DNA from: Paenibacillus sp. FSL R7-0273
GTDB lineage: Bacteria; Bacillota; Bacilli; Paenibacillales; Paenibacillaceae
NCBI RefSeq assembly: GCF_000758625.1
Contig: NZ_CP009283.1
Span: 1,313,501-1,377,500, forward strand
Direction: 5' to 3'
Length of the DNA stretch: 64,000 nucleotides
Below are positions 1 through 64,000 of the stretch, in pieces. The notes beneath the pieces are model-generated. The model was not told the origin of the DNA, made no database searches, and worked only from the letters and a program-made list of their open reading frames with translations. The translations under genes and the position numbers were made by a program. Every line of letters begins with the position of its first letter. Position 1 is the stretch's first letter.

Positions 1-2
1 GT

Positions 3-2126
3 GTAATAGGGAATGATGGTAGTGCAAAATCTTTTATACTTGATCTTCCAAGTAACGTAGTATCCTCAAGCATATCAACATCCAGTTTAAAGTATGTTGG
101 ATCAAATGAAGTGGTTGGAAGTATTGCTTTAGAAAACGGGAAAATTAAAGTTACTTTAAAAGGTGTGAGCAATTCAAAGACTATAGACGTTTATGGTTAT
201 AATTCTGGAAATGGGCTTGCTTTCAACAGTAATATAGGAAACTCAATATGGCGCTATTCAGATGGTAGAAGGTGGCAAATTAACGATTATAATCCTACCA
301 CAGACCGTATGGAGAGTAGAGATAAAAACGCAGAGGATTCAGCGATGCCATCTAAGAGAGTTCCAATTACAATGGTTAACGCGAAATCAAACCAAATTAC
401 AGCTGGACGTTACTGGTATACCAGTGCAGGTGAAAAAATTGATTCTCAATACATAGTTACAAATACAATTAAAACTGAGCTTATGGACAAATCTGCATAT
501 GTAAAAGAAGTTAAATTCCCCAATAGCAATATCGTTACTACTTATAAAATTCCTATCGATGATTTGGATGAAGATTGGTTAGATGTTACTGAGACAGCAA
601 CAATGCCAATTACACAGCATGTTGAGGGCCGATTCTATTCTGCTTGGGTAGCGTATTATTATAAGGCAACGGCAAAACTGACGTCTTATAGCTATGGTGG
701 GAAGGTTTCCTTCGACTACTCACCGCCAACTGAGCCTACACTCGACGGCAGCGTAAGTGTCCTTAAGCCCTCCCCGAATCCAGCAAAGTTTGAGGGAAAG
801 GACACTGCTGTGTCCTTGAAGGTAAAAGGCGATCTATTGGCTTATATTAATTCATCTAACATCGAAGAATGGGTGTTTTATGCCAAAGAAACCGGATCTA
901 CTGATGTGAAGACAAAGAAGGATTACAACAAGGTCCTCACCAGTACGCAAGCCTTTGATAACTTTGTTATTTCTAAGAGTAGGGGCAGTAATGTCAAGCA
1001 AGAGTATACCCTTACGGTTACGGTTCGGTTCTCTAAACCAGTAGTGACCGGGAGCGGAACAATTTCATCACTCTCAAAAACGATGAAAGCAACCGTAGAA
1101 GTCTCCGATGCTCCTGTGTTTTCACCTCCGCCAGTCAATAACAATAAGCCACCTGTTGCAGTACTGGACGTCCCGGGTGAAGTAAAGGCCGGATCTGAAT
1201 TTTTGATGTACGGTAAGGATTCCTATGATCCTGATGGGAAGATTGTAAAGTATTACTATAGTGCTCCCAATACCATGGAACCGGTTGATGGAGCGTTCGG
1301 ATTTACCTGGTATCCGCTAACTGCGCTGGGTGAGCATTCGGTGCTGCTAACGGTAACCGATAATGGCGGATTAACCGGATCAACCAGTGCCCAAATCAAT
1401 GTCATTCAGCCAACCCCTGTAGCAGAGATTTTCGTGGATGGCACAAAGAAAGAGAACCGGAAAGTAACGTTGGTCAGTAGAAGCCGAAGTCCGGAGCATT
1501 ACCCTATTGACGAGTCGAAAACGCAGTGGACCATTTCCGCAGTATCCGGAGGTACTGCAGCTGATATTAAGTACCTTGGCTCGCTATCAGGAATGAACTC
1601 CAAAGATGTTCTTTTTAAGAAACCTGGGACATACCGAGCCACTATTACCGTAACCAATACAGCCGGATTTAGCCATTCTACAAGTACAACTTTTGAGATT
1701 GTACCGGATGAAGTGCCAGTCGTATACATCTCTGTGCCTAATAAGATTTACCGTGACCCCGGTCAAGGCAATATGGCAAGTGCTGCACTGACAGATATGT
1801 CATTTTCCCCGGACTTTGACTTCATAGGCCGTCGTATTTGGGAGTACCGGTATGACTCCAACAATGACGGGAATTTCACAGATGAATCCTGGGTGATCTT
1901 TTCTAATGAGAACAAAAGTGCATTTAATCTGCAGCTGGGGAAAGTCGGGCGGTATGAAATAAAGCTCACTGTAATTGAAGAGTTTGATCAGCCGACCATC
2001 GAAGAACTGGTGACGCAAGCAGACCGGAAATCAGCGGACTCATATACCAGTGTGCCGCAGCAGCCATTAAGTGAACGTGTGATTGAAGTGTACAACCGTG
2101 CTCCGGAAGTGGATTGGTCATGGTAG
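3..2126 (+). CDS. Large extracellular PKD-domain protein, 5' end outside window
   Basis: The frame is open from base 3 to the window edge, so the true start lies upstream and an apparent GTG start at 111 is internal. About 700 residues are visible. The first ~200 have no family I recognise. The remainder is beta-rich, with a PKD-like domain (PPVAVLDVPGEV ... SYDPDG ... GEHSVLLTVTDNGG) followed by further Ig-like segments. The protein ends without an LPXTG motif or membrane anchor. It overlaps the upstream region of the next secreted PKD protein, whose ATG lies 17 bp after this stop, so the two are probably co-transcribed and may act together at the cell surface. The first ~700 bp are visibly AT-richer than what follows. 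Function is unknown; adhesion or polymer binding is only a guess. Confidence 0.75.
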   Translation, partial: VIGNDGSAKSFILDLPSNVVSSSISTSSLKYVGSNEVVGSIALENGKIKVTLKGVSNSKTIDVYGYNSGNGLAFNSNIGNSIWRYSDGRRWQINDYNPTTDRMESRDKNAEDSAMPSKRVPITMVNAKSNQITAGRYWYTSAGEKIDSQYIVTNTIKTELMDKSAYVKEVKFPNSNIVTTYKIPIDDLDEDWLDVTETATMPITQHVEGRFYSAWVAYYYKATAKLTSYSYGGKVSFDYSPPTEPTLDGSVSVLKPSPNPAKFEGKDTAVSLKVKGDLLAYINSSNIEEWVFYAKETGSTDVKTKKDYNKVLTSTQAFDNFVISKSRGSNVKQEYTLTVTVRFSKPVVTGSGTISSLSKTMKATVEVSDAPVFSPPPVNNNKPPVAVLDVPGEVKAGSEFLMYGKDSYDPDGKIVKYYYSAPNTMEPVDGAFGFTWYPLTALGEHSVLLTVTDNGGLTGSTSAQINVIQPTPVAEIFVDGTKKENRKVTLVSRSRSPEHYPIDESKTQWTISAVSGGTAADIKYLGSLSGMNSKDVLFKKPGTYRATITVTNTAGFSHSTSTTFEIVPDEVPVVYISVPNKIYRDPGQGNMASAALTDMSFSPDFDFIGRRIWEYRYDSNNDGNFTDESWVIFSNENKSAFNLQLGKVGRYEIKLTVIEEFDQPTIEELVTQADRKSADSYTSVPQQPLSERVIEVYNRAPEVDWSW

Positions 2127-2142
2127 AAGAGAGGAATGCAGT

Positions 2143-5100
2143 ATGAAGATATGGATCAAGCGAATTATCGTATTCGTGTTAATATTTACTCTTTTGCCCT
2201 GGCCCTTTGGCTGGCACATGGAAAGAGTATCTGCTGCGGGTGAGGTTATTGAATACAACGAGTACAATATTCCTGTGAGAAACTATGTGCAATCTAGACC
2301 AGCAAGCTATGCGGGAGATCCCAATTGGTATCCCAGTACCATGTATGCAGATTTCTTAGGCAATTCGTTTAAGGTAACATGGGATCAAGTACAGGATCTC
2401 CTTACCTTGGATATCAGTAACAGCTACTTACCTACACGATGGGAGATGTATCGTGAGGAACTGGGACAACAGCCAAAAGACTTCAGCCATCAGAGATATT
2501 ATCATGGATATTACACAGAGTGGAGCCAGAGTCTAGAAGTAGTCTATAAAGATGGTTCTATAGATATTTTGTCTGGATTGTCAACGGGTTGGGGAGGATC
2601 CATGTTTTCAAATGGTAATCTCTCCGGATATGAGAACAATTTGACTAATACCTTCAATAGTATTGTTAACCAAGATATGGGCGCTCCAGAAATTGTGTAT
2701 TGGCCCGGTGCCCCGCCCTATACGAATCCGTATAGTAGAAAACCCATTGTTCCACATTCAGCGTATCTTTTGCCAAACTATAACAAATCGGTTCCGGCTT
2801 ATTTAAAACTTACTGTCAATTTAAGTGAACTGTATGGAATAAATACTGGCTTTGCTAGAGGAACAGCTCACCATACATATACAATATCAGATGTGATAAC
2901 GATCCCGCTGACGACAAATAAGAAGCCGAATCTCACCCTAACCTCACAGGCCGGACAGAATATAATTAATGATGCCGGACTGAGCACGTATCATCTGGAA
3001 GGGTACGTACAAGATCCAGATAACGATACAGTGGATGTAATTGCGGAAATTCCGAATGTGTTTTACAAAAAAATCACATTGGCTAATACAGGTTCACCTA
3101 AAAATTTCTCTATACCCATAGATGTCATGTCAGAAGGAATACCACCTGGACATTATACGGTTAACGTTAAGGTTGTCGATCCCTTTAACATGAAGGCAGA
3201 GGCATCCACATCCTTTTCCGTTACGAACCGTCTAAGGAACAAAGCCTTTTACCTAATTAATACGCAAATTGATATTGGTACATCCTATGCCGATTATGAA
3301 AATGACCCGAAGTCAGCAGACCGCTTCCGCTATGATCATGACCCAAGTATCTTTGATAATACAATGGGGATGATTTGGGATTCGGGACTATGGCGCAACA
3401 GTATGTATACCTCCTTTCCCTACTCCGGAGCGTATACAGCTACGCATCAAGCAAGAGATAACCCCAATTACGATGACCGGTTTGATCCTTATCGTCTATG
3501 GAGCCGAGACAACCTATCCAGCATGACGTTTATGATCCACCGTAAACCCTTTGCCTTGTTTACGGCCAAGCTGGTTAATGGTAGCCTGCAGCTGACAGAC
3601 AGTTCCTATGATTTAGATCATGTATCCAGTCCAACAAAAGGGCTTGCAACCTGGCAGTGGCAATATCGGGCGAGTGGACAAGAAACATGGATCGAAGGGC
3701 AGCCCCCAGCTCAGCTGCCTACAAATGACGCGTATGAAATACGGCTGCGGGTAAGAGATATTGATGGTCCATCCGGATTAGGGGTATGGTCAGACTGGAC
3801 GAACCAAACTGTGGGAAGTCCAAGTAATCTTCCGCCAGTTGCCATGTTTATGGTAGATCATAACAGTGTGTCTTACCGGAAATCGGCCACCATTACAGAC
3901 AAATCATTTGATCCCGATAATGATCCACTGGATATCTACAGCTGGTCTGTCGTTAAAGACGGCTGGAATACCGTTTGGTCCAGCTATGGAGGCCCAACCG
4001 TACCGCCTAATATTGCAGCCTTTGGAGTGGGGAATTATCAAATCAACCTACAGGTGCATGATAACCGCGGTTTATGGTCTAACGTCTATACGCAATTTGT
4101 ACAAGTGATTAACCATCCGCCTATTGCGAGCTTCACGATGCCTAATGAAGTGTATCGGGATACGGTTATTAAGCCCAATAACTTGACCCCAGATCCGGAT
4201 CAGGATGGTGATGGTCTGACCTACGGCTGGTATACCAAGTTAAATGCCGGAAACTATTACTGGACGGGAAGTAACCGGGACCAATCCGTTACAATTAAAA
4301 ACATGCTTTCGCAAAGTGGCATATCAGACAAAGAAGCGATTTCAGACGGCTGGGAAATGCGGCTGAACGTATCGGATGGCAGCCTGACTTCATATGCCAC
4401 GCAAATGTTCACTGTCAAGAATCATGTTCCGGCAGCCTCTATTTCCGGTGACTCTTCAGCCTATCAGTATGATACCAAAACCTACAGATCCGCAGATTTC
4501 GATGAAGACACATCGGATCAAGCCAGCCTGCGGTATTATTGGAGAGTTACGGATAGCAGCAGCAGGATTTCGCTGTACCAGACCAAAGACATCAATATCA
4601 TTTTTGATGACTTTGGAGTCTATACGCTGGAACATTGGGCAGTGGACCAGATTGACGACAAGAGTAACATTGCCACACTAAAAGTATCTGTAACCCAAAA
4701 TCAAGCTCCATCAATGACACTCACCGCACCAATAGGAACAGTGGCCAGTCCTACAATCATTGATGCGCAGTTGGCAGGAGATCCGCTGGTACAGTGGACA
4801 TACAGCGATCCGGAGAATGATCCTCAGGAAAAATACAGGTTGGAATTTTACGGATCGGATGGAGATCTGGTGAAAACTGTAGAAAATGCAGACCCTAGCG
4901 GATTTCTCCGGCAGTATCAAGTGCCTAACCTTACCTTTGAGCGATTCAAATATTTCACGGTGTATGGACGGGCTTACGCTAAATTATCCTGGTCACAGAT
5001 TTCAAACGAAAAGACGTTCATCATCGACAATCCGCCGCAACCTGGATTTACCTTAGTGACGGATAGGGGAGTAAACGCTGCTCTTGAACCGATTTACCGG

Positions 5101-6045
5101 ACAGATATACTCAACATCAAGGGAACGGCTACAGACGCGGATATCGTGAATGGAGACTCTCTCAGTTACAAGTATTACCTGAAGCCTGCAGGAGGCACAG
5201 AAGGATTGGCCAGCGCACAAAGTGACTTCTCCAAGCAGTTCGCGACAAATGGTGCGTTCACCCTGCGACAGGTTGTAACGGATTCCCTAGGCCTTTACCG
5301 GGAGCTATCACAGACGATAACCGTTATTAACCGGATTCCGAAAGTGAACATATCCTACCCGACCAGTACCAGCTCAAGCAGCCCGACGGTGGTCAGCACG
5401 CTTACCCCAATCATCAAGTGGGATTTCGGGGACGATGATGGGGACCTGCAGCAGCGCTACAGAGTACGTATCATTAACTTAGCCACCGGAGCGATCAAAG
5501 TACAATCCGGAGATCAGGCATCAAGTGCCAAACAGTGGCAGGTCCCGGCTGGAGCGCTCATAGAAAACGAGAAGTATGCAGTAGAGGTTGATGTTTACGA
5601 TGGTTTTGACTGGAGCGCTGTATCTCAGCGGAAGTATTTTATGGTCAACCTGCTGACAGTGCAAGGTGCAGTACGCCATACTCCGGAATGGAATGCTAAC
5701 CGTCAGGCTTACAATGTCAAAAAGAGCGGAACAGCAGAGAGTCCGAGGGGCTACAGCGTGTTTTGGGCAGGGGAGAGCTTTGTGCTTCAGGCCAATGCAA
5801 CCGGGCTGCCTGATTCAATTGAGGTTACGATGACTGGAGGTTACCATACCTTGCTTATTCCCGCCGACAGCAGCAAAACGAGCTGGGACGGAGAGCTCTA
5901 CGATTCCTCATTTGAAAGACTGCCGGACGGGCCGGTCACTTTTACCTTTACAGCCAAAAATGCGTTTAACAAGAAAACAGACACAGTGACGGTGACCATT
6001 CAGGGCGATTGGCAGGAATATTTCCAGAGCCACCGGATTAAATAA
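2143..6045 (+). CDS. Secreted multi-PKD/Ig-like surface protein (1300 aa)
   Basis: The start is placed at the ATG of MKIWIKRIIVF: an AGAGAGG ribosome binding site sits 8-9 bp upstream, and translation from it gives a clean signal peptide (KR, hydrophobic stretch, then VSAAGE). An upstream in-frame ATG at 2083 lies inside the preceding gene and would bury the signal. After an unrecognised N-terminal region of ~280 residues come repeated PKD/Ig-like units with 'DPDNDxxxxY' signatures near residues 300, 590, 680, 770, 870 and 980. No sortase motif, SLH domain or catalytic motif is seen. It is probably exported and fibrous; the ligand is unknown. It pairs with the preceding PKD protein. Confidence 0.75.
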   Translation: MKIWIKRIIVFVLIFTLLPWPFGWHMERVSAAGEVIEYNEYNIPVRNYVQSRPASYAGDPNWYPSTMYADFLGNSFKVTWDQVQDLLTLDISNSYLPTRWEMYREELGQQPKDFSHQRYYHGYYTEWSQSLEVVYKDGSIDILSGLSTGWGGSMFSNGNLSGYENNLTNTFNSIVNQDMGAPEIVYWPGAPPYTNPYSRKPIVPHSAYLLPNYNKSVPAYLKLTVNLSELYGINTGFARGTAHHTYTISDVITIPLTTNKKPNLTLTSQAGQNIINDAGLSTYHLEGYVQDPDNDTVDVIAEIPNVFYKKITLANTGSPKNFSIPIDVMSEGIPPGHYTVNVKVVDPFNMKAEASTSFSVTNRLRNKAFYLINTQIDIGTSYADYENDPKSADRFRYDHDPSIFDNTMGMIWDSGLWRNSMYTSFPYSGAYTATHQARDNPNYDDRFDPYRLWSRDNLSSMTFMIHRKPFALFTAKLVNGSLQLTDSSYDLDHVSSPTKGLATWQWQYRASGQETWIEGQPPAQLPTNDAYEIRLRVRDIDGPSGLGVWSDWTNQTVGSPSNLPPVAMFMVDHNSVSYRKSATITDKSFDPDNDPLDIYSWSVVKDGWNTVWSSYGGPTVPPNIAAFGVGNYQINLQVHDNRGLWSNVYTQFVQVINHPPIASFTMPNEVYRDTVIKPNNLTPDPDQDGDGLTYGWYTKLNAGNYYWTGSNRDQSVTIKNMLSQSGISDKEAISDGWEMRLNVSDGSLTSYATQMFTVKNHVPAASISGDSSAYQYDTKTYRSADFDEDTSDQASLRYYWRVTDSSSRISLYQTKDINIIFDDFGVYTLEHWAVDQIDDKSNIATLKVSVTQNQAPSMTLTAPIGTVASPTIIDAQLAGDPLVQWTYSDPENDPQEKYRLEFYGSDGDLVKTVENADPSGFLRQYQVPNLTFERFKYFTVYGRAYAKLSWSQISNEKTFIIDNPPQPGFTLVTDRGVNAALEPIYRTDILNIKGTATDADIVNGDSLSYKYYLKPAGGTEGLASAQSDFSKQFATNGAFTLRQVVTDSLGLYRELSQTITVINRIPKVNISYPTSTSSSSPTVVSTLTPIIKWDFGDDDGDLQQRYRVRIINLATGAIKVQSGDQASSAKQWQVPAGALIENEKYAVEVDVYDGFDWSAVSQRKYFMVNLLTVQGAVRHTPEWNANRQAYNVKKSGTAESPRGYSVFWAGESFVLQANATGLPDSIEVTMTGGYHTLLIPADSSKTSWDGELYDSSFERLPDGPVTFTFTAKNAFNKKTDTVTVTIQGDWQEYFQSHRIK

Positions 6046-6063
6046 ACCGGACTAGGCTTAAAA

Positions 6064-6112
6064 GTAAAAAAACGGGCGGAGGGCTGATCGTTAGACGATC
6101 CCCTCGGCCCGT
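6064..6112 (-). terminator. Intrinsic terminator, mainly leftward
   Basis: The hairpin has an ACGGGC/GCCCGT outer stem and inner complementary segments (AGGG/CCCT, GATCGT/ACGATC), with a run of A on the left that becomes a U tract in leftward transcripts. It overlaps the last codons of the papain-like gene and separates it from the convergent PKD gene. The rightward T tract is poor. Confidence 0.6.
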
Positions 6113-6726
6113 TCTTCTGCCAGCAGCAGTCTGCGTGTATTTAAGGAAGCAGCAGCCGCCGGAATCTTGGGTGGACTTATGTAGGTGTTGCCATGTGTGA
6201 GATGCATATAATAGGCCAGCTTGCCGCTGTATATTTTGTTGGCACACAGCGATTCTGCGAAATCCTCCGGTGTAACAAAGCACGACGGCTTGGCTACGGG
6301 ACGGCATGCAGCCTCTTCACAGACGGAAGCGACAAAATGGGAGCAGAAATAAGCATCCTCCCGGTCAAACCTCACGTTCAGCAGTACTCCGATCAGACCC
6401 AGCAGATGGTATTTATAGCGTCCCTGATTCACCATCATACCCAGGACATGGTTATACATGGTGTCATATTCCTCCTGGCTTACATTCATCTCATAAATTG
6501 CGCAATCTGCCGTGCTGTAAAAAGGATGCTCAAAATTCTCGCGGATAAGACCAGCCACGAACGGGTTATGCACTTTTTTCCGCCCAAAGCTGTAAACCTC
6601 CTGCAGCCCGCTGTCAAAGGCAATCGAGGCATGATTCAGTTCGGCTTTGGTGAACCATTTGATCAGGCCGCTGAAGGCAGTGCCGGTTCCGGACAGTACG
6701 ATATAGATATTTTTGCGTGCATTCAT
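6091..6726 (-). CDS. YiiX-like permuted papain-fold (NlpC/P60 superfamily) hydrolase
   Basis: This 211-aa protein starts at MNARKNIYIV, where AAAGGA precedes the ATG by about 10 bp; an upstream TTG at 6822 in the same frame is less convincing. Early in the protein is LNHASIAF, which supplies a candidate catalytic His, and near residue 140 is AYFCSHFV, with a candidate catalytic Cys. This His-before-Cys order is that of circularly permuted papain-like amidases (YiiX/YaeF type). No signal peptide or membrane segment is seen, so it probably acts in the cytoplasm, possibly on lipid or peptide amides. The substrate cannot be deduced. It stands alone, convergent with the PKD gene and divergent from transketolase. 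Confidence 0.6.
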   Translation of the reverse strand: MNARKNIYIVLSGTGTAFSGLIKWFTKAELNHASIAFDSGLQEVYSFGRKKVHNPFVAGLIRENFEHPFYSTADCAIYEMNVSQEEYDTMYNHVLGMMVNQGRYKYHLLGLIGVLLNVRFDREDAYFCSHFVASVCEEAACRPVAKPSCFVTPEDFAESLCANKIYSGKLAYYMHLTHGNTYISPPKIPAAAASLNTRRLLLAEERAEGIV

Positions 6727-6824
6727 GCTCAATATTCCTTTCTGCTGGAAGTTATGGATAATCCGGTAAAATTCCTCGTTAGGTAACTTCATCTTACTGC
6801 ATAATCCGGCTGCGGGAAACAAAC

Positions 6825-6878
6825 TTTAGTCTTAACCTGAAACTGGACTAAAGGCTAAGTACCTGGTCTTTGGACCAG
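6825..6878. other. Two small inverted repeats between the papain-like gene and tkt
   Basis: TTTAGTC (6825-6831) is matched by GACTAAA (6846-6852), and a compact CTGGTC-TTTG-GACCAG hairpin follows at 6863-6878. Neither has a T tract. They lie in the divergent promoter region and could be operators or leader hairpins. Confidence 0.35.
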
Positions 6879-6961
6879 TATACCGCGCGGGGAGCTGATG
6901 CATAAAGCTGATTTTATCTGGTAAAAAATAAGCTGTTCAAATCCTGTGTTTACAAAAACAA

Positions 6962-6991
6962 TTGGTAATGCTTCCGCATTAGTGATACAAT
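6962..6991 (+). promoter_or_regulatory. Candidate sigma-A promoter for tkt
   Basis: TTGGTA and TACAAT are separated by 18 bp, about 45 bp before the transketolase ATG. This is the best -35/-10 match in the gap. Confidence 0.5.
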
Positions 6992-7034
6992 AATAGTCAA
7001 AATGACATTCTTGATTTAGAGGAGGATTATTTTA

Positions 7035-9083
7035 ATGACTGAGCAGGCAAAAGAGCAAGCGATCCATAAGGAAGAAAATTCGACGGTGGACAACCTGGCG
7101 ATTACTACGATCCGTACATTGGCTATCGACGCTATTGAAAAAGCCAATTCCGGTCACCCGGGTATGCCGATGGGTTCCGCACCGATGGGTTACCAACTGT
7201 TTGCCAAAACAATGAACCACAATCCGGATCACCCTACATGGGTTAACCGTGACCGTTTTGTATTGTCTGCCGGACACGGCTCCATGCTGCTGTACAGCCT
7301 GCTGCACCTTAGCGGCTATGACCTGCCGATGGAAGAATTGAAGCAGTTCCGCCAATGGGGCAGCCTGACTCCAGGCCATCCTGAAGTTGGTCACACTGCA
7401 GGTGTTGATGCGACTACCGGTCCGCTGGGACAAGGTATCGGTATGGCAGTAGGTATGGCAATGGCTGAAGCTCAGCTGGCTGCTACTTATAATAAAGACA
7501 ATCACGATGTAATCGACCACTATACGTACGCAATCTGCGGCGACGGCGACCTGATGGAGGGTATTTCCTCCGAATCCGCCTCCCTGGCCGGACACCTCAA
7601 GCTGGGCAAGCTGATTGTAATGTACGATTCAAATGATATTTCGCTTGACGGCAAGCTGAATCTGGCATTCTCTGAGAATGTTGCACAGCGTTTTGAAGCT
7701 TACGGCTGGCAGGTTCTGCGCGTTGAGGACGGTAACGATCTTCCGGCACTGGGACAGGCTATTGCTGATGCACAGGCAGACACAAGCAAACCGACTCTGA
7801 TCGAAGTTAAAACGGTTATCGGCTACGGAAGCCCGAACAAGCAGGGTAAAGGCGGCCATGGCGGTACGCACGGCTCCCCGCTGGGCGCTGACGAAGCGAA
7901 GCTGACTAAAGACTTCTACAAATGGGTATATGAAGAGGATTTCTTTGTACCGGATGAAGTTCGTGCACGTTTTGCTGAAGTGAAGGAAAAAGGAATTGCC
8001 GCGAATAAAGCATGGGACGAGAAATTTGCAGCTTACAAAGAAGCATATCCTGAGCTGGCAGCACAGTTCGAAACAGCAATCAGCGGCGGACTTCCAGAAG
8101 GCTGGGATGCACAGCTTCCGTTCTTCACAGCAGAAGACAAAGCCGTGTCCACCCGCGTAGCTTCCGGTAATGCACTGAACGCACTGGCAGCCGGAGTTCC
8201 GCAGCTGGTGGGCGGTTCTGCTGACCTTGAGAGCTCCACAATGACTCACCTGAAAGGCTTGACCCAGTTCACATCCGAAGCCTATGACGGCCGTAATATC
8301 TACTTCGGCGTACGCGAATTCGGTATGGCTGCAGCTATGAACGGAATTGCCCTGCACAGCGGCCTCAAAGTATTCGGCGGAACGTTCTTCGTATTCACCG
8401 ACTACCTGCGTCCGGCTGTCCGTCTGGCTTCCATCATGAAGCTGCCGGTAACCTATGTTCTCACTCATGACAGTATCGCTGTCGGCGAAGACGGTCCTAC
8501 CCATGAACCAATTGAGCAATTGGCTTCCCTGCGTATTATCCCGGGGCTGACTGTAATCCGTCCGGCTGATGCTAACGAAACCTCTGCAGCTTGGGCTTAT
8601 GCGCTTGAAAATACTGCTAATCCGGTAGCACTGGTGCTTACCCGCCAGAATCTGCCGATCCTTGCAGGAACGGTTGAAGGCGTGCGTGAGAACATCAAGC
8701 GCGGCGGTTATGTTGTCTCCGATGCGAAGAACGGTACTCCGCAGGCACAGATTATTGCCACCGGTTCTGAAGTACAGCTCGCTGTAAAAGCACAGGCAGC
8801 ACTGGCTGAAGAAGGCATCGACGTGCGTGTAATCAGCCTGCCAAGCTGGGATCTGTTCGAGAAGCAGGATAAGGCTTACCGTGATTCTGTTATCCTTCCT
8901 GAAGTTAAAGCCCGTCTTGCAGTCGAAATGGCACAGACCTTCGGCTGGGAACGTTACACAGGCGATCAGGGCGACATTCTCGGTATCACTACCTTCGGTG
9001 CTTCCGCACCTGGCGATATCGTAATGAAAGAATACGGCTTTACAGTAGAAAATGTAGTCAGCCGCGTTAAAGCCCTGCTATAA
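7035..9083 (+). CDS. tkt: Transketolase
   Basis: This is a full-length (682 aa) ThDP-dependent transketolase of the non-oxidative pentose phosphate pathway, moving two-carbon units between ketose and aldose phosphates in the cytosol. Diagnostic segments are [12 protein letters not shown] near residue 36, the ThDP/metal motif [12 protein letters not shown] near 168, GGSADLESS near 393, and the central-domain segment [15 protein letters not shown] near 435. The start is fixed by AGAGGAGG 10 bp before ATG. It has its own promoter. The small ppnP gene follows after 32 bp and is probably co-transcribed. Confidence 0.95.
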
Positions 9084-9115
9084 TAGACGGAATAAATATA
9101 AAGGGGAGAATAAGC

Positions 9116-9433
9116 ATGAGTCAGTTTACCAACGCAACAGTTCAAAAAGCAGCCAACATTTATTACGATGGAAAAGTTACCAGCCGCACCGTGATTTTGG
9201 AGAACGGCACCAAGGTAACGCTTGGCATCATGCTGCCGGGTGTATATGAATTCGGTACAGAAGGCCCGGAAACCATGGAGATTCTATCCGGAGATCTGAA
9301 GGTATTGCTTCCCGGTACCGACGTCTGGAAAGAAATTAAAGGAGCCGAAACGTTCCACGTTCCCGGCAACTCCAAGTTTGCGCTGGAAGTATTCGCATTA
9401 ACTGATTATTGCTGTTCTTACCCGAACCTGTAA
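9116..9433 (+). CDS. ppnP: Pyrimidine/purine nucleoside phosphorylase PpnP (DUF1255)
   Basis: At 105 aa this is a single cupin-like barrel of the PpnP (YaiE) family, which phosphorolyses purine and pyrimidine nucleosides to base plus pentose 1-phosphate. Family-typical segments are ILENGTKVTLGIMLPGVYEF, GPETMEILSGD and TFHVPGNSKFAL, and the protein ends in the usual 'DYxCSY'. AGGGGAGAA precedes the ATG. Placement directly behind transketolase fits pentose salvage, since pentose phosphates from nucleosides enter the same pathway (inference). A strong terminator follows. Confidence 0.88.
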   Translation: MSQFTNATVQKAANIYYDGKVTSRTVILENGTKVTLGIMLPGVYEFGTEGPETMEILSGDLKVLLPGTDVWKEIKGAETFHVPGNSKFALEVFALTDYCCSYPNL

Positions 9434-9453
9434 TTTTATTTGGTCTATGGAAG

Positions 9454-9485
9454 GAAGCTCTGCTTAATTGCAGGGCTTCTTTTTT
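9454..9485 (+). terminator. Rho-independent terminator after tkt-ppnP
   Basis: GAAGCTCTGC and GCAGGGCTTC form a 10-bp stem (one G-U pair) around a TTAATT loop, followed by six T. Confidence 0.9.
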
Positions 9486-9514
9486 ATGGGGAGCAGAGGC
9501 GCAGAAAATAAGCC

Positions 9515-9543
9515 TTGTACAAAATAATGGTATTTGGTATATT
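9515..9543 (+). promoter_or_regulatory. Candidate sigma-A promoter of the alpha/beta hydrolase
   Basis: TTGTAC and TATATT are separated by 17 bp. The predicted start of transcription falls inside the palindrome at 9545-9566. Confidence 0.6.
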
Positions 9544-9544
9544 G

Positions 9545-9566
9545 AACAAGAACTAATGTTCTTGTT
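9545..9566. promoter_or_regulatory. Perfect 9-bp palindrome overlapping the promoter start (operator candidate)
   Basis: AACAAGAAC and GTTCTTGTT flank TAAT. The core is GAAC-N4-GTTC, the skeleton of Bacillus LexA boxes, but the flanking bases differ from the CGAAC...GTTCG form and the symmetry extends further. It could also be a MarR/TetR-type operator or, with the T run beyond it, a weak terminator. Confidence 0.5.
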
Positions 9567-9628
9567 TTTTTGTCGGAACAACTATTATTTCAATTACATA
9601 TTACTTTTACTTCAGGGAGCTGATCGCT

Positions 9629-10456
9629 TTGCTGTACTCGAATGATTACATAACGTTTAACTATGAGGAAGCCGGGGAAGGGCAGCCCATTCTGATTCTA
9701 CATGGAAACGGGCCGGACCACCGGATGATGATGGGGTGCCTGGAGCCGTTATTCACATCAGGCCAGCAGTACCGGCGGATCTATGTGGATTTACCGGGGA
9801 TGGGGCGAACTCCGGCGGCGGACTGGATACGGTCTTCAGACGATATGCTGCGTGCCGTGGAGATGATGATTGAGGCGCTGCTTCCCGGTGAACGTTTTCT
9901 GCTGGTCGGCCAGTCGTACGGAGGCTATCTTGCAAGAGGGCTGCTCAGAAACTATGCAGATTTAATCGACGGTGTGTTTCTTTTATGTCCTTGTGTTATT
10001 GCAGAGATGCGCGACAGAGAGCTGCCGCAGCATCAGGCTGCAGTCTATGACAAGGAACTGCTTGAGGAATTAAGTGAAGCAGAACGGGATGAATTCACAT
10101 CTATTGCTGTAGTGCAGACCAGGACTGCTTGGGAGCGTTTTAACCGCGAGATTGTGAGTGCCTTGCAACTGGCAGATGACGGCTTCATGGAGCGGATCAA
10201 GGCAGCAGGCAAGTATCCGTTCAGCTTTGATGCAGACAGGATGGAGCCCTTTCTTAAACCGAGCCTGATCCTGACCGGAAGACAGGATTCCATGACCGGA
10301 TACAAGGATGCCTGGAGGCTGCTGGATTTATACCCCCACGCCTCTTTCGCTGTCCTGGACCGTGCAGGGCACAATCTGCATATGGAGCAGGAGGAGCTTT
10401 TAGGAGCTATGGTAAAGGAATGGTTAAGCAGAGCCGGGAACGGTATGCTTACCTGA
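9629..10456 (+). CDS. Alpha/beta hydrolase
   Basis: This 275-aa protein begins at a TTG codon, 9 bp after AGGGAG; no in-frame ATG gives a complete first strand. The fold is an alpha/beta hydrolase: oxyanion HGNGPDH near residue 25, nucleophile elbow VGQSYGGYL near 93 (Ser), an acid in LTGRQDSMTGY near 220, and catalytic His in AGHNLHME near 248. A lid-like helical insert lies between. No signal peptide is present. Substrate is not predictable from sequence. The gene has its own promoter and palindromic operator candidate. Its end overlaps the convergent acetyltransferase gene by 8 bp. Confidence 0.8.
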   Translation: MLYSNDYITFNYEEAGEGQPILILHGNGPDHRMMMGCLEPLFTSGQQYRRIYVDLPGMGRTPAADWIRSSDDMLRAVEMMIEALLPGERFLLVGQSYGGYLARGLLRNYADLIDGVFLLCPCVIAEMRDRELPQHQAAVYDKELLEELSEAERDEFTSIAVVQTRTAWERFNREIVSALQLADDGFMERIKAAGKYPFSFDADRMEPFLKPSLILTGRQDSMTGYKDAWRLLDLYPHASFAVLDRAGHNLHMEQEELLGAMVKEWLSRAGNGMLT

Positions 10457-10919
10457 CCCGCTCATACTCGATAATGAATTCACCGTCTACCTCATCTGTT
10501 ACTTTTCCCGTACGTACGAAGCCGAGCTTTTCATAGAAGTAGTGGTTTCTGAGCGCCCAGGAAGGGGTGTCCAGCGTCCATTTACGGGCAGCGGGATAGG
10601 TCTGAAACAGGAAGCGGAATGATTCTTGCCCGTAGCCTTGGTTCTGATGCAGCGGATCAATAAAAATACGGCCCAGGTGACATTCTCCAGCCGCAGGGGA
10701 CGGGAATATAATCATGCCTCCAATGATGTTATCCTCTGCCGTAAGCTTATAGTAATGGGCGTTATTCATCTGCTCAGTCTGCCAGTCTGCGGAGTCGTAG
10801 CCGGGAGGGCCGTCTTCTTCTTTATTCTGATAGAGCCTGGCATCGTCATCAAACGTACGCTTCTGGACATCGGCCAGCCTGGCAGCATCCTGTGGATTGG
10901 CAAATGATATGGTAAGCAT
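10449..10919 (-). CDS. GNAT family N-acetyltransferase
   Basis: This 156-aa protein carries the GNAT fold: acetyl-CoA binding motif A near residues 86-100 (IFIDPLHQNQGYGQ, the Q/R-x-x-G-x-G/A loop) and a motif B region (LRNHYFYEKLGFVRTGK). AAGGAGG lies ahead of the ATG. The acceptor substrate is unknown. The last codons overlap the convergent hydrolase gene by 8 bp. Confidence 0.8.
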   Translation of the reverse strand: MLTISFANPQDAARLADVQKRTFDDDARLYQNKEEDGPPGYDSADWQTEQMNNAHYYKLTAEDNIIGGMIIFPSPAAGECHLGRIFIDPLHQNQGYGQESFRFLFQTYPAARKWTLDTPSWALRNHYFYEKLGFVRTGKVTDEVDGEFIIEYERVR

Positions 10920-11041
10920 CTTGTTTTATCCTCCTTGGAATATTATGGGTCATACTATAGATTAATAAATTCTTGCATACTGTGCCGGATACCTGCCCGG
11001 CGGGCATCTTTATGAGCCGAGGACAGAAATGCCCATAAATA

Positions 11042-11070
11042 TTGACGGGGTAGCAACATTCTCATATACT
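11042..11070 (+). promoter_or_regulatory. Candidate sigma-A promoter of the carboxypeptidase
   Basis: TTGACG and TATACT are separated by 17 bp, 42 bp ahead of the ATG. This is a near-consensus match. Confidence 0.65.
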
Positions 11071-11112
11071 TCCACTAGCTGCTAGAGTCGATAGAATAGT
11101 GGGAGGCGGAGA

Positions 11113-12633
11113 ATGAAACAATCATGGATGTTCAGACGGTTACATAAGGTCCTGCTGGGCTTTTGGACTTGTGTACTGCTGGCCTTAGTTATGCTAATAA
11201 CACCAGCAGAGGCCTCAGCTAATATTGTGAATGCCAATCAGGTATATTCCTATACGATTATGCAAAGAGATATTGAACGGTTAGTAAAGGCCTATCCGGA
11301 CCTGGTGTCTATGGAAACATTGGGGCAGAGCGCCTATGGACGGCAGCTATGGGCTGTGAAGCTGGGCAGAGGAGACGCGGTACTGTTCCTGAACGGCTCC
11401 CATCATGCCAGAGAATGGATGACAACGACCGTATTAATGAAAATGATTGATACATACGCCCAGGCCTATGTTAACAATACAACCATCTCAGAGTACAGCG
11501 TGCGCCGGCTTTTGGATGAAGTGAGCATTTGGATAGTTCCAATGGTGAATCCTGACGGGGTGGCGTTGTCCCAGCAGGGGACGGCAGGCCTTACACCGGA
11601 GCTGGCCCAGACTCTGCGGCGTTACAACGGCAACAGTACCAACTTTACCCGCTGGAAGGCAAACATGCAGGGCATCGACCTCAACCGCCAGTATCCGGCG
11701 AACTGGAGTGCGATCAGAAATGCAGGTTCATACCCGTGGTACCAGAATTATAAGGGCCAAAGACCTGCACAGGCGCCGGAGGTGCAGCTGATGATGGATT
11801 TCACCTACCGGATTGATCCGGAGATGACGATTTCCTATCATAGCTCCGGAGAAATCATATTCTGGCATTTTAATACCCTCAGCAGCAATGTAGCCAGGGA
11901 TCAGGTGATAGCCCGGACACTTAGCCGTATGACCGGATATTCTCTTGTATCTCCTGAGAAAAATCCTTCCGGCGGAGGGTATAAGGACTGGTTCATCCAG
12001 GAGTTTGGCCGCCCCGGCCTTACCATTGAAATTGCCAGATATGCCGGTGAGAGCAATGTTCCTTTAAGCCAGTTCGGGAGCGTATGGAATGATAACCGGG
12101 GAGTGGGGCTTTATTCGGCACTGCAGTCCCATTCCTTATGGCTGAATAAGCAGAAGGTCCAGTATCTCCAGCAGTCTATGGACGTGTTGGCTGAAACCAA
12201 GCTCTACTCCAAAATAGGAGCGTTGTCCGGAGGTGTCAGCATCCAGCCGCAAAGACTGCATGTGACCGCCAAAAAGGGTGACTGGTATCAGGTACAGGCT
12301 GAAGAAGGCACCGGCTGGATACAAGCTTCTCCCGGAAAGCTGGCGGTGGTGGAGGAGATTGCAGCAGCTGCGGAGCTCAAGGTGAGTGTTCCGGTATATA
12401 AATATCCGGATACCTATGCTCCTAAAGTAACGTTCCTGGAGCCGCAGACCGTTCAGGTGTCAGGCAGATGGGGGAACTGGCTGCTGGCCCTGACGCCGGG
12501 CGGAAGCTGGTGGATCGATGGTCGAACGGCAGAGCTGCAGTGGCCTGTAGTGGAAGAGGGGCAGGGAGCAGCAATTGAAAACGAAGGTACAGGAGAAATC
12601 GTGGTTGAGCCGGTGAGCAGCCCGGAAATATAG
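11113..12633 (+). CDS. Secreted M14 zinc carboxypeptidase with C-terminal SH3-like repeats
   Basis: A 506-aa exported enzyme. The N-terminus has an R/K-rich start, a hydrophobic core and TPAEASA as likely cleavage site. The M14 domain (residues ~45-340) shows zinc ligands in SHHAREW (H, E) and SYHSSGE (H), and the catalytic Glu in LTIEIAR. Two SH3-like modules follow (residues ~360-415 and ~420-475), probably binding cell wall. M14 enzymes release C-terminal residues; in wall-bound forms the substrate may be gamma-D-Glu-diaminopimelate in peptidoglycan, but that is inference. GGGAGG lies 6-7 bp before ATG. A bidirectional terminator follows. Confidence 0.88.
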   Translation: MKQSWMFRRLHKVLLGFWTCVLLALVMLITPAEASANIVNANQVYSYTIMQRDIERLVKAYPDLVSMETLGQSAYGRQLWAVKLGRGDAVLFLNGSHHAREWMTTTVLMKMIDTYAQAYVNNTTISEYSVRRLLDEVSIWIVPMVNPDGVALSQQGTAGLTPELAQTLRRYNGNSTNFTRWKANMQGIDLNRQYPANWSAIRNAGSYPWYQNYKGQRPAQAPEVQLMMDFTYRIDPEMTISYHSSGEIIFWHFNTLSSNVARDQVIARTLSRMTGYSLVSPEKNPSGGGYKDWFIQEFGRPGLTIEIARYAGESNVPLSQFGSVWNDNRGVGLYSALQSHSLWLNKQKVQYLQQSMDVLAETKLYSKIGALSGGVSIQPQRLHVTAKKGDWYQVQAEEGTGWIQASPGKLAVVEEIAAAAELKVSVPVYKYPDTYAPKVTFLEPQTVQVSGRWGNWLLALTPGGSWWIDGRTAELQWPVVEEGQGAAIENEGTGEIVVEPVSSPEI

Positions 12634-12668
12634 ACCTTTTATAGCTAATGCTGATTTGCCGCGTGCGC

Positions 12669-12716
12669 AAAAAAGGTGTTCCACAACCAGATTACGGCTG
12701 AGAGGAACACCTTTTT
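12669..12716. terminator. Bidirectional terminator
   Basis: GGTGTTCC (12675-12682) pairs with GGAACACC (12704-12711), with A-rich left and T-rich right flanks. It serves both the carboxypeptidase and the convergent dehydrogenase. Confidence 0.85.
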
Positions 12717-12741
12717 ATTAAAAATAAATCTGTACTATAGC

Positions 12742-13647
12742 TTATTCCTGGGCAGTATTATCTGCCCCGATTTTGCGGCCGATCCATGCTTCGTAGGTTT
12801 TCACTACAGCTGACAGATCCTCGTCACCGTAGCCTTGGGTGTAACCCGCCTGGAACATGCTCTTGGCCAGTCCCAGCATAGGTGCAGGGACCCCGGTGGA
12901 GTCGCTGAGTACGGAAGCAAGCTTCAAGTCCTTAAGCATAAGAGCCAGCGAGAACTGGTTGCTGAAGTCATCTTCAATGATCTTGCGCCCTTTCAGCTCA
13001 GCCTGCTTGCTGCCTGCGGAGCCGTTCTGGACAAGCTCCAGGAACTTGTCTGCCGGTACGCCGTTCTTTACAGCAATGGAGAAGCCTTCTGCGAGGGCAA
13101 CATTATGAATGCCGACCATAGAATTATGGGCCAGCTTGGCTACAGCGCCGCTGCCGTTCCCGCCCATATGAAGCAGCAGGCGGCCCATGGTATCAAAGAG
13201 ATCCCGATGTGCTTCAATGACCTTGGCATCACCGCCGACCATGAACACTAGCGTTCCTTCGATGGCTGCAGGCTTACTGCCTGTTACCGGTGCATCGAGG
13301 AAGCTGCCGCCGCGTTCCTCTACAGCAGCAGCGATCTCTTTAACCAGTCCGGGGGAAATGGTACTGGAATCAATAATGACGGCTCCGGGCTTGAGGGCGG
13401 CCAGAATGCCGTTATCTCCATAAAAAACCTCCCGGATCGAATCATCATTGCTGATCATGGTAATAATAACATCCTTGTCCTGCGCTGCTGCCTGCGGGGT
13501 AGCTGCAACCGCTGCACCTGCATCCTCCAGGGGCTTGCATTTCTCTGCCGTACGGTTGTATACCGTAACCTGGTATCCGCCTTTCAGCAGATTTGCCGCC
13601 ATGGGCGCGCCCATCGTTCCGAGTCCGATAAAGCCGATCTGTTTCAT
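12742..13647 (-). CDS. NAD(P)-dependent beta-hydroxyacid dehydrogenase (HIBADH family)
   Basis: At 301 aa this matches the 3-hydroxyisobutyrate dehydrogenase / glyoxylate-succinic semialdehyde reductase family. The Rossmann motif GFIGLGTMGAPMA opens the protein; the substrate loop DAPVTGSKPAA is near residue 120 and the catalytic Lys is in GSGAVAKLAHN near 171. The family reduces or oxidises short beta-hydroxy acids. The VTGSKPAA loop is closer to glyoxylate/SSA reductases than to the 'SGG' of true HIBADH, but I cannot settle the substrate. It is transcribed alone, divergent from pgi. Confidence 0.85.
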   Translation of the reverse strand: MKQIGFIGLGTMGAPMAANLLKGGYQVTVYNRTAEKCKPLEDAGAAVAATPQAAAQDKDVIITMISNDDSIREVFYGDNGILAALKPGAVIIDSSTISPGLVKEIAAAVEERGGSFLDAPVTGSKPAAIEGTLVFMVGGDAKVIEAHRDLFDTMGRLLLHMGGNGSGAVAKLAHNSMVGIHNVALAEGFSIAVKNGVPADKFLELVQNGSAGSKQAELKGRKIIEDDFSNQFSLALMLKDLKLASVLSDSTGVPAPMLGLAKSMFQAGYTQGYGDEDLSAVVKTYEAWIGRKIGADNTAQE

Positions 13648-13792
13648 TCCATCTCCGCCTTCACTCTTTTTTCTTCATTCTATCACGGCGCTTGGGGTTG
13701 TTCCACCGGATCGCCTGTCATGTATATCGGGCAAGCGCTTTCATGTAACTTTCGAAAACTTGTGCCAAAAGCCCGGGATGTGCCCTAAGACC

Positions 13793-13821
13793 TTGCCAGT
13801 CAAGGCAAATTAAAGTATCCT
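13793..13821 (+). promoter_or_regulatory. Candidate sigma-A promoter of pgi
   Basis: TTGCCA and TATCCT are separated by 17 bp, about 65 bp before the pgi ATG. Confidence 0.5.
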
Positions 13822-13885
13822 AGATTATAAAGTTGTAACAAACCGTGTCAAATCCAAAGAGATAAACAGGAGGTTACCATAACCG

Positions 13886-15241
13886 ATGTCCAAGAAGATT
13901 AATTTTGACTACAGCAAAGCCCTGTCCTTCCTTAACCAGCATGAAGTTGACTACTTTGCTGCTCCGATTAAACTAGCCCATGAGCAACTGCATAACAAAA
14001 CTGGGGCCGGCTCCGATTACCTGGGCTGGATTGATCTCCCGACCGCATATGACAAGGAAGAGTTCGCCCGCATTCAAGAGGCAGCCAAGAAGATCCAGAG
14101 TGATTCCGATGTTCTGATTGTTATCGGTATCGGCGGTTCTTATCTGGGAGCACGTGCTGCTATTGAAGCACTTACGCATTCCTTCCACAATAACCTGCCT
14201 AAGGAACAGCGCAAGACTCCTGAGGTATACTTCGCAGGTAATAACATCAGCTCTACATACATCACACACCTGCTCGATTTGGTTGAAGGCAAGGACTTCT
14301 CCGTTAACGTAATTTCCAAATCCGGAACAACCACTGAACCGGCAATCGCCTTCCGTATTTTCCGTGCAGCACTGGAGAAGAAATACGGCAAGGAAGAAGC
14401 GCGCAAGCGCATCTACGCTACTACAGACAAGGAGAAGGGCGCCCTCAAGAAGCTGGCTACTGAAGAAGGCTATGAGTCGTTCATCATTCCTGATGATGTA
14501 GGCGGACGTTATTCCGTACTGACACCTGTAGGCCTTCTGCCGATTGCTGTAGCAGGCATTAACATTGAAGAAATGATGCAGGGAGCCGCAGCCGCAGCGG
14601 ATGAATTCAACAATCCGGATGTAGCAACCAACCAAAGCTATCAATATGCTGCAGTGCGCAACGCCCTGTACCGCAAAGGCAAGACAACAGAAATTCTCGT
14701 TAACTACGAACCGTCCCTGCACTTCGTATCCGAATGGTGGAAGCAGCTGTACGGCGAAAGCGAAGGCAAGGATTACAAAGGAATCTATCCTTCTTCCGTT
14801 GATTTCTCCACCGACCTTCACTCCATGGGCCAGTTCATTCAGGAGGGTAACCGCAACATTTTCGAAACAGTTATCCAGGTTGAGCAGGTTCGTCACCACA
14901 TCACACTCGAAAGCGATGCTGACGATCTTGACGGCCTGAACTTCCTTGCCGGTGAAACAGTGGACTTTGTTAACAAGAAGGCTTTCCAGGGAACGCTGCT
15001 GGCGCACACAGACGGACAAGTGCCGAACCTGATCGTGACCATCCCTGATCAAACTCCATATACTTTCGGTTATCTGGTTTACTTCTTTGAAAAAGCCTGC
15101 GGTATCAGCGGATACCTGCTTGGCGTTAATCCGTTTGACCAGCCGGGCGTGGAAGCATACAAGAAGAACATGTTCGCGCTGCTGGGTAAACCGGGCTACG
15201 AGAAAGAAAAAGCCGAACTGGAATCCAGACTTACAGAATAG
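13886..15241 (+). CDS. pgi: Glucose-6-phosphate isomerase
   Basis: This 451-aa enzyme interconverts glucose 6-phosphate and fructose 6-phosphate in glycolysis and gluconeogenesis, and is of normal length for the short Bacillus-type form. SIS-domain phosphate-binding segments are [14 protein letters not shown] (~residue 80) and [14 protein letters not shown] (~143). The C-terminal catalytic region includes [25 protein letters not shown] precedes the ATG by about 11 bp. It is monocistronic by appearance. A GGAGCAG/CTGCTCC hairpin at 15285-15321 lacks a T run and is a weak terminator at best. Confidence 0.95.
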
Positions 15242-15366
15242 TATCATCGTACATCACAGATCATTCATACATTAGAAGTAACTGGGAGCAGTCCATAGGT
15301 TATCCATACCGGGGCTGCTCCTAAATTATATAGTTATCCCAAGACTAAGTAAGGAATGGAATAAGG

Positions 15367-15999
15367 ATGCTGGAACAATATCGGACGGTGCGTTCTCCCG
15401 GATCCCGGGAAGTCGTAATTCGTAAGTCGCGTTTCATCGGCCATGTCATGCCGGTGGACAATGAAGAAGAGGCTATGCAATTTATTGAAGACATCAAGAA
15501 GCAGCACCGCAATGCCACGCATAACTGCTCTGCTTACATGATTGGCGAAAGAGATGAGATTCAAAGACAGTCAGATGACGGGGAACCGAGTGGAACGGCC
15601 GGGAAACCGATTTTGGAAGTAATCCGCAACCAACAAGTTAAAAATGTCGCAATTGTCGTAACCCGTTATTTCGGAGGCATCATGCTGGGGGCAGGCGGAC
15701 TCATCCGGGCTTATGCTGACGGCGCTGTACTGGCGCTTGAGGCTGGTGAAGTGGTTACCCGGGTGCTGAGACGCGAAGTCTTCGTGCAGCTTGATTATAC
15801 GTGGCTGGGTAAGGTTGAGAACGAGCTGCGTTCCAAGGGCACCAAGACCGGCGAAACCTCTTTTACAGATACAGTGACGCTGCTGTGCCTGCCGCGGAAT
15901 GATGAAGGTGACGCTTTTGTAGCATGGATAACGGATCTTACCCAGGGGCAAGCGCTGGTTACAGAAGGGCGGCGGCTTTACTACAGCGAAGGGGAATAG
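15367..15999 (+). CDS. YigZ/YvyE family protein (IMPACT-like fold)
   Basis: This 210-aa protein has an N-terminal UPF0029/IMPACT domain with KSRFIGHVMPV, HNCSAYMIG, DDGEPSGTAGKPILEV and VVTRYFGGIMLGAGGLIRAY, and a shorter C-terminal DUF1949 ferredoxin-like domain. Members are linked to translation or stringent stress through the eukaryotic homologue IMPACT; the bacterial role is not established. The stop is 3 bp before a TetR-family gene, so the two are almost certainly one operon. Confidence 0.88.
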   Translation: MLEQYRTVRSPGSREVVIRKSRFIGHVMPVDNEEEAMQFIEDIKKQHRNATHNCSAYMIGERDEIQRQSDDGEPSGTAGKPILEVIRNQQVKNVAIVVTRYFGGIMLGAGGLIRAYADGAVLALEAGEVVTRVLRREVFVQLDYTWLGKVENELRSKGTKTGETSFTDTVTLLCLPRNDEGDAFVAWITDLTQGQALVTEGRRLYYSEGE

Positions 16000-16002
16000 A
16001 TT

Positions 16003-16584
16003 ATGGCAAGAAGAGCAGTGGAGCGGGAGTTGTCTAGGGAGAGGATTCTGGAGGCGGCCAGGCATCTGTTTATCACTAAAGGATACCGTGCAATCTCAAT
16101 GCGCAGCATAGGACAGCATCTGGGATACAGCCATGGCTCGCTCTATTATCATTTCAAGGAAAAAGCAGAGCTGTTCTATGCCATTATGGTTGAAGATTTC
16201 AATCATGTGGCGGGTCTGCTCAATCAAGCAATGAATAATCCGCCTGAACCTGGCATGACCCGGGTGGAGCAGCTGGTCATGGAATTTATCCGGTTTGGAC
16301 TCGATCATCCGCATCAGTATGAGATCATGTTCATGATCCGGGATGAAGAGCTTCTGGCTTATTGCCGGGCAGAACAGGGGCGATGTTTTGAATTATTCGC
16401 AGGTATTGTCCGCCGGCATATGAAGGAAGAAGGATATGTTTCCGAGGATTGGCAGAGTGTACCGCTGACATTGTTCTTATCAGCCCATGGCTTTATTTCT
16501 TATTATATTCAGGATAAAGTATCTTTTGATGATGTTAAGCAGGCTGCTCTTACGCATATTAAGGTGCTCAGCCGCAGCTTGTAG
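16003..16584 (+). CDS. TetR/AcrR family transcriptional regulator
   Basis: At 193 aa, the protein has a TetR helix-turn-helix at residues ~10-56 (RILEAARHLFITKGYRAISM ... GYSHGSLYYHFKEKAELF). The C-terminal ligand domain is typical in length but gives no ligand. It starts 3 bp after yigZ without its own clear ribosome binding site beyond the GGGGAATAG at the yigZ stop, suggesting translational coupling. It may control its own operon; a CTATAG-AAT-CTATAG palindrome lies downstream rather than upstream, and no operator is visible. Confidence 0.88.
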   Translation: MARRAVERELSRERILEAARHLFITKGYRAISMRSIGQHLGYSHGSLYYHFKEKAELFYAIMVEDFNHVAGLLNQAMNNPPEPGMTRVEQLVMEFIRFGLDHPHQYEIMFMIRDEELLAYCRAEQGRCFELFAGIVRRHMKEEGYVSEDWQSVPLTLFLSAHGFISYYIQDKVSFDDVKQAALTHIKVLSRSL

Positions 16585-16678
16585 TTTACGTATTTTTAGG
16601 GCTCCGCGCTTTAGAGCTGTGCATTGGTATAACTTTGCATAGTGAAAGTGTTATAGGAGCTATAGAATCTATAGAAGA

Positions 16679-16721
16679 GGCTCCGCCAGGAAATGGCGGA
16701 GCCTGTCTATGGGCTTTTTTT
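16679..16721 (+). terminator. Strong hairpin after the TetR gene
   Basis: GGCTCCGCCA and TGGCGGAGCC form a perfect 10-bp stem around GGAAA. A run of seven T begins about 10 bp later. It also separates the convergent YjbQ gene. Confidence 0.75.
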
Positions 16722-16732
16722 GACAATAAATA

Positions 16733-17134
16733 TTATCCCTCAATAATCTTTACATAATATTGGCGGTGCCTTGGCCCGTCGAACTCACAGAAATAAATGC
16801 CCTGCCAGCGTCCGAGCAGCAGCGAGCCCCCGTGGATGATGATGCTTTGGGAGGGACCTGTAGTTATCGATTTCAGATGGGAGGCGGTATTACCTTCTCC
16901 ATGGCGGTATTTCGGATGCTCCCAGGGATACACCTCATCCAGCCTCATCAGCACATCGTGCTTCACATCCGGATCAGCATTTTCGTTAATGGCAATTCCT
17001 GCTGTCGTATGCGGACAGTAGACTACAGCTATGCCATTTTGCACCCCGCTTTTTTTTACACAGGAAATCACTTCACGGGTAATATCACGCAGCTCGTCCC
17101 GTTTGCTGGTTGAAATTTCGATGGTATGTAACAT
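16733..17134 (-). CDS. YjbQ family (UPF0047) protein
   Basis: The 133-aa protein matches UPF0047/YjbQ along its whole length. The family signature residues are present: VVYCPHTTAGIAINENADPDV, KYRHGEGNTASHLKS, SIIIHGGSLLLGRWQGIYFCEFDGPR. His and acidic residues in these loops form the conserved metal/phosphate site. Some members show weak thiamine-phosphate synthase activity, but the physiological role is unsettled. A GGGAGGGG ribosome binding site is present. It is divergent from the sulfate operon. Confidence 0.88.
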   Translation of the reverse strand: MLHTIEISTSKRDELRDITREVISCVKKSGVQNGIAVVYCPHTTAGIAINENADPDVKHDVLMRLDEVYPWEHPKYRHGEGNTASHLKSITTGPSQSIIIHGGSLLLGRWQGIYFCEFDGPRHRQYYVKIIEG

Positions 17135-17201
17135 AATACTATCCCCTCCCTGTACTATAAATAAAATATACTATAGTTTACCCCAAATTGAACGAAAGTA
17201 A

Positions 17202-17230
17202 TTGACGGACACAGGCGGCTTTGGTAAAGT
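17202..17230 (+). promoter_or_regulatory. Candidate promoter of the sulfate-uptake operon
   Basis: TTGACG and TAAAGT are separated by 17 bp. The predicted transcription start falls at the AT-rich palindrome 17235-17272. Confidence 0.6.
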
Positions 17231-17234
17231 AGTG

Positions 17235-17272
17235 ATAATTATAATACCAAGTATATTAATAGGAATAATTAT
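17235..17272. promoter_or_regulatory. AT-rich palindromic operator candidate (CymR-like)
   Basis: Left arm ATAATTATAATACC and right arm GGAATAATTAT are imperfect inverted copies flanking an AT-rich centre. They lie just downstream of the -10 of a sulfate transporter. Location and the ATACC/GGAAT arms recall CymR-type (Rrf2) cysteine-regulon operators of Bacillus and Staphylococcus; that resemblance is from memory and needs a motif scan. Confidence 0.45.
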
Positions 17273-17326
17273 GGGCGTAATGGCTACTATACCGACCGGA
17301 TATCCGGAGGTGGGGGGACTTCTAAC

Positions 17327-18142
17327 TTGAATTCGCTGCTTAGACACAAGGGCTGGACCTGGGGATTCCGCACAACGATTCTGCTGTATTTTGTGGTGCT
17401 GATTGTTTTGCCGATACTCGGCGTATATTACAATTCCTTTTCGCTGGGCTTCAGCACCTTTATCGAAGCTGTAAGCGACCCGATTGCCTGGAAATCCGTA
17501 TTGCTAACGCTTAAGCTGGCGGTCATTGCTACGGTCATTAATGTCCTGCTGGGCACGATGATTGCCTGGGTACTGATCCGCTACCGGTTCCCCGGCAAGG
17601 CGCTGCTGAACAGTCTGGTTGACCTGCCTTTTGCCCTGCCGACAGCGGTCGGGGGATTGATGATTCTGCTGCTGCTCGGTCCGGGCAGCCTGATTGGCGG
17701 ACTGGCGGAGAGGCTCGGCTTCGAGATTGTTTTTCATCAGCCGGCTATTGTGATTGCTATGATCTTTGTAACGTTCCCCTTTGTCATCCGGGCGGTGCAG
17801 CCGCTGCTGGAGGAGCTTGATCCTTCCGAGGAGGAGGCCGCCTATACAATGGGCGCCAAGAGCAGCCGGGTATTCCGTCAGGTGATTCTGCCCTCTATGG
17901 CCCCGGGAATGATCAGCGGAGGAATGCTGGCCTTCTCTCGCGCGCTGGCGGAATTCGGTGCAGTCGTGCTGGTAGCCGGTAACATTCCGGGACGGACACT
18001 GGTGTCCTCGGTTTTTATTTTCGGTGAAGTAGAAAGTGATAATCCGGTCGGTGCAGCCGCAGTGTCAGTCATTCTGCTGACCTTGTCCTTCCTCATCCTC
18101 TGGCTGATTAATTTGCTGCAGATGCGGGGGAGAAGAGCATGA
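17327..18142 (+). CDS. cysT: Sulfate/thiosulfate ABC transporter permease CysT
   Basis: This 271-aa inner-membrane permease has six predicted membrane spans and the ABC permease EAA loop (EEEAAYTMGAKSSRVFRQVILP) near residue 165. The family segments LVDLPFALPTAVGGLMILLLLG and AFSRALAEFGAVVLVAGNIPGRT identify CysT. The start is TTG behind a GGAGGTGGGGGG tract. It overlaps cysW by 4 bp (ATGA). With CysW it forms the channel for sulfate import feeding cysteine synthesis. Confidence 0.92.
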   Translation: MNSLLRHKGWTWGFRTTILLYFVVLIVLPILGVYYNSFSLGFSTFIEAVSDPIAWKSVLLTLKLAVIATVINVLLGTMIAWVLIRYRFPGKALLNSLVDLPFALPTAVGGLMILLLLGPGSLIGGLAERLGFEIVFHQPAIVIAMIFVTFPFVIRAVQPLLEELDPSEEEAAYTMGAKSSRVFRQVILPSMAPGMISGGMLAFSRALAEFGAVVLVAGNIPGRTLVSSVFIFGEVESDNPVGAAAVSVILLTLSFLILWLINLLQMRGRRA

Positions 18143-18936
18143 GAAAACTATGGATTATTCTTACTTATCTTGTTTTCATTCTGCTGATTGCCGCTCCGCT
18201 GGGTAAAATGGCGACGGAGGCGTTCAGCGACGGGTTCAGCGGTTTTTGGGCTTCACTGTCGCGGCCGGAGGCACTGCATGCGCTGATGATGACCGGGTTC
18301 GTGGTTGTGGTGGTTACGCTGCTGAATACCTTGTTCGGCATTATGCTGGCATTGTATCTGGTGCGGGCCAACTGGCTGGGCAAACGGCTAAAGGGGCTGT
18401 TGAACAGCATTGTCGATCTGCCGTATGCCGTGTCACCGGTAATCGGCGGGCTGATGATCGTTTTGCTGCTTGGTCCGGACAGCGCGCTGGGTGCGCTTTT
18501 TGAACAGATTGGAGTCAATATCGTTTATGCTTTTCCCGGAATGGTCATTGCCACACTATTTGTGACCTTCCCGCTGATGGTGCGTGAGGTGATGCCGGTG
18601 CTGCAGGAGATCGGTTCACAGCAGGAGGAGGCCGCTTCGACGCTCGGAGCGTACGGCTGGACAACCTTTTGGAAGGTGACCTGGCCCTCGATCCGCTGGG
18701 CAGTCATCTATGGCGTAATCCTGACGGTGGCCCGCTCACTGGGGGAATTCGGAGCCGTGCTTGTTGTATCGGGTAACATTATGAATAAAACACAGACCGC
18801 AACTACGCTGGTCTACCAGGATGTAGAGAACTTTAATGTAACGGCAGCGGGCGGTGTGGCCCTGGTACTGGCAGCTTTCTCCGCCGGTCTGCTGCTGATG
18901 ATGGAATGGAGTAAGAGACGAAAGGGTGTGCATTAG
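18139..18936 (+). CDS. cysW: Sulfate/thiosulfate ABC transporter permease CysW
   Basis: At 265 aa it is the partner permease to CysT, with the same six-span layout, LNSIVDLPYAVSPVIGGLMIVLLLG, the EAA loop QQEEAASTLGAYGWTTFWKV, and ARSLGEFGAVLVVSGNI. The ATG overlaps the cysT stop (ATGA), so translation is coupled. cysA begins 2 bp after its stop. Confidence 0.92.
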   Translation: MRKLWIILTYLVFILLIAAPLGKMATEAFSDGFSGFWASLSRPEALHALMMTGFVVVVVTLLNTLFGIMLALYLVRANWLGKRLKGLLNSIVDLPYAVSPVIGGLMIVLLLGPDSALGALFEQIGVNIVYAFPGMVIATLFVTFPLMVREVMPVLQEIGSQQEEAASTLGAYGWTTFWKVTWPSIRWAVIYGVILTVARSLGEFGAVLVVSGNIMNKTQTATTLVYQDVENFNVTAAGGVALVLAAFSAGLLLMMEWSKRRKGVH

Positions 18937-18938
18937 GG

Positions 18939-20003
18939 ATGCATGTAGAGGTTCGGGGACTAAATAAGCACTTTGGAGATTTTCACGCCGTGAAGGACGT
19001 TAATTTCGGGATTACCAAGGGTCATCTGATCGGCCTGCTCGGCCCAAGCGGCGGCGGCAAAACCTCGATTCTGCGCATGCTGGCAGGACTGGAAACACCG
19101 GATAGCGGTGAAATTATTTTTCATGGCAAAACGGTCAACAACCTCCCGCCGCAGGAGCGCGAAATCGGCTTTGTGTTCCAGAACTATGCGCTCTTTAAGC
19201 ACATGACTGTCTATGAGAATATCGCTTTTGGACTGAAGGTTAAGAAAGCGAATAAGAATGCAATCCGTGACCGGGTTACTGAGCTGGTTGAGCTTACCGG
19301 ACTCAAGGGATTCGAGAAGCGTTATCCGCACCAGCTGTCCGGCGGACAGCGCCAGCGGGTGGCTTTTGCCCGGGCGCTTGCGCCTGAGCCGCAGCTGCTG
19401 CTGCTGGATGAGCCGTTTGCTGCGATTGACGCGAAGATCCGCCAGGAGCTGCGTTCCTGGCTGCGCGAGCTGATTGAACGTGTCGGCATCACCTCAATCT
19501 TCGTCACGCATGACCAGGATGAGGCAATCGAGGTGGCCGATGAGATTATGATTATTAATCAGGGGCGTCTGGAGCAGAAGGGCACCCCATGGGATATCTA
19601 CAAAGAGCCTAAGACGCCGTTTGTGGCAACCTTTATCGGTGAATCGACGCTGATTGAGAGTGCGAGCGAGCTCAAGGGCTTCAAGAATGCGGGCGGCGGT
19701 AAGCCGACCAAGGCGCTGATCCGTCCTGAGTATATTGAGGTAGGCCATCTGAATGAGTTCAAAATGGCTTCGGCTACTGAGCAGGGCATCGTGAAGCATC
19801 TGCATTTCCGCGGCAGCGAGTGGCTGGTAGAGGTAGAGGTGAATGGGCATAAGCTGGTAACGTACCGTTCGCTTGAAAAGGAAACCCTTGCGCCAGGCCA
19901 GGAAATTTCTGTTCTGGTCCATCGCGCCTACCTGTTCAATGACGAGCGCAGCTGGATTCAGGAGAACGGGCTGAAGGAAGATCCGATGCCTGTGTTTATC
20001 TAA
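18939..20003 (+). CDS. cysA: Sulfate ABC transporter ATP-binding protein CysA
   Basis: The 354-aa ATPase shows Walker A GPSGGGKTS (~residue 35), Q-loop FVFQNYALF, signature LSGGQRQRVAFARAL, Walker B LLLLDEPFAAID and switch His in VTHDQDEA. A C-terminal TOBE-like regulatory region spans ~residues 235-340. It powers sulfate import through CysT/CysW. It lies 2 bp after cysW and 19 bp before the binding-protein start, in one operon. Confidence 0.93.
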   Translation: MHVEVRGLNKHFGDFHAVKDVNFGITKGHLIGLLGPSGGGKTSILRMLAGLETPDSGEIIFHGKTVNNLPPQEREIGFVFQNYALFKHMTVYENIAFGLKVKKANKNAIRDRVTELVELTGLKGFEKRYPHQLSGGQRQRVAFARALAPEPQLLLLDEPFAAIDAKIRQELRSWLRELIERVGITSIFVTHDQDEAIEVADEIMIINQGRLEQKGTPWDIYKEPKTPFVATFIGESTLIESASELKGFKNAGGGKPTKALIRPEYIEVGHLNEFKMASATEQGIVKHLHFRGSEWLVEVEVNGHKLVTYRSLEKETLAPGQEISVLVHRAYLFNDERSWIQENGLKEDPMPVFI

Positions 20004-20022
20004 GTAAAGGATGTGTGCCGGT

Positions 20023-21093
20023 ATGAGGGTTCACAAAAGGAGCAGACAACTGCACGGATGGCTGGCAGCCCTGATGCTGGCATTGCTCGCACTGGCTCTG
20101 GCCGGCTGCGGAGACGGTAAGGAAACGGCAGAAGGTGAAGCGGCTCCCCAGCAGGGCGATTTGACCCTGGTAGTTGGAGCTTACAGCGTGGTCAAGGATG
20201 CAATGGGCGACATTCTGCCCTTGTTCGCAGCGGACTGGAAGGCCAAAACCGGGCAGACCATTGTCTTCCAGGAGTCTTATGAAGCCTCGGGTACGCAGGC
20301 GAGAGCGATTGCCGGGGGATTTGAAGCGGATGTGACTCTGCTGGCGCTTGAAGGAGATATCGAGAAGCTGGTCAAAGCCGGGCTGGTCGCGGACACCTGG
20401 AAGGAGCACGGCGCGGACGGCATGATTACCCGTTCAGTGGTAGCACTGGGGACGCGTGAAGGGAATCCGAAGGGGATTAAAGACTTCACCGACTTGGCAA
20501 AGCCGGATGTGAAGGTGCTCTACCCCAACCCCAAGACCTCCGGCGGAGCGCAGTGGGATATCAACGCAATTTATGGAGCCGGCCTGAAGATGTCCGAGGA
20601 GCAAACCGGGGTGAAGGATCCTGCGGCTGCAAAAGCTTTTTTGGAGCAGGTACACGCCAATGTCGAATCCTTGGATAAAAGCGGGCGGGCCTCCATGGCT
20701 GCCTTTGAATACGGCGTAGGGGATGTCATCGTTACGTATGAAAATGAGCTGCTGGCGCGGATTGCCAAGGGTGTGAAGTATGAAGTCATCATTCCTAAGG
20801 ATACGATTCTGATTGAAAATCCGGCTGCTGTTGTAGACAAATATGTAGATGAGCGGGGCACTCGTGAAGCTGCCGAAGCGCTGGTCGATTATCTGTCGAC
20901 ACCTGCCGCGCAGGAGGTATTTGCCGAGCACGGCTTCCGTCCGGTAAACGAGCAGGTGTATGCAGCCAACGAGAGCCGGTATCCGGTTCCTGCCGGACTG
21001 TTCGGCATCGATTATCTCGGCGGCTGGACGGAGGTCCGGGAGACGCTGTATTCCAAGCGGGGCATCTGGTATCAGGTGCTGGCGGGGATTTAG
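20023..21093 (+). CDS. sbp: Sulfate-binding lipoprotein of the ABC transporter
   Basis: The start is taken at the second ATG (MRVHKRSRQ): AAAGG sits 12 bp upstream of it, whereas it abuts the first ATG at 20011. The 356-aa product has a lipoprotein signal peptide with lipobox LALAGC. Mature-protein segments such as VLYPNPKTSGGAQWDINAIYG, EQVHANVESLDKSGR and DVIVTYENELL are typical of sulfate/thiosulfate-binding proteins. It captures sulfate outside the membrane for CysTWA. Placing the binding protein last in the operon is the reverse of the common sbp-cysT-cysW-cysA order. Confidence 0.92.
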   Translation: MRVHKRSRQLHGWLAALMLALLALALAGCGDGKETAEGEAAPQQGDLTLVVGAYSVVKDAMGDILPLFAADWKAKTGQTIVFQESYEASGTQARAIAGGFEADVTLLALEGDIEKLVKAGLVADTWKEHGADGMITRSVVALGTREGNPKGIKDFTDLAKPDVKVLYPNPKTSGGAQWDINAIYGAGLKMSEEQTGVKDPAAAKAFLEQVHANVESLDKSGRASMAAFEYGVGDVIVTYENELLARIAKGVKYEVIIPKDTILIENPAAVVDKYVDERGTREAAEALVDYLSTPAAQEVFAEHGFRPVNEQVYAANESRYPVPAGLFGIDYLGGWTEVRETLYSKRGIWYQVLAGI

Positions 21094-21139
21094 CGGCTGG
21101 GCTGTCTGTGGTGAGGAAGCAAGAATGAAGGTAAGTGGG

Positions 21140-21173
21140 GCCGTTCCTCCAGAGCTGGAGGGCGGCTTTTTTT
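21140..21173 (+). terminator. Terminator of the sulfate operon
   Basis: GCCGTTCCTCCAG pairs with CTGGAGGGCGGC (two small imperfections), followed by seven T. Confidence 0.9.
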
Positions 21174-21280
21174 GATGCAGAAAACGGGGCGGAGTGGAGA
21201 GACTGGATGAGATGAACAGTGATATGTACTATAATGAGGATTACTAATCTTAGCTGTTTGAACTGGAGGAGCGAGGGCGA

Positions 21281-22057
21281 ATGGATACGTTGGTGTTTTT
21301 GGGGACAGGCGACGCGATGGGCGTACCCCGGGTGTACTGCAACTGTGAGAATTGTATGGAGGCGAGAACGGGCGGGATGAATGCCCGGCTGCGCTCATCC
21401 GTGCTTATAGATAACGGCAGTGATTTTTTTGCGATTGACTGCGGGCCGGACTGGCGGCGGCAGATGGAGCTGCAGGGGCTGCGCAGCATGCGCAGGCTGC
21501 TGATAACCCATGCTCATTTTGACCATATCGGCGGACTGCCGGAATGGACGGATGCCTGCCGCTGGATGGGTCACCGTGGAGAGCTGTATGCTCCGGCTGA
21601 AGTAATCCCGATCATTCAGCGGCAATACCCGTGGCTGAGCGGACACATAGACATGATTCCCTGCGATGACGGGATTGAGCTGGATGGCTGGCAGATCAGC
21701 ACCTGGCGGGTGAACCATGGCAAGAACGGCTATTCTTACGCGTACAAGCTGGAAAAGGCTGAGTATACATGGATATATTGCTCCGACTCCATCTCACTCG
21801 GACCGGAGGAGACCGAACCCATGCTTGGAGCCGATCTGCTGGTGCTTGGTACCAGCTTCTATTATGAAGCCGCCGAGCTGTCCACCCGCTCTGTGTATGA
21901 TATGACGGAAGCAGCGGAGCTGCTGAAGACGGTCCAGCCGGCCCGCACCATTTATACGCACATGTCGCATGATGTGGACATCCGCAAGGACTACATTTTG
22001 CCGGAGGGCGTTACTCTGGCCGTTACGGGGATGAGGCTTGCACTGGAGCGGGTGTAG
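21281..22057 (+). CDS. PhnP-like metallo-beta-lactamase-fold phosphodiesterase
   Basis: This 258-aa metallohydrolase has metal-binding THAHFDHIGG near residue 75 and further His/Asp ligands (WRVNHG, YCSDS, YTHMSHD). The N-terminal cysteine cluster CNCENC is the feature that sets PhnP-type cyclic phosphodiesterases apart from other MBL proteins. No phosphonate genes are nearby, so a general nucleotide or cyclic-phosphate phosphodiesterase role is more likely than C-P lyase work. CTGGAGGAGCGAGGGCG precedes ATG. A 51-bp tandem repeat begins about 20 bp after the stop. Confidence 0.85.
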   Translation: MDTLVFLGTGDAMGVPRVYCNCENCMEARTGGMNARLRSSVLIDNGSDFFAIDCGPDWRRQMELQGLRSMRRLLITHAHFDHIGGLPEWTDACRWMGHRGELYAPAEVIPIIQRQYPWLSGHIDMIPCDDGIELDGWQISTWRVNHGKNGYSYAYKLEKAEYTWIYCSDSISLGPEETEPMLGADLLVLGTSFYYEAAELSTRSVYDMTEAAELLKTVQPARTIYTHMSHDVDIRKDYILPEGVTLAVTGMRLALERV

Positions 22058-22079
22058 AGTCGGGCTGGACGGCTGAATG

Positions 22080-22375
22080 GTTGGAAGAAAGGGGAGTGCC
22101 TCTGATTCCGGCGGAGTTGGCGGAATGGGCGAAAGGAAAGGCAAAAGTGACTTTGATTCCGGCGCAGGCGGCGGAATGAGCGAAAGGAAAGGCAAATATG
22201 CCTCTGATTCCGGCGGAGTTGGCGGAATGGACGAAATGAAGGGCAAAAGTGCCCTTGATTCCGGCGCAATCGGCGGAATGGGCGAAATCAAAGGCAAAAG
22301 TGCCTCTGATTCCGGCGGAGTTGGCAGAATGGGCGAAATGAAGGGCAAAAGTGCCTCTGATTCCGGCGTATTCTG
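22080..22375. repeat. Tandem array of ~5.5 units of 51 bp
   Basis: A unit containing GATTCCGGCGGAGTTGGCGG and GAAATGAAGGGCAAAAGTG repeats with a 51-bp period and several substitutions per copy. Because 51 is a multiple of 3, several frames on both strands stay open and give artificial 17-residue repeat peptides such as GKSASDSGGVGGMGE. No ribosome binding site precedes the apparent plus-strand ATG at 22077. I read it as a non-coding minisatellite, though a repeat protein cannot be excluded. Confidence 0.75.
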
Positions 22376-22384
22376 CGGCTCGGC

Positions 22385-22456
22385 ATGCGCGGCTTTGACG
22401 GGGAACTGCATGACAGTAAAGTGTATGCCAAGGTGCGCGGAGCGGAGTTTTAGCCG
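22385..22456 (+). other. Possible decayed gene tail behind the 51-bp array
   Basis: The frame reads MRGFDGELHDSKVYAKVRGAEF then a stop, in the same frame as the MBL gene but separated from it by stops. It looks more protein-like than the array, yet is short and lacks a ribosome binding site. It could be the surviving C-terminus of a gene interrupted by repeat expansion. Confidence 0.25.
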
Positions 22457-22494
22457 GAAGACCAGGCGGACGGGTTGTCTGACCGGCAAATAAA

Positions 22495-22546
22495 AGAAGG
22501 GTGCGCTGCGCCGGTTGATTGTAAACCGGCGGCAGCGCACCCTTTT
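22495..22546. terminator. Strong bidirectional terminator
   Basis: GGGTGCGCTGC pairs with GCAGCGCACCC, with a nested GCCGG/CCGGC stem. A-rich left and TTTT right flanks serve both strands. Confidence 0.88.
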
Positions 22547-22559
22547 GTCATAAAAGTAA

Positions 22560-23366
22560 CTATTCTACTGTCTTCAAAATAAACTTGTCGATCGCATACT
22601 TCACGCCGTCTTCGTTGTTGCTGAGGGTGACGAAATCGGCAATTTCCTTGAGCGCAGGAATGGCATTGGCCATTGCAACTCCAAGACCGGCCGCTTCCAG
22701 CATCTCATGGTCATTCCAGGAATCGCCGACAGCAATCGTTTCGGACAGCTCGCAGCCGAAATGCTCTGCCAGGAACTCGAGCGCAATGCCCTTGGTGCCT
22801 TCACTATGCATGATCTCCAGGAAGTGCGGCTTGGATTTGGTAATGTGAACGGAGTCGCCCAGCAGCTCACGCAGAATCGGGGACAGCTCGTCCAGGTAGG
22901 CCGGGTCGTCGATGATGAGCATTTTCGGTGTTTTTTGCGGAACAAGCTTGTTTTCCCAGTCCGGCTCAATGAAGTATTGGGTCCGGTTCAGCTGGGAATA
23001 TTCAATCAGCTTCTGGTTCTCCTCGCGCGCATACAGCTTGTCATCAATATATGTCTGCAGGTGCAGATCATGCTCCACACAATACTGGAAAAGCTTGCGT
23101 ACAGCATCCTGCGGTACATAACGCTCGTAGAGCACCTTTTCGTCCATCAGGTTCTTAACCAGCGCACCCTGGTAAGTGATGATCGGCACATTGAGGCCGG
23201 TCTGGCGGGCAATAGCCTGGGCAGAAGCATAAGCACGGCCGGTTGCCAGCGTTACTACAACACCTGCAGCGACAGCTTGCTCAAGCGCGGTCTGTGTGGC
23301 AGGGGTTACTTCCTTGTCATCATTAATCAGTGTGTCGTCGATATCAATTGCAATCAGTTTGTACAT
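22560..23366 (-). CDS. Cof-type HAD-IIB sugar-phosphate phosphatase
   Basis: At 268 aa this is a Cof/YkrA-type HAD phosphatase: motif I IDIDDTLINDD at the N-terminus, motif II LATGRAYASAQ near residue 40, a type IIB cap (residues ~85-190), Lys in KGIALEFLAEHFG, and motif IV AVGDSWNDHEMLEAAG near 213. These enzymes hydrolyse small phosphorylated metabolites in the cytosol with broad specificity. AGGAGAGAA lies before ATG. The EamA gene lies upstream in the same orientation after 42 bp and could share a transcript. Confidence 0.9.
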   Translation of the reverse strand: MYKLIAIDIDDTLINDDKEVTPATQTALEQAVAAGVVVTLATGRAYASAQAIARQTGLNVPIITYQGALVKNLMDEKVLYERYVPQDAVRKLFQYCVEHDLHLQTYIDDKLYAREENQKLIEYSQLNRTQYFIEPDWENKLVPQKTPKMLIIDDPAYLDELSPILRELLGDSVHITKSKPHFLEIMHSEGTKGIALEFLAEHFGCELSETIAVGDSWNDHEMLEAAGLGVAMANAIPALKEIADFVTLSNNEDGVKYAIDKFILKTVE

Positions 23367-23408
23367 TCGGGTTCTCTCCTAAAGGTTATTGTTCTAGTAT
23401 AAATGAAA

Positions 23409-24353
23409 TTATCCGTCTGATGAAGCCAGGTTACCGGATTCCCCTTCAGCATGTCCGTCTTTGTCAGACACAGGACTGAGCTCGGCAGTAAGCATGGCCG
23501 CAAGGATGAGCAGACAGCCAAGCCCGGCGGATAAACCGAGCTTCTCACCGCCAAAGACAAGTCCGGTAAAAGCGGCGAACACCGGATCCATCGCGTAGAT
23601 AATGGCCACCCGGGACGGTGTGGTGTATTTCTGGCAGGCGGTCTGAATCCAGAAGGCAAATGCGCTGGTCGGCCCGATGGAGATCAGCAGCGCCCAGAGC
23701 ACATCAGGCTCCCTGACCAGCTCCGCACTCTGCAGCAGCGGGCCGCTGCCGTCAACAATCAGTGAGGCGGCGATGCTGAGCAGGCCGACAACAGCAAGCT
23801 GCAGCGTGGCCAGCGGCAGAGCCGGATAGCGCGGCGCATACACGCCGGTATAGGCAATCTGCAGGGCAAAAGCGACCGCGCAGAGCAGTACCAGGCTGTC
23901 ACCCAGTCCAAGCGAAAATGCCGAGCCTGTGAAGGTCAGCAGATACAGTCCTGCTACGGCAATAGCTGCACTGAGCCATGTATAGCGGGAGATGGAATGC
24001 TTCAGCAGCGCGAGTGACAGGAAGGGGACGATCACGACGGACAGGCCGGTGATGAACCCGGTATTGGAGGTGCTTGTGTACAGCAGTCCCATCGTCTGCA
24101 GACCATAGCCCATAAACAGAAAAAGACCCAGCAGCAGGGCATGCAGTACCATACGCCAGCTTAGCTGTCTCCATTCATGACGGTAAAAAACAGCCGTAAT
24201 CAAGGCCAGTAACAGAGCCGCACCAGTGAACCGGATGCTGTTGAAGGCAAGCGGCGGCAGTACCCTGACGGCATGCTGGACGATCAGGAAGGTACAGCCC
24301 CACATCAGCGCCACCAGCAGCAGGCTGAGATCAGCGATTCGCGAGCGGCTCAC
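23409..24353 (-). CDS. EamA/DMT-family transporter
   Basis: The product has ten hydrophobic segments and two EamA repeats (residues ~10-145 and ~160-290), with typical SIRFTGAALLLALI and PTSAFAFWIQTACQKYTTPSRVAIIY. Start: AAAGGA lies 8 bp before GTG (24353); an ATG 9 bp earlier directly abuts that site, so GTG is preferred (314 aa). Family members export amino acids, nucleosides or other small metabolites; the substrate is unknown. The C-terminal ~20 residues are polar and cytoplasmic. Confidence 0.85.
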   Translation of the reverse strand: MSRSRIADLSLLLVALMWGCTFLIVQHAVRVLPPLAFNSIRFTGAALLLALITAVFYRHEWRQLSWRMVLHALLLGLFLFMGYGLQTMGLLYTSTSNTGFITGLSVVIVPFLSLALLKHSISRYTWLSAAIAVAGLYLLTFTGSAFSLGLGDSLVLLCAVAFALQIAYTGVYAPRYPALPLATLQLAVVGLLSIAASLIVDGSGPLLQSAELVREPDVLWALLISIGPTSAFAFWIQTACQKYTTPSRVAIIYAMDPVFAAFTGLVFGGEKLGLSAGLGCLLILAAMLTAELSPVSDKDGHAEGESGNLASSDG

Positions 24354-24491
24354 AGTCGTCATCCTTTCATGAAATACAGAAAACGTATCAAGTTGTCCAA
24401 ATTGTATCCTAAAACACAGGGGAGGACAAGCCATAACTGTACTGAAGCCCGGCAGCTAAAGGCTTTCCGGGAATATAATGCGGCTGCAGGC

Positions 24492-24520
24492 TGGACAAAA
24501 AAACGCTCTCTTAGTATACT
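24492..24520 (+). promoter_or_regulatory. Candidate promoter of the YdjM-like gene
   Basis: TGGACA and TATACT are separated by 17 bp. A LexA-like box follows at the expected transcription start. Confidence 0.5.
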
Positions 24521-24528
24521 TTGGTAAC

Positions 24529-24542
24529 CGCACATTTGTTCT
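24529..24542. promoter_or_regulatory. LexA-box-like site upstream of the YdjM-like gene
   Basis: CGCACATTTGTTCT matches 11 of 14 positions of the B. subtilis LexA consensus CGAACRNRYGTTYC. E. coli ydjM is a known LexA target, which makes the location suggestive. The imperfect left half-site keeps this tentative. Confidence 0.35.
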
Positions 24543-24579
24543 TATTTTTTGACAGCTTAGAAAGGGGCGGTTTTCAAAG

Positions 24580-25296
24580 ATGATGGGCAAATCCCATTTC
24601 ATTATCAGCACCGGGATTACGCTCTCTGTGATGAATCTGCTCGGCTATGAGATCACGGTTCCGGCGGCTGCTGTGGCGGCGGTCAGCTCCCTGCTGCCCG
24701 ATATTGATGAGCCGAATTCGCTGCTGGTACGCAGTGCTGTGCCCGAATCTGTGCTAAGGCTGCTGCAGGTAGCTTTGATCGGAGCGGCGATTTATCTGTA
24801 TTTTGCCGGAATCGTTGAAACGCCATGGAATATGGTGCTGGCGCTGCTCGTGGGCAGTGTATCGTTCCTTCCGGGCCGGAGGCTGCGGCAGCTGGTCATG
24901 CTGCTGATCGCTCTCGCGCTGTTCGCGTTCGCTGCCGATTATGATCCGTGGAACTATATCGCGGCCTGCATACTCGTTGTAGCTTCCGTTGTCCCGCACC
25001 GGGGAATCACGCATACCTTATATGCGGTGGCCGGCTGGGGGGCGCTGCTGTACTTTGTCTCCCTCGGCATGAATGACGGCGGCAGCCTGTGGATTGCCGG
25101 AGGCCTGTCGTATGCGCTGCATCTGCTGGCTGACTCCCTGACACAGCGCGGAATTACGCCGCTGCCGCCGCTGCCCTTCAAGCTTCGTCTGAAGCTGATG
25201 AGCACCGGTACGAAAAAGGGCAGCAAGGTGGAGAAGGTGTGCGTTGTGCTCACGCTGCTGCTCGTCGCGTATGTGTTCGTGATTACCCCCGTTTGA
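24580..25296 (+). CDS. YdjM-like membrane-bound metal-dependent hydrolase
   Basis: This 238-aa protein belongs to the DUF457/YdjM family: MMGKSHFIISTGIT with an early His, LLPDIDEPNS near residue 45, VPHRGITHTL near 140 and HLLADSLTQRGI near 175 provide conserved His/Asp residues expected to bind metal. About six membrane segments are present. Function of the family is unproven; YdjM is induced by DNA damage in E. coli. GAAAGGGG lies about 12 bp before the tandem ATGs. A terminator follows. Confidence 0.85.
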   Translation: MMGKSHFIISTGITLSVMNLLGYEITVPAAAVAAVSSLLPDIDEPNSLLVRSAVPESVLRLLQVALIGAAIYLYFAGIVETPWNMVLALLVGSVSFLPGRRLRQLVMLLIALALFAFAADYDPWNYIAACILVVASVVPHRGITHTLYAVAGWGALLYFVSLGMNDGGSLWIAGGLSYALHLLADSLTQRGITPLPPLPFKLRLKLMSTGTKKGSKVEKVCVVLTLLLVAYVFVITPV

Positions 25297-25325
25297 GGGG
25301 AAAGGGGCCAATAGGCATAATAAGA

Positions 25326-25356
25326 CTCTCCGCTGTATGAAGCGGGGAGCTTTTTT
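25326..25356 (+). terminator. Terminator after the YdjM-like gene
   Basis: CTCTCCGCT pairs with AGCGGGGAG around GTATGA, followed by C and six T. Confidence 0.9.
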
Positions 25357-25444
25357 GTGCTTTGGGACAGTCAAGCCCCCGTTAGGAACCATGAGCGTTA
25401 GCTCACTGCCTCTTCGTAAAAGCTCTGATAAATTAGTGGTATCA

Positions 25445-25462
25445 CCATTTAGGAATAAATGG
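25445..25462. promoter_or_regulatory. Perfect inverted repeat in the ABC operon leader
   Basis: CCATTTA-GGAA-TAAATGG lies 15 bp before the start codon of the ABC ATPase, just upstream of its GAGGTG site. It could be an operator or a small leader hairpin. Confidence 0.4.
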
Positions 25463-25477
25463 AATATGAGGTGCTGC

Positions 25478-26428
25478 ATGGAGAATGGGGCGGTTCTTTC
25501 GGTTACGGGCTTGAGCAAACAATACGGGGCATTGCTTGCAGTGGATAACATAAGCTTCACGGTACGCAAAGGAGAAGTATTCGGCCTGCTGGGACCCAAC
25601 GGAGCCGGAAAAACAACAACGATCAGGATGCTGTGCGGGCTGCTAAAAGCGGACGCTGGCCGGATTCATATCAATGGCATACCAATGACCTCCGGCTGTT
25701 ATGAGCGGATTAAGCCGATGATCGGCCTGTGTCCGCAGGACATTGTCATCTGGGAGCTGCTAACCTGTCTGGAGCAGTTGCGGTTCGCCGGTATATCCTA
25801 TGGGCTTACTTTCAGAGCAGCGGGCAACCGGGCGGAAAGCCTGCTGCACGCGCTCGGCCTCTGGGACAAAAGAAACAAGCTGGCCCGGACACTCTCTGGA
25901 GGGATGCAGCGGAGGCTCAACATCGCACTGGCCCTGGTCCATGATCCGGAGCTGATTATTCTGGATGAGCCGCAGGCAGGACTGGACCCGCAGAGCCGGA
26001 TTTTGGTGCGCGACTTCATAAGAGGGCTGGCCCGGGATAAGACGGTAATCCTTACTACACATGACATGGATGAAGCTGACAGGCTGTCGGACAGGATCGC
26101 GATTATGGATCACGGAACAATACTGCTGCTGGATACTCCGGCCAGGTTGAAGGCCATAACAGGCACGGGTGAGCTTTTGCAGGTCCGGGTGACGGGAATC
26201 AGCAGGGAGCTGGCTGAGAAGGTACTGCGGACGTTGCCGCCGGAATGCACAGAAAAAACCTACACCGACGGACTGCTGCTGCTTGGCGGAGGTAACGTTC
26301 TTGAAGGGATTCCGGAGGTGCAGCAGCGGCTGAGGGCTCAAGGTCTGCATATTGAGGATATAACGCTCCGCAAACGGACGCTTGAGGATGCGTTCATTGC
26401 ACTGACGGGAAGGGGACTGCGGGAATGA
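25478..26428 (+). CDS. ABC-2 type transporter ATP-binding protein
   Basis: The start at MENGAVLSV is favoured by GAGGTG 5 bp upstream; in-frame ATGs further upstream overlap the preceding terminator. The 316-aa ATPase has Walker A GPNGAGKTTT, Q-loop GLCPQDIVIW, signature LSGGMQRRLNIALAL, Walker B LIILDEPQAGLD and switch His TTHDMDEADRL, followed by a ~90-residue C-terminal domain usual for drug/antibiotic or Na+ exporter (CcmA/NatA-like) subunits. It overlaps the permease gene by 4 bp (ATGA). Substrate unknown. Confidence 0.9.
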   Translation: MENGAVLSVTGLSKQYGALLAVDNISFTVRKGEVFGLLGPNGAGKTTTIRMLCGLLKADAGRIHINGIPMTSGCYERIKPMIGLCPQDIVIWELLTCLEQLRFAGISYGLTFRAAGNRAESLLHALGLWDKRNKLARTLSGGMQRRLNIALALVHDPELIILDEPQAGLDPQSRILVRDFIRGLARDKTVILTTHDMDEADRLSDRIAIMDHGTILLLDTPARLKAITGTGELLQVRVTGISRELAEKVLRTLPPECTEKTYTDGLLLLGGGNVLEGIPEVQQRLRAQGLHIEDITLRKRTLEDAFIALTGRGLRE

Positions 26429-27573
26429 AGCTTGCGGCAGCGGTTAACAAGTCTATAAGGGAGAGCATAAGGGATTGGAAGATGCTTGCTATGGTGCTGA
26501 TATTTTCTCCTTTTTTTCTGCTGCTGATGTCCTTTTTTTACGGGGGGGACGCGGTTACCTATAAGCTGGGCGTCCTGAATCTGGATGCGGGACGTGCATC
26601 GGTTCAGCTTATCAGCAGTCTGGAGCAGATGCAGGGGCAGGACGAGGGCCGGTCTCCGGTATTCAATGTAATAAGCTTTTCAAACAGGAATGAGCTGCAG
26701 GCCAAGGTAAAAGAAAAGGAAATTGAAATCGGCCTAGTTATTCCGGCGGACTATTCAGCGGCACTTGCTTCTAAGGCTAAAGGAGAGAATGCCAGTGCGG
26801 CGCAGGTCAGCTTTATTGGGAGCATGGGGAATGTGAGGTATCCTGTTGCAGCAGTCTGGGCAGCCGAGCAGGTGAACAGGCAGGGAATGAAGGCAGCAGA
26901 GATCACACTTCCGGCCGTTATACAAGAAACCTTTGTTGAAAAAAAACAGCCCTTAAACGAATTCGAGAGCTATGTCCCGGGACTAATCTCACTTGCTGTG
27001 CTGATGGTTCTATTCCCGGCCTCGGCCTCCATTGTGAAGGAGAATGACAAAAAAACACTGCTCAGGCTCAAGCTCAGCCGCCTTGGCGCTTTTAACTTTC
27101 TGGGCGGAATCTGCATTACCCAGGCGGCGGTTGCTTCCTGTGCAGTTGTTCTGTCTTATTGGACGGCACTCGGATTAGGTTATGAGCCCGAAGGGGATTT
27201 TGGCGCTATTCTGGCTGTTGGGGTGCTGTCGAGTATCGCGATGGTTGCGGTTAGCCTGATTGTGGCCAGCTTTTTGAACACGGTGTTTGATGTGCTGACG
27301 GTCGGCTGCTTTCCGTTTTTTATACTGATGTTTTTTTCGGGGAGCATGTTCCCCCTTCCGGAGCTGAATGTAATTACTGTACACGGGCACGCCTTGGGCA
27401 TGACAGATCTGCTGCCGCTTACGCATACTGCCAGTGCCTTTAATCAAATTCTGAATGATGGTGCGGGTCTGCCGGAGGTGGGATGGGAGCTTATCATGAT
27501 CACCCTGCTTACCATGGTTTATTTTGCGGCAGGACTCCTGCTGTACCGGAAACGCAGACTTTCCAAAGCATAA
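26425..27573 (+). CDS. ABC-2 type transporter permease
   Basis: This 382-aa ABC-2 permease has one N-terminal membrane span (residues ~22-38), a large extracellular loop (~45-190) with mixed alpha/beta content, and five C-terminal spans from ~190, as in YhaP/NatB-like exporters. It is translationally coupled to the ATPase through ATGA. The two form a complete exporter, probably for a hydrophobic compound or ion; the substrate is not predictable. Confidence 0.88.
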   Translation: MKLAAAVNKSIRESIRDWKMLAMVLIFSPFFLLLMSFFYGGDAVTYKLGVLNLDAGRASVQLISSLEQMQGQDEGRSPVFNVISFSNRNELQAKVKEKEIEIGLVIPADYSAALASKAKGENASAAQVSFIGSMGNVRYPVAAVWAAEQVNRQGMKAAEITLPAVIQETFVEKKQPLNEFESYVPGLISLAVLMVLFPASASIVKENDKKTLLRLKLSRLGAFNFLGGICITQAAVASCAVVLSYWTALGLGYEPEGDFGAILAVGVLSSIAMVAVSLIVASFLNTVFDVLTVGCFPFFILMFFSGSMFPLPELNVITVHGHALGMTDLLPLTHTASAFNQILNDGAGLPEVGWELIMITLLTMVYFAAGLLLYRKRRLSKA

Positions 27574-27586
27574 GCGGATTCCATTA

Positions 27587-27633
27587 AAAAACCAGCCGAC
27601 CCCGGGGTCCCGGAATTGGCTGGTTCTATTTTG
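27587..27633. terminator. Terminator between the ABC operon and the convergent lipoate ligase gene
   Basis: AACCAGCC pairs with GGCTGGTT, with a GACCCCGGGGTC palindrome inside, an A run on the left and a T-rich right flank. Confidence 0.75.
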
Positions 27634-27661
27634 CCTGCGAATAAAAGGTATTCCAGAAGAG

Positions 27662-28666
27662 CTATTCCTCCAAAAACACCAGTCCGATGAAGTCCTCCGG
27701 CTCAATCCGTCCAAAATAATGCTTCAAATCAAGCCCGGACAGCGCCTCTCTGACCTCAGCATTCTCGTAACGCTTGCCGCGCAGTGCATTTTCCACATCT
27801 GCTACGTCACCGACGCCGAAGAAATCGCCGTAGATTTTGATGTCTTTAATGTAGGAATCCTCAATATCCATGCGGATATCGACGAGACCGGCCGGGAATT
27901 TGCGGGTGTGCTTCACATTGCTTTTTGGCGAAAGGCCGTAGTTCCAGTCCCAGTTCTGGTAGTGCTCCTTGGAGATTTCATTGATGCGGACCCAGTCATC
28001 CATTGTCAGCTTGTACTGCGGAACCTCGGAAGCCTCCATGCCGAAGATCGAGCGCAGCAGTCCCTCACGGAATTCCTCAATCGTCATTTCTGTATTGCCG
28101 AGCAGATCCTTGATATTGGCAACCCGGCTGCGCACGGACTTGGTGCTCTTGGATTTGAACTTCTCCGGGTTCACGTTCAGGGAAGCTTGTACATCATCGA
28201 GATTCAGATCGAACATCAGGGTGCCATGGCTGAACATCCGTCCGCGGGTGGAGAACTGGGCGTTGCCGGAGATTTTGCGCTCGCCGACCTGCAGGTCGTT
28301 GCGTCCGCTCAGCTCAGCGTTGACTCCCATGGACTGCAGATAGTCGATGACCGGCTGGGTAAATTTGAGGAAGTTGTGGAACGATTCGCCGTCATCCTTG
28401 GTGATGAAGCTGAAATTCAGGTTGCCGAGGTCATGATACACTGCTCCGCCTCCGGAGAGCCGGCGCACGACCTGGATGTTGTTTTCTTTTACATATTCCT
28501 GATTGATCTCTTCAATTGTATTCTGGTGCTTGCCGATGATGATGGACGGGCTGTTGATATAAAAGAGCAGGTAGCTGTCGTCCATCGGGAGGTTTTTGAG
28601 CGCGAACTCCTCAATGGCCAGGTTGATCGAAGCATCTGTAATGCCGGTGTTATCAATAAAGAGCAT
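27662..28666 (-). CDS. lplJ: Lipoate-protein ligase A
   Basis: This 334-aa ligase of the LplA/LplJ type activates free lipoate to lipoyl-AMP and transfers it to E2/GcvH lysines. Lipoate-binding RRLSGGGAVYHDLGNLNFSF lies near residue 70 and the catalytic Lys in GERKISGNAQ near 131. The C-terminal accessory domain (~250-334) is present. GGAGG precedes ATG. No other lipoylation gene is adjacent. A long open frame on the opposite strand is only its mirror image. Confidence 0.92.
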   Translation of the reverse strand: MLFIDNTGITDASINLAIEEFALKNLPMDDSYLLFYINSPSIIIGKHQNTIEEINQEYVKENNIQVVRRLSGGGAVYHDLGNLNFSFITKDDGESFHNFLKFTQPVIDYLQSMGVNAELSGRNDLQVGERKISGNAQFSTRGRMFSHGTLMFDLNLDDVQASLNVNPEKFKSKSTKSVRSRVANIKDLLGNTEMTIEEFREGLLRSIFGMEASEVPQYKLTMDDWVRINEISKEHYQNWDWNYGLSPKSNVKHTRKFPAGLVDIRMDIEDSYIKDIKIYGDFFGVGDVADVENALRGKRYENAEVREALSGLDLKHYFGRIEPEDFIGLVFLEE

Positions 28667-28908
28667 AGTATATTCCTCCGCCTGTACATGGTTAACTACT
28701 GCATTTATTCTAATCTAAAAACTCGCATTTCACAAAATAGAAAGTGTATTTCAGCACGGGTGCACAGGGGGCTGGGGCAGGTGCGATTTGTGCAGGCCGG
28801 TTACAATGGCAAAAGAGTCCCACATCCATCATTGACGCGCTTCTGCGGTAAAGGCAATAATTGGGGCTATAGATGTTGAATATGAAGGTAATCAGAGGGA
28901 GTGGAATG
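28667..28908. other. Intergenic gap lplJ-cobD with candidate cobD promoter
   Basis: TTGACG (28832-28837) and AATAAT (28856-28861) are separated by 18 bp and form a plausible cobD promoter. I looked for cobalamin-riboswitch landmarks (GCCACTG, B12 box) and found none here. Confidence 0.4.
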
Positions 28909-30009
28909 ATGCTTGAAAAATATGGCCACGGTGGTGATTTGCTGACGGCAGCGGAGCTCTACGGGGAAGGAAGCGGGGACAGGGATGGCGCTTTTATTGA
29001 CTTCAGCGCTAATATTAATCCGCTCGGCCCGCCGCCAGCCGTATTGGAGCTGCTGCGGGATGCTGCGGCTGCTGTTACAGCTTATCCGGACCCGGGGCAC
29101 CGCCGGTTAAAAGCGCTGCTGGCCGCCGAGCTGGACGTTGGGGCTGAATGGATAACAGTCGGCAACGGGGCGGCGGAGTCCATGGCCCTGCTGCTGTTGG
29201 CTGCAGCACCGCGCAGGGTCGGAATCGTCGATCCCTGCTTCTCCGAGTACCGCCAGCTGGCTGAGCAGTTTGGTGCTGAGGTACTCTCCGTTCAGGGAAC
29301 GGAGGAGCAGGAGTACCGGGCGGGGGCGGATAGAATCGCCGGTCTGCTGGAGCGAGTGGATCTGCTGTTCCTCGGCCAGCCGAACAACCCCAACGGCGTC
29401 CAGTATGCGCTGGACGACCTGCGGCTCCTGGCCCGCAAGGCAGAGGCCTGCGGGACCTTGCTTGCCGTGGATGAAGCGTTCATCGACTTCATCCCGGAGG
29501 AGCGGCGGCAGTCGCTGCTGCCGGAGCTGGCCGGGTTACGTCATACGGTGCTGATCCGCTCGATGACGAAGTTTTTTGCCATTCCGGGGCTGCGGCTGGG
29601 CTTTACCATAGCAGCCCCGGAGCTTGCCGCAAGGATGAGCGGCAAGCAGGTGACCTGGAGCGTGAACGGCCTGGCGCAGCTGGCCGGGGAAGCGTGCCTG
29701 CGCAGCGGGCGCGATTATGCAGCGCGCACGCGTGCGCTGATCGCAGCAGAGCGGGAGCTGCTGCGGGCGGGCCTAAGGCGGCTGGGCTGCCACGTGCCGC
29801 CGGGCGAAGCGAACTTCCTGCTGGCGGAGCTGCCGGAAGGGTGGACAGCTGCGGCTGCGCAGGAGCAGCTTGGCCGCCGGGGCATCCTCGTGCGCAGCTG
29901 CGCGATGTACCCGGGCCTGGTCGCCGGGCATATCCGCGTGGCCGTCAAGGGGCCGGAGGATAACGCCCGGCTGCTGCGGGAGCTGGAGGCGGTTTTGGCC
30001 GGCGAGTAG
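28909..30009 (+). CDS. cobD: L-threonine-O-3-phosphate decarboxylase CobD (class I/II aminotransferase fold)
   Basis: The start is at MLEKYGHGGDL, preceded by GAGGGAG; this is the family's usual N-terminus, and an adjacent ATG one codon earlier is also possible. The 366-aa PLP enzyme shows FSANINPLGPP, GNGAAE, GQPNNPNG and the PLP lysine in SMTKFFAIPGLRLGF. CobD makes (R)-1-amino-2-propanol phosphate, the linker between the corrin ring and the lower ligand. It resembles histidinol-phosphate aminotransferase, but GHGGDL and the cobalamin neighbours decide for CobD. A decamer-repeat tract starts about 40 bp after the stop. Confidence 0.88.
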   Translation: MLEKYGHGGDLLTAAELYGEGSGDRDGAFIDFSANINPLGPPPAVLELLRDAAAAVTAYPDPGHRRLKALLAAELDVGAEWITVGNGAAESMALLLLAAAPRRVGIVDPCFSEYRQLAEQFGAEVLSVQGTEEQEYRAGADRIAGLLERVDLLFLGQPNNPNGVQYALDDLRLLARKAEACGTLLAVDEAFIDFIPEERRQSLLPELAGLRHTVLIRSMTKFFAIPGLRLGFTIAAPELAARMSGKQVTWSVNGLAQLAGEACLRSGRDYAARTRALIAAERELLRAGLRRLGCHVPPGEANFLLAELPEGWTAAAAQEQLGRRGILVRSCAMYPGLVAGHIRVAVKGPEDNARLLRELEAVLAGE

Positions 30010-30049
30010 TTTTGCGGCGGCTGGATGCTGCAAGGCTAGTTAATTAAAG

Positions 30050-30305
30050 CTGCGGGATGCTACAGCTTGTAAATGGATGCTATTATGTGCTCTTGGATGT
30101 TGTTAGATGCTGCTGGATGTTATTAGGTGCTACTAGTGCTATGAATGATACTGATACTGTTTCCTGTTGAATGATGCTGAGTTCTACTGTGTACTATTGA
30201 ATGATGCTGAATGCTACTAAATGTTACTGTATGCTGTTGGATGCTATGGATGCTACTATGTGCTCTTGGCTGCGGCTGGATGCTAAGAGTGCTATGGAAT
30301 GCATG
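30050..30305. repeat. Degenerate tandem array with ~10-bp period
   Basis: Copies of a decamer resembling TRTTRGATGC recur at close to 10-bp steps (for example ATGC/ATGT/GTGC at 30077, 30087, 30097, 30107, 30117, 30127) through about 25 units. Copies are diverged. The tract fills the first third of a 779-bp gap behind cobD and has no credible coding frame. Confidence 0.75.
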
Positions 30306-30423
30306 GGTACCCATCTTTGGGGATAAAGGCATCCAGGCTGATTAGGCTGTTGCGGTACACAGTTGGGTGGAGGGCAGGTAACTTCTAGGGTTGAAATTTG
30401 CTCCGCTGAGCATTTCAATTTAA

Positions 30424-30609
30424 TTAAGTGGAATTTTGTCATCTATTTTGGGGCCAGCGACCGGCAGGAAGAAACTAAATGGAAAAAGGTCACTTAATTC
30501 CACTGTTTATGCCCGTAATGAGGATTCGGGCTGAAATAGGTGATGTTTTTCCAACTAATCATCAAAATTGCTGAGAAATGAAGGAATTAGGTGTCAGAAA
30601 TCCAACTAA
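30424..30609. repeat. Four-element intergenic cassette E (TTAAGTGGA family)
   Basis: Four related ~27-bp elements are arranged forward, forward, inverted, inverted. Forward copies begin at 30424 and 30475 (51 bp apart); inverted copies end at 30558 and 30609 (51 bp apart). The shared pattern is roughly TTA..TGGA....G.CACCTAATTCC. The two inner copies share GGAAAAA and resemble each other most, and the two outer copies do likewise. Spacers are unrelated. Confidence 0.7.
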
Positions 30610-30713
30610 ATGTTTGAGGCAGTGGAGCAGACCGTAACATAAACGGTATCGTGAGCGGAATGAGTGAATAGTGAGAGTAAAGGGAGCAGCATAGAATTAG
30701 TAGAGTAAATGTA

Positions 30714-30738
30714 AAGTAAGTAAGTAAGTAAGTAAGTA
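30714..30738. repeat. (GTAA)n microsatellite
   Basis: About six GTAA units lie roughly 50 bp before the cbiZ start. Slippage here would alter leader length but not a reading frame. Confidence 0.8.
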
Positions 30739-30788
30739 GAATGTGCAAGCAAACAAACCTAAAGTAAAAGTAAAGGGCGTGAGTAGGT

Positions 30789-31544
30789 ATGACAGAAGTG
30801 AAGACTCCCTTTGAGCTTGCCGGCGGGGCGCGGACGTACCGTTCCGGCGTCTGGCCCGGGCTGGTGCTGGAGTGGAAAGAGGAGCACCTGCTGCTGGAGT
30901 TTCCGGCTGAGGCGGATAGTATTTCGAGTGCAGTGTACGGTGGAGGAATGGGACGGCTAAAGCGGGCTGTGAACCAGTATGTGAGCCGTGACTATGAGTG
31001 TAGTAACCCAGTACGCGATATGGAGAATAAGCTGGCAGAGTGGGGTTACCCGCAGGAGGGCTGTGCGGGTCTGATGACGGCAGTGCCGCTGGAGCATGCA
31101 GCGGTTGCCGAGGAGGATACCGGCTCGGCGGGAATCTTTTGCTGCGTGACTGCGGCTGCGGGCAATGCCGCCCGCGCCGGGGTGGAGCGCAGTGTGCTGA
31201 AGGCTTACCGCCCGGGCACGATCAATATTATGCTGGGCATAGACGGTCTGCTGACTCCCTCGGCGATGGTGAACGCCGTGATTACAGCAACCGAAGCCAA
31301 GACCGCTGCCCTGGCCGACCTCGGCATTACCGACTCCGAGAACGGGCTTACCGCTACAGGGACTACCACGGATGCCATCGTGCTGGCTGTCAGCGGAAGC
31401 CGCCGCTACGGGGCGGAGCATGTGTACGCCGGTACAGCGACCGATCTCGGCGGAGCGATTGGCAGGCTGGTGTATGCAGCGGTAACGGGCAGCCTCCGCT
31501 CGGTGCGTGCTGTGCAGGAGCAGGCAAGGAAGAATGGCGAATGA
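30789..31544 (+). CDS. cbiZ: Adenosylcobinamide amidohydrolase CbiZ
   Basis: The 251-aa protein matches CbiZ: GMGRLKRAVNQYV, GCAGLMTAVPL, CCVTAAAGNAARAG, TINIMLGIDGLLTPSAMVNAVITATEAK and ATGTTTDAIVLAVSG are family landmarks. CbiZ cleaves the amide linking aminopropanol to scavenged cobinamide, giving cobyric acid that re-enters synthesis through CbiB. Presence of CbiZ beside cobD and cbiB points to salvage of foreign corrinoids. A repeat-rich leader precedes it; the ribosome binding site is weak. Confidence 0.88.
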   Translation: MTEVKTPFELAGGARTYRSGVWPGLVLEWKEEHLLLEFPAEADSISSAVYGGGMGRLKRAVNQYVSRDYECSNPVRDMENKLAEWGYPQEGCAGLMTAVPLEHAAVAEEDTGSAGIFCCVTAAAGNAARAGVERSVLKAYRPGTINIMLGIDGLLTPSAMVNAVITATEAKTAALADLGITDSENGLTATGTTTDAIVLAVSGSRRYGAEHVYAGTATDLGGAIGRLVYAAVTGSLRSVRAVQEQARKNGE

Positions 31545-31656
31545 GCATTCAGCTGCGCCGGGGGGTTAATAACCGGCAAATGGGCGCTGCGTGGAACCGG
31601 ATAGGGCAGGCTCAACAACTAAGCCCTGCACCAGGCCGGCTATGGAGGAATTGCCC

Positions 31657-32616
31657 ATGACGGCCGCGATCCTGCTGCTCGCCGCCTATGTGCTTGACCG
31701 CCTCATAGGCGATCCGAGGAGCCTGCCCCATCCCGTTATACTCATGGGAAAAGCAATCACCATGCTGGAGCGGGCAATCCGCCGCTTCAGCAGCCGGCCG
31801 CGCAGCCTGAAGCGGGCCGGTGTCCTGCAGCCTCTGCTGGTAGCAGGCGGCAGCTGGCTCCTAACAGCGCTGCTGCTCTGGCTGCTGTCGCAGATCTCGC
31901 CTTGGCTGGCGCTGGCGGCTGAAGCCTGGCTGATCTCTACAACCATCGCCTCCAAGGGGCTCAAGGATGCAGGGATGGCGGTCTACGCAGAGCTGCGCAA
32001 GGGTGATCTTCCGGCAGCGAGACAGGCGCTTGGCATGATTGTCGGCCGGGATACGGCCCAGCTGGACAGTCCGGAAATTGTACGCGGTACGGTGGAGACG
32101 GTTGCCGAGAATATTGTGGACGCAATCATTTCCCCGCTGTTCTACGCGCTGCTTGGCGGTGCGCCGCTCGCTATGGCCTACCGCGCCGTGAACACACTGG
32201 ATTCGATGGTCGGCTATAAGAACGACAAATACCTTAATCTCGGCTGGGCCTCTGCCCGGCTTGATGATGCAGCCAACTACATACCGGCGCGTATAACTGC
32301 GCTGCTGTTAACCCTCTGCGCCTGGTTGCTCCGGCTGGACTGGCGCAGATGCTGGCAGACTGTGCGGCGTGATGCCCGCCTGCATCCCAGCCCCAACAGC
32401 GGCTACCCCGAATCGGCAGTAGCCGGAGCATTGGGCATCCGCCTGGGCGGGGTGAATGTCTATCACGGTGTGGCTTCATTCCGTGCCTATATGGGCGAGC
32501 CCCTGCGCGCTCTGGAGCCGGACGATATTATTGTTACTTCCCGGCTGATGCTGCTTTCGTCCACTCTTTTTGTGGTCCTTTGTGCAGCGGCAGCTTTCAT
32601 ATGGAACGGGGGCTGA
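31657..32616 (+). CDS. cbiB: Adenosylcobinamide-phosphate synthase CbiB
   Basis: The start is placed at MTAAILLLAAYV, 8 bp after TGGAGGA, giving 319 aa, normal for CbiB. This membrane protein joins cobyric acid to aminopropanol phosphate supplied by CobD. Signatures include DRLIGDPRSLPHPVILMGK, IVGRDTAQLD, TVETVAENIVDAIISPLFYALLGG, RAVNTLDSMVGYKNDKY and HPSPNSGYPESAVAGALGIRLGG. About five membrane segments are seen. It lies between cbiZ and a CobC-like phosphatase. Confidence 0.92.
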   Translation: MTAAILLLAAYVLDRLIGDPRSLPHPVILMGKAITMLERAIRRFSSRPRSLKRAGVLQPLLVAGGSWLLTALLLWLLSQISPWLALAAEAWLISTTIASKGLKDAGMAVYAELRKGDLPAARQALGMIVGRDTAQLDSPEIVRGTVETVAENIVDAIISPLFYALLGGAPLAMAYRAVNTLDSMVGYKNDKYLNLGWASARLDDAANYIPARITALLLTLCAWLLRLDWRRCWQTVRRDARLHPSPNSGYPESAVAGALGIRLGGVNVYHGVASFRAYMGEPLRALEPDDIIVTSRLMLLSSTLFVVLCAAAAFIWNGG

Positions 32617-32626
32617 GCAGTTTAAT

Positions 32627-33331
32627 ATGAATAACTTGGAACAAGGGGAGTCTCGCGGCAAGCACATAGTAGAAATGGTACTGCTGCGCCATGGGCACAC
32701 GCAGTGGAATAAGGAGCGCCGTTATCTGGGGAGCAGCGATCTGCCGCTGCTGCCCGAAGAACGGGAGAAGCTGGCTGCGCGCAAGGAACTGCCGGAGCTT
32801 ATCGGGGAGTTCTGGCGGGTGTACTGCAGTGATCTGCTGCGCTGCAGGGAGACTTTGGAAGCAGTGGCGCCATCACTGGCAGACCGGGCTGTATACGATT
32901 CCCGGCTGCGGGAGACTTCCTTCGGGGAGTGGGAGGGCTGCACTTATGAGCAGCTCTGTGATAATCCGCTGTACAGAAGCTGGATTGATGATCCGGCGGC
33001 GGTTACACCACCTGCGGGAGAAGCCTGGACTGCTTTTACAGCCCGGCTGGAGCAGTTCCTGGCAACGTTGCTGCAGGAAGCAGGAGAATCAGAAACGCCA
33101 GCCGTACACCGCCCTGATCCCCAAAGGGAAAGCGGGCAGCCAGGCAGTCAGGCAGCCGTCCTCCAAGGTCAAGAACCCCAAAAGCTGCGTGTCCTCATCG
33201 TCACCCACGGCGGCGTGATCCGCCGCTTGCTGGCAGAGACACAGCCGGGGCTCACGTTCCGCACTGCAGCAGCACCGCCTCCGGGAACGGCGGTAGCCGT
33301 TCAGCTGCAGCATACGCCAACCCGCACTTAG
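32627..33331 (+). CDS. cobC: Histidine phosphatase family protein, probable alpha-ribazole phosphatase
   Basis: Taken from MNNLEQGES, the protein is 234 aa; a later ATG at MVLLRHG is also possible, since neither has a strong ribosome binding site. It is a phosphoglycerate-mutase-fold phosphatase: catalytic LLRHGHTQWN, SDLLRCRETLE, the acid in RETSFGEWEG and the second His in VTHGGVIRRLL. Family plus position directly after cbiB suggests CobC, which removes phosphate from alpha-ribazole phosphate or cobalamin phosphate. A low-complexity insert (HRPDPQRESGQPGSQ...) lies before the last motif and is unusual for CobC. Confidence 0.75.
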   Translation: MNNLEQGESRGKHIVEMVLLRHGHTQWNKERRYLGSSDLPLLPEEREKLAARKELPELIGEFWRVYCSDLLRCRETLEAVAPSLADRAVYDSRLRETSFGEWEGCTYEQLCDNPLYRSWIDDPAAVTPPAGEAWTAFTARLEQFLATLLQEAGESETPAVHRPDPQRESGQPGSQAAVLQGQEPQKLRVLIVTHGGVIRRLLAETQPGLTFRTAAAPPPGTAVAVQLQHTPTRT

Positions 33332-33376
33332 CGCGGGTTGTTTGCTTTTCAAGCATTCGGGCAGAGCAGCCTTATT

Positions 33377-34063
33377 TTACTGGAAAGTTAGCCAACCTTC
33401 AGCCATGCGCCGGCCGAGCTCTTTTGCCGAAGCAGCGTCATAATGCAGATAGTCGCCTTTATGGGTAAGTCCGGCCGACTCCGCCAGAAAGAACCTGTCA
33501 TAAACCGCCGCTGCTGACTCCAGCGCCCCGTTAATCTGATCCGTATACGGGTATTCTTCCGGCCGGATGAATCCGCCCAATTTTGCCGAGATAAAAGGAA
33601 CGTCCTGTGCATTCAGCTCCTCCCGCAGGCTGGTGATTAGGTTGAATAACCGGTCTTGGTAAGCTGAGGCATCAGCCTCCAGCTCGGAATCGCTCTCCCC
33701 CTGAGCCCACAGAATGCCGCTGAGCTGACCGCTCTCCATGGCCAGACGTGCCCGTGTAACAGCCCGCTCATACAGATCCCCGCCGGGGACCCAGCGTTCA
33801 ATCTTCGTTCCGCCCACCGCGCAGGGAATCAGCCCTGCCGTTTCTCCGTTAAATGTACCCAGAACGATCCTGGCAAAAGTCAGTCCCGGTCCTACACCCA
33901 CCAGCGCAGGCTTGTCATTATGTAGCGGCTCTTTTGCTTTCATCCAAACTCCGTTATCGTCCAGCTTATAGATATTTTTCTCAGGCTCCGCGTTTATGTC
34001 CGGTCCTTCGAGTGGTCCTCTGCCTGCCATATTGGATTGTCCGATTAACAAGAATAAGCGCAT
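33377..34063 (-). CDS. Sialate O-acetylesterase-like SGNH hydrolase (SASA domain)
   Basis: A 228-aa cytoplasmic SGNH esterase: block I GQSNMAGRG carries the Ser, AVGGTKIERW the Gly block, LWAQGESDSEL the third block, and GDYLHYDAASAKELG the catalytic Asp/His near the end. The family (DUF303/SASA, CE6-like) deacetylates sugars such as acetylated xylan or sialate. No signal peptide is present, so substrates must enter the cell first. AGGGGTG is 7 bp from ATG. It is divergent from the GH105 gene and may belong to the same uronate-glycan pathway. Confidence 0.8.
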   Translation of the reverse strand: MRLFLLIGQSNMAGRGPLEGPDINAEPEKNIYKLDDNGVWMKAKEPLHNDKPALVGVGPGLTFARIVLGTFNGETAGLIPCAVGGTKIERWVPGGDLYERAVTRARLAMESGQLSGILWAQGESDSELEADASAYQDRLFNLITSLREELNAQDVPFISAKLGGFIRPEEYPYTDQINGALESAAAVYDRFFLAESAGLTHKGDYLHYDAASAKELGRRMAEGWLTFQ

Positions 34064-34160
34064 GCTGCAACACCCCTGTTTATTTTTTACACAGCTCTCA
34101 ATTTCAAAAGGATACTAGCACAGATAGATTAGAATGACAATGACCGGAGATACGTAATTT

Positions 34161-34174
34161 TGAAAACGGCTACA
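34161..34174. promoter_or_regulatory. cre-like (CcpA) site ahead of the GH105 gene
   Basis: TGAAAACGGCTACA matches 13 of 14 positions of the catabolite-responsive element TGWAANCGNTNWCA. It lies between the divergent esterase and GH105 genes, where CcpA control of glycan use would be expected. Confidence 0.5.
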
Positions 34175-34339
34175 TCCGCTGGAAAAAGCTCGAATCTTAC
34201 AAATGAAGCTTATTTTTTTCCATTCCAGTGCCCGGGCGGAGCATGATAGGATTCTGGTAATGAGAGATTTGAAGAGGAGGCAGCCGGACCGTTCTCGTGT
34301 AATAACGGCAGTACATAACTAACAGGAGGTTTAAGACAA

Positions 34340-35368
34340 ATGAAGCTGGACTTATCGGAGATTGACCTGAAAAAGGTAACAGACAGCGTAGTCAATTACA
34401 CACTCGGCATGGATCTGACCTGGAACTGGCCCTGCGGGGTTGCTTATTACGGAGTCAGCCGGGCTTTCGAAGTCACGGGGGAGCAAAGCTACCTGGAGCG
34501 GATGGCCGGCTGGTGTGCGGAATATATAGAGGCAGGGCTGCCGGCTGAATGGACGGTTAATACCTGTGCAATGGGCCATATGCTGCTCACGCTCTACGAA
34601 CAGACCAAGGAACAGAAATATCTTGATCTGATTGTCAGCAAGCTGGATTATCTGCAGAACCGGGCTCTGCGTTTTGGTGACCGGGTGCTTCAGCATACGG
34701 TTTCGGCCAAAAACGATTTTCCGGAGCAGGCCTGGGCCGACACTCTGTTCATGGCAGCCTACTTCGAATTGCGTGCAGGCGTACTGCTTGGGGAGAAAAA
34801 GCTGATCGACGACGCACTCCACCAGTTCTTCTGGCATATCAACTATCTGCAGGATGAAACCACTAGCCTGTGGTATCACGGATACAATCACATTGAGCAG
34901 AATCACATGTCCGGCCTCTACTGGGCACGCGCCAACGCCTGGGCAGCCTATACCATGTCCAGAGTCGGCAAAATCCTGCCGGAAGCCTACCTGTATCCGC
35001 CATATATGCATATTTCCAGCTCACTCCGCGACCAGCTCGCAGCGATCAAAAAGCTGCAGAAGCCTGACGGCCTCTGGGGCACCGTGCTCGACCATCCAGA
35101 GGCATATGGCGAGGTGTCGGCTACAGCGGGAATTGCCGCTGCCATGGTCATGCAGGGGAATCCGCTGCACGGAAAGTATGTCAACCGGGCGCTGCAGGGC
35201 CTGCTCGATAATATCGCCGATAACGGCCGTGTGCTGAATGTATCCGGCGGAACGGCAGTAATGAACGATCTGGCCGGCTATCTGGGCATCGACCGGAAGT
35301 GGGCGCAGGGCTGGGGGCAGGGACTGGCACTTGCCTTCCTCTGTGCGGTGATTGAACAGGCGCGGTAA
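34340..35368 (+). CDS. Glycoside hydrolase family 88/105 unsaturated glucuronyl/galacturonyl hydrolase
   Basis: The 342-aa (alpha/alpha)6-barrel enzyme lacks a signal peptide. GH105 landmarks include DLTWNWPCGVAYYG, AWADTLFMAAYF with the catalytic Asp, YHGYNH, HMSGLYWARANAWAAYTMS and LWGTVLDHPEAYGEVSATAGIAAAM. These enzymes hydrolyse the 4,5-unsaturated uronic residue left by polysaccharide lyases (YteR on rhamnogalacturonan disaccharides). AGGAGG lies 12 bp before ATG. The nearby beta-glucuronidase and esterase fit a uronic-acid oligosaccharide pathway, but no lyase or transporter is in the window. Confidence 0.9.
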   Translation: MKLDLSEIDLKKVTDSVVNYTLGMDLTWNWPCGVAYYGVSRAFEVTGEQSYLERMAGWCAEYIEAGLPAEWTVNTCAMGHMLLTLYEQTKEQKYLDLIVSKLDYLQNRALRFGDRVLQHTVSAKNDFPEQAWADTLFMAAYFELRAGVLLGEKKLIDDALHQFFWHINYLQDETTSLWYHGYNHIEQNHMSGLYWARANAWAAYTMSRVGKILPEAYLYPPYMHISSSLRDQLAAIKKLQKPDGLWGTVLDHPEAYGEVSATAGIAAAMVMQGNPLHGKYVNRALQGLLDNIADNGRVLNVSGGTAVMNDLAGYLGIDRKWAQGWGQGLALAFLCAVIEQAR

Positions 35369-35405
35369 GCGGGAACATTAGGCCGGGTCAGCATCTGTAT
35401 CCTGC

Positions 35406-35575
35406 TCGCAAAAAGTCAGGTGGGGCAAAGACGAGACTTTGTTAGTGACTTTCGCAAAAGGCTAAACGGAGCAGTGTAGCTCTTCAATGGATCATGTCGC
35501 AAAAGCCCGGCAGAACAGTGTAGCTCCTTCATTAAGTAACTATATTCAAAAAAATCAGGCGGACCCAGCGTTGCT
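35406..35575. repeat. Four direct repeats of ~46 bp
   Basis: Units begin TCGCAAAAAGTC (35406), TCGCAAAAGGCT (35452), TCGCAAAAGCCC (35497) and TTCAAAAAAATC (~35545). Units 2 and 3 share CAGTGTAGCTC. Copies are diverged outside TCGCAAAAG, and all point the same way, unlike the neighbouring four-element cassette. Confidence 0.55.
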
Positions 35576-35605
35576 CCTTGGATTGAGGCGCTGGTTCGCC
35601 TGTTT
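35556..35605 (+). terminator. Probable terminator of the GH105 gene
   Basis: CAGGCG..CCAGCG pairs with CGCTGG..CGCCTG around a ~18-nt loop, followed by TTTAAATT. It lies about 190 bp after the stop codon. Confidence 0.5.
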
Positions 35606-35624
35606 AAATTGTGGCCGGCTCAGC

Positions 35625-35807
35625 TAACGGACCCAGGAGACGTTATTTACTGGATTTTGAGAGTATTTCTGATCTAACGGACTCAGCAGCCGCTATTTGC
35701 CGCCAAATGACCTCGGAGGCGTAATTTGGCAGTAAATAAGGTCATTTGAGTCCGTTACGTTGGAACGAAGGGCGAGTTTGTGGAAATAACGTCATCTGAG
35801 TCCGTTA
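35625..35807. repeat. Four-element intergenic cassette A (TAACGGAC family)
   Basis: Forward elements begin at 35625 and 35675 (exactly 50 bp apart); inverted elements end at 35757 and 35807 (50 bp apart). Each reads TAACGGACYCA.......TTATTT in its own orientation over ~26 bp, with unrelated 24-bp spacers. The rest of this 705-bp convergent gap (35369-36073) holds the direct repeats, terminators and no credible gene. Confidence 0.8.
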
Positions 35808-36024
35808 GGCTGGTGGATGGTTAGTTCTGGGGTTTCAGCATCCATAATGAGCGATCGCAGCAAAGTTAGTAGTAGTGTCTAGCAGCAGCCAGCAGTAAAG
35901 CCGACACTAAGGTTCATTCAGTACTAGAATCCAACACCAGAGCCCGGCATGAGAGCTCCCGCCATCTTCCCTCAACCAGGCGCCAGCCAGCCAACGGCAG
36001 AGAGCCGGAGCTCACAAGATACAG

Positions 36025-36056
36025 AAAAAAAGCCCGCGCCGCCAGGCGGGGGCTTT
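36025..36056 (-). terminator. Terminator of the beta-glucuronidase gene (leftward)
   Basis: AGCCCGCGCC and GGCGGGGGCT form a GC-rich stem with one mismatch around GCCA; the A run to its left becomes the U tract of the leftward transcript. Confidence 0.8.
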
Positions 36057-36073
36057 CAACCATCAACCAATCC

Positions 36074-37783
36074 TCAGTCAGTCCACGACTGATAAATCCG
36101 CCGCACCTCGCGGAACGACTGCTTGGGCTTGCGGTATTCGTTGACGAGGCCCTTGTTGTTGAAGCCGCGGGCCCGGTCGCGGAAGTTCCTGCTGCTGCTC
36201 TTCAGGTCGCCGCGGATGTCGGCGAACTGCCAGATGTAGGTGCCGCCGATCTTCGGATCAGCGCGGAAGATGTTCAGCGCTTCGGTCACGATATGCGCCT
36301 GATAGTCCTCGCTGAACAGCCGCGGCTCCCAGCCGGCGTCCCCGAACAGTCCGGCACCGCCGAACTCGGTCATCAGCACCGGCGTGTCGCCCGCTCCCAG
36401 CTGCTCCGCACGCTTATGGAACTGCTCCAGCATGCCCTTGAAGCCGCTGACCTCGCCTTCGTACCAGCCAAAATATTTGTTGATGCCGATCACATCAAAC
36501 AGCGGCAGCAGAATGTCCTCCAGCGGATGCATGGTCGCATAGGTGACAAGCCGTGAGGTATCGAGCTTCCGGACAAGTCCGATCAGTGCTTCTGTGAATG
36601 CATAGGCTTCCTGCGTGCGGGTATCAATCTCGTTGTGCACAGACCAGAACACCACGCTTGGATGATGATAATGCGTCCCGATCATCTCTTCAATCATGGT
36701 CAGGGCGCGGTCCCGGAACAGCGGCTCGCTGACGGTCTCATTCGGCAGGAAGCAGCCCCAGATCGGAATCTCGCTCCAGAATACAAGCCCGTTCTCATCG
36801 AGCAGGTCGAGCCAATAGGAGCTTTGCGGATAATGGGAGCCCCGGACAGTGTTGCAGCCCAGCTCCAGAATGATATCCAGCTCTTTGTGCATCAGCTTCG
36901 GCGGAAAAGCAAAGCCCCATTCCGGATGCTCCTCATGCCGGTTCACACCCTTCAGATAGACCGGGGCGCCGTTGATCAGAATCCGGTGGTCCTTGGTCTC
37001 AATCGTGCGGAAGCCGATCCGCTCAAGCTTGTCGTCATGCGCAGTCCGCAGCTGGAACGTATACAATTCCGGCTTGCCGACATTCCATAGACGCACGTCC
37101 TTCAGCCGCAGCTTGATTACATGGTTTAATACTTGACCAGCTTCAACCTGCACATCCTCCGCATGCAATTCCCGCCCGCCTTCACTGAGCACCAGCCTGG
37201 TCGCCAGCGCGTCCGTCAGCAAAGAGCGCAACTGCACCTGTACAGACACCTCAGCCTCTGCACCCTGCAGCTCATAATCAATCTTTAGCTGTTCAATATA
37301 GAGGTCCGGCAAAAACTGCAGCTCCACCGAGCGGATGATACCGCCGTAATGGAACCAGTCCACCTGCTCAGTCGGAATAGTGAAGCGGTCCAGCGTGCTG
37401 TCCGTGCGGATAATCAGCTCATGCTCTCCTGCGGCCAGAGACGGCACAAGGAACTCAAAAGGCGTAAAGCCGCCGTAGTGGTAGCCGAGATGCTGCCCGT
37501 CCAGATAAACATCGGAGTGGCCCTGCACAGCGTGGAAAATCAGCCGGACATGCTGCTCACTGCCCAGCACGATTTTTTTGCGGTACCAGCCTACGCCCTC
37601 ATATTCATACATTCCCAGCTCATTGTTCCAGCAGGAAGGGACGTAAAGGGTCTGCGGAGAATGTGGAAAACGCTCAAACCATTTCTCCTCAAGGCCTGCA
37701 TTTAAAGGATCCTTCACGAAATCCCAAGGCCCGTCCAGTAGCTCTGTTACGCGGATATTATGCTGACGAAAAGTTCTTAACAA
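36074..37783 (-). CDS. Glycoside hydrolase family 2 beta-glucuronidase
   Basis: The 569-aa protein starts at TTG, with GGGGAGG 9 bp upstream. GH2 domains appear in order: sugar-binding jelly roll (~10-170, VPSCWNNELGMYEYEGVGWYRK), Ig-like domain (~175-270), and TIM barrel with GVNRHEEHPEWG, acid/base Glu in SVHNEIDTR and nucleophile Glu in VLMTEFGGAG. Near the end, FNNKGLVNEYRKPK supplies the N-x-K motif that contacts the glucuronate carboxylate in bacterial GusA, so beta-glucuronidase is preferred over beta-galactosidase. There is no signal peptide. It is divergent from an AraC regulator that is its likely controller. Confidence 0.88.
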   Translation of the reverse strand: MLRTFRQHNIRVTELLDGPWDFVKDPLNAGLEEKWFERFPHSPQTLYVPSCWNNELGMYEYEGVGWYRKKIVLGSEQHVRLIFHAVQGHSDVYLDGQHLGYHYGGFTPFEFLVPSLAAGEHELIIRTDSTLDRFTIPTEQVDWFHYGGIIRSVELQFLPDLYIEQLKIDYELQGAEAEVSVQVQLRSLLTDALATRLVLSEGGRELHAEDVQVEAGQVLNHVIKLRLKDVRLWNVGKPELYTFQLRTAHDDKLERIGFRTIETKDHRILINGAPVYLKGVNRHEEHPEWGFAFPPKLMHKELDIILELGCNTVRGSHYPQSSYWLDLLDENGLVFWSEIPIWGCFLPNETVSEPLFRDRALTMIEEMIGTHYHHPSVVFWSVHNEIDTRTQEAYAFTEALIGLVRKLDTSRLVTYATMHPLEDILLPLFDVIGINKYFGWYEGEVSGFKGMLEQFHKRAEQLGAGDTPVLMTEFGGAGLFGDAGWEPRLFSEDYQAHIVTEALNIFRADPKIGGTYIWQFADIRGDLKSSSRNFRDRARGFNNKGLVNEYRKPKQSFREVRRIYQSWTD

Positions 37784-37935
37784 GTGTGTGCGCCTCCCCG
37801 TTATTGTGCGATGGCATTGTCTTTTACAGGCATCGTGTTAGTATGGATAGTATCATTTACCATTACGGCATTGAATAGAAAAAAACAATAAAGTCTTGTA
37901 TAAATCGCGCCTGCAGCAGCAAAGGGGAGACTGTC

Positions 37936-38778
37936 TTGGAAGTGAATGCCTATAACCTGAATGACCTGAGTGTACATATTCATTTTGTGCTGGATAAAGT
38001 GACTTTTCCGGGCTGGGAGGATATCCGCAACATGGTCAATGTCCATAGCCTGTACTGGATTCATGAGGGGGAGGGGATCTTCCGGACCAATGTGGAGCAT
38101 AAGGTGCAGGCAGGGATGCTGGCTTATCTGAAGCCCGGCCTCAAAATGTCCATGCGTTCAGAAATGGAAGCCCCGCTGCGCATCACGATGCTGCTGTTCG
38201 ATTGTGCGGAGCTTGGCTATGATGCGGTCTGGAGGAACGTCCGGCCCATAGAGACACTTCGGCTTCCTTTTCTGGGCCAGTATGGCCCCGGGCAGGCTGA
38301 GGAGATCGGCGCTATGTTCCGGGAGATTAACCAGGAGTGGCTGCCGGGGCAGACTGCCGGAACGGCCGTTTCCCGCGCCAAAACACAGATTCTGCTTCAT
38401 AAGCTGCACCAGATCGTCCGGGCGGACTGGAATCTGATGGAGTCGGGGGCTTTTGCCGCCTTTGAGCAGATTAAGAGCAAGCTTGAGAATGCCTACATGG
38501 ACCATCACCGGATCGAAAAAATGGCGGAGGAGTACGGCATTTCGGCCTCGTACCTGCGCAAGCTTTTCCTGAAATATACCGGCATGGGGCCGAAGGAATA
38601 TCATATGCACATCCAGAACCAGCAGGCGTGCCGCTACCTGACGTTTACGGATTATCCGGTGAGGGAAATTGCCAAGCTGTGCGGCTTTTACGAGGAATAC
38701 CATTTCAGCAAAATGTTCAAGCAGCTGAACGGCGTATCGCCGACAGCCTACCGGAGCAGCCAGCGGACCGGGGAGTAA
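37936..38778 (+). CDS. AraC family transcriptional regulator
   Basis: The 280-aa protein begins at TTG, 6 bp after AAAGGGGAG. An N-terminal cupin-like sensing domain (~15-110, SLYWIHEGEGIFRTN ... MLAYLKPG) is followed by two AraC helix-turn-helix motifs at ~190-275 (MAEEYGISASYLRKLFLKYTG and VREIAKLCGFYEEYHFSKMFKQ, GVSPTAYR). Such proteins activate sugar-use genes on binding a carbohydrate. The divergent beta-glucuronidase across a 152-bp gap is the probable target; the gap has short GGCATYGTG-like repeats that could be half-sites. Confidence 0.88.
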   Translation: MEVNAYNLNDLSVHIHFVLDKVTFPGWEDIRNMVNVHSLYWIHEGEGIFRTNVEHKVQAGMLAYLKPGLKMSMRSEMEAPLRITMLLFDCAELGYDAVWRNVRPIETLRLPFLGQYGPGQAEEIGAMFREINQEWLPGQTAGTAVSRAKTQILLHKLHQIVRADWNLMESGAFAAFEQIKSKLENAYMDHHRIEKMAEEYGISASYLRKLFLKYTGMGPKEYHMHIQNQQACRYLTFTDYPVREIAKLCGFYEEYHFSKMFKQLNGVSPTAYRSSQRTGE

Positions 38779-38789
38779 GCAGACAAGAG

Positions 38790-38833
38790 GAACCACAGGC
38801 GGAGGAAAATGCCGGGTCTGTGGTTCTTTTTTT
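38790..38833 (+). terminator. Terminator after the AraC gene
   Basis: GAACCACAG pairs with CTGTGGTTC, followed by seven T. Confidence 0.9.
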
Positions 38834-38877
38834 ACGGAAAAGATTATGCCATGATAGCTACAGGGGGCGAATAACGG

Positions 38878-40335
38878 ATGTTTAATGATTTCAGGCTCAT
38901 TGCCGGGCGGCCGGTGTATGTGCAGGTTAAGGATTATATGAAAAGCCTTATTCTGAGGGGTGCCCTCCAGGGGGAGCAGAAGCTGCCCTCTACCCGGGAA
39001 TTGAGCCTGCTGCTCAAGGTCAGCCGCAACTCCGTGATCTCAGCCTATATGGCGCTGGAGGATGACGGGTTCGCCTATACGGTGCAGGGACAGGGGAGTT
39101 ATGTCAGTAACGCTGCCCTCCCGGAAAATACAGCAGCGCCCGTCTGGAATGTGGACTGGAAAAGCCGCCTGAGCAGCAGGGCGCTGCTGGCCGAAGAGCT
39201 GGATATTATGAAACGCGGCATCCGCGCGGGGAAGGACACGATTTCTTTTACCAGTATCGCACCTGATGAAAGTCTGTTCGATCTGGATAATGTAAAACGC
39301 GCCTTTCTGGAGCGGATGTCTGTAGAAGGCAATGTGCTGCTGAACTATGGCTATGCTAAGGGGTATAAGCCTTTGATAGATTTTTTGAAGCAATATATGG
39401 AGCATAAGGGCGTAGACATGCGCGGCAAGGACCTGCTGATTACGAACGGGTTCACGGAGGGTTTTGATATTGTGCTGTCAGCGTTAGGCCAGCGGCACGG
39501 GAAGGTGCTCTGTGAGAATCCGACCCATCATACGGCGCTCAAAAACCTGCAGCTGAACGGCTTCGGCATCCGCGGGGTCGCCATGGAGCGTGACGGCATC
39601 CATCTGGGGGAGCTGAAGCAGGCGCTGGAGGACGGGATGTATGATTGTGCCTACCTCGTGCCGTCCTACCACAATCCCACCGGAATTGTCATGTCTCCCG
39701 AGAAAAGACTGCGCGTGATGAAGCTGATGGCCGACTACGCTGTGCCGGTGATTGAGGACGGGTTCAACGAGGAGCTGCGCTATTCCGGCTCGCATGTGGC
39801 TCCGCTGATCGCGGCGGCCGGGGGCGGCAACAGTGTGATTTATCTGGGGAGCTTTTCCAAGGTGCTGTTCCCCGGGCTTAGAGTAGGCTGGGTGCTGGCG
39901 GACCAGGAGCTGATCTATTATCTGGAAAGTGTCAAAAGAGCACGCAGCATCCACACCTCCACGCTCGACCAGTCCATACTGTATCAATATTTGCTCGGCG
40001 GGAATTTGGAGAAGTATCTCAAACGGGCCAGAACGGAATATAAGCGGAAATATGAGCTGACGATGGCGTGCTGTAAGGAGCTTTTGCCGGATTGCAAGGT
40101 GAGCGGGGACGGGGGATTGCATCTGTTCGTCACGTTTCCGGAGGGCTTCAGCACACGAGAGCTGCTGGCAGCGTGCCGGGAGCAGGGGGTTATTTTTACG
40201 GTGGGGGATATGTTCTTTACAGACGGAACAGGACAGAACACGCTGCGGCTGGGCTTTTCCAGGGTGGCGGATGACGATATACGCAGGGGAATCGGGATTA
40301 TCGGCAGGAAAGCACGGCAACTACTACTCGGATGA
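38878..40335 (+). CDS. MocR/GabR-type PLP-dependent transcriptional regulator, probable DdlR
   Basis: A 485-aa fusion of a GntR winged helix (residues ~10-78, PVYVQVKDYMKSLIL ... LPSTRELSLLLKVSRNSVISAY) with a class I aminotransferase domain (~110-480). The PLP lysine is in YLGSFSKVLFPGLRVGW, and the NPTG and DGFNEE motifs are intact, so the cofactor is probably bound. ddl begins 21 bp downstream. In Brevibacillus a MocR regulator called DdlR is reported to activate ddl; the operon position here makes an orthologous role likely (inference). Effector may be D-alanine or alanyl dipeptide. Confidence 0.85.
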   Translation: MFNDFRLIAGRPVYVQVKDYMKSLILRGALQGEQKLPSTRELSLLLKVSRNSVISAYMALEDDGFAYTVQGQGSYVSNAALPENTAAPVWNVDWKSRLSSRALLAEELDIMKRGIRAGKDTISFTSIAPDESLFDLDNVKRAFLERMSVEGNVLLNYGYAKGYKPLIDFLKQYMEHKGVDMRGKDLLITNGFTEGFDIVLSALGQRHGKVLCENPTHHTALKNLQLNGFGIRGVAMERDGIHLGELKQALEDGMYDCAYLVPSYHNPTGIVMSPEKRLRVMKLMADYAVPVIEDGFNEELRYSGSHVAPLIAAAGGGNSVIYLGSFSKVLFPGLRVGWVLADQELIYYLESVKRARSIHTSTLDQSILYQYLLGGNLEKYLKRARTEYKRKYELTMACCKELLPDCKVSGDGGLHLFVTFPEGFSTRELLAACREQGVIFTVGDMFFTDGTGQNTLRLGFSRVADDDIRRGIGIIGRKARQLLLG

Positions 40336-40356
40336 GATGAAAAGGGGAATGGGGAT

Positions 40357-41343
40357 ATGTTAAAAGTAGGCGTAATTATGGGCGGAGTGTCCTCTGAATA
40401 CGAAGTGTCGCTGAATACCGGTAAAGAGATGCTAAAACATCTGGACCGGAGCAAATATGAGGCGGTGCCGGTTGTAATTGAGGAGCGCGGACAGCTGATT
40501 GATGCGGTAAAAGGGCTGGATTTCGCGCTGCTGGCGCTCCATGGTGCCTACGGCGAGGACGGAACGGTCCAGGGAACGCTGGAAACGCTCGGTATCCCCT
40601 ACTCCGGGAGCGGTGTGCTGGCGAGCAGCCTGTGCATGGATAAGCATCTGTCCAAAACCATTCTCCGCAGCAAAGGCGTGCTGACCCCAAATTGGCTGTG
40701 CTGGGAGAGCATGGAGGACTATTCAGAGGAAGCTGTGGGACAGCTGGGCTACCCGGTTATGGTAAAGCCCAATTCCGGCGGCTCCAGCATCGGCATGTCC
40801 AAGGTGGATAACGCTGAGGGGCTGCGTGTGGCGGTGGAAAAAGCTTTTGCCGAGGATCGTGCGATCCTGATCGAGGCCTTCACCGAAGGGCAGGAGATTA
40901 CCTGCGCTATCCTTGGCGGGGAGCTGCTGCCGGTGATCGGCATCCAGTCGCTGGGTGCGGAATGGTTCGATTACAGCGCCAAATACGAGCAGGGCGGAGC
41001 GGATGAGCAGATTATCCAGCTGTCACTGGGTACACATGAACGGGTGCGGACGGCGGCGTTCGCCTGCTACAAGGCGCTGAAATGCTCTGTCTACGCCAGA
41101 GTGGATATGCTGCTGCAAAAGGGTGTGCCTTACGTGCTTGAGGTAAATACGCTGCCGGGCATGACCGAAACGAGCTTGCTTCCGCGCAGCGCTGCTGCTG
41201 CCGGGTATACGTTCAGCGGACTATTGGATGCGATTATTGAGGGCTCGCTGCGGGAGCGGGGCTATAATAAGGAAGCCGAGGCGGCCGGAGCACACGCGGC
41301 ACCGGAAGAAATAGGCATACGGGAGGTGACCAGTCATGTTTAA
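40357..41343 (+). CDS. ddl: D-alanine--D-alanine ligase
   Basis: The 328-aa ATP-grasp ligase joins two D-alanines for peptidoglycan. Landmarks: MGGVSSEYEVSLNTG, LHGAYGEDGTVQG, YPVMVKPNSGGSSIGMSKV, and EVNTLPGMTETSLLP with the metal-binding residues. The active-site loop WFDYSAKYEQGG keeps Tyr, which in the family goes with D-Ala rather than D-Lac as second substrate, so no vancomycin-type change is seen. The C-terminus has a ~25-residue Ala/Glu-rich tail. It overlaps the aminotransferase gene by 8 bp. Confidence 0.93.
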   Translation: MLKVGVIMGGVSSEYEVSLNTGKEMLKHLDRSKYEAVPVVIEERGQLIDAVKGLDFALLALHGAYGEDGTVQGTLETLGIPYSGSGVLASSLCMDKHLSKTILRSKGVLTPNWLCWESMEDYSEEAVGQLGYPVMVKPNSGGSSIGMSKVDNAEGLRVAVEKAFAEDRAILIEAFTEGQEITCAILGGELLPVIGIQSLGAEWFDYSAKYEQGGADEQIIQLSLGTHERVRTAAFACYKALKCSVYARVDMLLQKGVPYVLEVNTLPGMTETSLLPRSAAAAGYTFSGLLDAIIEGSLRERGYNKEAEAAGAHAAPEEIGIREVTSHV

Positions 41344-42523
41344 TGAGCCGGTGTTTGCGCACACGCAGGGGTGGATCGCCCCGCGTGTGCGGGAGATTGC
41401 GCCTTCGGGCATCCGCGCTTTTTTTGATCTTACAGCGGGTAACAACGATATTATTTCACTTGGCGTGGGGGAGCCAGACTTTAAGACGCCGGAGCATATC
41501 CGGGCTGCCTGTATCCGTGCGCTGGAGCGCGGCGAGACCACCTATACGCCGAACAGCGGGTTGCCCGAGCTGCGGGAGGAGATAGCGCAGTATCTGCGGA
41601 ACGGATTTGGGCTGCAGTATAATGCTGCTGACGAAGTGATCGTTACCGTAGGCAGCAGCGAAGCGCTGGACCTGGCGCTGCGTGCGTTCACTGCTCCAGG
41701 CGACGAAATTATTATCCCTTCGCCGAGCTATATCGCCTACTCGCCGATTGCCCATCTGAACGGCGGCACTCTGATCGAGGTGGAATCTACGGCTGAGCAG
41801 GGCTTTAAGCTGACGGCAGAAGCTCTTGAAAAGGTGATCACACCGCGCTCCAAGCTGCTTGTACTGAACTTCCCGAGCAATCCTACCGGGGCGGTGATGT
41901 CTTACGAAGACTGGCTGCCTATTGCTGAGCTGGTGAAGGAGCATAACCTGCTGGTCCTGTCCGATGAAATCTATGCCGAGCTGACCTATGACAGCAGGCA
42001 TGTCAGCATTGCCTCGATTCCCGGGATGCAGGAGCGGACGATTCTGATCAGCGGCTTCTCCAAGGCGTTCGCCATGACCGGCTGGCGTGTCGGCTACGCC
42101 TGCGGGAACCGCGAGCTGCTGGCTGCGATGCTGAAGATCCATCAGTACACCGCGATGTGCGCGCCGGTGCTGGGGCAGATCGCTGCCCTGGAATCGCTGC
42201 GCAGCGGGCTGGGGGACAAGGACCGGATGAAGGAGGTCTTCCGGCAGCGCAGAACGCTGTTCGTCGAGGGCCTGCGGACCATTGGCCTGGACTGCCGCGA
42301 GCCGGAAGGGGCGTTCTACGCCTTCCCGTCGATTGCCCGCACCGGAATGCGGTCGGAGGAATTTGCACTGCGGCTGCTGCAGGAAGCAGGAGTTGCCGCT
42401 GTTCCCGGGCATGTGTTCGGAAGCGGAGGCGAAGGGCATATCCGCTGCTCCTATGCAGCTTCCACAGCTAAGCTGACCGAGGCGCTGGAGCGGATGGAAG
42501 GCTTCATGAAGGTAAAAATGTAA
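41336..42523 (+). CDS. Class I aminotransferase, PatA-like
   Basis: A 395-aa fold-type I PLP aminotransferase with GVGEPDFKTPEHI, YTPNSGLPELREEI, NFPSNPTGAVM, SDEIYAEL and PLP lysine SGFSKAFAMTGWRVGY. It is closest in feel to PatA, which makes LL-diaminopimelate from acetylated precursors, and to MalY/AspC-like enzymes. The overlap with ddl puts it in a peptidoglycan-precursor operon, supporting a diaminopimelate or alanine role, but the substrate is not proven. The ATG lies 8 bp inside the ddl end. Confidence 0.82.
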   Translation: MFNEPVFAHTQGWIAPRVREIAPSGIRAFFDLTAGNNDIISLGVGEPDFKTPEHIRAACIRALERGETTYTPNSGLPELREEIAQYLRNGFGLQYNAADEVIVTVGSSEALDLALRAFTAPGDEIIIPSPSYIAYSPIAHLNGGTLIEVESTAEQGFKLTAEALEKVITPRSKLLVLNFPSNPTGAVMSYEDWLPIAELVKEHNLLVLSDEIYAELTYDSRHVSIASIPGMQERTILISGFSKAFAMTGWRVGYACGNRELLAAMLKIHQYTAMCAPVLGQIAALESLRSGLGDKDRMKEVFRQRRTLFVEGLRTIGLDCREPEGAFYAFPSIARTGMRSEEFALRLLQEAGVAAVPGHVFGSGGEGHIRCSYAASTAKLTEALERMEGFMKVKM

Positions 42524-42617
42524 TTGTAAGATCATGGCGTATCCCCTATAATCCTTGAAGAAGAAAAAGGGATATGGCAATGAGACGTTTGCTGATGCAT
42601 AACGGCGGCAGACGGGC

Positions 42618-42645
42618 GCTCCCTTCTTCGGATGGGGGCTTTTTT
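42618..42645 (+). terminator. Terminator of the mocR-ddl-aminotransferase operon
   Basis: GCTCCCTTC and GATGGGGGC form a stem (one mismatch, one G-U) around TTCG, followed by six T. Confidence 0.75.
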
Positions 42646-42799
42646 GCGTAAAACGGGCCGGACAAAAGTGCTGCAGGGCCGGGACTGCTATTCCAGAGGT
42701 GCTTGCGGATTCGCGGCTTCCTGCCTAAGTTGACGCTACCGGGGCTGCCATCTGAGTGCTTCCCTAACCGGCTTGGCTTATGAGTGTTCGGTTCAGTTG

Positions 42800-42983
42800 T
42801 AGCGGACACAGACGACCTTATTTGCTTGTTTTAGCCGTTTTGTCCAAGCTAACGGACTCCAGTGCGCTTATAACTCCCAAAACCCGTCTCGTTGGCTATT
42901 TTGTCAGCAAATAAAGTCTCCTGAGTCCGTTTAGCTCAGGGAATGGGTCGTTTGCTGATAGATAAGGGCTGCAGGGTCCGTTA
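42800..42983. repeat. Four-element intergenic cassette B (TAACGGAC family)
   Basis: Forward elements begin at 42800 (TAGCGGAC, diverged) and 42850 (TAACGGAC), 50 bp apart; inverted elements end at ~42933 and 42983, 50 bp apart. Length and spacing match cassettes A and C. It lies in the 663-bp gap before cobT, which otherwise holds the terminator, a GACAAAT short tandem (43094-43122) and a duplicated CGAGAGATAGA, with no gene. Confidence 0.75.
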
Positions 42984-43186
42984 GTTAGTAGGATGGGTTC
43001 ATTTGGTGGTGCAGCTGCGGGGCAAGTGTGAGGGAGCAGGCGGAGTAAGGTAACTGATGAACCAGGGGCTGCAGGTGAGAGTATACAATAAGCGACAAAT
43101 GACAGATGACAAATGACAAATGGCATGGCGGGCAGTGTGAGGCGAGAGATAGACGAGAGATAGATGATACATAGGAGGAATTAAGG

Positions 43187-44260
43187 ATGCATTCAGCAAT
43201 CGGGCAAGCAATCGGGCAAGTAATCAACAGAATCACACCGGCCGATCAGGAGGCGGTCCGGCGGGCGGAGCAGCGGCTGGACATTTTGACCAAGCCGCCG
43301 GGGAGCCTTGGGCGGCTGGAGGAGCTGGCGGTGCGGCTAGCGGGTATTTCCGGTACGGAGCAGCCGGCTTACGGTAAGCGTACGGTGGTTGTTATGGCCG
43401 CTGACCACGGTGTTTGCAGCGAAGGGGTTAGCGCTTTTCCGCAGGAGGTCACTGTTCAGATGGCCTACAATTTCCTCAGCGGCGGTGCCGGGGTGAATGT
43501 GCTGGCCCGCCAGGCCGGGGCAGAGGTGAAGCTGGTTGATATCGGCATAGCGGCGGATGTCAGCCATCCTGAGCTGATTGCCCGTAAAGTGCGCTATGGC
43601 AGCGGCAATATGGCGCAGGGTCCGGCGATGAGCCGCGAAGAAGCGCTGCAGGCTGTCCTGGCCGGGATCGGTGTGGCTCAGGAAGCGGTGCAGAGCGGAA
43701 CGGAGATTTTTATTACCGGCGAAATGGGCATCGGCAATACAACAGCCAGCGCAGCAGTGCTATGTGCGCTTGAAGGTATTCCGGCGGAGACGGCTGCCGG
43801 ACGGGGGACCGGCATTGACGATGAACGGCTGCGGCATAAGATCGCCGTTGTGGAGCGGGCGCTGGAGCTGAATGCGCCTGATCCGGAGGATGCTATTGAT
43901 GTGTTATCCAAGGTCGGCGGGCTTGAGATCGCCGGGCTGGCCGGGCTTATATTGGGCGCTGCGGCAGCCCGGGTTCCGGTGGTGCTGGACGGCTTTATTT
44001 CCGGAGCGGCGGCACTGGTTGCCAAAGCGCTTGCACCGGAGTCTATCCACTATATGGTTGCCTCCCATATTTCCGGTGAGCAGGGGCATAAGCTGATGCT
44101 GGAGCGGCTTGGACTGACAGCGCTGCTTGACCTTGGGCTGAGGCTGGGTGAGGGAACCGGCGGCGTGCTCTGCCTGCATCTGGTTGAAGCGGCCAGCCGG
44201 ATTATGCGCGAAATGGCTACCTTTGAAAGCGCAGGAGTCTCGGGAGCGGAGAGCCGATGA
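43187..44260 (+). CDS. cobT: Nicotinate-nucleotide--dimethylbenzimidazole phosphoribosyltransferase
   Basis: The 357-aa CobT makes alpha-ribazole phosphate from the lower-ligand base and NaMN. Landmarks: LTKPPGSLGRLEELA, MAADHGVCSEGVSAFPQEVT, GEMGIGNTTASAA, GRGTGIDD, LDGFISGAAAL and the catalytic Glu in LGLRLGEGTGG. AGGAGGAAT precedes ATG. It opens a tightly packed cobT-cobU-cobS block (4-bp overlaps). I could not confirm a cobalamin riboswitch upstream. Confidence 0.95.
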   Translation: MHSAIGQAIGQVINRITPADQEAVRRAEQRLDILTKPPGSLGRLEELAVRLAGISGTEQPAYGKRTVVVMAADHGVCSEGVSAFPQEVTVQMAYNFLSGGAGVNVLARQAGAEVKLVDIGIAADVSHPELIARKVRYGSGNMAQGPAMSREEALQAVLAGIGVAQEAVQSGTEIFITGEMGIGNTTASAAVLCALEGIPAETAAGRGTGIDDERLRHKIAVVERALELNAPDPEDAIDVLSKVGGLEIAGLAGLILGAAAARVPVVLDGFISGAAALVAKALAPESIHYMVASHISGEQGHKLMLERLGLTALLDLGLRLGEGTGGVLCLHLVEAASRIMREMATFESAGVSGAESR

Positions 44261-44805
44261 GCATTCTGGTTACAGGCGGTGCGCGCAGCGGCAAAAGCAG
44301 CTTCGCCGAGCGGCTGACTCTGTCTCTGGCGGAGCAGGCGGTCTATGTGGCGACAGGACAAGCCTTCGATGAAGAGATGAAGGCGCGGATTGCCCTGCAC
44401 CGCCGCCAGCGTGAAGAGAGCGGCGGACAATGGGAGACGGTAGAGGAGCCGCATGATCTGCCCGGAGTGCTTGGCCGCCTATCGGGAAGCAAGGCGGTGC
44501 TGGTGGACTGCCTGACCCTCTGGCTGTCCAATGTACTGCTGGCTGTTGAAGGCGAGCCCGACAGGCAGGAGCGGGTGGAGGAGGAGATTGCCCGGCTTGA
44601 GGAAAGCGTGTCATCCTTCCAAGGGACGCTGGTGCTTGTGACGAACGAAGTGGGTGACGGGATTGTACCGGAGTATGCGCTCGGACGGCTGTACCGGGAT
44701 CTGGCCGGCAGGATGAATGCAAGACTGGCGGCGCACTCCCGGCAGGTATTTCTGGTCACTGCCGGCATTCCGGTAGAGCTCAAAAGCCGGGAGTATAAGC
44801 TGTGA
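44257..44805 (+). CDS. cobU: Bifunctional adenosylcobinamide kinase / adenosylcobinamide-phosphate guanylyltransferase
   Basis: The 182-aa CobU has P-loop GGARSGKSSFAE at residues ~7-18, VYVATGQAFDEEM, the guanylylated-His region IALHRRQR, DCLTLWLSNVLL and VTNEVGDGIVPE. It phosphorylates cobinamide and attaches GMP to give AdoCbi-GDP. The ATG overlaps the cobT stop by 4 bp, and its stop overlaps the cobS GTG. Confidence 0.94.
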   Translation: MSILVTGGARSGKSSFAERLTLSLAEQAVYVATGQAFDEEMKARIALHRRQREESGGQWETVEEPHDLPGVLGRLSGSKAVLVDCLTLWLSNVLLAVEGEPDRQERVEEEIARLEESVSSFQGTLVLVTNEVGDGIVPEYALGRLYRDLAGRMNARLAAHSRQVFLVTAGIPVELKSREYKL

Positions 44806-45614
44806 GCGCGCGCCGGGATGCCGCTGCCGCTTTTCAGTTTCTGTCCCGCTTTCCGGTCAAGGATGGCGGTGACTTCTCGCCGGAGCTGCTGCGGCGCAGC
44901 GTGGTCTATTACCCGCTGGTCGGTGCAGCCATCGGGCTTAGCGCAGCTGCAGCCGCCGCGGCTTCCGCGTGGCTGCTGCCGGTCTGGCCCGCTGCTGTCA
45001 TAACCCTCATCCTGTGGGTGGGGCTGACCGGCGGGCTGCATCTGGACGGCTGGATGGACAGCGCCGATGCGCTGCTCAGCTACCGCTCAAGGGAGCGGAT
45101 GCTGGAGATTATGAAGGACAGCCGCGTAGGAGCGATGGGCGTGCTTGCCTGTGTCCTGCTGCTGCTGCTGAAGGCAGCGCTCCTGGCAGCGTTCATCGGG
45201 GGCAGCCGTTACTACGAGCTGCCGCTGCTCCTGCTGCCGCCGGTGTGGAGCCGCTGGTACATGGTGCGGGCCATGGCCCGCTTCCCCCTGGCCCGCGGCA
45301 ATGAAGGCCTGGCAGCGAGCTACGCCGCGCTGCCGGTCCGCCAGGAGCGGCGCGCCATGCTGCTCGCCGCTCTGCTGACGCTTCCCGCGGCCGCAGCACC
45401 TCTGGTGCTCGGCGCGGGAGGCGGGGCGTGGCCGCAGCATCTGGCTGCGGCCTGCCTGGCGCCGCTGGCCGCCGTTGCCTGCGGCGGGTATGCGGCGCGG
45501 AAGATCGGCAGCCGGCTCGGCGGGCTCACCGGCGACGTGTACGGCGCGCTGAACGAGCTGCTCGAAGCAGCATTGCTGCTGCTTCTCGTGCTGCTGCAGC
45601 ACAACCTACTGTAG
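44802..45614 (+). CDS. cobS: Adenosylcobinamide-GDP ribazoletransferase
   Basis: The 270-aa membrane enzyme joins AdoCbi-GDP with alpha-ribazole (phosphate). It starts at GTG overlapping the cobU stop (GTGA). AFQFLSRFPV, the Asp-rich GGLHLDGWMDSADALLS, DSRVGAMGV and RKIGSRLGGLTGDVYGALNE are diagnostic. Several Ala/Leu-rich membrane spans are present. The gene is markedly GC-rich, especially 45190-45600. Confidence 0.93.
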   Translation: MSARRDAAAAFQFLSRFPVKDGGDFSPELLRRSVVYYPLVGAAIGLSAAAAAAASAWLLPVWPAAVITLILWVGLTGGLHLDGWMDSADALLSYRSRERMLEIMKDSRVGAMGVLACVLLLLLKAALLAAFIGGSRYYELPLLLLPPVWSRWYMVRAMARFPLARGNEGLAASYAALPVRQERRAMLLAALLTLPAAAAPLVLGAGGGAWPQHLAAACLAPLAAVACGGYAARKIGSRLGGLTGDVYGALNELLEAALLLLLVLLQHNLL

Positions 45615-45676
45615 ACAGCACAGGAGCAGCTAGTCTGAACCAGTCCGGGATCAGAATAAGGGAAAGGAGGGTCCAC

Positions 45677-47278
45677 GTGAAAAAGCTAACAGATACATAT
45701 GCACAGCATCAGCCTGCGGCAGTACTGATGATCCAGGGGACCGCCTCGGATGTCGGCAAAAGCCTCGTTACCGCTGCCATCGGACGGATTATGATGCAGG
45801 ACGGATACCGTGTAGCCCCGTACAAATCACAGAACATGGCGCTGAATTCCTACGTTACCGAGGATGGCAAGGAAATCGGCCGGGCCCAGGGAATGCAGGC
45901 AGAGGCCTTTGGCATTACTGCAACCACCGATATGAATCCGATTCTGCTGAAGCCGTCGGGTGAGATGAGTGCGCAGATTGTGGTGCACGGTGTGCCGCAT
46001 ACGGCGCTCAGTGCCCGGGAGTACCGCGAGAAATTTCTTCCGGAGGCCAAGGATACGGTAATGTCTGCGCTCGGCAGGCTGCGTGAGGCCTATGATGCCG
46101 TGCTGATGGAGGGCGCAGGCAGCCCGGCCGAGATTAATCTCAAGGCCCGCGATATCGTCAACATGAATCTCGCCGGCTGGGCAGACGCCCCGGTTATATT
46201 GGTTGCCGATATTGACCGGGGAGGCGTGTTTGCTTTTCTTGTAGGTACGCTGGAGCTGCTTGAGCCGCATGAGCGGGCCCGGGTCAAAGGCTTTATCATC
46301 AATAAGTTCCGCGGGGACCTTTCGCTGCTGCAGCCGGGGCTGGATTGGCTGGAGCAGCGTACAGGCATTCCTGTGCTTGGGGTGCTTCCTTTCCTCCCGC
46401 AGCTGCGGATCGAGGCGGAGGATTCCGTGGTGCTGGATGCAGCCCCGGCGCGGCTGGCGGGCAGCTCCAAAGAGCTGGACATTGCGGTCATCCGCTATCC
46501 CCGCATCTCGAACTTCACGGACTTCGATCCGCTGCAGGCTGAGCCGGATGCTTCAGTACGTTACGTGAACACTGCCGCAGAGCTCGGTACGCCGGATGTT
46601 ATCATTCTGCCGGGCACGAAGAATACCGCGGCGGATCTCGCATTCCTGAGGCAGCAGGGGTTCTCCGCAGCAATCGCAGCTGCACTCCGCCAGGGTACAC
46701 AGCAGCTGGCCGGCATCTGCGGAGGCTACCAGATGCTGGGACAAAGGCTGCTTGATCCGGATGCTGTGGAGGGCAGTGAGCCGGGGGAAAGCGAGGGGCT
46801 TGGTTATCTGCCGCTGTCCACGGTATTTCTGCAGCACAAAACGACTGTACGGGTAACAGGTACGCTGGCTGGCGGCCATCCGCTGCAATTAGGCGGGGTT
46901 ACACAGCAGGAGGCGGCGAATATCCCTGTAGGCGGATACGAAATCCATATGGGAGCTACAACGAATCACGATGCTGCCGCAGTCCGCAGCCTGTTCCGGC
47001 TGGATAGAAAGGACGGGCAGGAGCAGCTTGAGGGCTGGGGTACCCCTGACGGGAGAATATGGGGAACCTATCTGCACGGACTGTTCCATAACGATGAGCT
47101 GCGCCGCCGCTGGCTTGACGGACTACGGGTGGCCAAGGGCCTGGCACCGAAGGCTGTAACCTTCTCGGCAGCAGATCTGCGTGAGCAGGAGTTCGACCGG
47201 CTCGCTTCCTCTGTGCGGGAGAATCTGAATATGGAAGCTGTGTATGCAATAATGGGCCTGCCCGGAAAAGAGGAATAG
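45677..47278 (+). CDS. cbiP: Adenosylcobyric acid synthase (glutamine-hydrolysing)
   Basis: A GTG at 45677 with AAAGGAGGG 6 bp upstream is the start; the frame runs open upstream through cobS but without a start signal. The 533-aa CobQ/CbiP has an N-terminal dethiobiotin-synthetase-like ATPase ([33 protein letters not shown]) and a C-terminal class I-type amidotransferase with [11 protein letters not shown] (Cys), GYEIHMG and the His in [10 protein letters not shown]. It amidates four side chains of cobyrinic acid a,c-diamide. ynfA follows 2 bp later. Confidence 0.94.
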
Positions 47279-47280
47279 CA

Positions 47281-47607
47281 ATGATGATGGCAATTCTGCT
47301 GTTTGTAGTGGCCGGTCTCGCCGAGATCGGCGGCGGTTATCTGGTCTGGCTCTGGCTGCGTGAGTCCCGTCCGCTCTGGTACGGACTTACAGGCGCTGTC
47401 ATCCTGATCGCATACGGGATCATCCCGACACTGCAGAAATTCCCGTCCTTCGGGAGAGTGTACGCGGCATACGGCGGTGTATTCGTTGTGCTGGCAGTCC
47501 TGTGGGGCTGGCTGGTTGACAAAAAAACACCGGATATGTACGACTGGATTGGCGCTGCCATCTGCATCATTGGAGTATCCGTCATCCTCTGGGCTCCAAG
47601 AAGCTAG
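47281..47607 (+). CDS. YnfA family (UPF0060) small membrane protein
   Basis: The 108-aa protein has four membrane segments and the UPF0060 landmarks [44 protein letters not shown] and [20 protein letters not shown]. YnfA resembles small multidrug resistance exporters. It starts 2 bp after cbiP and so rides on the cobalamin operon; a functional link is doubtful. The first TAACGGAC element of cassette C begins 2 bp after its stop codon. Confidence 0.9.
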
Positions 47608-47608
47608 T

Positions 47609-47791
47609 TAACGGACCGGAATGATCTTCTTTGCCGCTACAATCCAACATTCTCCTTCTAACGGACCCCAGCGCCGTTATTCAGTCATATTGAAGCGAAA
47701 AACACGTTCTAGACCGGCAATAAAGGCTCCTCAGTCCGTTAGCCCGGGCAAATGCAGCAGATAGGGAAAATAACGGCGCTGCGGTCCGTTA
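47609..47791. repeat. Four-element intergenic cassette C (TAACGGAC family)
   Basis: Forward elements begin at 47609 and 47659; inverted elements end at 47741 and 47791, both pairs exactly 50 bp apart. The second forward element and the last inverted element are complementary at 22 of 23 positions. The remaining part of this 476-bp convergent gap (to 48083) contains a terminator and no gene I can support. Confidence 0.8.
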
Positions 47792-48024
47792 ACGGGTTCG
47801 CAGAAGTCCGGGCGGAAGTCCCAAGAGGTCAAACTAGCCAAACGAACCAGAAGCCGGATTGAACAGCTTACCGGCTGGATTGTACCAGTGTGCCGGCGAC
47901 AGCGAACCGGAGGAAACGGAGGAAACGCAGGGACTGCGTTGTCTGACGGTTATGTCTCTTTGCTGTAATCCGCCTGGAGGTACAGCCATGGAACAAGCAC
48001 GTCCCCTGCATTCTGCTTCAACCC

Positions 48025-48081
48025 AAAAAGGGACTCCAAGGAAGCCTGCCGCGTAGCGGCGCTTCCATGGAGTCCCTTTAT
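48025..48081. terminator. Terminator of the chemoreceptor gene, bidirectional
   Basis: AAAGGGACTCCA...GGAAGC pairs with GCTTCC...TGGAGTCCCTTT, an ~18-bp interrupted stem with A/T flanks; leftward transcripts get the better U tract. Confidence 0.85.
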
Positions 48082-48083
48082 TC

Positions 48084-49772
48084 TTAAATCTTGAACTGGG
48101 CTACAGCCTTCTGCAGCTTGACGGCCTGCTCATGCAGGTGCTCTACGGTCAGCGCATTGCCTTCCAGCTCCTGATGCTGGCGGGCAGAATCCCCGGCCAG
48201 CGAATCTGCAATGGTCTGCGACATCGCAGTGATCTGTGCTGCCTCTTCGACAGAGGCGCTGACTTCCTCGGTGCCGGCGGAGATTTCCTGGGTAGCGGCC
48301 GACACGGACTGGATGCTGTGGCTGATGCTCTGAATCAGAATGAGCAGGTGGTTGAAGGCGTCTCCTGCGGCAACTACCTTGCCGACCCCGGAGGATACCT
48401 CCGCATTCACGTGGTTCATTTCCTCTACCGACCGGTTCATATCCTGCTGCAGGCTGAGCAGGAATTCACGGATCTGCTCATTGGATTCCTTGGACTGCTC
48501 GGACAGCTTGCGAACCTCTCCGGCTACTACGGCGAAGCCCCTGCCGTGCTCACCGGCGCGTGCTGCTTCGATGGAAGCGTTGAGCGAGAGCATTTGAATC
48601 TGCTTCGTGATTTCGGTAATGCCCTGAACCACTTCGCCGATCATCTGCGAACGTTCATTCATGATGCGGAACTGCTCAAGCGAATGTACGGAGGCAAGCT
48701 CTACCTGGCGCATCTGCTCCACAGCACTCTGTGCGATTTCGTTACCGCCGGTTGCTTCTGCTGAGGCCTCGGTGATCTGCTCGGTTACTTCACCGGCTGC
48801 CGAAGCGATATGCTGGATGCCGACATTGATCTCCTCCATTGCTCTGGAGTTCTCGAAGGCGCTGCTGGCGATGGTTGCACTGCCCTTGCTGATCTCAGTC
48901 ACAGACTCGGCGGAGCGTTCAGCCATCCCGTTCAGCACCTCGACCCGTGTCTTCAGATCATTGGCATCCGCCACAACGGTATTCGAGGTTTCGAGCACCT
49001 GGCCGATCATGTCCTTCAGCTTGTGGCCCATGCTGCGGAAGCTTTCCGACAGCTGGCTGACCTCGTCGTTCCCCTTGACCGTGAGCTCCTGGGTGAAGTC
49101 ACCTCCTGCCATCTTGTTGCTGTAGGCTGTCAGCTGGGTAAGCGGCCGGGTAATTCTGCGGGTCATGAAATAGGCAGCGGTGAGGCTGACAATAAGGGAG
49201 GCTAGGGTGATGCCTACGCTGGTCCAAATGATGCTGTCGATTTTATCCTGGACAAAGCCCACATCATAGCTTACGCCAACCAGCATAGTACTGCCGGGAA
49301 TTCCAACATATGCGGTTCTATGTATACCGTTACTATCACTATATGTATCACTGATTCCTTGCTTGCCTTTAGAGGCCTGGGTCATTACGGCATTTACGGC
49401 AAGACTATCACCCGGCTTCAGTTTGGAGTCTTGATCAGCAGCCAGCACAGTTGCTTTGCCTTCGGCGAGATTGATCAGGAAGATGCTCTCCACATCATGC
49501 TGTGCCCGTTTATCCTTAAAATAGTATTTAAGATTGGTTGCAGCCTGCTCGCTCTGGTTAAGGGTCTGCTGGGCATGCGTTGCATTCATTCCTTTGTAAG
49601 AATCCTGGGCCGCTGCAGTCAAAAGCTTGTTAATCTGCGGCATAACGTAGCTGTCAATGGTGCTCATGGAAATAAAGTAGAAGCTGATACTTAGCACAAG
49701 AGACGTTAGCAACAATACGGCAAACAAAAGAAGCGTGAATTTGCGGCTGATCGAATTTTTAAAGCGTACCAT
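48084..49772 (-). CDS. Methyl-accepting chemotaxis protein
   Basis: Translation from [13 protein letters not shown], 8 bp after AAGGAG, gives 562 aa. First membrane span at ~13-37, extracellular Cache-like sensor (~38-185) containing [13 protein letters not shown] at its end, second span ~188-210, HAMP ([22 protein letters not shown]), and the cytoplasmic signalling coiled coil with hairpin tip [34 protein letters not shown]. It signals to CheA; the ligand is unknown. A possible sigma-D -10 lies ~105 bp upstream. Confidence 0.92.
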
Positions 49773-50112
49773 TTCATTCTCTCCTTCGTCGTTTGGATGC
49801 ATCGTATATCCCACTGCTGCGGATGCTTAACTGTAAAGCAGGCACAGTATATTCCACAGGTATAGGTCATATTAAGGATATCGGTTACGGCAATGCGATT
49901 GATAACTATTCTATAGAATTAACCCCCGGTTGAATAGTGAAATATGCAATAATAATACAGTTTTTTCTGAAAAAATTAATGATTCTCAGATAAAATTCGT
50001 TATTTGCGAAAATATACAGATAAATTAGTGAATTTACTGGAAACAAAATTTCATGGCCTGTAAGGTTTTATTGTGATAGAGTAGTAATGTTTGTTCCGGC
50101 ATAACATCATAA
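49773..50112. other. AT-rich divergent gap between the chemoreceptor and the queuosine-precursor transporter
   Basis: On the minus strand, ACCGATAT (49878-49885) matches 7 of 8 bases of the sigma-D -10 GCCGATAT, with a poor -35; it would suit a chemoreceptor gene. The remainder is AT-rich with no gene. The rightward promoter for the riboswitch is not obvious. Confidence 0.3.
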
Positions 50113-50152
50113 CCGCGGTTCGTAACCATCCCGCGTAACCAAAACTAGGAGG
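50113..50152 (+). promoter_or_regulatory. PreQ1-I riboswitch
   Basis: CGCGG (50114-50118) pairs with CCGCG (50131-50135) around a 12-nt loop beginning TTC, giving the conserved GGTTC. A tail TAACCAAAACTAGGAGG follows. This matches the preQ1-I H-type pseudoknot layout (stem, 12-nt loop, A-rich tail with ACTA). The tail's end is the ribosome binding site AGGAGG, so ligand binding should block translation of the downstream transporter gene. Confidence 0.85.
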
Positions 50153-50164
50153 ATTTATAGATAC

Positions 50165-50890
50165 ATGTTTAATTTGCTGTGGGGAATTTTGTTTGTGGTT
50201 GTCAATTTTGCTTTTTTTCTGATCTGTTACCGGCTGTTCGGCAAAAAGGGCTTGTACGCCTGGGTGGGAATAGCGACTGTTATTGCTAACATCCAGGTAG
50301 CCAAGACGATCGAGATGCCCTTTGGAATCGTTATGACGCTCGGCAACACGATGTATGTCACCTTATATCTGACCAGTGATCTGCTGAATGAGAAGTACGG
50401 GCGGGCTGAAGCGCGTAATGCGGTCTGGTTCGGATTCTTCACGCTGCTGATGACGACAGCGATTATGCAGATGGTGCTTGTGTTTGAGCCGCAGGAGACG
50501 GACATTGCGCAGTCCTCGCTGACAACGATTTTCGGCCTGATGCCGAGGCTGGCCCTGGGCAGTCTTACCGCTTATTTCATCAGCCAGTTTCTGGATGTAC
50601 GCCTGTACGCCTGGATCCGTAAATATTACGGCAGCTCCCGCCAGCTCTGGATCCGTTCGAACGGCAGCACAATGATCAGCTCCTTTGTCGATACGCTGAT
50701 TTTCTGCACAATTGCCTTTGCCGGACTATATGATCTGAAGGTATGGACGGAGATTCTGCTGACAACCTATCTATCCAAGTTCCTGCTGACCGGCGCCGGC
50801 ACGCCTATCCTCTACATCGCCCGTTCCTTCAGCTTTGCTGAAGAGACCGGAGCCCGCAAGGATAATGACGGTGCAAAGCTTGAGCTGTAA
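50165..50890 (+). CDS. Queuosine precursor transporter (YhhQ/QueT-like, DUF165)
   Basis: The 241-aa protein has about six membrane segments and YhhQ-family landmarks: GLYAWVGIATVIANIQVAKTIE, TLGNTMYVTLYLTSDLLNEKYG, ARNAVWFGF and SNGSTMISSFVDTLIFCTIAF. The family imports preQ0/preQ1 or queuine for tRNA queuosine synthesis. The preQ1-I riboswitch immediately upstream confirms the assignment. AGGAGG is 12 bp before ATG. A terminator follows. Confidence 0.92.
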   Translation: MFNLLWGILFVVVNFAFFLICYRLFGKKGLYAWVGIATVIANIQVAKTIEMPFGIVMTLGNTMYVTLYLTSDLLNEKYGRAEARNAVWFGFFTLLMTTAIMQMVLVFEPQETDIAQSSLTTIFGLMPRLALGSLTAYFISQFLDVRLYAWIRKYYGSSRQLWIRSNGSTMISSFVDTLIFCTIAFAGLYDLKVWTEILLTTYLSKFLLTGAGTPILYIARSFSFAEETGARKDNDGAKLEL

Positions 50891-50937
50891 AAGAATACGT
50901 ATGCCTCAGTCGGCAAAACAGCCGGCTGAGTACAAAT

Positions 50938-50978
50938 AAAAAGCAGCAGGCTCCCGGAAATGGGCCTGCTGCTTTTTT
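50938..50978. terminator. Bidirectional terminator
   Basis: AAAGCAGCAGGC pairs with GCCTGCTGCTTT, with A and T flanks. It separates the transporter from the convergent M24 peptidase; a second hairpin (CTCAG.CGGC/GCCGGCTGAG) precedes it. Confidence 0.9.
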
Positions 50979-51011
50979 GCATAAATATAAGCTTGCTTGG
51001 CTTGTTGCTGC

Positions 51012-52106
51012 CTACAGATGAAGTACAGTGAGCTCTTTAGGGAAGCTGGTCAGAGTGACCGGACCTTCGGGCGTAATGAACACATCATCCTCAATACGCA
51101 CTCCGCCCAGACCCGGCACATAGATGCCCGGCTCAACAGTGAACACATTGCCGTGCTCAATAATGTCGGTGTTCAGTCCATGCATGGACGGATATTCATG
51201 AGTATCCATACCGAGGCCGTGGCCGACCCGGTGCATGAAATATTCACCGTACCCTGCAGCCTCAATCACATCACGGGCAGCCTTGTCCACCGAGCCGAAG
51301 GTAGCCCCGGCCCGGGAAGCGTCTATACCGGCCATATTGGCGGCCAGTACCGTATTATAAATCTCAACCAGCCTGCTGTCGATTTCGCCGACAGCAAAGG
51401 TACGGGTAATATCGGAGGCGTAGCCCGCCGCATATACGCCCATATCGAACATCAGCAGATCACCGGGCTGGATGATCCGGTCGCCAGGCACGCCGTGCGG
51501 CAGCGCCGTATTCGGGCCGGAGAGCACCATAGTGTCGAAGGAGGGGCCGGAAGCGCCGACCTTTTTCATCAGATACTCCAGCTCTGCAACCAGCTCGATC
51601 TCGGTCACTCCGCTCTTAATATGGCTCAGCCCGCGGCGGAGCACCTCCTCTACCAGCTCGGCGGCATGCTTCATCCGGCTGATTTCCTCCGGTGTCTTTC
51701 TGGCGCGCATAGCCCGCAGCAGGTGGCCGATGTCGCTGAAGCTTCCGGCCGGAACGGCAGCGGACAGCAGCTCATAGCGGCTGACGGAGAAATGCTCCTT
51801 CTCGATACCGAAGACTGCCGGCGCAGCGCCGCCGAAGCGGGACTGAAGCAGCTCATACGGATTATCCGTATCGCTGTGCGTCAGGATTGTTGTAACCGAG
51901 GAGGCGGCCTGCGCAGCCTCGCTGTCCAGTGCCGGGACAATCAGCACAGGCTCTTCACCGCGGATCAGCAAAAGGCCCAGAAACCGCTCGTGCGGGTTCG
52001 AGGCAAATCCGGTCAGATAGTATACATGCTTGGGATCGGTTACCAGCAGGGCATCCAGCCCGCCGGCTGCCATTCCTTGCTCTAGACTTTTCAGAGCATC
52101 GTTCAT
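51012..52106 (-). CDS. M24 family Xaa-Pro aminopeptidase
   Basis: The 364-aa protein has an N-terminal creatinase-like domain (~1-130) and a pita-bread metallopeptidase domain with the five metal ligands visible: FDMGVY (D), SDITRTF (D), VGHGLGMDTHEYP (H), FTVEPGIY (E), VRIEDDV (E). It removes N-terminal residues ahead of proline in the cytosol. It lies 48 bp downstream of the MBL gene on the same strand and could share its transcript. Confidence 0.92.
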   Translation of the reverse strand: MNDALKSLEQGMAAGGLDALLVTDPKHVYYLTGFASNPHERFLGLLLIRGEEPVLIVPALDSEAAQAASSVTTILTHSDTDNPYELLQSRFGGAAPAVFGIEKEHFSVSRYELLSAAVPAGSFSDIGHLLRAMRARKTPEEISRMKHAAELVEEVLRRGLSHIKSGVTEIELVAELEYLMKKVGASGPSFDTMVLSGPNTALPHGVPGDRIIQPGDLLMFDMGVYAAGYASDITRTFAVGEIDSRLVEIYNTVLAANMAGIDASRAGATFGSVDKAARDVIEAAGYGEYFMHRVGHGLGMDTHEYPSMHGLNTDIIEHGNVFTVEPGIYVPGLGGVRIEDDVFITPEGPVTLTSFPKELTVLHL

Positions 52107-52154
52107 TTAAGATATTCCCCTTTCGTATAACCCTTCTAAACATCAATTCTCTAA

Positions 52155-52871
52155 TTATAGCAGAGATTCCGTCAATGTCCCGATAAGCTCCTGCGGGCTG
52201 CCTTCATATACTCCGCCGTGATAACAAAGGATGGTGCGGACCGGCAGGTCCTTCAGCTTCAGCAGGCTGCGCAGCGCCAGCGGCATATCCGGTGTGGCCG
52301 CATCCCATGGTCCGGCCAGCTCCCCGTCCAGAACACGCAGCTCATCAGCAGCAAGCAGCAGCTCCTGCTCCCGCAGGTAGAGGCAGATATGACCCGGTGT
52401 ATGCCCGGGAGTATGGATAATCTCAAGCCCGCCGCCCCAGGGCAGCTGTTCAGCATCATGAAGCTCTTCGATTTCCGGCAGCTGCTTCAGCTGCTCCAGA
52501 AAACGACCGAACGCTTCCCGGCGTTCCGGCGGCAGCTGGGCAATCCGTTCCGGGGTCATTTTGAGCATGGGCTGGCTGCCGCTTATAACCGGCAGATCAC
52601 CCGGATGGGCGAACAGCCGGATACCGGGGAATTGGCGGACAAGTGCGGGAAGATTCCCGATATGGTCTGTATCCTGATGGGTTAGAATGATCCGCTTCAG
52701 GCTGGAAGGGCCTTCGCCTGCTTCCTCAATGGCCTTAATCAGAGCCTCATACTGATCAAACATGCCGGTGTCAATCAGCGTCAGCCCGTCTTCGTCTTTA
52801 AGCAATACAGGATGCACCTGGGATTCTCCCAGCGGGATAGTGAGCACTATAATATTCGGTCTGATCTGCAT
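52155..52871 (-). CDS. MBL-fold metallohydrolase with HQDTDH metal motif
   Basis: The 238-aa glyoxalase II-like MBL protein has ILTHQDTDHIG where the usual motif is HxHxDH: the second His is Asp. Other ligands are in HTPGHTPGHICLYL, LLAADEL and LCYHGG. This HxDxDH form occurs in a YflN-like Firmicute subfamily, so it need not be inactive, but metal binding is probably altered. Function is unassigned. It sits upstream of the M24 peptidase gene on the same strand. Confidence 0.82.
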   Translation of the reverse strand: MQIRPNIIVLTIPLGESQVHPVLLKDEDGLTLIDTGMFDQYEALIKAIEEAGEGPSSLKRIILTHQDTDHIGNLPALVRQFPGIRLFAHPGDLPVISGSQPMLKMTPERIAQLPPERREAFGRFLEQLKQLPEIEELHDAEQLPWGGGLEIIHTPGHTPGHICLYLREQELLLAADELRVLDGELAGPWDAATPDMPLALRSLLKLKDLPVRTILCYHGGVYEGSPQELIGTLTESLL

Positions 52872-52943
52872 CGTTAGCTCCGGGAGCGTCTCCCGGATTC
52901 ACCTCCTGAAAGTTTTGGGGCTATTCTTTTCTTGAACCCCTGA

Positions 52944-52989
52944 TATAATGTAACATTATCTTAGATCAACTGCCTGGTAAAAGCCAGGC
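52944..52989 (+). promoter_or_regulatory. Extended -10 promoter and leader hairpin before the SDR gene
   Basis: TGATATAAT (extended -10, TATAAT at 52944-52949) lacks a good -35. A GCCTGG-TAAAAG-CCAGGC hairpin follows at 52972-52989 in the untranslated leader. Confidence 0.5.
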
Positions 52990-53038
52990 CGGGACTGCAG
53001 TCGGCAGGGTCCTGTGCAGGAGAGGAGAATGAGCGGCT

Positions 53039-53884
53039 ATGCATGGCAAAATTGTGCTCGTCACCGGCGGCAACTCCGGTATGGGACTGGCTACTACGAT
53101 TGAAATGGCCCGCCGGGGAGCGAAGGTAATTATGGCCTGCCGCAGCAGGACACGGGGCGAAGCAGCACTGGCTGAAGCCCGGCGGCAGAGCGGGTCGGAG
53201 GACATTACGCTGATGCTGTGTGATCTGGCTTCCTTCCAGAGCATCCGCAGCTTTGCCGGGGAATTTCTGGCGGCTTATCCGGTATTGGATGTCCTGATCA
53301 ACAATGCCGGTGTGGTTACGCTCAAGCGGGAGCTGACTTCAGACGGCTACGAGATGGATTTGGGTGTCAATCATCTGGGGCATTTCCTGCTGGCCAATCT
53401 GCTGCTCGGGGCGCTTAAGAAGGCGGAGCAGGGCAGGGTCGTCGTTGTAGCCTCCGGTGCCTACAAGATCGGCAAGCTCTACCTGGAGGACCATACGCTG
53501 TCGCGCGGCTTCAATCCGGCCAAGGCTTATGCCCGCTCCAAGCTGGCCAACATCCTGTTCACGCGGGAGCTGGCTGCCCGCCTGCATGGGACCGGAGTTA
53601 CGGTTAATGCAGTCCATCCGGGAGCTGTCGGAACAAGCATCGGAGTGAACCGGGAAACCGGCTTCGGCCGTTCAGTGCTGAAGCTGCTGTCGTACTTCTT
53701 CCTGACGCCGGAGCAGGGGGCGGATACCGCCGTTTATCTGGCGACGGCTCCGGAGCTAAGCAATATCAGCGGGCAATATTATTACCGCCGCCAACTCCAG
53801 GAGCTGTCGCCGAGAGCCGCAGATGCCAAAGAAGCGGCCCGCTTATGGCAATGGAGCTTGGAGCAGACGGGACTGGAAGATTAG
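53039..53884 (+). CDS. Short-chain dehydrogenase/reductase (retinol dehydrogenase-like)
   Basis: At 281 aa, an SDR with cofactor motif TGGNSGMG (~residues 9-16), R-rich second strand MACRSRTRGE (NADP preference is inferred), NNAGVV, catalytic Ser in VVASGAY and YARSK. The C-terminal segment GQYYYRRQLQELSPRAADAKEAARLW resembles the RDH/WW-domain-oxidoreductase subgroup. The substrate is unknown. GGAGAGGAG lies about 11 bp before ATG. Confidence 0.88.
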   Translation: MHGKIVLVTGGNSGMGLATTIEMARRGAKVIMACRSRTRGEAALAEARRQSGSEDITLMLCDLASFQSIRSFAGEFLAAYPVLDVLINNAGVVTLKRELTSDGYEMDLGVNHLGHFLLANLLLGALKKAEQGRVVVVASGAYKIGKLYLEDHTLSRGFNPAKAYARSKLANILFTRELAARLHGTGVTVNAVHPGAVGTSIGVNRETGFGRSVLKLLSYFFLTPEQGADTAVYLATAPELSNISGQYYYRRQLQELSPRAADAKEAARLWQWSLEQTGLED

Positions 53885-53921
53885 ACGGCAGCAGGGTAGG
53901 ATAACAAAACTGCACATTATG

Positions 53922-53950
53922 TTGTACTTGTATAGAATGATTAGTATAGA
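53922..53950 (+). promoter_or_regulatory. Candidate promoter of the phosphinothricin-type acetyltransferase
   Basis: TTGTAC and TATAGA are separated by 17 bp, about 20 bp before the ATG. Confidence 0.45.
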
Positions 53951-53970
53951 TCACTAGGGGGAACAGCAGC

Positions 53971-54489
53971 ATGGCCTGGAACAATTACAGCGTAGAGGAT
54001 GCAACAATTGAGGATTTAGCGGCAATCGTGGAAATCTATAACTCGACAGTTGCAGGAAGAATGGTGACTGCCGATCTTGAGCCGGTAAGTGTGGAGGACC
54101 GGCTGAAGTGGTTCTATGAGCACAACAGCCATCACCGTCCGCTGTGGGTACTGAAGCATGAACATGAGATTGCCGCCTGGTTCAGCTTTCAGTCCTTCTA
54201 CGGACGTCCTGCGTACAATGCAACTGCTGAAATCAGCGTGTATGTAAATGAAAAATTTCGCGGCAAAGGAGCCGGCAGCATTTTGCTGGCCAAGGCACTG
54301 GAGGAATGTCCGCGCCTTGGCCTCCAGAATCTGGTCGGATTTGTATTCGGCCACAATGAGCCTAGTCTGGCCCTGCTGAGGAAGTTCGGGTTCAAGGAGT
54401 GGGGACTGCTTCCGGGGGTTGCCGTAATGGACGGCATCCCGCGTGATTTGGTCATTATCGGAGTCAAGCTGCAGCAGCCTGAGCTGTAA
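53971..54489 (+). CDS. GNAT acetyltransferase, phosphinothricin/methionine sulfoximine acetyltransferase-like
   Basis: A 172-aa GNAT of the PAT/YwnH type: [13 protein letters not shown] at the N-terminus, [21 protein letters not shown] as the acetyl-CoA motif near residue 90, and [23 protein letters not shown]. Members acetylate phosphinothricin, methionine sulfoximine or related amino compounds. GGGGGAAC precedes ATG. It is convergent with an HxlR regulator 24 bp away. Confidence 0.85.
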
Positions 54490-54513
54490 TGGCACAGCAC
54501 ACTGCTCCTGAGG

Positions 54514-54843
54514 CTACTGCGGCGGACATTCCGCGGAATCAATCCAGGCGTCCGACCATTTTTCCAGATCACGCATGACGGCTTCAAGACCCCTGCCTTT
54601 ATCCGTCAGGGAGTATTGTATCCTTACAGGTGTTTCAGGAAAAACCTCGCGGAGCACAATGCCCTCCTGCTCCAGCTCCTTCAGCCGTTCGGACAGGAGC
54701 CGGCCGCTGACGGGCAGCGCGGACTCAATGGTGCTGAAACGCTGCGGGCCCTGGAGAAGCTGATAGATGATTAAGCCCGTCCAGCGTCTGCCGATAATAT
54801 CCATGCTTTTTTGCAGCTTCGGACACAGGTCTACGGATTTCAT
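54514..54843 (-). CDS. HxlR family transcriptional regulator
   Basis: The 109-aa winged-helix regulator starts at MKSVDLCPKL, with GAGGTGA 5-6 bp upstream. HxlR traits: an early Cys (CPKLQKSMDIIGRRWT), QRFSTIESALPVSGRLLSERLKELEQEGIV as recognition helix, and VRIQYSLTDKGRGLE as wing. A redox role through the Cys is possible, as in related HypR. The divergent gene is yqkE; the target is unknown. Confidence 0.9.
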   Translation of the reverse strand: MKSVDLCPKLQKSMDIIGRRWTGLIIYQLLQGPQRFSTIESALPVSGRLLSERLKELEQEGIVLREVFPETPVRIQYSLTDKGRGLEAVMRDLEKWSDAWIDSAECPPQ

Positions 54844-54933
54844 AAGGCTCACCTCTTACTGTACATTATAAACGGAATGACCGCCTGCTAAAACAAATTT
54901 GAAGATAATACAGGATCTGAAAGGACGATTACA

Positions 54934-55194
54934 ATGGCTAAAAAGAAGCAAAATACAAGTGCTCCGCGCCCTGCAGCAGCAGAGGCCCCGGCTACACTCA
55001 AGGATCTGCTGAGCAGTGATGTGCTGAGCAAGCTGAAGGCTCAATCCGATGCGCTAAAGGCTGAAGAGCAGGATAAAAAAGAGGCCGTCCGCAAAGCCGC
55101 AGAGGATCAGCGAAAGGCTGAGCAGAAGCGGCTGGAGAACGATTTTGCCCATCTGCTGGAGAACAGCAGCCAGGATTGGCACAAATTTAAATAA
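54934..55194 (+). CDS. YqkE family protein (DUF3886)
   Basis: The 86-aa protein is Lys/Glu/Ala-rich and predicted to be mostly one long charged helix (residues ~20-80), preceded by a basic MAKKKQN start. SFxxLL-like C-terminal segment NDFAHLLENSSQDWHKFK is typical of the family. Function is unknown. A GAAAGGA site precedes ATG. Confidence 0.75.
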   Translation: MAKKKQNTSAPRPAAAEAPATLKDLLSSDVLSKLKAQSDALKAEEQDKKEAVRKAAEDQRKAEQKRLENDFAHLLENSSQDWHKFK

Positions 55195-55214
55195 TTTTTT
55201 ACCGGAGTACAGGG

Positions 55215-55244
55215 TTGACAATTTACACCAGCGCCGATTATATT
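55215..55244 (+). promoter_or_regulatory. Strong sigma-A promoter of a short transcript
   Basis: TTGACA (55215-55220) and TATATT (55239-55244) are separated by 18 bp. The -35 is perfect. The next terminator is at 55460-55496, so the default transcript is about 245 nt. Confidence 0.65.
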
Positions 55245-55279
55245 GGGTTTACTAAGAACAGAAGGGAGGCCGATGGGTC

Positions 55280-55372
55280 ATGATTGGAACAAATGCACAG
55301 ACACTGCCGCTAAGCCGCATCACAACCGCATACGAACAATCTGATTTCATCGCCTTCGTCCGGACGACATGA
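55280..55372 (+). CDS. Possible 30-aa leader peptide or small protein
   Basis: ATG at 55280 is 10 bp after GGGAGG and about 30 bp after the predicted transcription start. The product is MIGTNAQTLPLSRITTAYEQ plus ten further residues ending FVRTT; no membrane segment, no run of one amino acid. An overlapping 23-residue frame starts at 55273 but is too near the ribosome binding site. Promoter, ribosome binding site, hairpin (55413-55443) and terminator are in order, as in an attenuator leader or a small mRNA. No family is recognised. Confidence 0.35.
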   Translation: MIGTNAQTLPLSRITTAYEQSDFIAFVRTT

Positions 55373-55412
55373 TGCGCAGTCTGCTTATCCTGTCTCAATT
55401 GCATTAAGGTAT

Positions 55413-55443
55413 GCTTGAGCCGGCGCTGCCCGGAGCCTCAAGC
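55413..55443 (+). other. Hairpin between the small ORF and terminator
   Basis: GCTTGAG pairs with CTCAAGC, with an internal CCGG/CCGG pairing. It has no T tract and could be an anti-terminator partner or an RNA-stabilising structure. Confidence 0.45.
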
Positions 55444-55459
55444 CGCCCTGCCTTACCCG

Positions 55460-55496
55460 GAGCCGTATGATCAGAACCTGATCTGCGGCTCTTTTT
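55460..55496 (+). terminator. Terminator of the short transcript
   Basis: GAGCCG..GATCAG pairs with CTGATC..CGGCTC around AAC, followed by TTTTTG. It lies 254 bp ahead of rtcB. Confidence 0.8.
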
Positions 55497-55544
55497 GTTG
55501 TACCTACAAACAAAACTTGTATAGAGCGAATTTCTTTAGAAAAG

Positions 55545-55690
55545 AGGGAGTAACGGAGGGGAATTTTTGGAACTGGAGGAGCGTTAGCGACCGCCTTTGT
55601 TTGCGGATTTCCACCGCTAGCAGCGGTTGTAATCAAGAAATCTGCAGACAACAGCGGCCGGAAGTCTAAACTTTCACCGGAGTTACGACT
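55545..55690. repeat. Large imperfect palindromic element upstream of rtcB
   Basis: GACCGCCTTTGTTTGCGGAT (from 55589) is matched in inverted form by ATCTGCAGACAACAGCGGCC (from 55640); the centre holds ACCGCT-AGC-AGCGGT (55602-55616). Outer arms beginning GTAACGG (55550) and ending GTTAC (55682-55686) also partly pair. I recall similar sequence in intergenic regions of other Paenibacillus genomes, so it is probably a dispersed element. A weak TATACT -10 (55716-55721) for rtcB lies just beyond it. Confidence 0.55.
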
Positions 55691-55750
55691 ATTCTGTTTC
55701 TAATAAAAATCGTTCTATACTAACCAACCCGAGAGGAATTAAATACATTT

Positions 55751-57199
55751 ATGAATACTACAGAACAGCAAGCGGGCTATGAGCCCCGCTATAAACATGA
55801 AATAGCCCTTCCGGGCGGTGACCTCAAGGTATATGCCAGTGAGCAATTGTTCGGCACGCTTGATTACAAGGTCCTGGAGATGGCTAATAACAATCTGCAG
55901 ATTCCCGGCATTGAATACATGAGCTATACTCCGGACGTGCATGTAGGCGTCGGAACCTGCATCGGTACTACTGCGGTATGGGATGCCGCATCGGGCTATG
56001 TGTCGCCGTCCATCGTGGGCAGCGACATCGGCTGCGGCATGCGGGTCCATCTGACCAATCTGCATAAGGATGATCTGCGCGAGGTGAAGCTGCGCCGCAA
56101 GCTGGTGAAGGCAATCGAGAAATATCTGCCGATGGAGCAGCAGCAGCGCGGCCATTACAGTGATATAAGGCTTGAGAATGTTGTCCGCAAGGGCCTGCAG
56201 GGTCTGCCGAATAAATATATCCCTGACAGCTACACACCGAAGAAATCGAGCGCGCTGTCGCATGTCGAGATTAAGCGGCTTGGCTTTGACGAGGAGATTC
56301 TGAACGAGCTGCCGGATATGGCCTGGCACCGCGGCCACCGCCAGCTCGGCACACTTGGCGGAGGGAACCACTTCGTAGAGATCCAGGCGATCGAAATCGC
56401 TGAGGAGCAGCGGGCCGTAGCTGAAGCCTGGGGGCTGAAGGACGGGCAGATCGCCGTGATGATTCACTCCGGCTCCCGGGCCTGGGGCGGAATGGTGAAC
56501 CAGTTCTGCACGCCTGCCTTTGCCAAGGTCATGGGCCAGCTGGGACTGGGCAGTGCCGATCCGCGGCTCATTTATGCTCCGCTTGCCCACCCGCAGGCCC
56601 AGCGGTACGTTAATCTGATGTACTCCGCGCTCAACTATGCGGTAGTGAACCGCCATCTGATCGCATATGGAGTACGTGAAGCCTTCCGCGATGTGTTCGG
56701 CACCAAATGCGAGCTGCGGACGCTGTATGACCTGATGCACAATTATGCCTGGGAGGAGGAAACCTCCTCCGGCACAAAATTTGTGCACCGCAAAGGGGCG
56801 ACACGGGCTTTGCCCGCCGGCCACCCGGATAACCCGGCTGCCTATGCCGCGACCGGCCATCCGGCGCTTATTCCCGGCTCTATGGGAACCGCTTCGTATA
56901 TCATGGTCGGCCAGAGCGGCGGTGAAGAAAATTACTATTCCATCTGCCACGGGGCAGGACGCATCCGTTCCCGCTCAGCCACTAAGCGGCTGGTGTCTGT
57001 CCAGGAATTTTCCCGTTCACTCAACGTCGGCAGTGAGGATGAGATTGTGGTAAATCAGCATTCCCTGGAATCTATCATTGACGAATCCCCTCAAGCCTAT
57101 AAGAATGTAGATGAGATCATAGAAAGCGTTACGGGCGCCGGCCTGGCTGCTGTGGTAGCCAAATGCAAGCCGCTCGCAGCGATAAAGGGGACGAAATAG
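55751..57199 (+). CDS. rtcB: RNA-splicing ligase RtcB
   Basis: The 482-aa RtcB joins RNA 2',3'-cyclic phosphate (or 3'-phosphate) and 5'-OH ends with GTP and Mn2+. All landmarks are intact: [22 protein letters not shown] with the metal Cys near residue 95, [11 protein letters not shown] near 200, [21 protein letters not shown] near 346 and CHGAGR with the guanylated His near residue 400. Its stop is 1 bp before the AAA+ ATPase gene, so the two are translationally linked. The upstream gap holds a terminated leader and a palindromic element. Repair of toxin- or stress-cleaved tRNA/rRNA is the likely role. Confidence 0.94.
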
Positions 57200-57200
57200 G

Positions 57201-58487
57201 ATGAAGCAGGAGTATGAGAAGCAGGCTGTAGTTTTTCCTTATGATGCAGGTGCCGGCGGTCTGATCAAGGGCTATGACGTATATGCCCGGCTCGTTGACG
57301 GTATTCTTGAAGCCCTGTACACACGCTATAATGTCCGCTATGAGCTGTACGCCAGCGATGATCCGAACAGTGAATACTGGAAGCTGCTGCAGGAGGATGT
57401 CCAGTCAGGCAATCCGGTCGTTGAGCATGTGGCGCGGATTTTTGACCGGCTGGAGGACAGAACCTTCGTTTACGACGATGACAAGGAGCAGCCGGAGTAC
57501 AACATCCATCTTTCGATACGCAATAATGTGCTGGCCTATCCGTCGATGGGTGTAGCACTTGCCCGGGTGCCGGTATTTCAGGAGAACGGCATCAATTTTC
57601 AGGATTTTGTATTCGCCGCATCGGATAGCCAGCTGCAGGCTTTTCTCGGCAATGTGCGCAGACGGCAGCGGGAGCAGAACATTAACAAGGTCACGGTGTT
57701 CACTGACCGCCGCAATGGGGTCTGCCGTGAGGATGAGCCGATTACCCGGGCTGCTTCCCGTGAGGAGGTTGTGCTGGATGCCGCCGTCAAGAAGGAAATT
57801 TACCGCTCGCTGGACCAGTTTTTTGATGCGGACCGCAGCTTTTATGTTAAATATGATATCCCGTACAAAAGAGGCATCTTGCTCTACGGCCATCCCGGCA
57901 ACGGCAAGACCACGCTTGTAAAATCCATTGCCGGCAGCGTGCCCGGACCTGTGGTGTACTGGCAGATTACCGAGTATACCAGCAGCGAGTCGGTGAATGA
58001 GGTGTTCGAGGCTGCGGCCAGGCTGGCACCCATGGTACTGGTCATTGAGGACATAGACTCCATGCCGCAGGAGGTCCGTTCGTTCTTCCTGAATACACTG
58101 GACGGCGCGACCTCAAAGGAAGGGATTTTTCTGATCGGAACGACCAACTATCCGGATAAAATCGATCCCGGCCTCATGAACCGCGCCGGGCGCTTCGACC
58201 GGGCCTATGAGATCAAAATGCCGAACGAGGCGCTGCGGCTGGAGTTCCTGCGGCTGCGCGGCTTCACTGCTTTTGCCGGTGAGGAAGGGGTCGGCCTGGC
58301 TGCCCGCCTGACCGGGGACTTCTCACTCACCCAGCTCGGCGAGCTGTATGTCAGTGCTGCGCTGGAGTGGCATGAGAACGGAACGGCTGATGTCGAGGAG
58401 CTTGTCCGCGGAATGCGCAGCGAGCTGGATAAAGGCCGCAAGCGGGAATGGATGCGGGATGCCTCATCCTCGATCGGATTTTATTAA
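57201..58487 (+). CDS. AAA+ ATPase coupled to RtcB
   Basis: This 428-aa protein has an unrecognised N-terminal domain (~1-190) and one AAA+ module: Walker [11 protein letters not shown] near residue 230, Walker [13 protein letters not shown] near 280, sensor-1 Asn in [10 protein letters not shown] near 316, and arginine finger region [10 protein letters not shown] near 328. The module is closest to BCS1/CDC48-like remodelling ATPases. It follows rtcB by 1 bp. A role as RtcB activator or RNP remodeller is inference from coupling; nothing in the N-terminal domain identifies a partner. Confidence 0.85.
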
Positions 58488-58503
58488 TAGCAAGCCCTAT
58501 ACG

Positions 58504-58544
58504 AGCCATGCTGACCGCTTAACCAGCGGTCAGCATGGCTGTTT
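58504..58544 (+). terminator. Terminator of the rtcB-AAA operon
   Basis: AGCCATGCTGACCGCT pairs perfectly with AGCGGTCAGCATGGCT (16 bp) around TAACC, followed by GTTTT. Confidence 0.92.
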
Positions 58545-58608
58545 TACTGTTATCCGGTACACCAGATAAGCTGGTTTATAATTTGACGGATGTAATTTTA
58601 GGAATTAA

Positions 58609-58636
58609 TGTAACTTTTGGATCACTGAGACGTGGT
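58609..58636 (+). promoter_or_regulatory. ECF-type promoter, probably autoregulatory
   Basis: TGTAAC, 16 bp, then CGTGGT. This resembles Bacillus ECF promoters (SigW TGAAAC-N16-CGTA, SigX TGTAAC-N17-CGAC) and sits 20 bp before the sigma-factor ATG. Confidence 0.6.
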
Positions 58637-58655
58637 TAGTGTAAGGGGGGAGGGA

Positions 58656-59159
58656 ATGAAGCCGGATTCGCTGGATCATCACTATCAGAGTTATGTTCAC
58701 GATATATACCGTTATTTGTACGCCCTCTGCCGCAATCACCACCTCGCTGAGGATTTGACACAGGAGACGTTTTACCGGGCTTATCTGTATCTGGAGGATT
58801 GCCGGGAGGAGCGGATCAAGCCCTGGCTGTTCCGGGTAGCCTATAATGCTTTTATTGATCATACGCGCAAAGCGCGCCGCAGTGTTCCGGCACAGGACGG
58901 GTATTTCAATAGTCTGCCGCATCCGGATACAACGGAGGAGGTATTCATGCGGCGGCAGAGGATGGAGGCGCTGGCTGTCTCCATCGGCAGGCTTCCGGAG
59001 GCGCAGCGTCATGCGCTGCTGCTGCATGATTTTCACGGGATCGCGTATAAGGATGCCGCTGCCATCATGGAGGTAAGCCTGGCGCAATATAAAATACTGA
59101 TCTTCCGGGCGAGGCAGAAGCTGCGGGAAGAAGAACGGAGGAGCGGCGGAGATGAGTGA
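58656..59159 (+). CDS. ECF-subfamily RNA polymerase sigma factor
   Basis: The start is taken at MKPDSLDHHYQ, 6 bp after AAGGGGGG, giving 167 aa; an upstream in-frame ATG at 58632 overlaps the promoter. Region 2 covers ~15-80 (HDIYRYLYALCRNHHLAEDLTQETFYRAY), region 4 ~110-160 (RLPEAQRHALLLHDFHGIAYKDAAAIMEVSLAQYKILIFRARQKL). It overlaps by 8 bp an anti-sigma gene. An ECF-type promoter lies just upstream, so self-activation is likely. Envelope stress response is the usual role. Confidence 0.92.
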   Translation: MKPDSLDHHYQSYVHDIYRYLYALCRNHHLAEDLTQETFYRAYLYLEDCREERIKPWLFRVAYNAFIDHTRKARRSVPAQDGYFNSLPHPDTTEEVFMRRQRMEALAVSIGRLPEAQRHALLLHDFHGIAYKDAAAIMEVSLAQYKILIFRARQKLREEERRSGGDE

Positions 59160-60363
59160 GGAGTTTAAAGAAAGGCTGCGCAAATACAGTGAAGGCAGCC
59201 TGCCGGAGGAAGAGCGGGCGGAAATGGAGCAGGAGCTGGAGAAGCTGGAGGCCTATCAGAGCTATCTGGATGAGCTGATGGAGCAGGAGGATAAGCAGTC
59301 TGCACAGAAGGCTGCATGGAATTCCGGACGGATGCCGGCTCAAGGCGGGGCTAATCCGCAATTAAAAAAGAAAAAAAAGGCGGCATCCGGAGAGAAGCGG
59401 ATCATCCGCCGGGGCAAGTGGAAGGCCCGCATCTCTAATACCATGACCGTGCTGTCTGCCTTTCTGACTATTACGGTCATCAGTTCGATTATAACGGCTG
59501 TTTATTACAGCACCGGAGAACGGGGAGAAACGTACAGGGACGTCATCTCTTCAGCTATTGCAGTTTCGAGACCCAATACAGTTGTACATTTAAATTCCAA
59601 TGCCAAAACTTTTTTCAGAATGGATTATTCAGGCAGACTGCTGAAGCAGGTTGGAAGTGATCAGGTCGATGCGGGCAGCTACTCTACCCAGATGCTGTTC
59701 GGGCTTGGGGGAGTAGGAACCTATAACTGGACCGATGAGCGTACCTCCCGTCAAATTTTTACCTATCCGCAGGCTGGCCAGTCCCAGGGTATTGACGACA
59801 GCGAGCAGTGGGAGCGCCTTGCTAAGCTGCCGGAGGGCACGGTGGCCGAAGCCTATCTTTCCCTTGATCAGCTGTATAGCACCGCTGAGCTGCTTAGAAA
59901 GCTGGAGCCGCTGGATGTGCTGCCTGTGTGGTTCGCCGTGGATGATGGCATCAGTACAGCCAACGCTGTGGTAACCAGCCCGCTGGGCTTCCCCTATCAG
60001 CCGATCTGGCATGCCAAGGATATGACGGTACAGTCGACTACAACAGAAAAGCGGGGCTGGTTCGGCAGTGTAACCTCCAGCTCCTCCAGTTCACCTTCCG
60101 TTGAAGCCTACGGCAGCAGTGATCTCCGTGAGAGGAACTTTCTCGATACGCTGCGGCTGCTGAAGGAATATAAACTTCTGTCCGGTAACGCAGGGTTGTT
60201 CTTAGACCTGGACGAATCGTTAAGCTATATTGAGAAGAACGGGATCCAGGTATATGGTGTGGTTGTTACAGGACCGGTGAAGGAGCTGCTTGAGCTTCAG
60301 GAGGATGCCTGGGTCAGCCGTATCCGGATTGGAGAGGTACGGCTGTGGAACTGGCGGGACTGA
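59152..60363 (+). CDS. Membrane anti-sigma factor with sigma-regulator domains
   Basis: The 403-aa protein has a cytoplasmic N-terminal domain (~1-90) with a charged helix and KKKKK stretch, a single membrane span at ~96-118 (ISNTMTVLSAFLTITVISSI), and an extracellular domain of ~280 residues that fits the Firmicute 'sigma factor regulator' N- and C-terminal domains. The 8-bp overlap with the ECF sigma gene marks it as the cognate anti-sigma protein. It probably holds the sigma factor at the membrane until an envelope signal is sensed. No zinc-binding HxxxCxxC motif is present. Confidence 0.85.
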   Translation: MSEEFKERLRKYSEGSLPEEERAEMEQELEKLEAYQSYLDELMEQEDKQSAQKAAWNSGRMPAQGGANPQLKKKKKAASGEKRIIRRGKWKARISNTMTVLSAFLTITVISSIITAVYYSTGERGETYRDVISSAIAVSRPNTVVHLNSNAKTFFRMDYSGRLLKQVGSDQVDAGSYSTQMLFGLGGVGTYNWTDERTSRQIFTYPQAGQSQGIDDSEQWERLAKLPEGTVAEAYLSLDQLYSTAELLRKLEPLDVLPVWFAVDDGISTANAVVTSPLGFPYQPIWHAKDMTVQSTTTEKRGWFGSVTSSSSSSPSVEAYGSSDLRERNFLDTLRLLKEYKLLSGNAGLFLDLDESLSYIEKNGIQVYGVVVTGPVKELLELQEDAWVSRIRIGEVRLWNWRD

Positions 60364-60440
60364 AGTGTGATTAATACTGGCGTATCAGGTGCAGACCTCC
60401 CGCAGAAGGGATGCACCTTCCTTATATGAGAGCGCTTTAC

Positions 60441-60469
60441 TTGCTTCTGTGTGCTGCAAATCGTACAAT
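60441..60469 (+). promoter_or_regulatory. Candidate promoter of the phosphoesterase-GNAT-HAD operon
   Basis: TTGCTT and TACAAT are separated by 17 bp, about 70 bp before the ATG at 60541. An AGGTGCA/TGCACCT hairpin (60387-60418) upstream may end the anti-sigma transcript. Confidence 0.5.
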
Positions 60470-60540
60470 GATCTGAAAATATGCATTCGCTAAAAGCGAT
60501 GACAGATGTACGAGATTATGCAGATTAGGAGCTGAATCAG

Positions 60541-61047
60541 ATGAAAATAGGAGTCGTATCCGATACTCATTTGCCGCGTTCGGCCAAGAAGCTGCCGCAG
60601 GCGCTTGTGGAGGAACTCCGCCAGGTGGACCAGATCCTCCATCTGGGAGACTGGGTGGCCCTGGAGATTTATGACCTGCTGGCTGAGCTTGCCCCGGTGG
60701 AGGGGATTGCCGGCAATAACGACGGCCAGGAGATTATCCGCCGGTTCGGAGAACAGAAGATCGTTACCCTGGACGGGGTGCGGATCGGACTGATCCACGG
60801 GCATGCCCCTTACTCCCGTAAAGGGACGGACGGCAATGCATTGCTGGCCTTTGAAGGCCAGGAGGTGGACTGCATCCTGTTTGGTCATTCCCACCAGCCG
60901 CTGATGCGCAGGGAGAACGGCGTCCTGCTGTTCAACCCGGGCTCGCCTACTGACAAACGGCGTGAGAAGCAGTACTCCTTTGGAATACTGGATATTGAAG
61001 ACGGCAAAATCAGCGCCCGGCATGTCTTCTACGATTCCAAGGAGTAG
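60541..61047 (+). CDS. YfcE/MJ0936-family metallophosphoesterase
   Basis: The 168-aa calcineurin-like phosphodiesterase has all metal motifs: VSDTHL at the N-terminus, ILHLGDW near 35, GIAGNNDG near 58, LIHGHAP near 83, FGHSHQP near 112. Family members hydrolyse phosphodiesters such as bis-pNPP; natural substrates are unknown. TAGGAG lies before ATG. Confidence 0.9.
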   Translation: MKIGVVSDTHLPRSAKKLPQALVEELRQVDQILHLGDWVALEIYDLLAELAPVEGIAGNNDGQEIIRRFGEQKIVTLDGVRIGLIHGHAPYSRKGTDGNALLAFEGQEVDCILFGHSHQPLMRRENGVLLFNPGSPTDKRREKQYSFGILDIEDGKISARHVFYDSKE

Positions 61048-61161
61048 CGGAGGCCTGGAGCTTTTGTCCAAATGATCCGTCATTCTCTCCATGGCAGTGC
61101 CGCGGCGGTTATTTTAGAATTCTACTATAACAAGCCACGGCGGCGAAAAGAGGGAACTGGA

Positions 61162-61626
61162 ATGGAAGCTTACCGTTTGGAACAGGCAGGATTGCAGGAT
61201 GCGGAGCTGATTGCCCCGCTGTTCGATGATTACAGGGTATTTTACGGGCAGCAGCCCAATCCCGCAGGAGCTCTGCAGTTTATACAGGACAGGCTGAGGG
61301 CAGAAGAGTCGGTCATTTTTATGGCGGTACAGGATGAGGCTGGCAGCAGGCGGGCCGGCGGTTTCGCACAGCTCTATCCGTCGTTCTCTTCGCTGACGAT
61401 GCAGCGGCTATGGGTGCTGAATGATCTCTTTGTAGCAGAGCATTTGCGCGGTCAGGCTCTGGGCAAGCTGCTGCTGGAAGGTGTGCGCGAGTATGCCTTA
61501 AGGACCGGCAGCAAGGGGCTGACGCTGACCACCATGACGGATAATATCCGGGCACAGCGCCTGTATGAGGCTCAGGGCTATATAAGGGACGAGGAATTTT
61601 ATACGTATGACCTTATTTTTAAATGA
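61162..61626 (+). CDS. GNAT family N-acetyltransferase
   Basis: The start at MEAYRLEQAG is supported by AGAGGGA 6 bp upstream and gives 154 aa; an upstream in-frame ATG at 61072 has no ribosome binding site. Acetyl-CoA motif VLNDLFVAEHLRGQALGKLLLEG is near residue 95, and TMTDNIRAQRLYEAQGYIRDEEF near 130. The substrate is unknown. It sits between the phosphoesterase and HAD genes on one strand. Confidence 0.85.
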   Translation: MEAYRLEQAGLQDAELIAPLFDDYRVFYGQQPNPAGALQFIQDRLRAEESVIFMAVQDEAGSRRAGGFAQLYPSFSSLTMQRLWVLNDLFVAEHLRGQALGKLLLEGVREYALRTGSKGLTLTTMTDNIRAQRLYEAQGYIRDEEFYTYDLIFK

Positions 61627-61651
61627 CTAGCTTCAGGTAAGGAGAATTGTA

Positions 61652-62362
61652 GTGGATAACAGCAGTAAATTAGCAGTGTTTTTTGATCTGGATGATACGC
61701 TGTACGACCATCTGGTGCCGTTCCGTGAAGCGGTGCGCGAGGTGCTGGCGCCGGATGAGGGCAGTCTCGACTATGCGGAATTATTTTATACGGTAAGGCA
61801 TCACAGCGATCTGCTCTGGCCGAAGTACCTGAGCGGGGAGATGGAGCTGGAGGAGACGCGGGTGCTGCGCCTGGAGCTGGCTTTTGCCGAGTATGGCATC
61901 GCACTTAGCCGGGAGCAGGCGGAACGTGTGCAGGCGGCCTATATCGGGCGGCAGTATACCATTGAAATGATTGACGGGGTGGAGGAGCAGATCCGGCGCT
62001 TCCTGGCACTTGGGCACAAGGTGGGTGTGATCACCAACGGGCCGAAAGCGCATCAGACGAGCAAGCTGCGGGGCCTCGGTATCGACAAGCTGATTCCGGC
62101 GGAGATGATCTTCATTTCGGATGCGGTCGGACTGGCTAAGCCGGACCCGGCGATCTTCAGGCATGTCAATGAGGCTACGGGAACCACTCCGGAGAATTCG
62201 CTGTATGTCGGCGATACGTGGGATAATGATGTGGTTGGCGCCTTGTCGGCAGGCTGGAAGGTTTGCTGGTACAATCCCCGCGGCAGAGAGCCGCGTACGG
62301 AGCATGTGCCTAGCTATATTTTTGCAGATTACAAGGAGTTCAGCAGGCTTCCCCTGATCTGA
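61652..62362 (+). CDS. HAD-superfamily hydrolase, YjjG/YfnB-like
   Basis: It starts at GTG with AAGGAG 7 bp upstream (236 aa). HAD motifs: FFDLDDTLYDHL near residue 11, motif II VITNGPKAHQTSKL near 125, Lys in GLAKPDPAIF near 160, motif IV LYVGDTWDNDVVGA near 185. A helical cap (~20-90) makes it a subfamily IA phosphatase, probably a nucleotidase clearing abnormal nucleotides, as for YjjG. A terminator follows. Confidence 0.9.
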   Translation: MDNSSKLAVFFDLDDTLYDHLVPFREAVREVLAPDEGSLDYAELFYTVRHHSDLLWPKYLSGEMELEETRVLRLELAFAEYGIALSREQAERVQAAYIGRQYTIEMIDGVEEQIRRFLALGHKVGVITNGPKAHQTSKLRGLGIDKLIPAEMIFISDAVGLAKPDPAIFRHVNEATGTTPENSLYVGDTWDNDVVGALSAGWKVCWYNPRGREPRTEHVPSYIFADYKEFSRLPLI

Positions 62363-62390
62363 GGGGCTGGCGGAATATAAAGATAACAGC

Positions 62391-62422
62391 AAGCGGCGGA
62401 GCCTTGGCTCTGGCGCTTTTTT
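62391..62422 (+). terminator. Terminator after the HAD gene
   Basis: AAGCGGCGGAGCC pairs with GGCTCTGGCGCTT (small mismatches) around TT, followed by a T run. Confidence 0.8.
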
Positions 62423-62492
62423 GTGTCCTCTATAAATACTTTAAGTTGAGGTTATATATGAGGCCTTTCTGTTGGGCTTGTGTATAACTCCA

Positions 62493-62680
62493 TATAGCTG
62501 CACTTTCTGCAATTAAAATCAGTAGAATCAGCTTTTTCAGCGTATAGCTGCATTTCGTACAATTAAATTAGCCCAAGACAGCAGGAATCAGCATTTTCCC
62601 GTTTTTTAATTGCAGAGAGTGCAGTTAAACGGCAGATGCGGTGAAAAACAGGTGTTTTAGTTGTATGAACTACACTTAAA
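62493..62680. repeat. Four-element intergenic cassette D (TAGCTGCA family)
   Basis: Forward elements begin at 62493 (TATAGCTGCACTTTCTGCAA) and 62543, 50 bp apart; inverted elements end at 62629 and 62680, 51 bp apart. The first forward and first inverted elements are complementary at 21 of 23 positions. The sequence is unrelated to the TAACGGAC family, but the geometry is the same. The rest of this 453-bp gap holds the HAD terminator and the LCP leader. Confidence 0.75.
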
Positions 62681-62815
62681 GCTATATTGCTTGAATTGGT
62701 AATCTTGTAATTTTGGGAAGAAAATCCTAACAGCATGATAGAAAGCATACCCTCACCAGAGTCATTAAATGTAAAATAGAGTAAAATTATAGAACAAGGA
62801 AAGGTTCGCTGACCA

Positions 62816-63892
62816 ATGAAAAAGAATAACCCGGTCCCGTCATCGCCCTTGCAAAGAACAGGCAGGAACAAACTCAAAAAGAAAAGTAAGCGCAGAAGAA
62901 AGGCATGGCTCACGTTTCTGGCGTTTATTTTTATTGCAGGAAGCCTGTCCTTTATATTCCGCAAGGAATTAATGATGTTCGGGTTTGACCATGTTGTCGC
63001 ACCGACCGTAGAAGGGACGCTTAAGAATTCCTATGTTCCGCTCAGCAATAACAAGGATGAAGCAGAGGATGCTTCAATAAACCTGGATAAAAGTCCGCCA
63101 TTCTCTCTGCTGCTGCTGGGTACAGATCAGCGGGGCAAGGAGAACGGCCTGTCCGATTCCATTATTTACACAGTGGTCCGGCCGAAAGACAATAAAGTCC
63201 TGTTCATTTCGGTTCCACGGGATTCGTATACCAGAATTGTCGGGGCAGAAGAGGTCAAGGGAGCAAGAAAAAACACAAAAATTAATGCAGCTCATTCGTA
63301 CGGAGGCGCGCAGATGAGTGTGGATACGGTTGAGCACCTGCTGGATGCACCGGTAAATTATTATGCAACGATTAATTTTAGCGGACTGGTGGAGGTGGTG
63401 GATGCAATAGGCGGGGTGGAGCTGCCGGTTACCAAGGTGATTGAGAATAAAAACCCGGCGCATGAGAAGCTTCGTATTGAGCCTAATAAGCCGATTTATT
63501 CAGGAAAGGAAGCCTTGATGTATGTAAGGTACCGGGAGGATTCGGATTTCAAGCGTACAGAGCGGCAGAGAATATTCCTTAAGGCAGTATTAGACCGGAT
63601 GAAGAATATCAGTAATATCGCTAATATCAAAGAAATTATGGGCGTTGCCGGGGATAATTTCAAAACAAATATGAGAGCCGAGCTTATGCTTGATCTGGCG
63701 AAGAAGATTATCTTTGAAAGCGGCGCTCCGCAAATCAGCAGCCATATGCTGCAGGGGACGGATAAGCGGACGGATCAGTGGTACTACATTTTAGATGAGC
63801 AGGATGTGCAGAGCACCCATGATTTAATTGAGCTCTGGCTGAATCCGGACACGGCGGCGGGCGAACTGATTGCGGAGGATCGTGAAGGGTAG
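62816..63892 (+). CDS. LytR-CpsA-Psr (LCP) family cell-wall polymer ligase
   Basis: The 358-aa protein has a strongly basic cytoplasmic tail (~1-30), one membrane span (~31-50) and an extracellular LCP domain: SLLLLGTDQRGKENGLSDSIIY, VLFISVPRDSYTRI with a pyrophosphate-binding Arg, VVDAIGGVELPV, and GKEALMYVRYREDSDFKRTERQRIFL. LCP enzymes move wall teichoic acid or other glycopolymers from lipid carriers to peptidoglycan. AAGGAAAGG precedes ATG. A bidirectional terminator follows. Confidence 0.92.
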   Translation: MKKNNPVPSSPLQRTGRNKLKKKSKRRRKAWLTFLAFIFIAGSLSFIFRKELMMFGFDHVVAPTVEGTLKNSYVPLSNNKDEAEDASINLDKSPPFSLLLLGTDQRGKENGLSDSIIYTVVRPKDNKVLFISVPRDSYTRIVGAEEVKGARKNTKINAAHSYGGAQMSVDTVEHLLDAPVNYYATINFSGLVEVVDAIGGVELPVTKVIENKNPAHEKLRIEPNKPIYSGKEALMYVRYREDSDFKRTERQRIFLKAVLDRMKNISNIANIKEIMGVAGDNFKTNMRAELMLDLAKKIIFESGAPQISSHMLQGTDKRTDQWYYILDEQDVQSTHDLIELWLNPDTAAGELIAEDREG

Positions 63893-63905
63893 GGGAAAGG
63901 ATATG

Positions 63906-63937
63906 AAAAGGAGGGGGCTGAGCGCCTCCTCCTTTTT
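63906..63937. terminator. Bidirectional terminator
   Basis: AAAAGGAGG pairs with CCTCCTTTT, with A and T flanks on the two sides. Confidence 0.85.
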
Positions 63938-63953
63938 GCATAGGAATATAAGG

Positions 63954-64000
63954 TTAATCTGCGAAGCTATACGTCGGATCGGTCAGCTGCAGCCGTTCAC
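63954..64000 (-). CDS. Possible C-terminal end of a convergent gene, cut by the window edge
   Basis: The minus strand reads open from the edge as ERLQLTDPTYSFAD then TAA, facing the bidirectional terminator. Fourteen codons are too few for confidence or family assignment. Confidence 0.3.
   Translation of the reverse strand, partial: ERLQLTDPTYSFAD

Follow-up and report, generated by a model that had tools for sequence, protein, structure and literature searches.

Wrapping of DNA guided by its sequence, at many set positions along the chromosome, is known mainly from eukaryotes and archaea. The sopC centromere of the F plasmid has dyad sites at a fixed step that are wrapped by a partition protein, in one tandem array of 43-bp like units per plasmid. 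A single Lrp-type octamer has a dimer spacing of about 30 bp, a distance that the 50-bp steps of the cassettes described here do not fit, and the wrapping by LrpC is reportedly right-handed, as it is called in the title of one study. For bacteria, the accessible text of two papers describes phased wrapping, by gyrase (PMC6379681) and in RemA promoter regions (PMC8481266). The E. coli gyrase motif is presented in the available part of PMC6379681 as symmetric, long and phased in G/C content; its period over 130 bp is 10.75 bp, its central 36 bp form a part of their own, and gyrase sites are reported there to be over-represented in BIME-2 repeats. For RemA, PMC8481266 proposes a ring around which DNA is wrapped, with A/T-rich protections of 7 bp, at least six in number and 3 bp apart, and the same accessible text describes LrpC as four dimers with their DNA-binding heads facing outward. 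A topological role has been proposed for the REP/BIME elements of E. coli and other bacteria in the available parts of PMC2817692 and PMC3733652. The gyrase motif is the closest described signal to the cassettes reported below, and the nearest wrappers described for Bacillus, among the literature found and as far as the accessible text of PMC8481266 goes, are RemA rings and Lrp octamers.

The DNA analysed here, referred to as the window, is a 64-kb stretch of the 7.29-Mb chromosome of a Paenibacillus genome (G000). It contains five cassettes, each with four sites, which belong to three sequence families:

35625..35807, no strand assigned: cassette A, 183 bp, order ++--, family A, core cTAACGGACnnannnGnCnTTATtT
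35625..35650, plus strand: cassette A outer site 1
35675..35700, plus strand: cassette A inner site 2
35701..35731, no strand assigned: cassette A central spacer, symmetry centre at 35716
35732..35757, minus strand: cassette A inner site 3
35782..35807, minus strand: cassette A outer site 4
42800..42983, no strand assigned: cassette B, family A, 184 bp
47609..47791, no strand assigned: cassette C, family A, 183 bp
30425..30608, no strand assigned: cassette D, family D, step 51, 184 bp, core approximately TARKTGGAwwwwnGnCAcYTAATT
62495..62678, no strand assigned: cassette E, family E, 184 bp, core approximately TARYTGCAnnnnnTGCAnTTA

A preliminary description of this DNA had placed the octamer TAACGGAC at 35625 and 35675 and its reverse complement up to 35757 and 35807, and all four were found as claimed. 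The same element does recur in cassettes B and C, with one mismatch in two of the four octamers of B (TAGCGGAC at 42800 and AAACGGAC at 42932), and cassettes D and E repeat the geometry of A with different cores. Cassette C begins after a single base beyond the stop codon of a UPF0060 gene (47281-47607). Three CAGTGTAGCTC-like repeats at steps of 44 and 50 bp lie immediately upstream of cassette A (35463-35601) and are also present in relatives; short tandem repeats of about 20-40 bp directly follow cassettes B and C in relatives G032 and G022 (L131, L133).

We searched the own genome for further copies. The core pattern, at up to two mismatches, has 50 matches compared with 1 for a reversed control pattern, and pairs of TAACGGAC at a 50-bp step, at up to one mismatch, occur 28+27 times (control, 1+0). 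Single elements at random spacing, the picture that the preliminary description had set against its proposal, were not seen: 48 of the 50 core matches are inside cassettes and 2 outside. Family A comprises 39 listed cassettes, in 34 of which all four sites are recognisable, with one site degraded or interrupted in the remaining 5; a 40th candidate (2473336) was left out because it has only one good octamer. The 34 four-site cassettes are 183 bp (25), 184 bp (8) or 182 bp (1) long, with steps of 50 bp (60) or 51 bp (8) and an inner span of 83 bp (33) or 82 bp (1). The set was found through the TAACGGAC pattern, which itself accounts in part for the conservation of those 8 bases, and the other core columns are reported apart. 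A scan for the layout alone, with any sequence allowed, gave 47 raw matches at five geometries (182-184 bp, steps 50-51) in 1.06 Mb of own DNA and 0 at five control geometries; the matches include families A and D and tandem palindrome arrays, and the scanned stretches were chosen around cassettes and so are no random sample of the genome.

These palindrome arrays form a further family, F, of tandem units of about 30 bp (like GAAATSARAGGCAnnnnTGCCTYTSATTTC) at 51-bp steps with a few of 50 or 52, with 3 to 10 units called per array. Family F occurs in the window at 22233-22364 (3 units called; 51-step matches also at 22105 and 22156) and elsewhere in the genome at 223799, 442843, 1190173, 1196779, 1917733, 4555567 and 4636739. 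A family-D cassette is amplified in five tandem copies at 7001576-7003090 (L264), beside simple repeats.

By naive gene call the 39 cassettes are intergenic, two of them overlapping gene ends by 16 and 31 bp. They lie in convergent (14/39), tandem (20/39) and divergent (5/39) gaps, compared with 27, 61 and 25 among the 113 fetched gaps of at least 250 bp, a difference that we judged not compelling as a preference for gap orientation.

The spacing was then left free. GTDB genomes were scanned for TAACGGAC, 35-65 bases of any kind, TAACGGAC, 52-82 bases of any kind and GTCCGTTA, a pattern that allows 31 values for each gap and therefore 961 combinations. The scan found at least 120 loci and one viral contig, with 220 matches listed over both strands, on both of which one cassette usually counts. 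Among the matches listed, 218 of 220 have a step of 49-51 and an inner distance of 74-75, and the commonest pair is 50/75 (179 matches); the two exceptions are a 45/75 match off the grid and a 51/85 match in Cytobacillus (L143), which is a tandem palindrome array of another kind. The fixed spacing is thus recovered, among the matches listed, with the gaps left free. Hosts among these matches are mostly Paenibacillus, with Fontibacillus, Cohnella, a Bacillus sp., a Pontibacillus and unclassified Paenibacillaceae. The one match in viral contigs is a family-A cassette (L263:11013-11195) between genes of a contractile-tail prophage-like contig, the neighbouring genes having been judged contractile-tail-like by reading their translations.

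At up to one mismatch, family A matches in 23 of 60 genomes (own included) from 5 of 17 genera, and family D in 15 of 60; a few of these genomes are close to the level of the control, with no more than one or two matches each (G027 and G053 for A, and G001, G030 and G055 for D, are examples). With the patterns used, 37 of 60 genomes lack a family-A match and 45 of 60 a family-D match, and neither family is therefore essential. Around the terminus, the central 20% of the map has few family-A cassettes in the own genome (1 of 38 loci compared with 7.6 expected) and in G022 (1 compared with 9.2), whose cassettes are largely orthologous to those of the own genome, and family D in the own genome has the same lean (6 of 56 listed compared with 11.2). 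The more distant G014 has no such depletion (10 of 63 compared with 12.6; its largest gap, near the map end, may reflect the listing of 100 of 103 rows), and we make no claim on nucleoid occlusion or segregation.

The sites themselves have a dyad character. Without gaps, 65 of the 78 half-cassettes align, and their core cTAACGGACnnannnGnCnTTATtT is an imperfect dyad of about 22 bp in which the first half is nearly invariant and the second half weaker. In the relatives G039 and G047 the core is a near perfect palindrome (for example TAACGGACACGCGTGTCCGTTA), and starts at 50, 61 and 50 bp are seen directly in G047:C31 and G039:C9. The ++-- order can thus be read as showing which way the stronger half points, and on these alignments we read the underlying cassette design as four putative dyads at 50-61-50. 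Measured between centres, the four sites are about 50, 61 and 50 bp apart, or 5, 6 and 5 helical turns of 10.07 bp each, in a mirror-symmetric layout. An array in G047 (C100) has five sites spaced by 50, 50, 61 and 50 bp. Family D has its own core type (TARKTGGA...GnCAcYTAATT) with a step of 51 and a total of 184 bp, and family E, with a TARTTGCA...TGCArTTA core, is similarly spaced; at three places in the genome its named half-sites run --++. Unlike sopC, the cassettes are many, dispersed and mirror-symmetric, with unrelated spacers.

The spacers had been called unrelated, and in sequence they are: identity among the 39 own cassettes has a median of 0.35 and a maximum of 0.57 over 741 pairs, with no common sequence. 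They are not random, however, because a strict 10-bp rhythm of A/T against G/C is common to them. A/T-rich blocks occupy positions 20-23, 29-32, 39-41, 50-52, 68-73, 80-82 and 90-93, alternating with G/C-rich blocks, and this recurrence of A/T-rich blocks every ~10 bp, which takes in the central spacer, is a family-level property. When spacer positions alone are counted, the 39 own cassettes give a best period of 10.06 bp (bootstrap 95% 10.04-10.10), 107 cassettes of other species (those with exact 50/75 spacing among 146 distinct extracted sequences) one of 10.08 bp, and 14 family-D cassettes one of 10.06 bp (of the 84 scan rows for family D, 34 halves and 14 full cassettes were used). At 10.5 the amplitude falls to half of the best, and at 10.75 to 0.09-0.13 of it. 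All 39 own cassettes are in phase singly, and the 107 and 14 others on average. The rhythm runs through the symmetry centre and is locked to it. It is absent from flank windows (44 of 78 positive; mean score 0.016 compared with 0.25 in cassettes), is not seen by eye in the profile of the 100 bp outside the cassette ends, and is lost on within-spacer shuffling, where the highest of 200 shuffles scores 0.044 against the cassette mean of 0.25. Helically phased multi-site DNA, as in wrapped operators of the Lrp/RemA type, is therefore present. The phasing shows DNA bending anisotropy; which protein uses the bending is not given by the phasing.

We compared orthologous cassettes between species. 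The own sequence matches six loci of Paenibacillus sp. PastM-3 and P. typhae at 85-94% over 2.5-5.9 kb. An orthologue in the own set exists for 17 of 20 fetched G022 cassettes, giving 20 pairs when A, B and C are added. These pairs have 13 indels in 3660 cassette columns compared with 89 in 5200 flank columns, and their flanks differ at 0.09 to 0.64. Differences amount to 0.096 in core columns and 0.237 in spacers (the 10 of 20 pairs without cassette gaps); for core columns outside the search pattern the values are 0.066 and 0.235 (12 of 20 pairs, at most 55 ungapped differences). Changes between A/T and G/C affect 49 of 414 A/T-block positions (0.118) compared with 123 of 523 unphased spacer positions (0.235), with only slight resistance at G/C-block positions (0.190); flank columns past a 60% local-identity filter, which favours slow columns, change at 0.117, like the A/T blocks. 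On these indel and substitution rates, what is retained is the sites, the length and the A/T blocks, and the remainder of the spacer drifts. For the window, the loci in relatives were located by their neighbouring genes, independently of the pattern. G022 has all three of cassettes A, B and C; G120 also has all three, with some octamers of A changed; and G032 has B and C. In G098, A again has some changed octamers and B retains only its last site. In G064, A is truncated and B and C are absent, and C is also missing from G009, G083 and G011.

In summary, fixed spacing when gaps are left free, conservation in place of sites and length, and helical phasing support the selection on geometry that had been suggested from the window. 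The spacing, in-place conservation and phasing also support, on the sequence, the multi-site protein platform that had been one of three suggested forms, and on balance we think it probable that the cassettes are sequence-encoded platforms for wrapping double-stranded DNA.

An alternative is that the cassettes are a non-autonomous mobile repeat of MITE or REP type, with sites for a transposase or recombinase, a geometry suited to a synaptic complex and harmless copies that persist. We regard this as unlikely. The cassette ends are inverted copies, and other transposons are known that have a pair of binding sites at each end. Among 13 cassettes from G045 the median spacer identity is 0.82; in G014 there are near-copies, both tandem and dispersed, with the listed arms alike along their length and spacer identity compared for 3 cassettes only; and the own genome has family-D near-copies at 7.00 Mb. 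The near-copies in G045 and G014 mean that a cassette can multiply as a unit in some lineages. However, spacer identity among the 39 own cassettes is at most 0.57, yet their sites and length stay in place from one species to another, and dead copies of a mobile repeat would not be preserved in this way. When loci were compared in search of empty sites, deletions or unrelated insertions turned up, none of them a clean empty site; cassette B in G064 and G098 looks to have been lost by deletion. A terminal duplication was not seen by eye in the flanks. Mobility also gives no reason for phasing through the centre.

The cassettes share some features with REP/BIME elements: like them, they are dispersed, intergenic and multi-copy (39 copies), consisting of palindromic units in ordered sets with several families per genome. 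Unlike them, the cassettes have no GTAG/CGTC end tag (the consensus of 65 of 78 half-cassettes starts cTAACGGAC and ends TTATtT) and no hairpin arms kept by compensatory change, the second half-site being variable with G or C opposite the same base. The REP transposase domain PF01797 has 0 matches in the own genome and is absent from 11 of the 23 family-A genomes (own included). The unrelated spacers of fixed length and helical phase, and the four sites in one layout, are further differences.

Insertion sequences are known to target REPs. One foreign sequence starts at the same core position in four own cassettes (933706, 1386453, 2543059 and 4691047), is listed also at L096:8505-9782, and at 2543059 encodes an IS110-family transposase (DEDD_Tnp_IS110, Transposase_20); the cassette cores seem to be the target of an IS110-family element.

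It is quite improbable that the cassettes are strong DNA gyrase sites that wrap phased DNA and relieve positive supercoils. The symmetry, length and phasing of the E. coli motif and its link with BIME-2 count for this, since the cassettes too are long, symmetric A/T-G/C phased sequences that can be read as wrapped DNA, and they are intergenic and somewhat rare in divergent gaps (5/39 compared with 25/113). However, the cassettes have a period of 10.06-10.08 with little amplitude at 10.75, their centre is phased as well, and gyrase leaves three families of base-specific sites of about 22 bp unexplained. At 10.07 bp and 183 bp they thus differ from a motif of 10.75 bp and 130 bp that has no specific 22-bp sites and forms no repeat family.

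Equally concerned with wrapping, and very improbable in our estimate, is the proposal that a RemA ring (8- or 16-mer) forms the wrapping core with site-specific proteins as guides, the 16 turns between the outer site centres answering to 16 subunits. The cassettes resemble RemA and Lrp/LrpC octamer regions of Bacillus in that both suggest multi-contact wrapping round an oligomeric ring. The outer site centres are 50+61+50 = 161 bp apart, which is 16.0 turns at 10.06 and would fit two turns round an 8-fold ring, although this is arithmetic and not evidence. RemA-like matches occur in 60 of 60 genomes, with two in 56, and presence therefore cannot decide; the genes are there with or without family A or D and do not track the cassettes. 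RemA targets are described in the accessible text of PMC8481266 as promoters with poorly conserved sequence, not as 22-bp dyads, and that text makes no mention of a 50-61-50 spacing for RemA or Lrp.

A structured RNA or bidirectional terminator formed by forward/inverted pairing is extremely improbable. In its favour, the inverted octamers complement the forward ones and the cassettes lie in intergenic DNA, 14 of 39 in convergent gaps, but spacer-arm likeness is 0.342 within compared with 0.337 between cassettes, self-complementarity of the central 15 bp is likewise 0.267 within compared with 0.310 between them, folding energy against spacer-shuffled copies has a mean z of -0.76 (below -2 in 4 of 39), and the 10-bp rhythm has no evident use there. 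The folded RNA and the cruciform, the other two suggested forms, accordingly find no support: arms, covariation and folding energy are all ordinary for the RNA, arms neither pair nor covary for the cruciform, and the co-variation of forward and inverted copies proposed as a check was sought at variable core positions and in spacer arms without being found. In the window, no match attains the gathering score of any Rfam family. A CRISPR-like repeat-spacer array was set aside because the copies are mirror-inverted, as judged from the layout.

For the wrapping platform that we favour, a mechanism can be proposed. The four putative sites would lie on one face of the DNA, the inner one, where a dimeric sequence-specific protein would bind each of them; between the sites, minor grooves rich in A/T would bend toward the protein, and the roughly 183 bp would coil round a protein core into a compact nucleosome-like particle. 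A period below 10.5 may point, weakly, to a left-handed coil holding negative supercoils. Related proteins that differ in specificity would serve the three families, A, D and E, found together in one genome, and the likely use would be as a local clamp on supercoiling or on chromosome folding between genes. In G045 the copies spread as units, and part of the shared cassette design could therefore be descent.

The most far-reaching form of this proposal is one that we put forward tentatively and that may well not hold: Paenibacillus and relatives would carry chromosome-wide programmed nucleosome-like particles, with 183-bp left-handed coils, a dedicated four-dimer assembly, a paralogue for each of families A, D and E and a role as intergenic supercoil or folding nodes.

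No description of these cassettes was found in titles and abstracts of the open-licence literature, and reports beyond it are possible; the available part of the P. vortex genome paper gives 184 global repeats, unspecified (PMC3012674). Because the known kinds that we tested each fail a defining feature or stay candidates, and no published description was found, we would call the cassettes, as judged from their DNA, a categorically new kind of element. If this is true, a dispersed bacterial element whose copies share only four sites, a fixed length and a 10-bp rhythm would be a handle on chromosome folding, and the cassette would be a ready bait for finding its protein.
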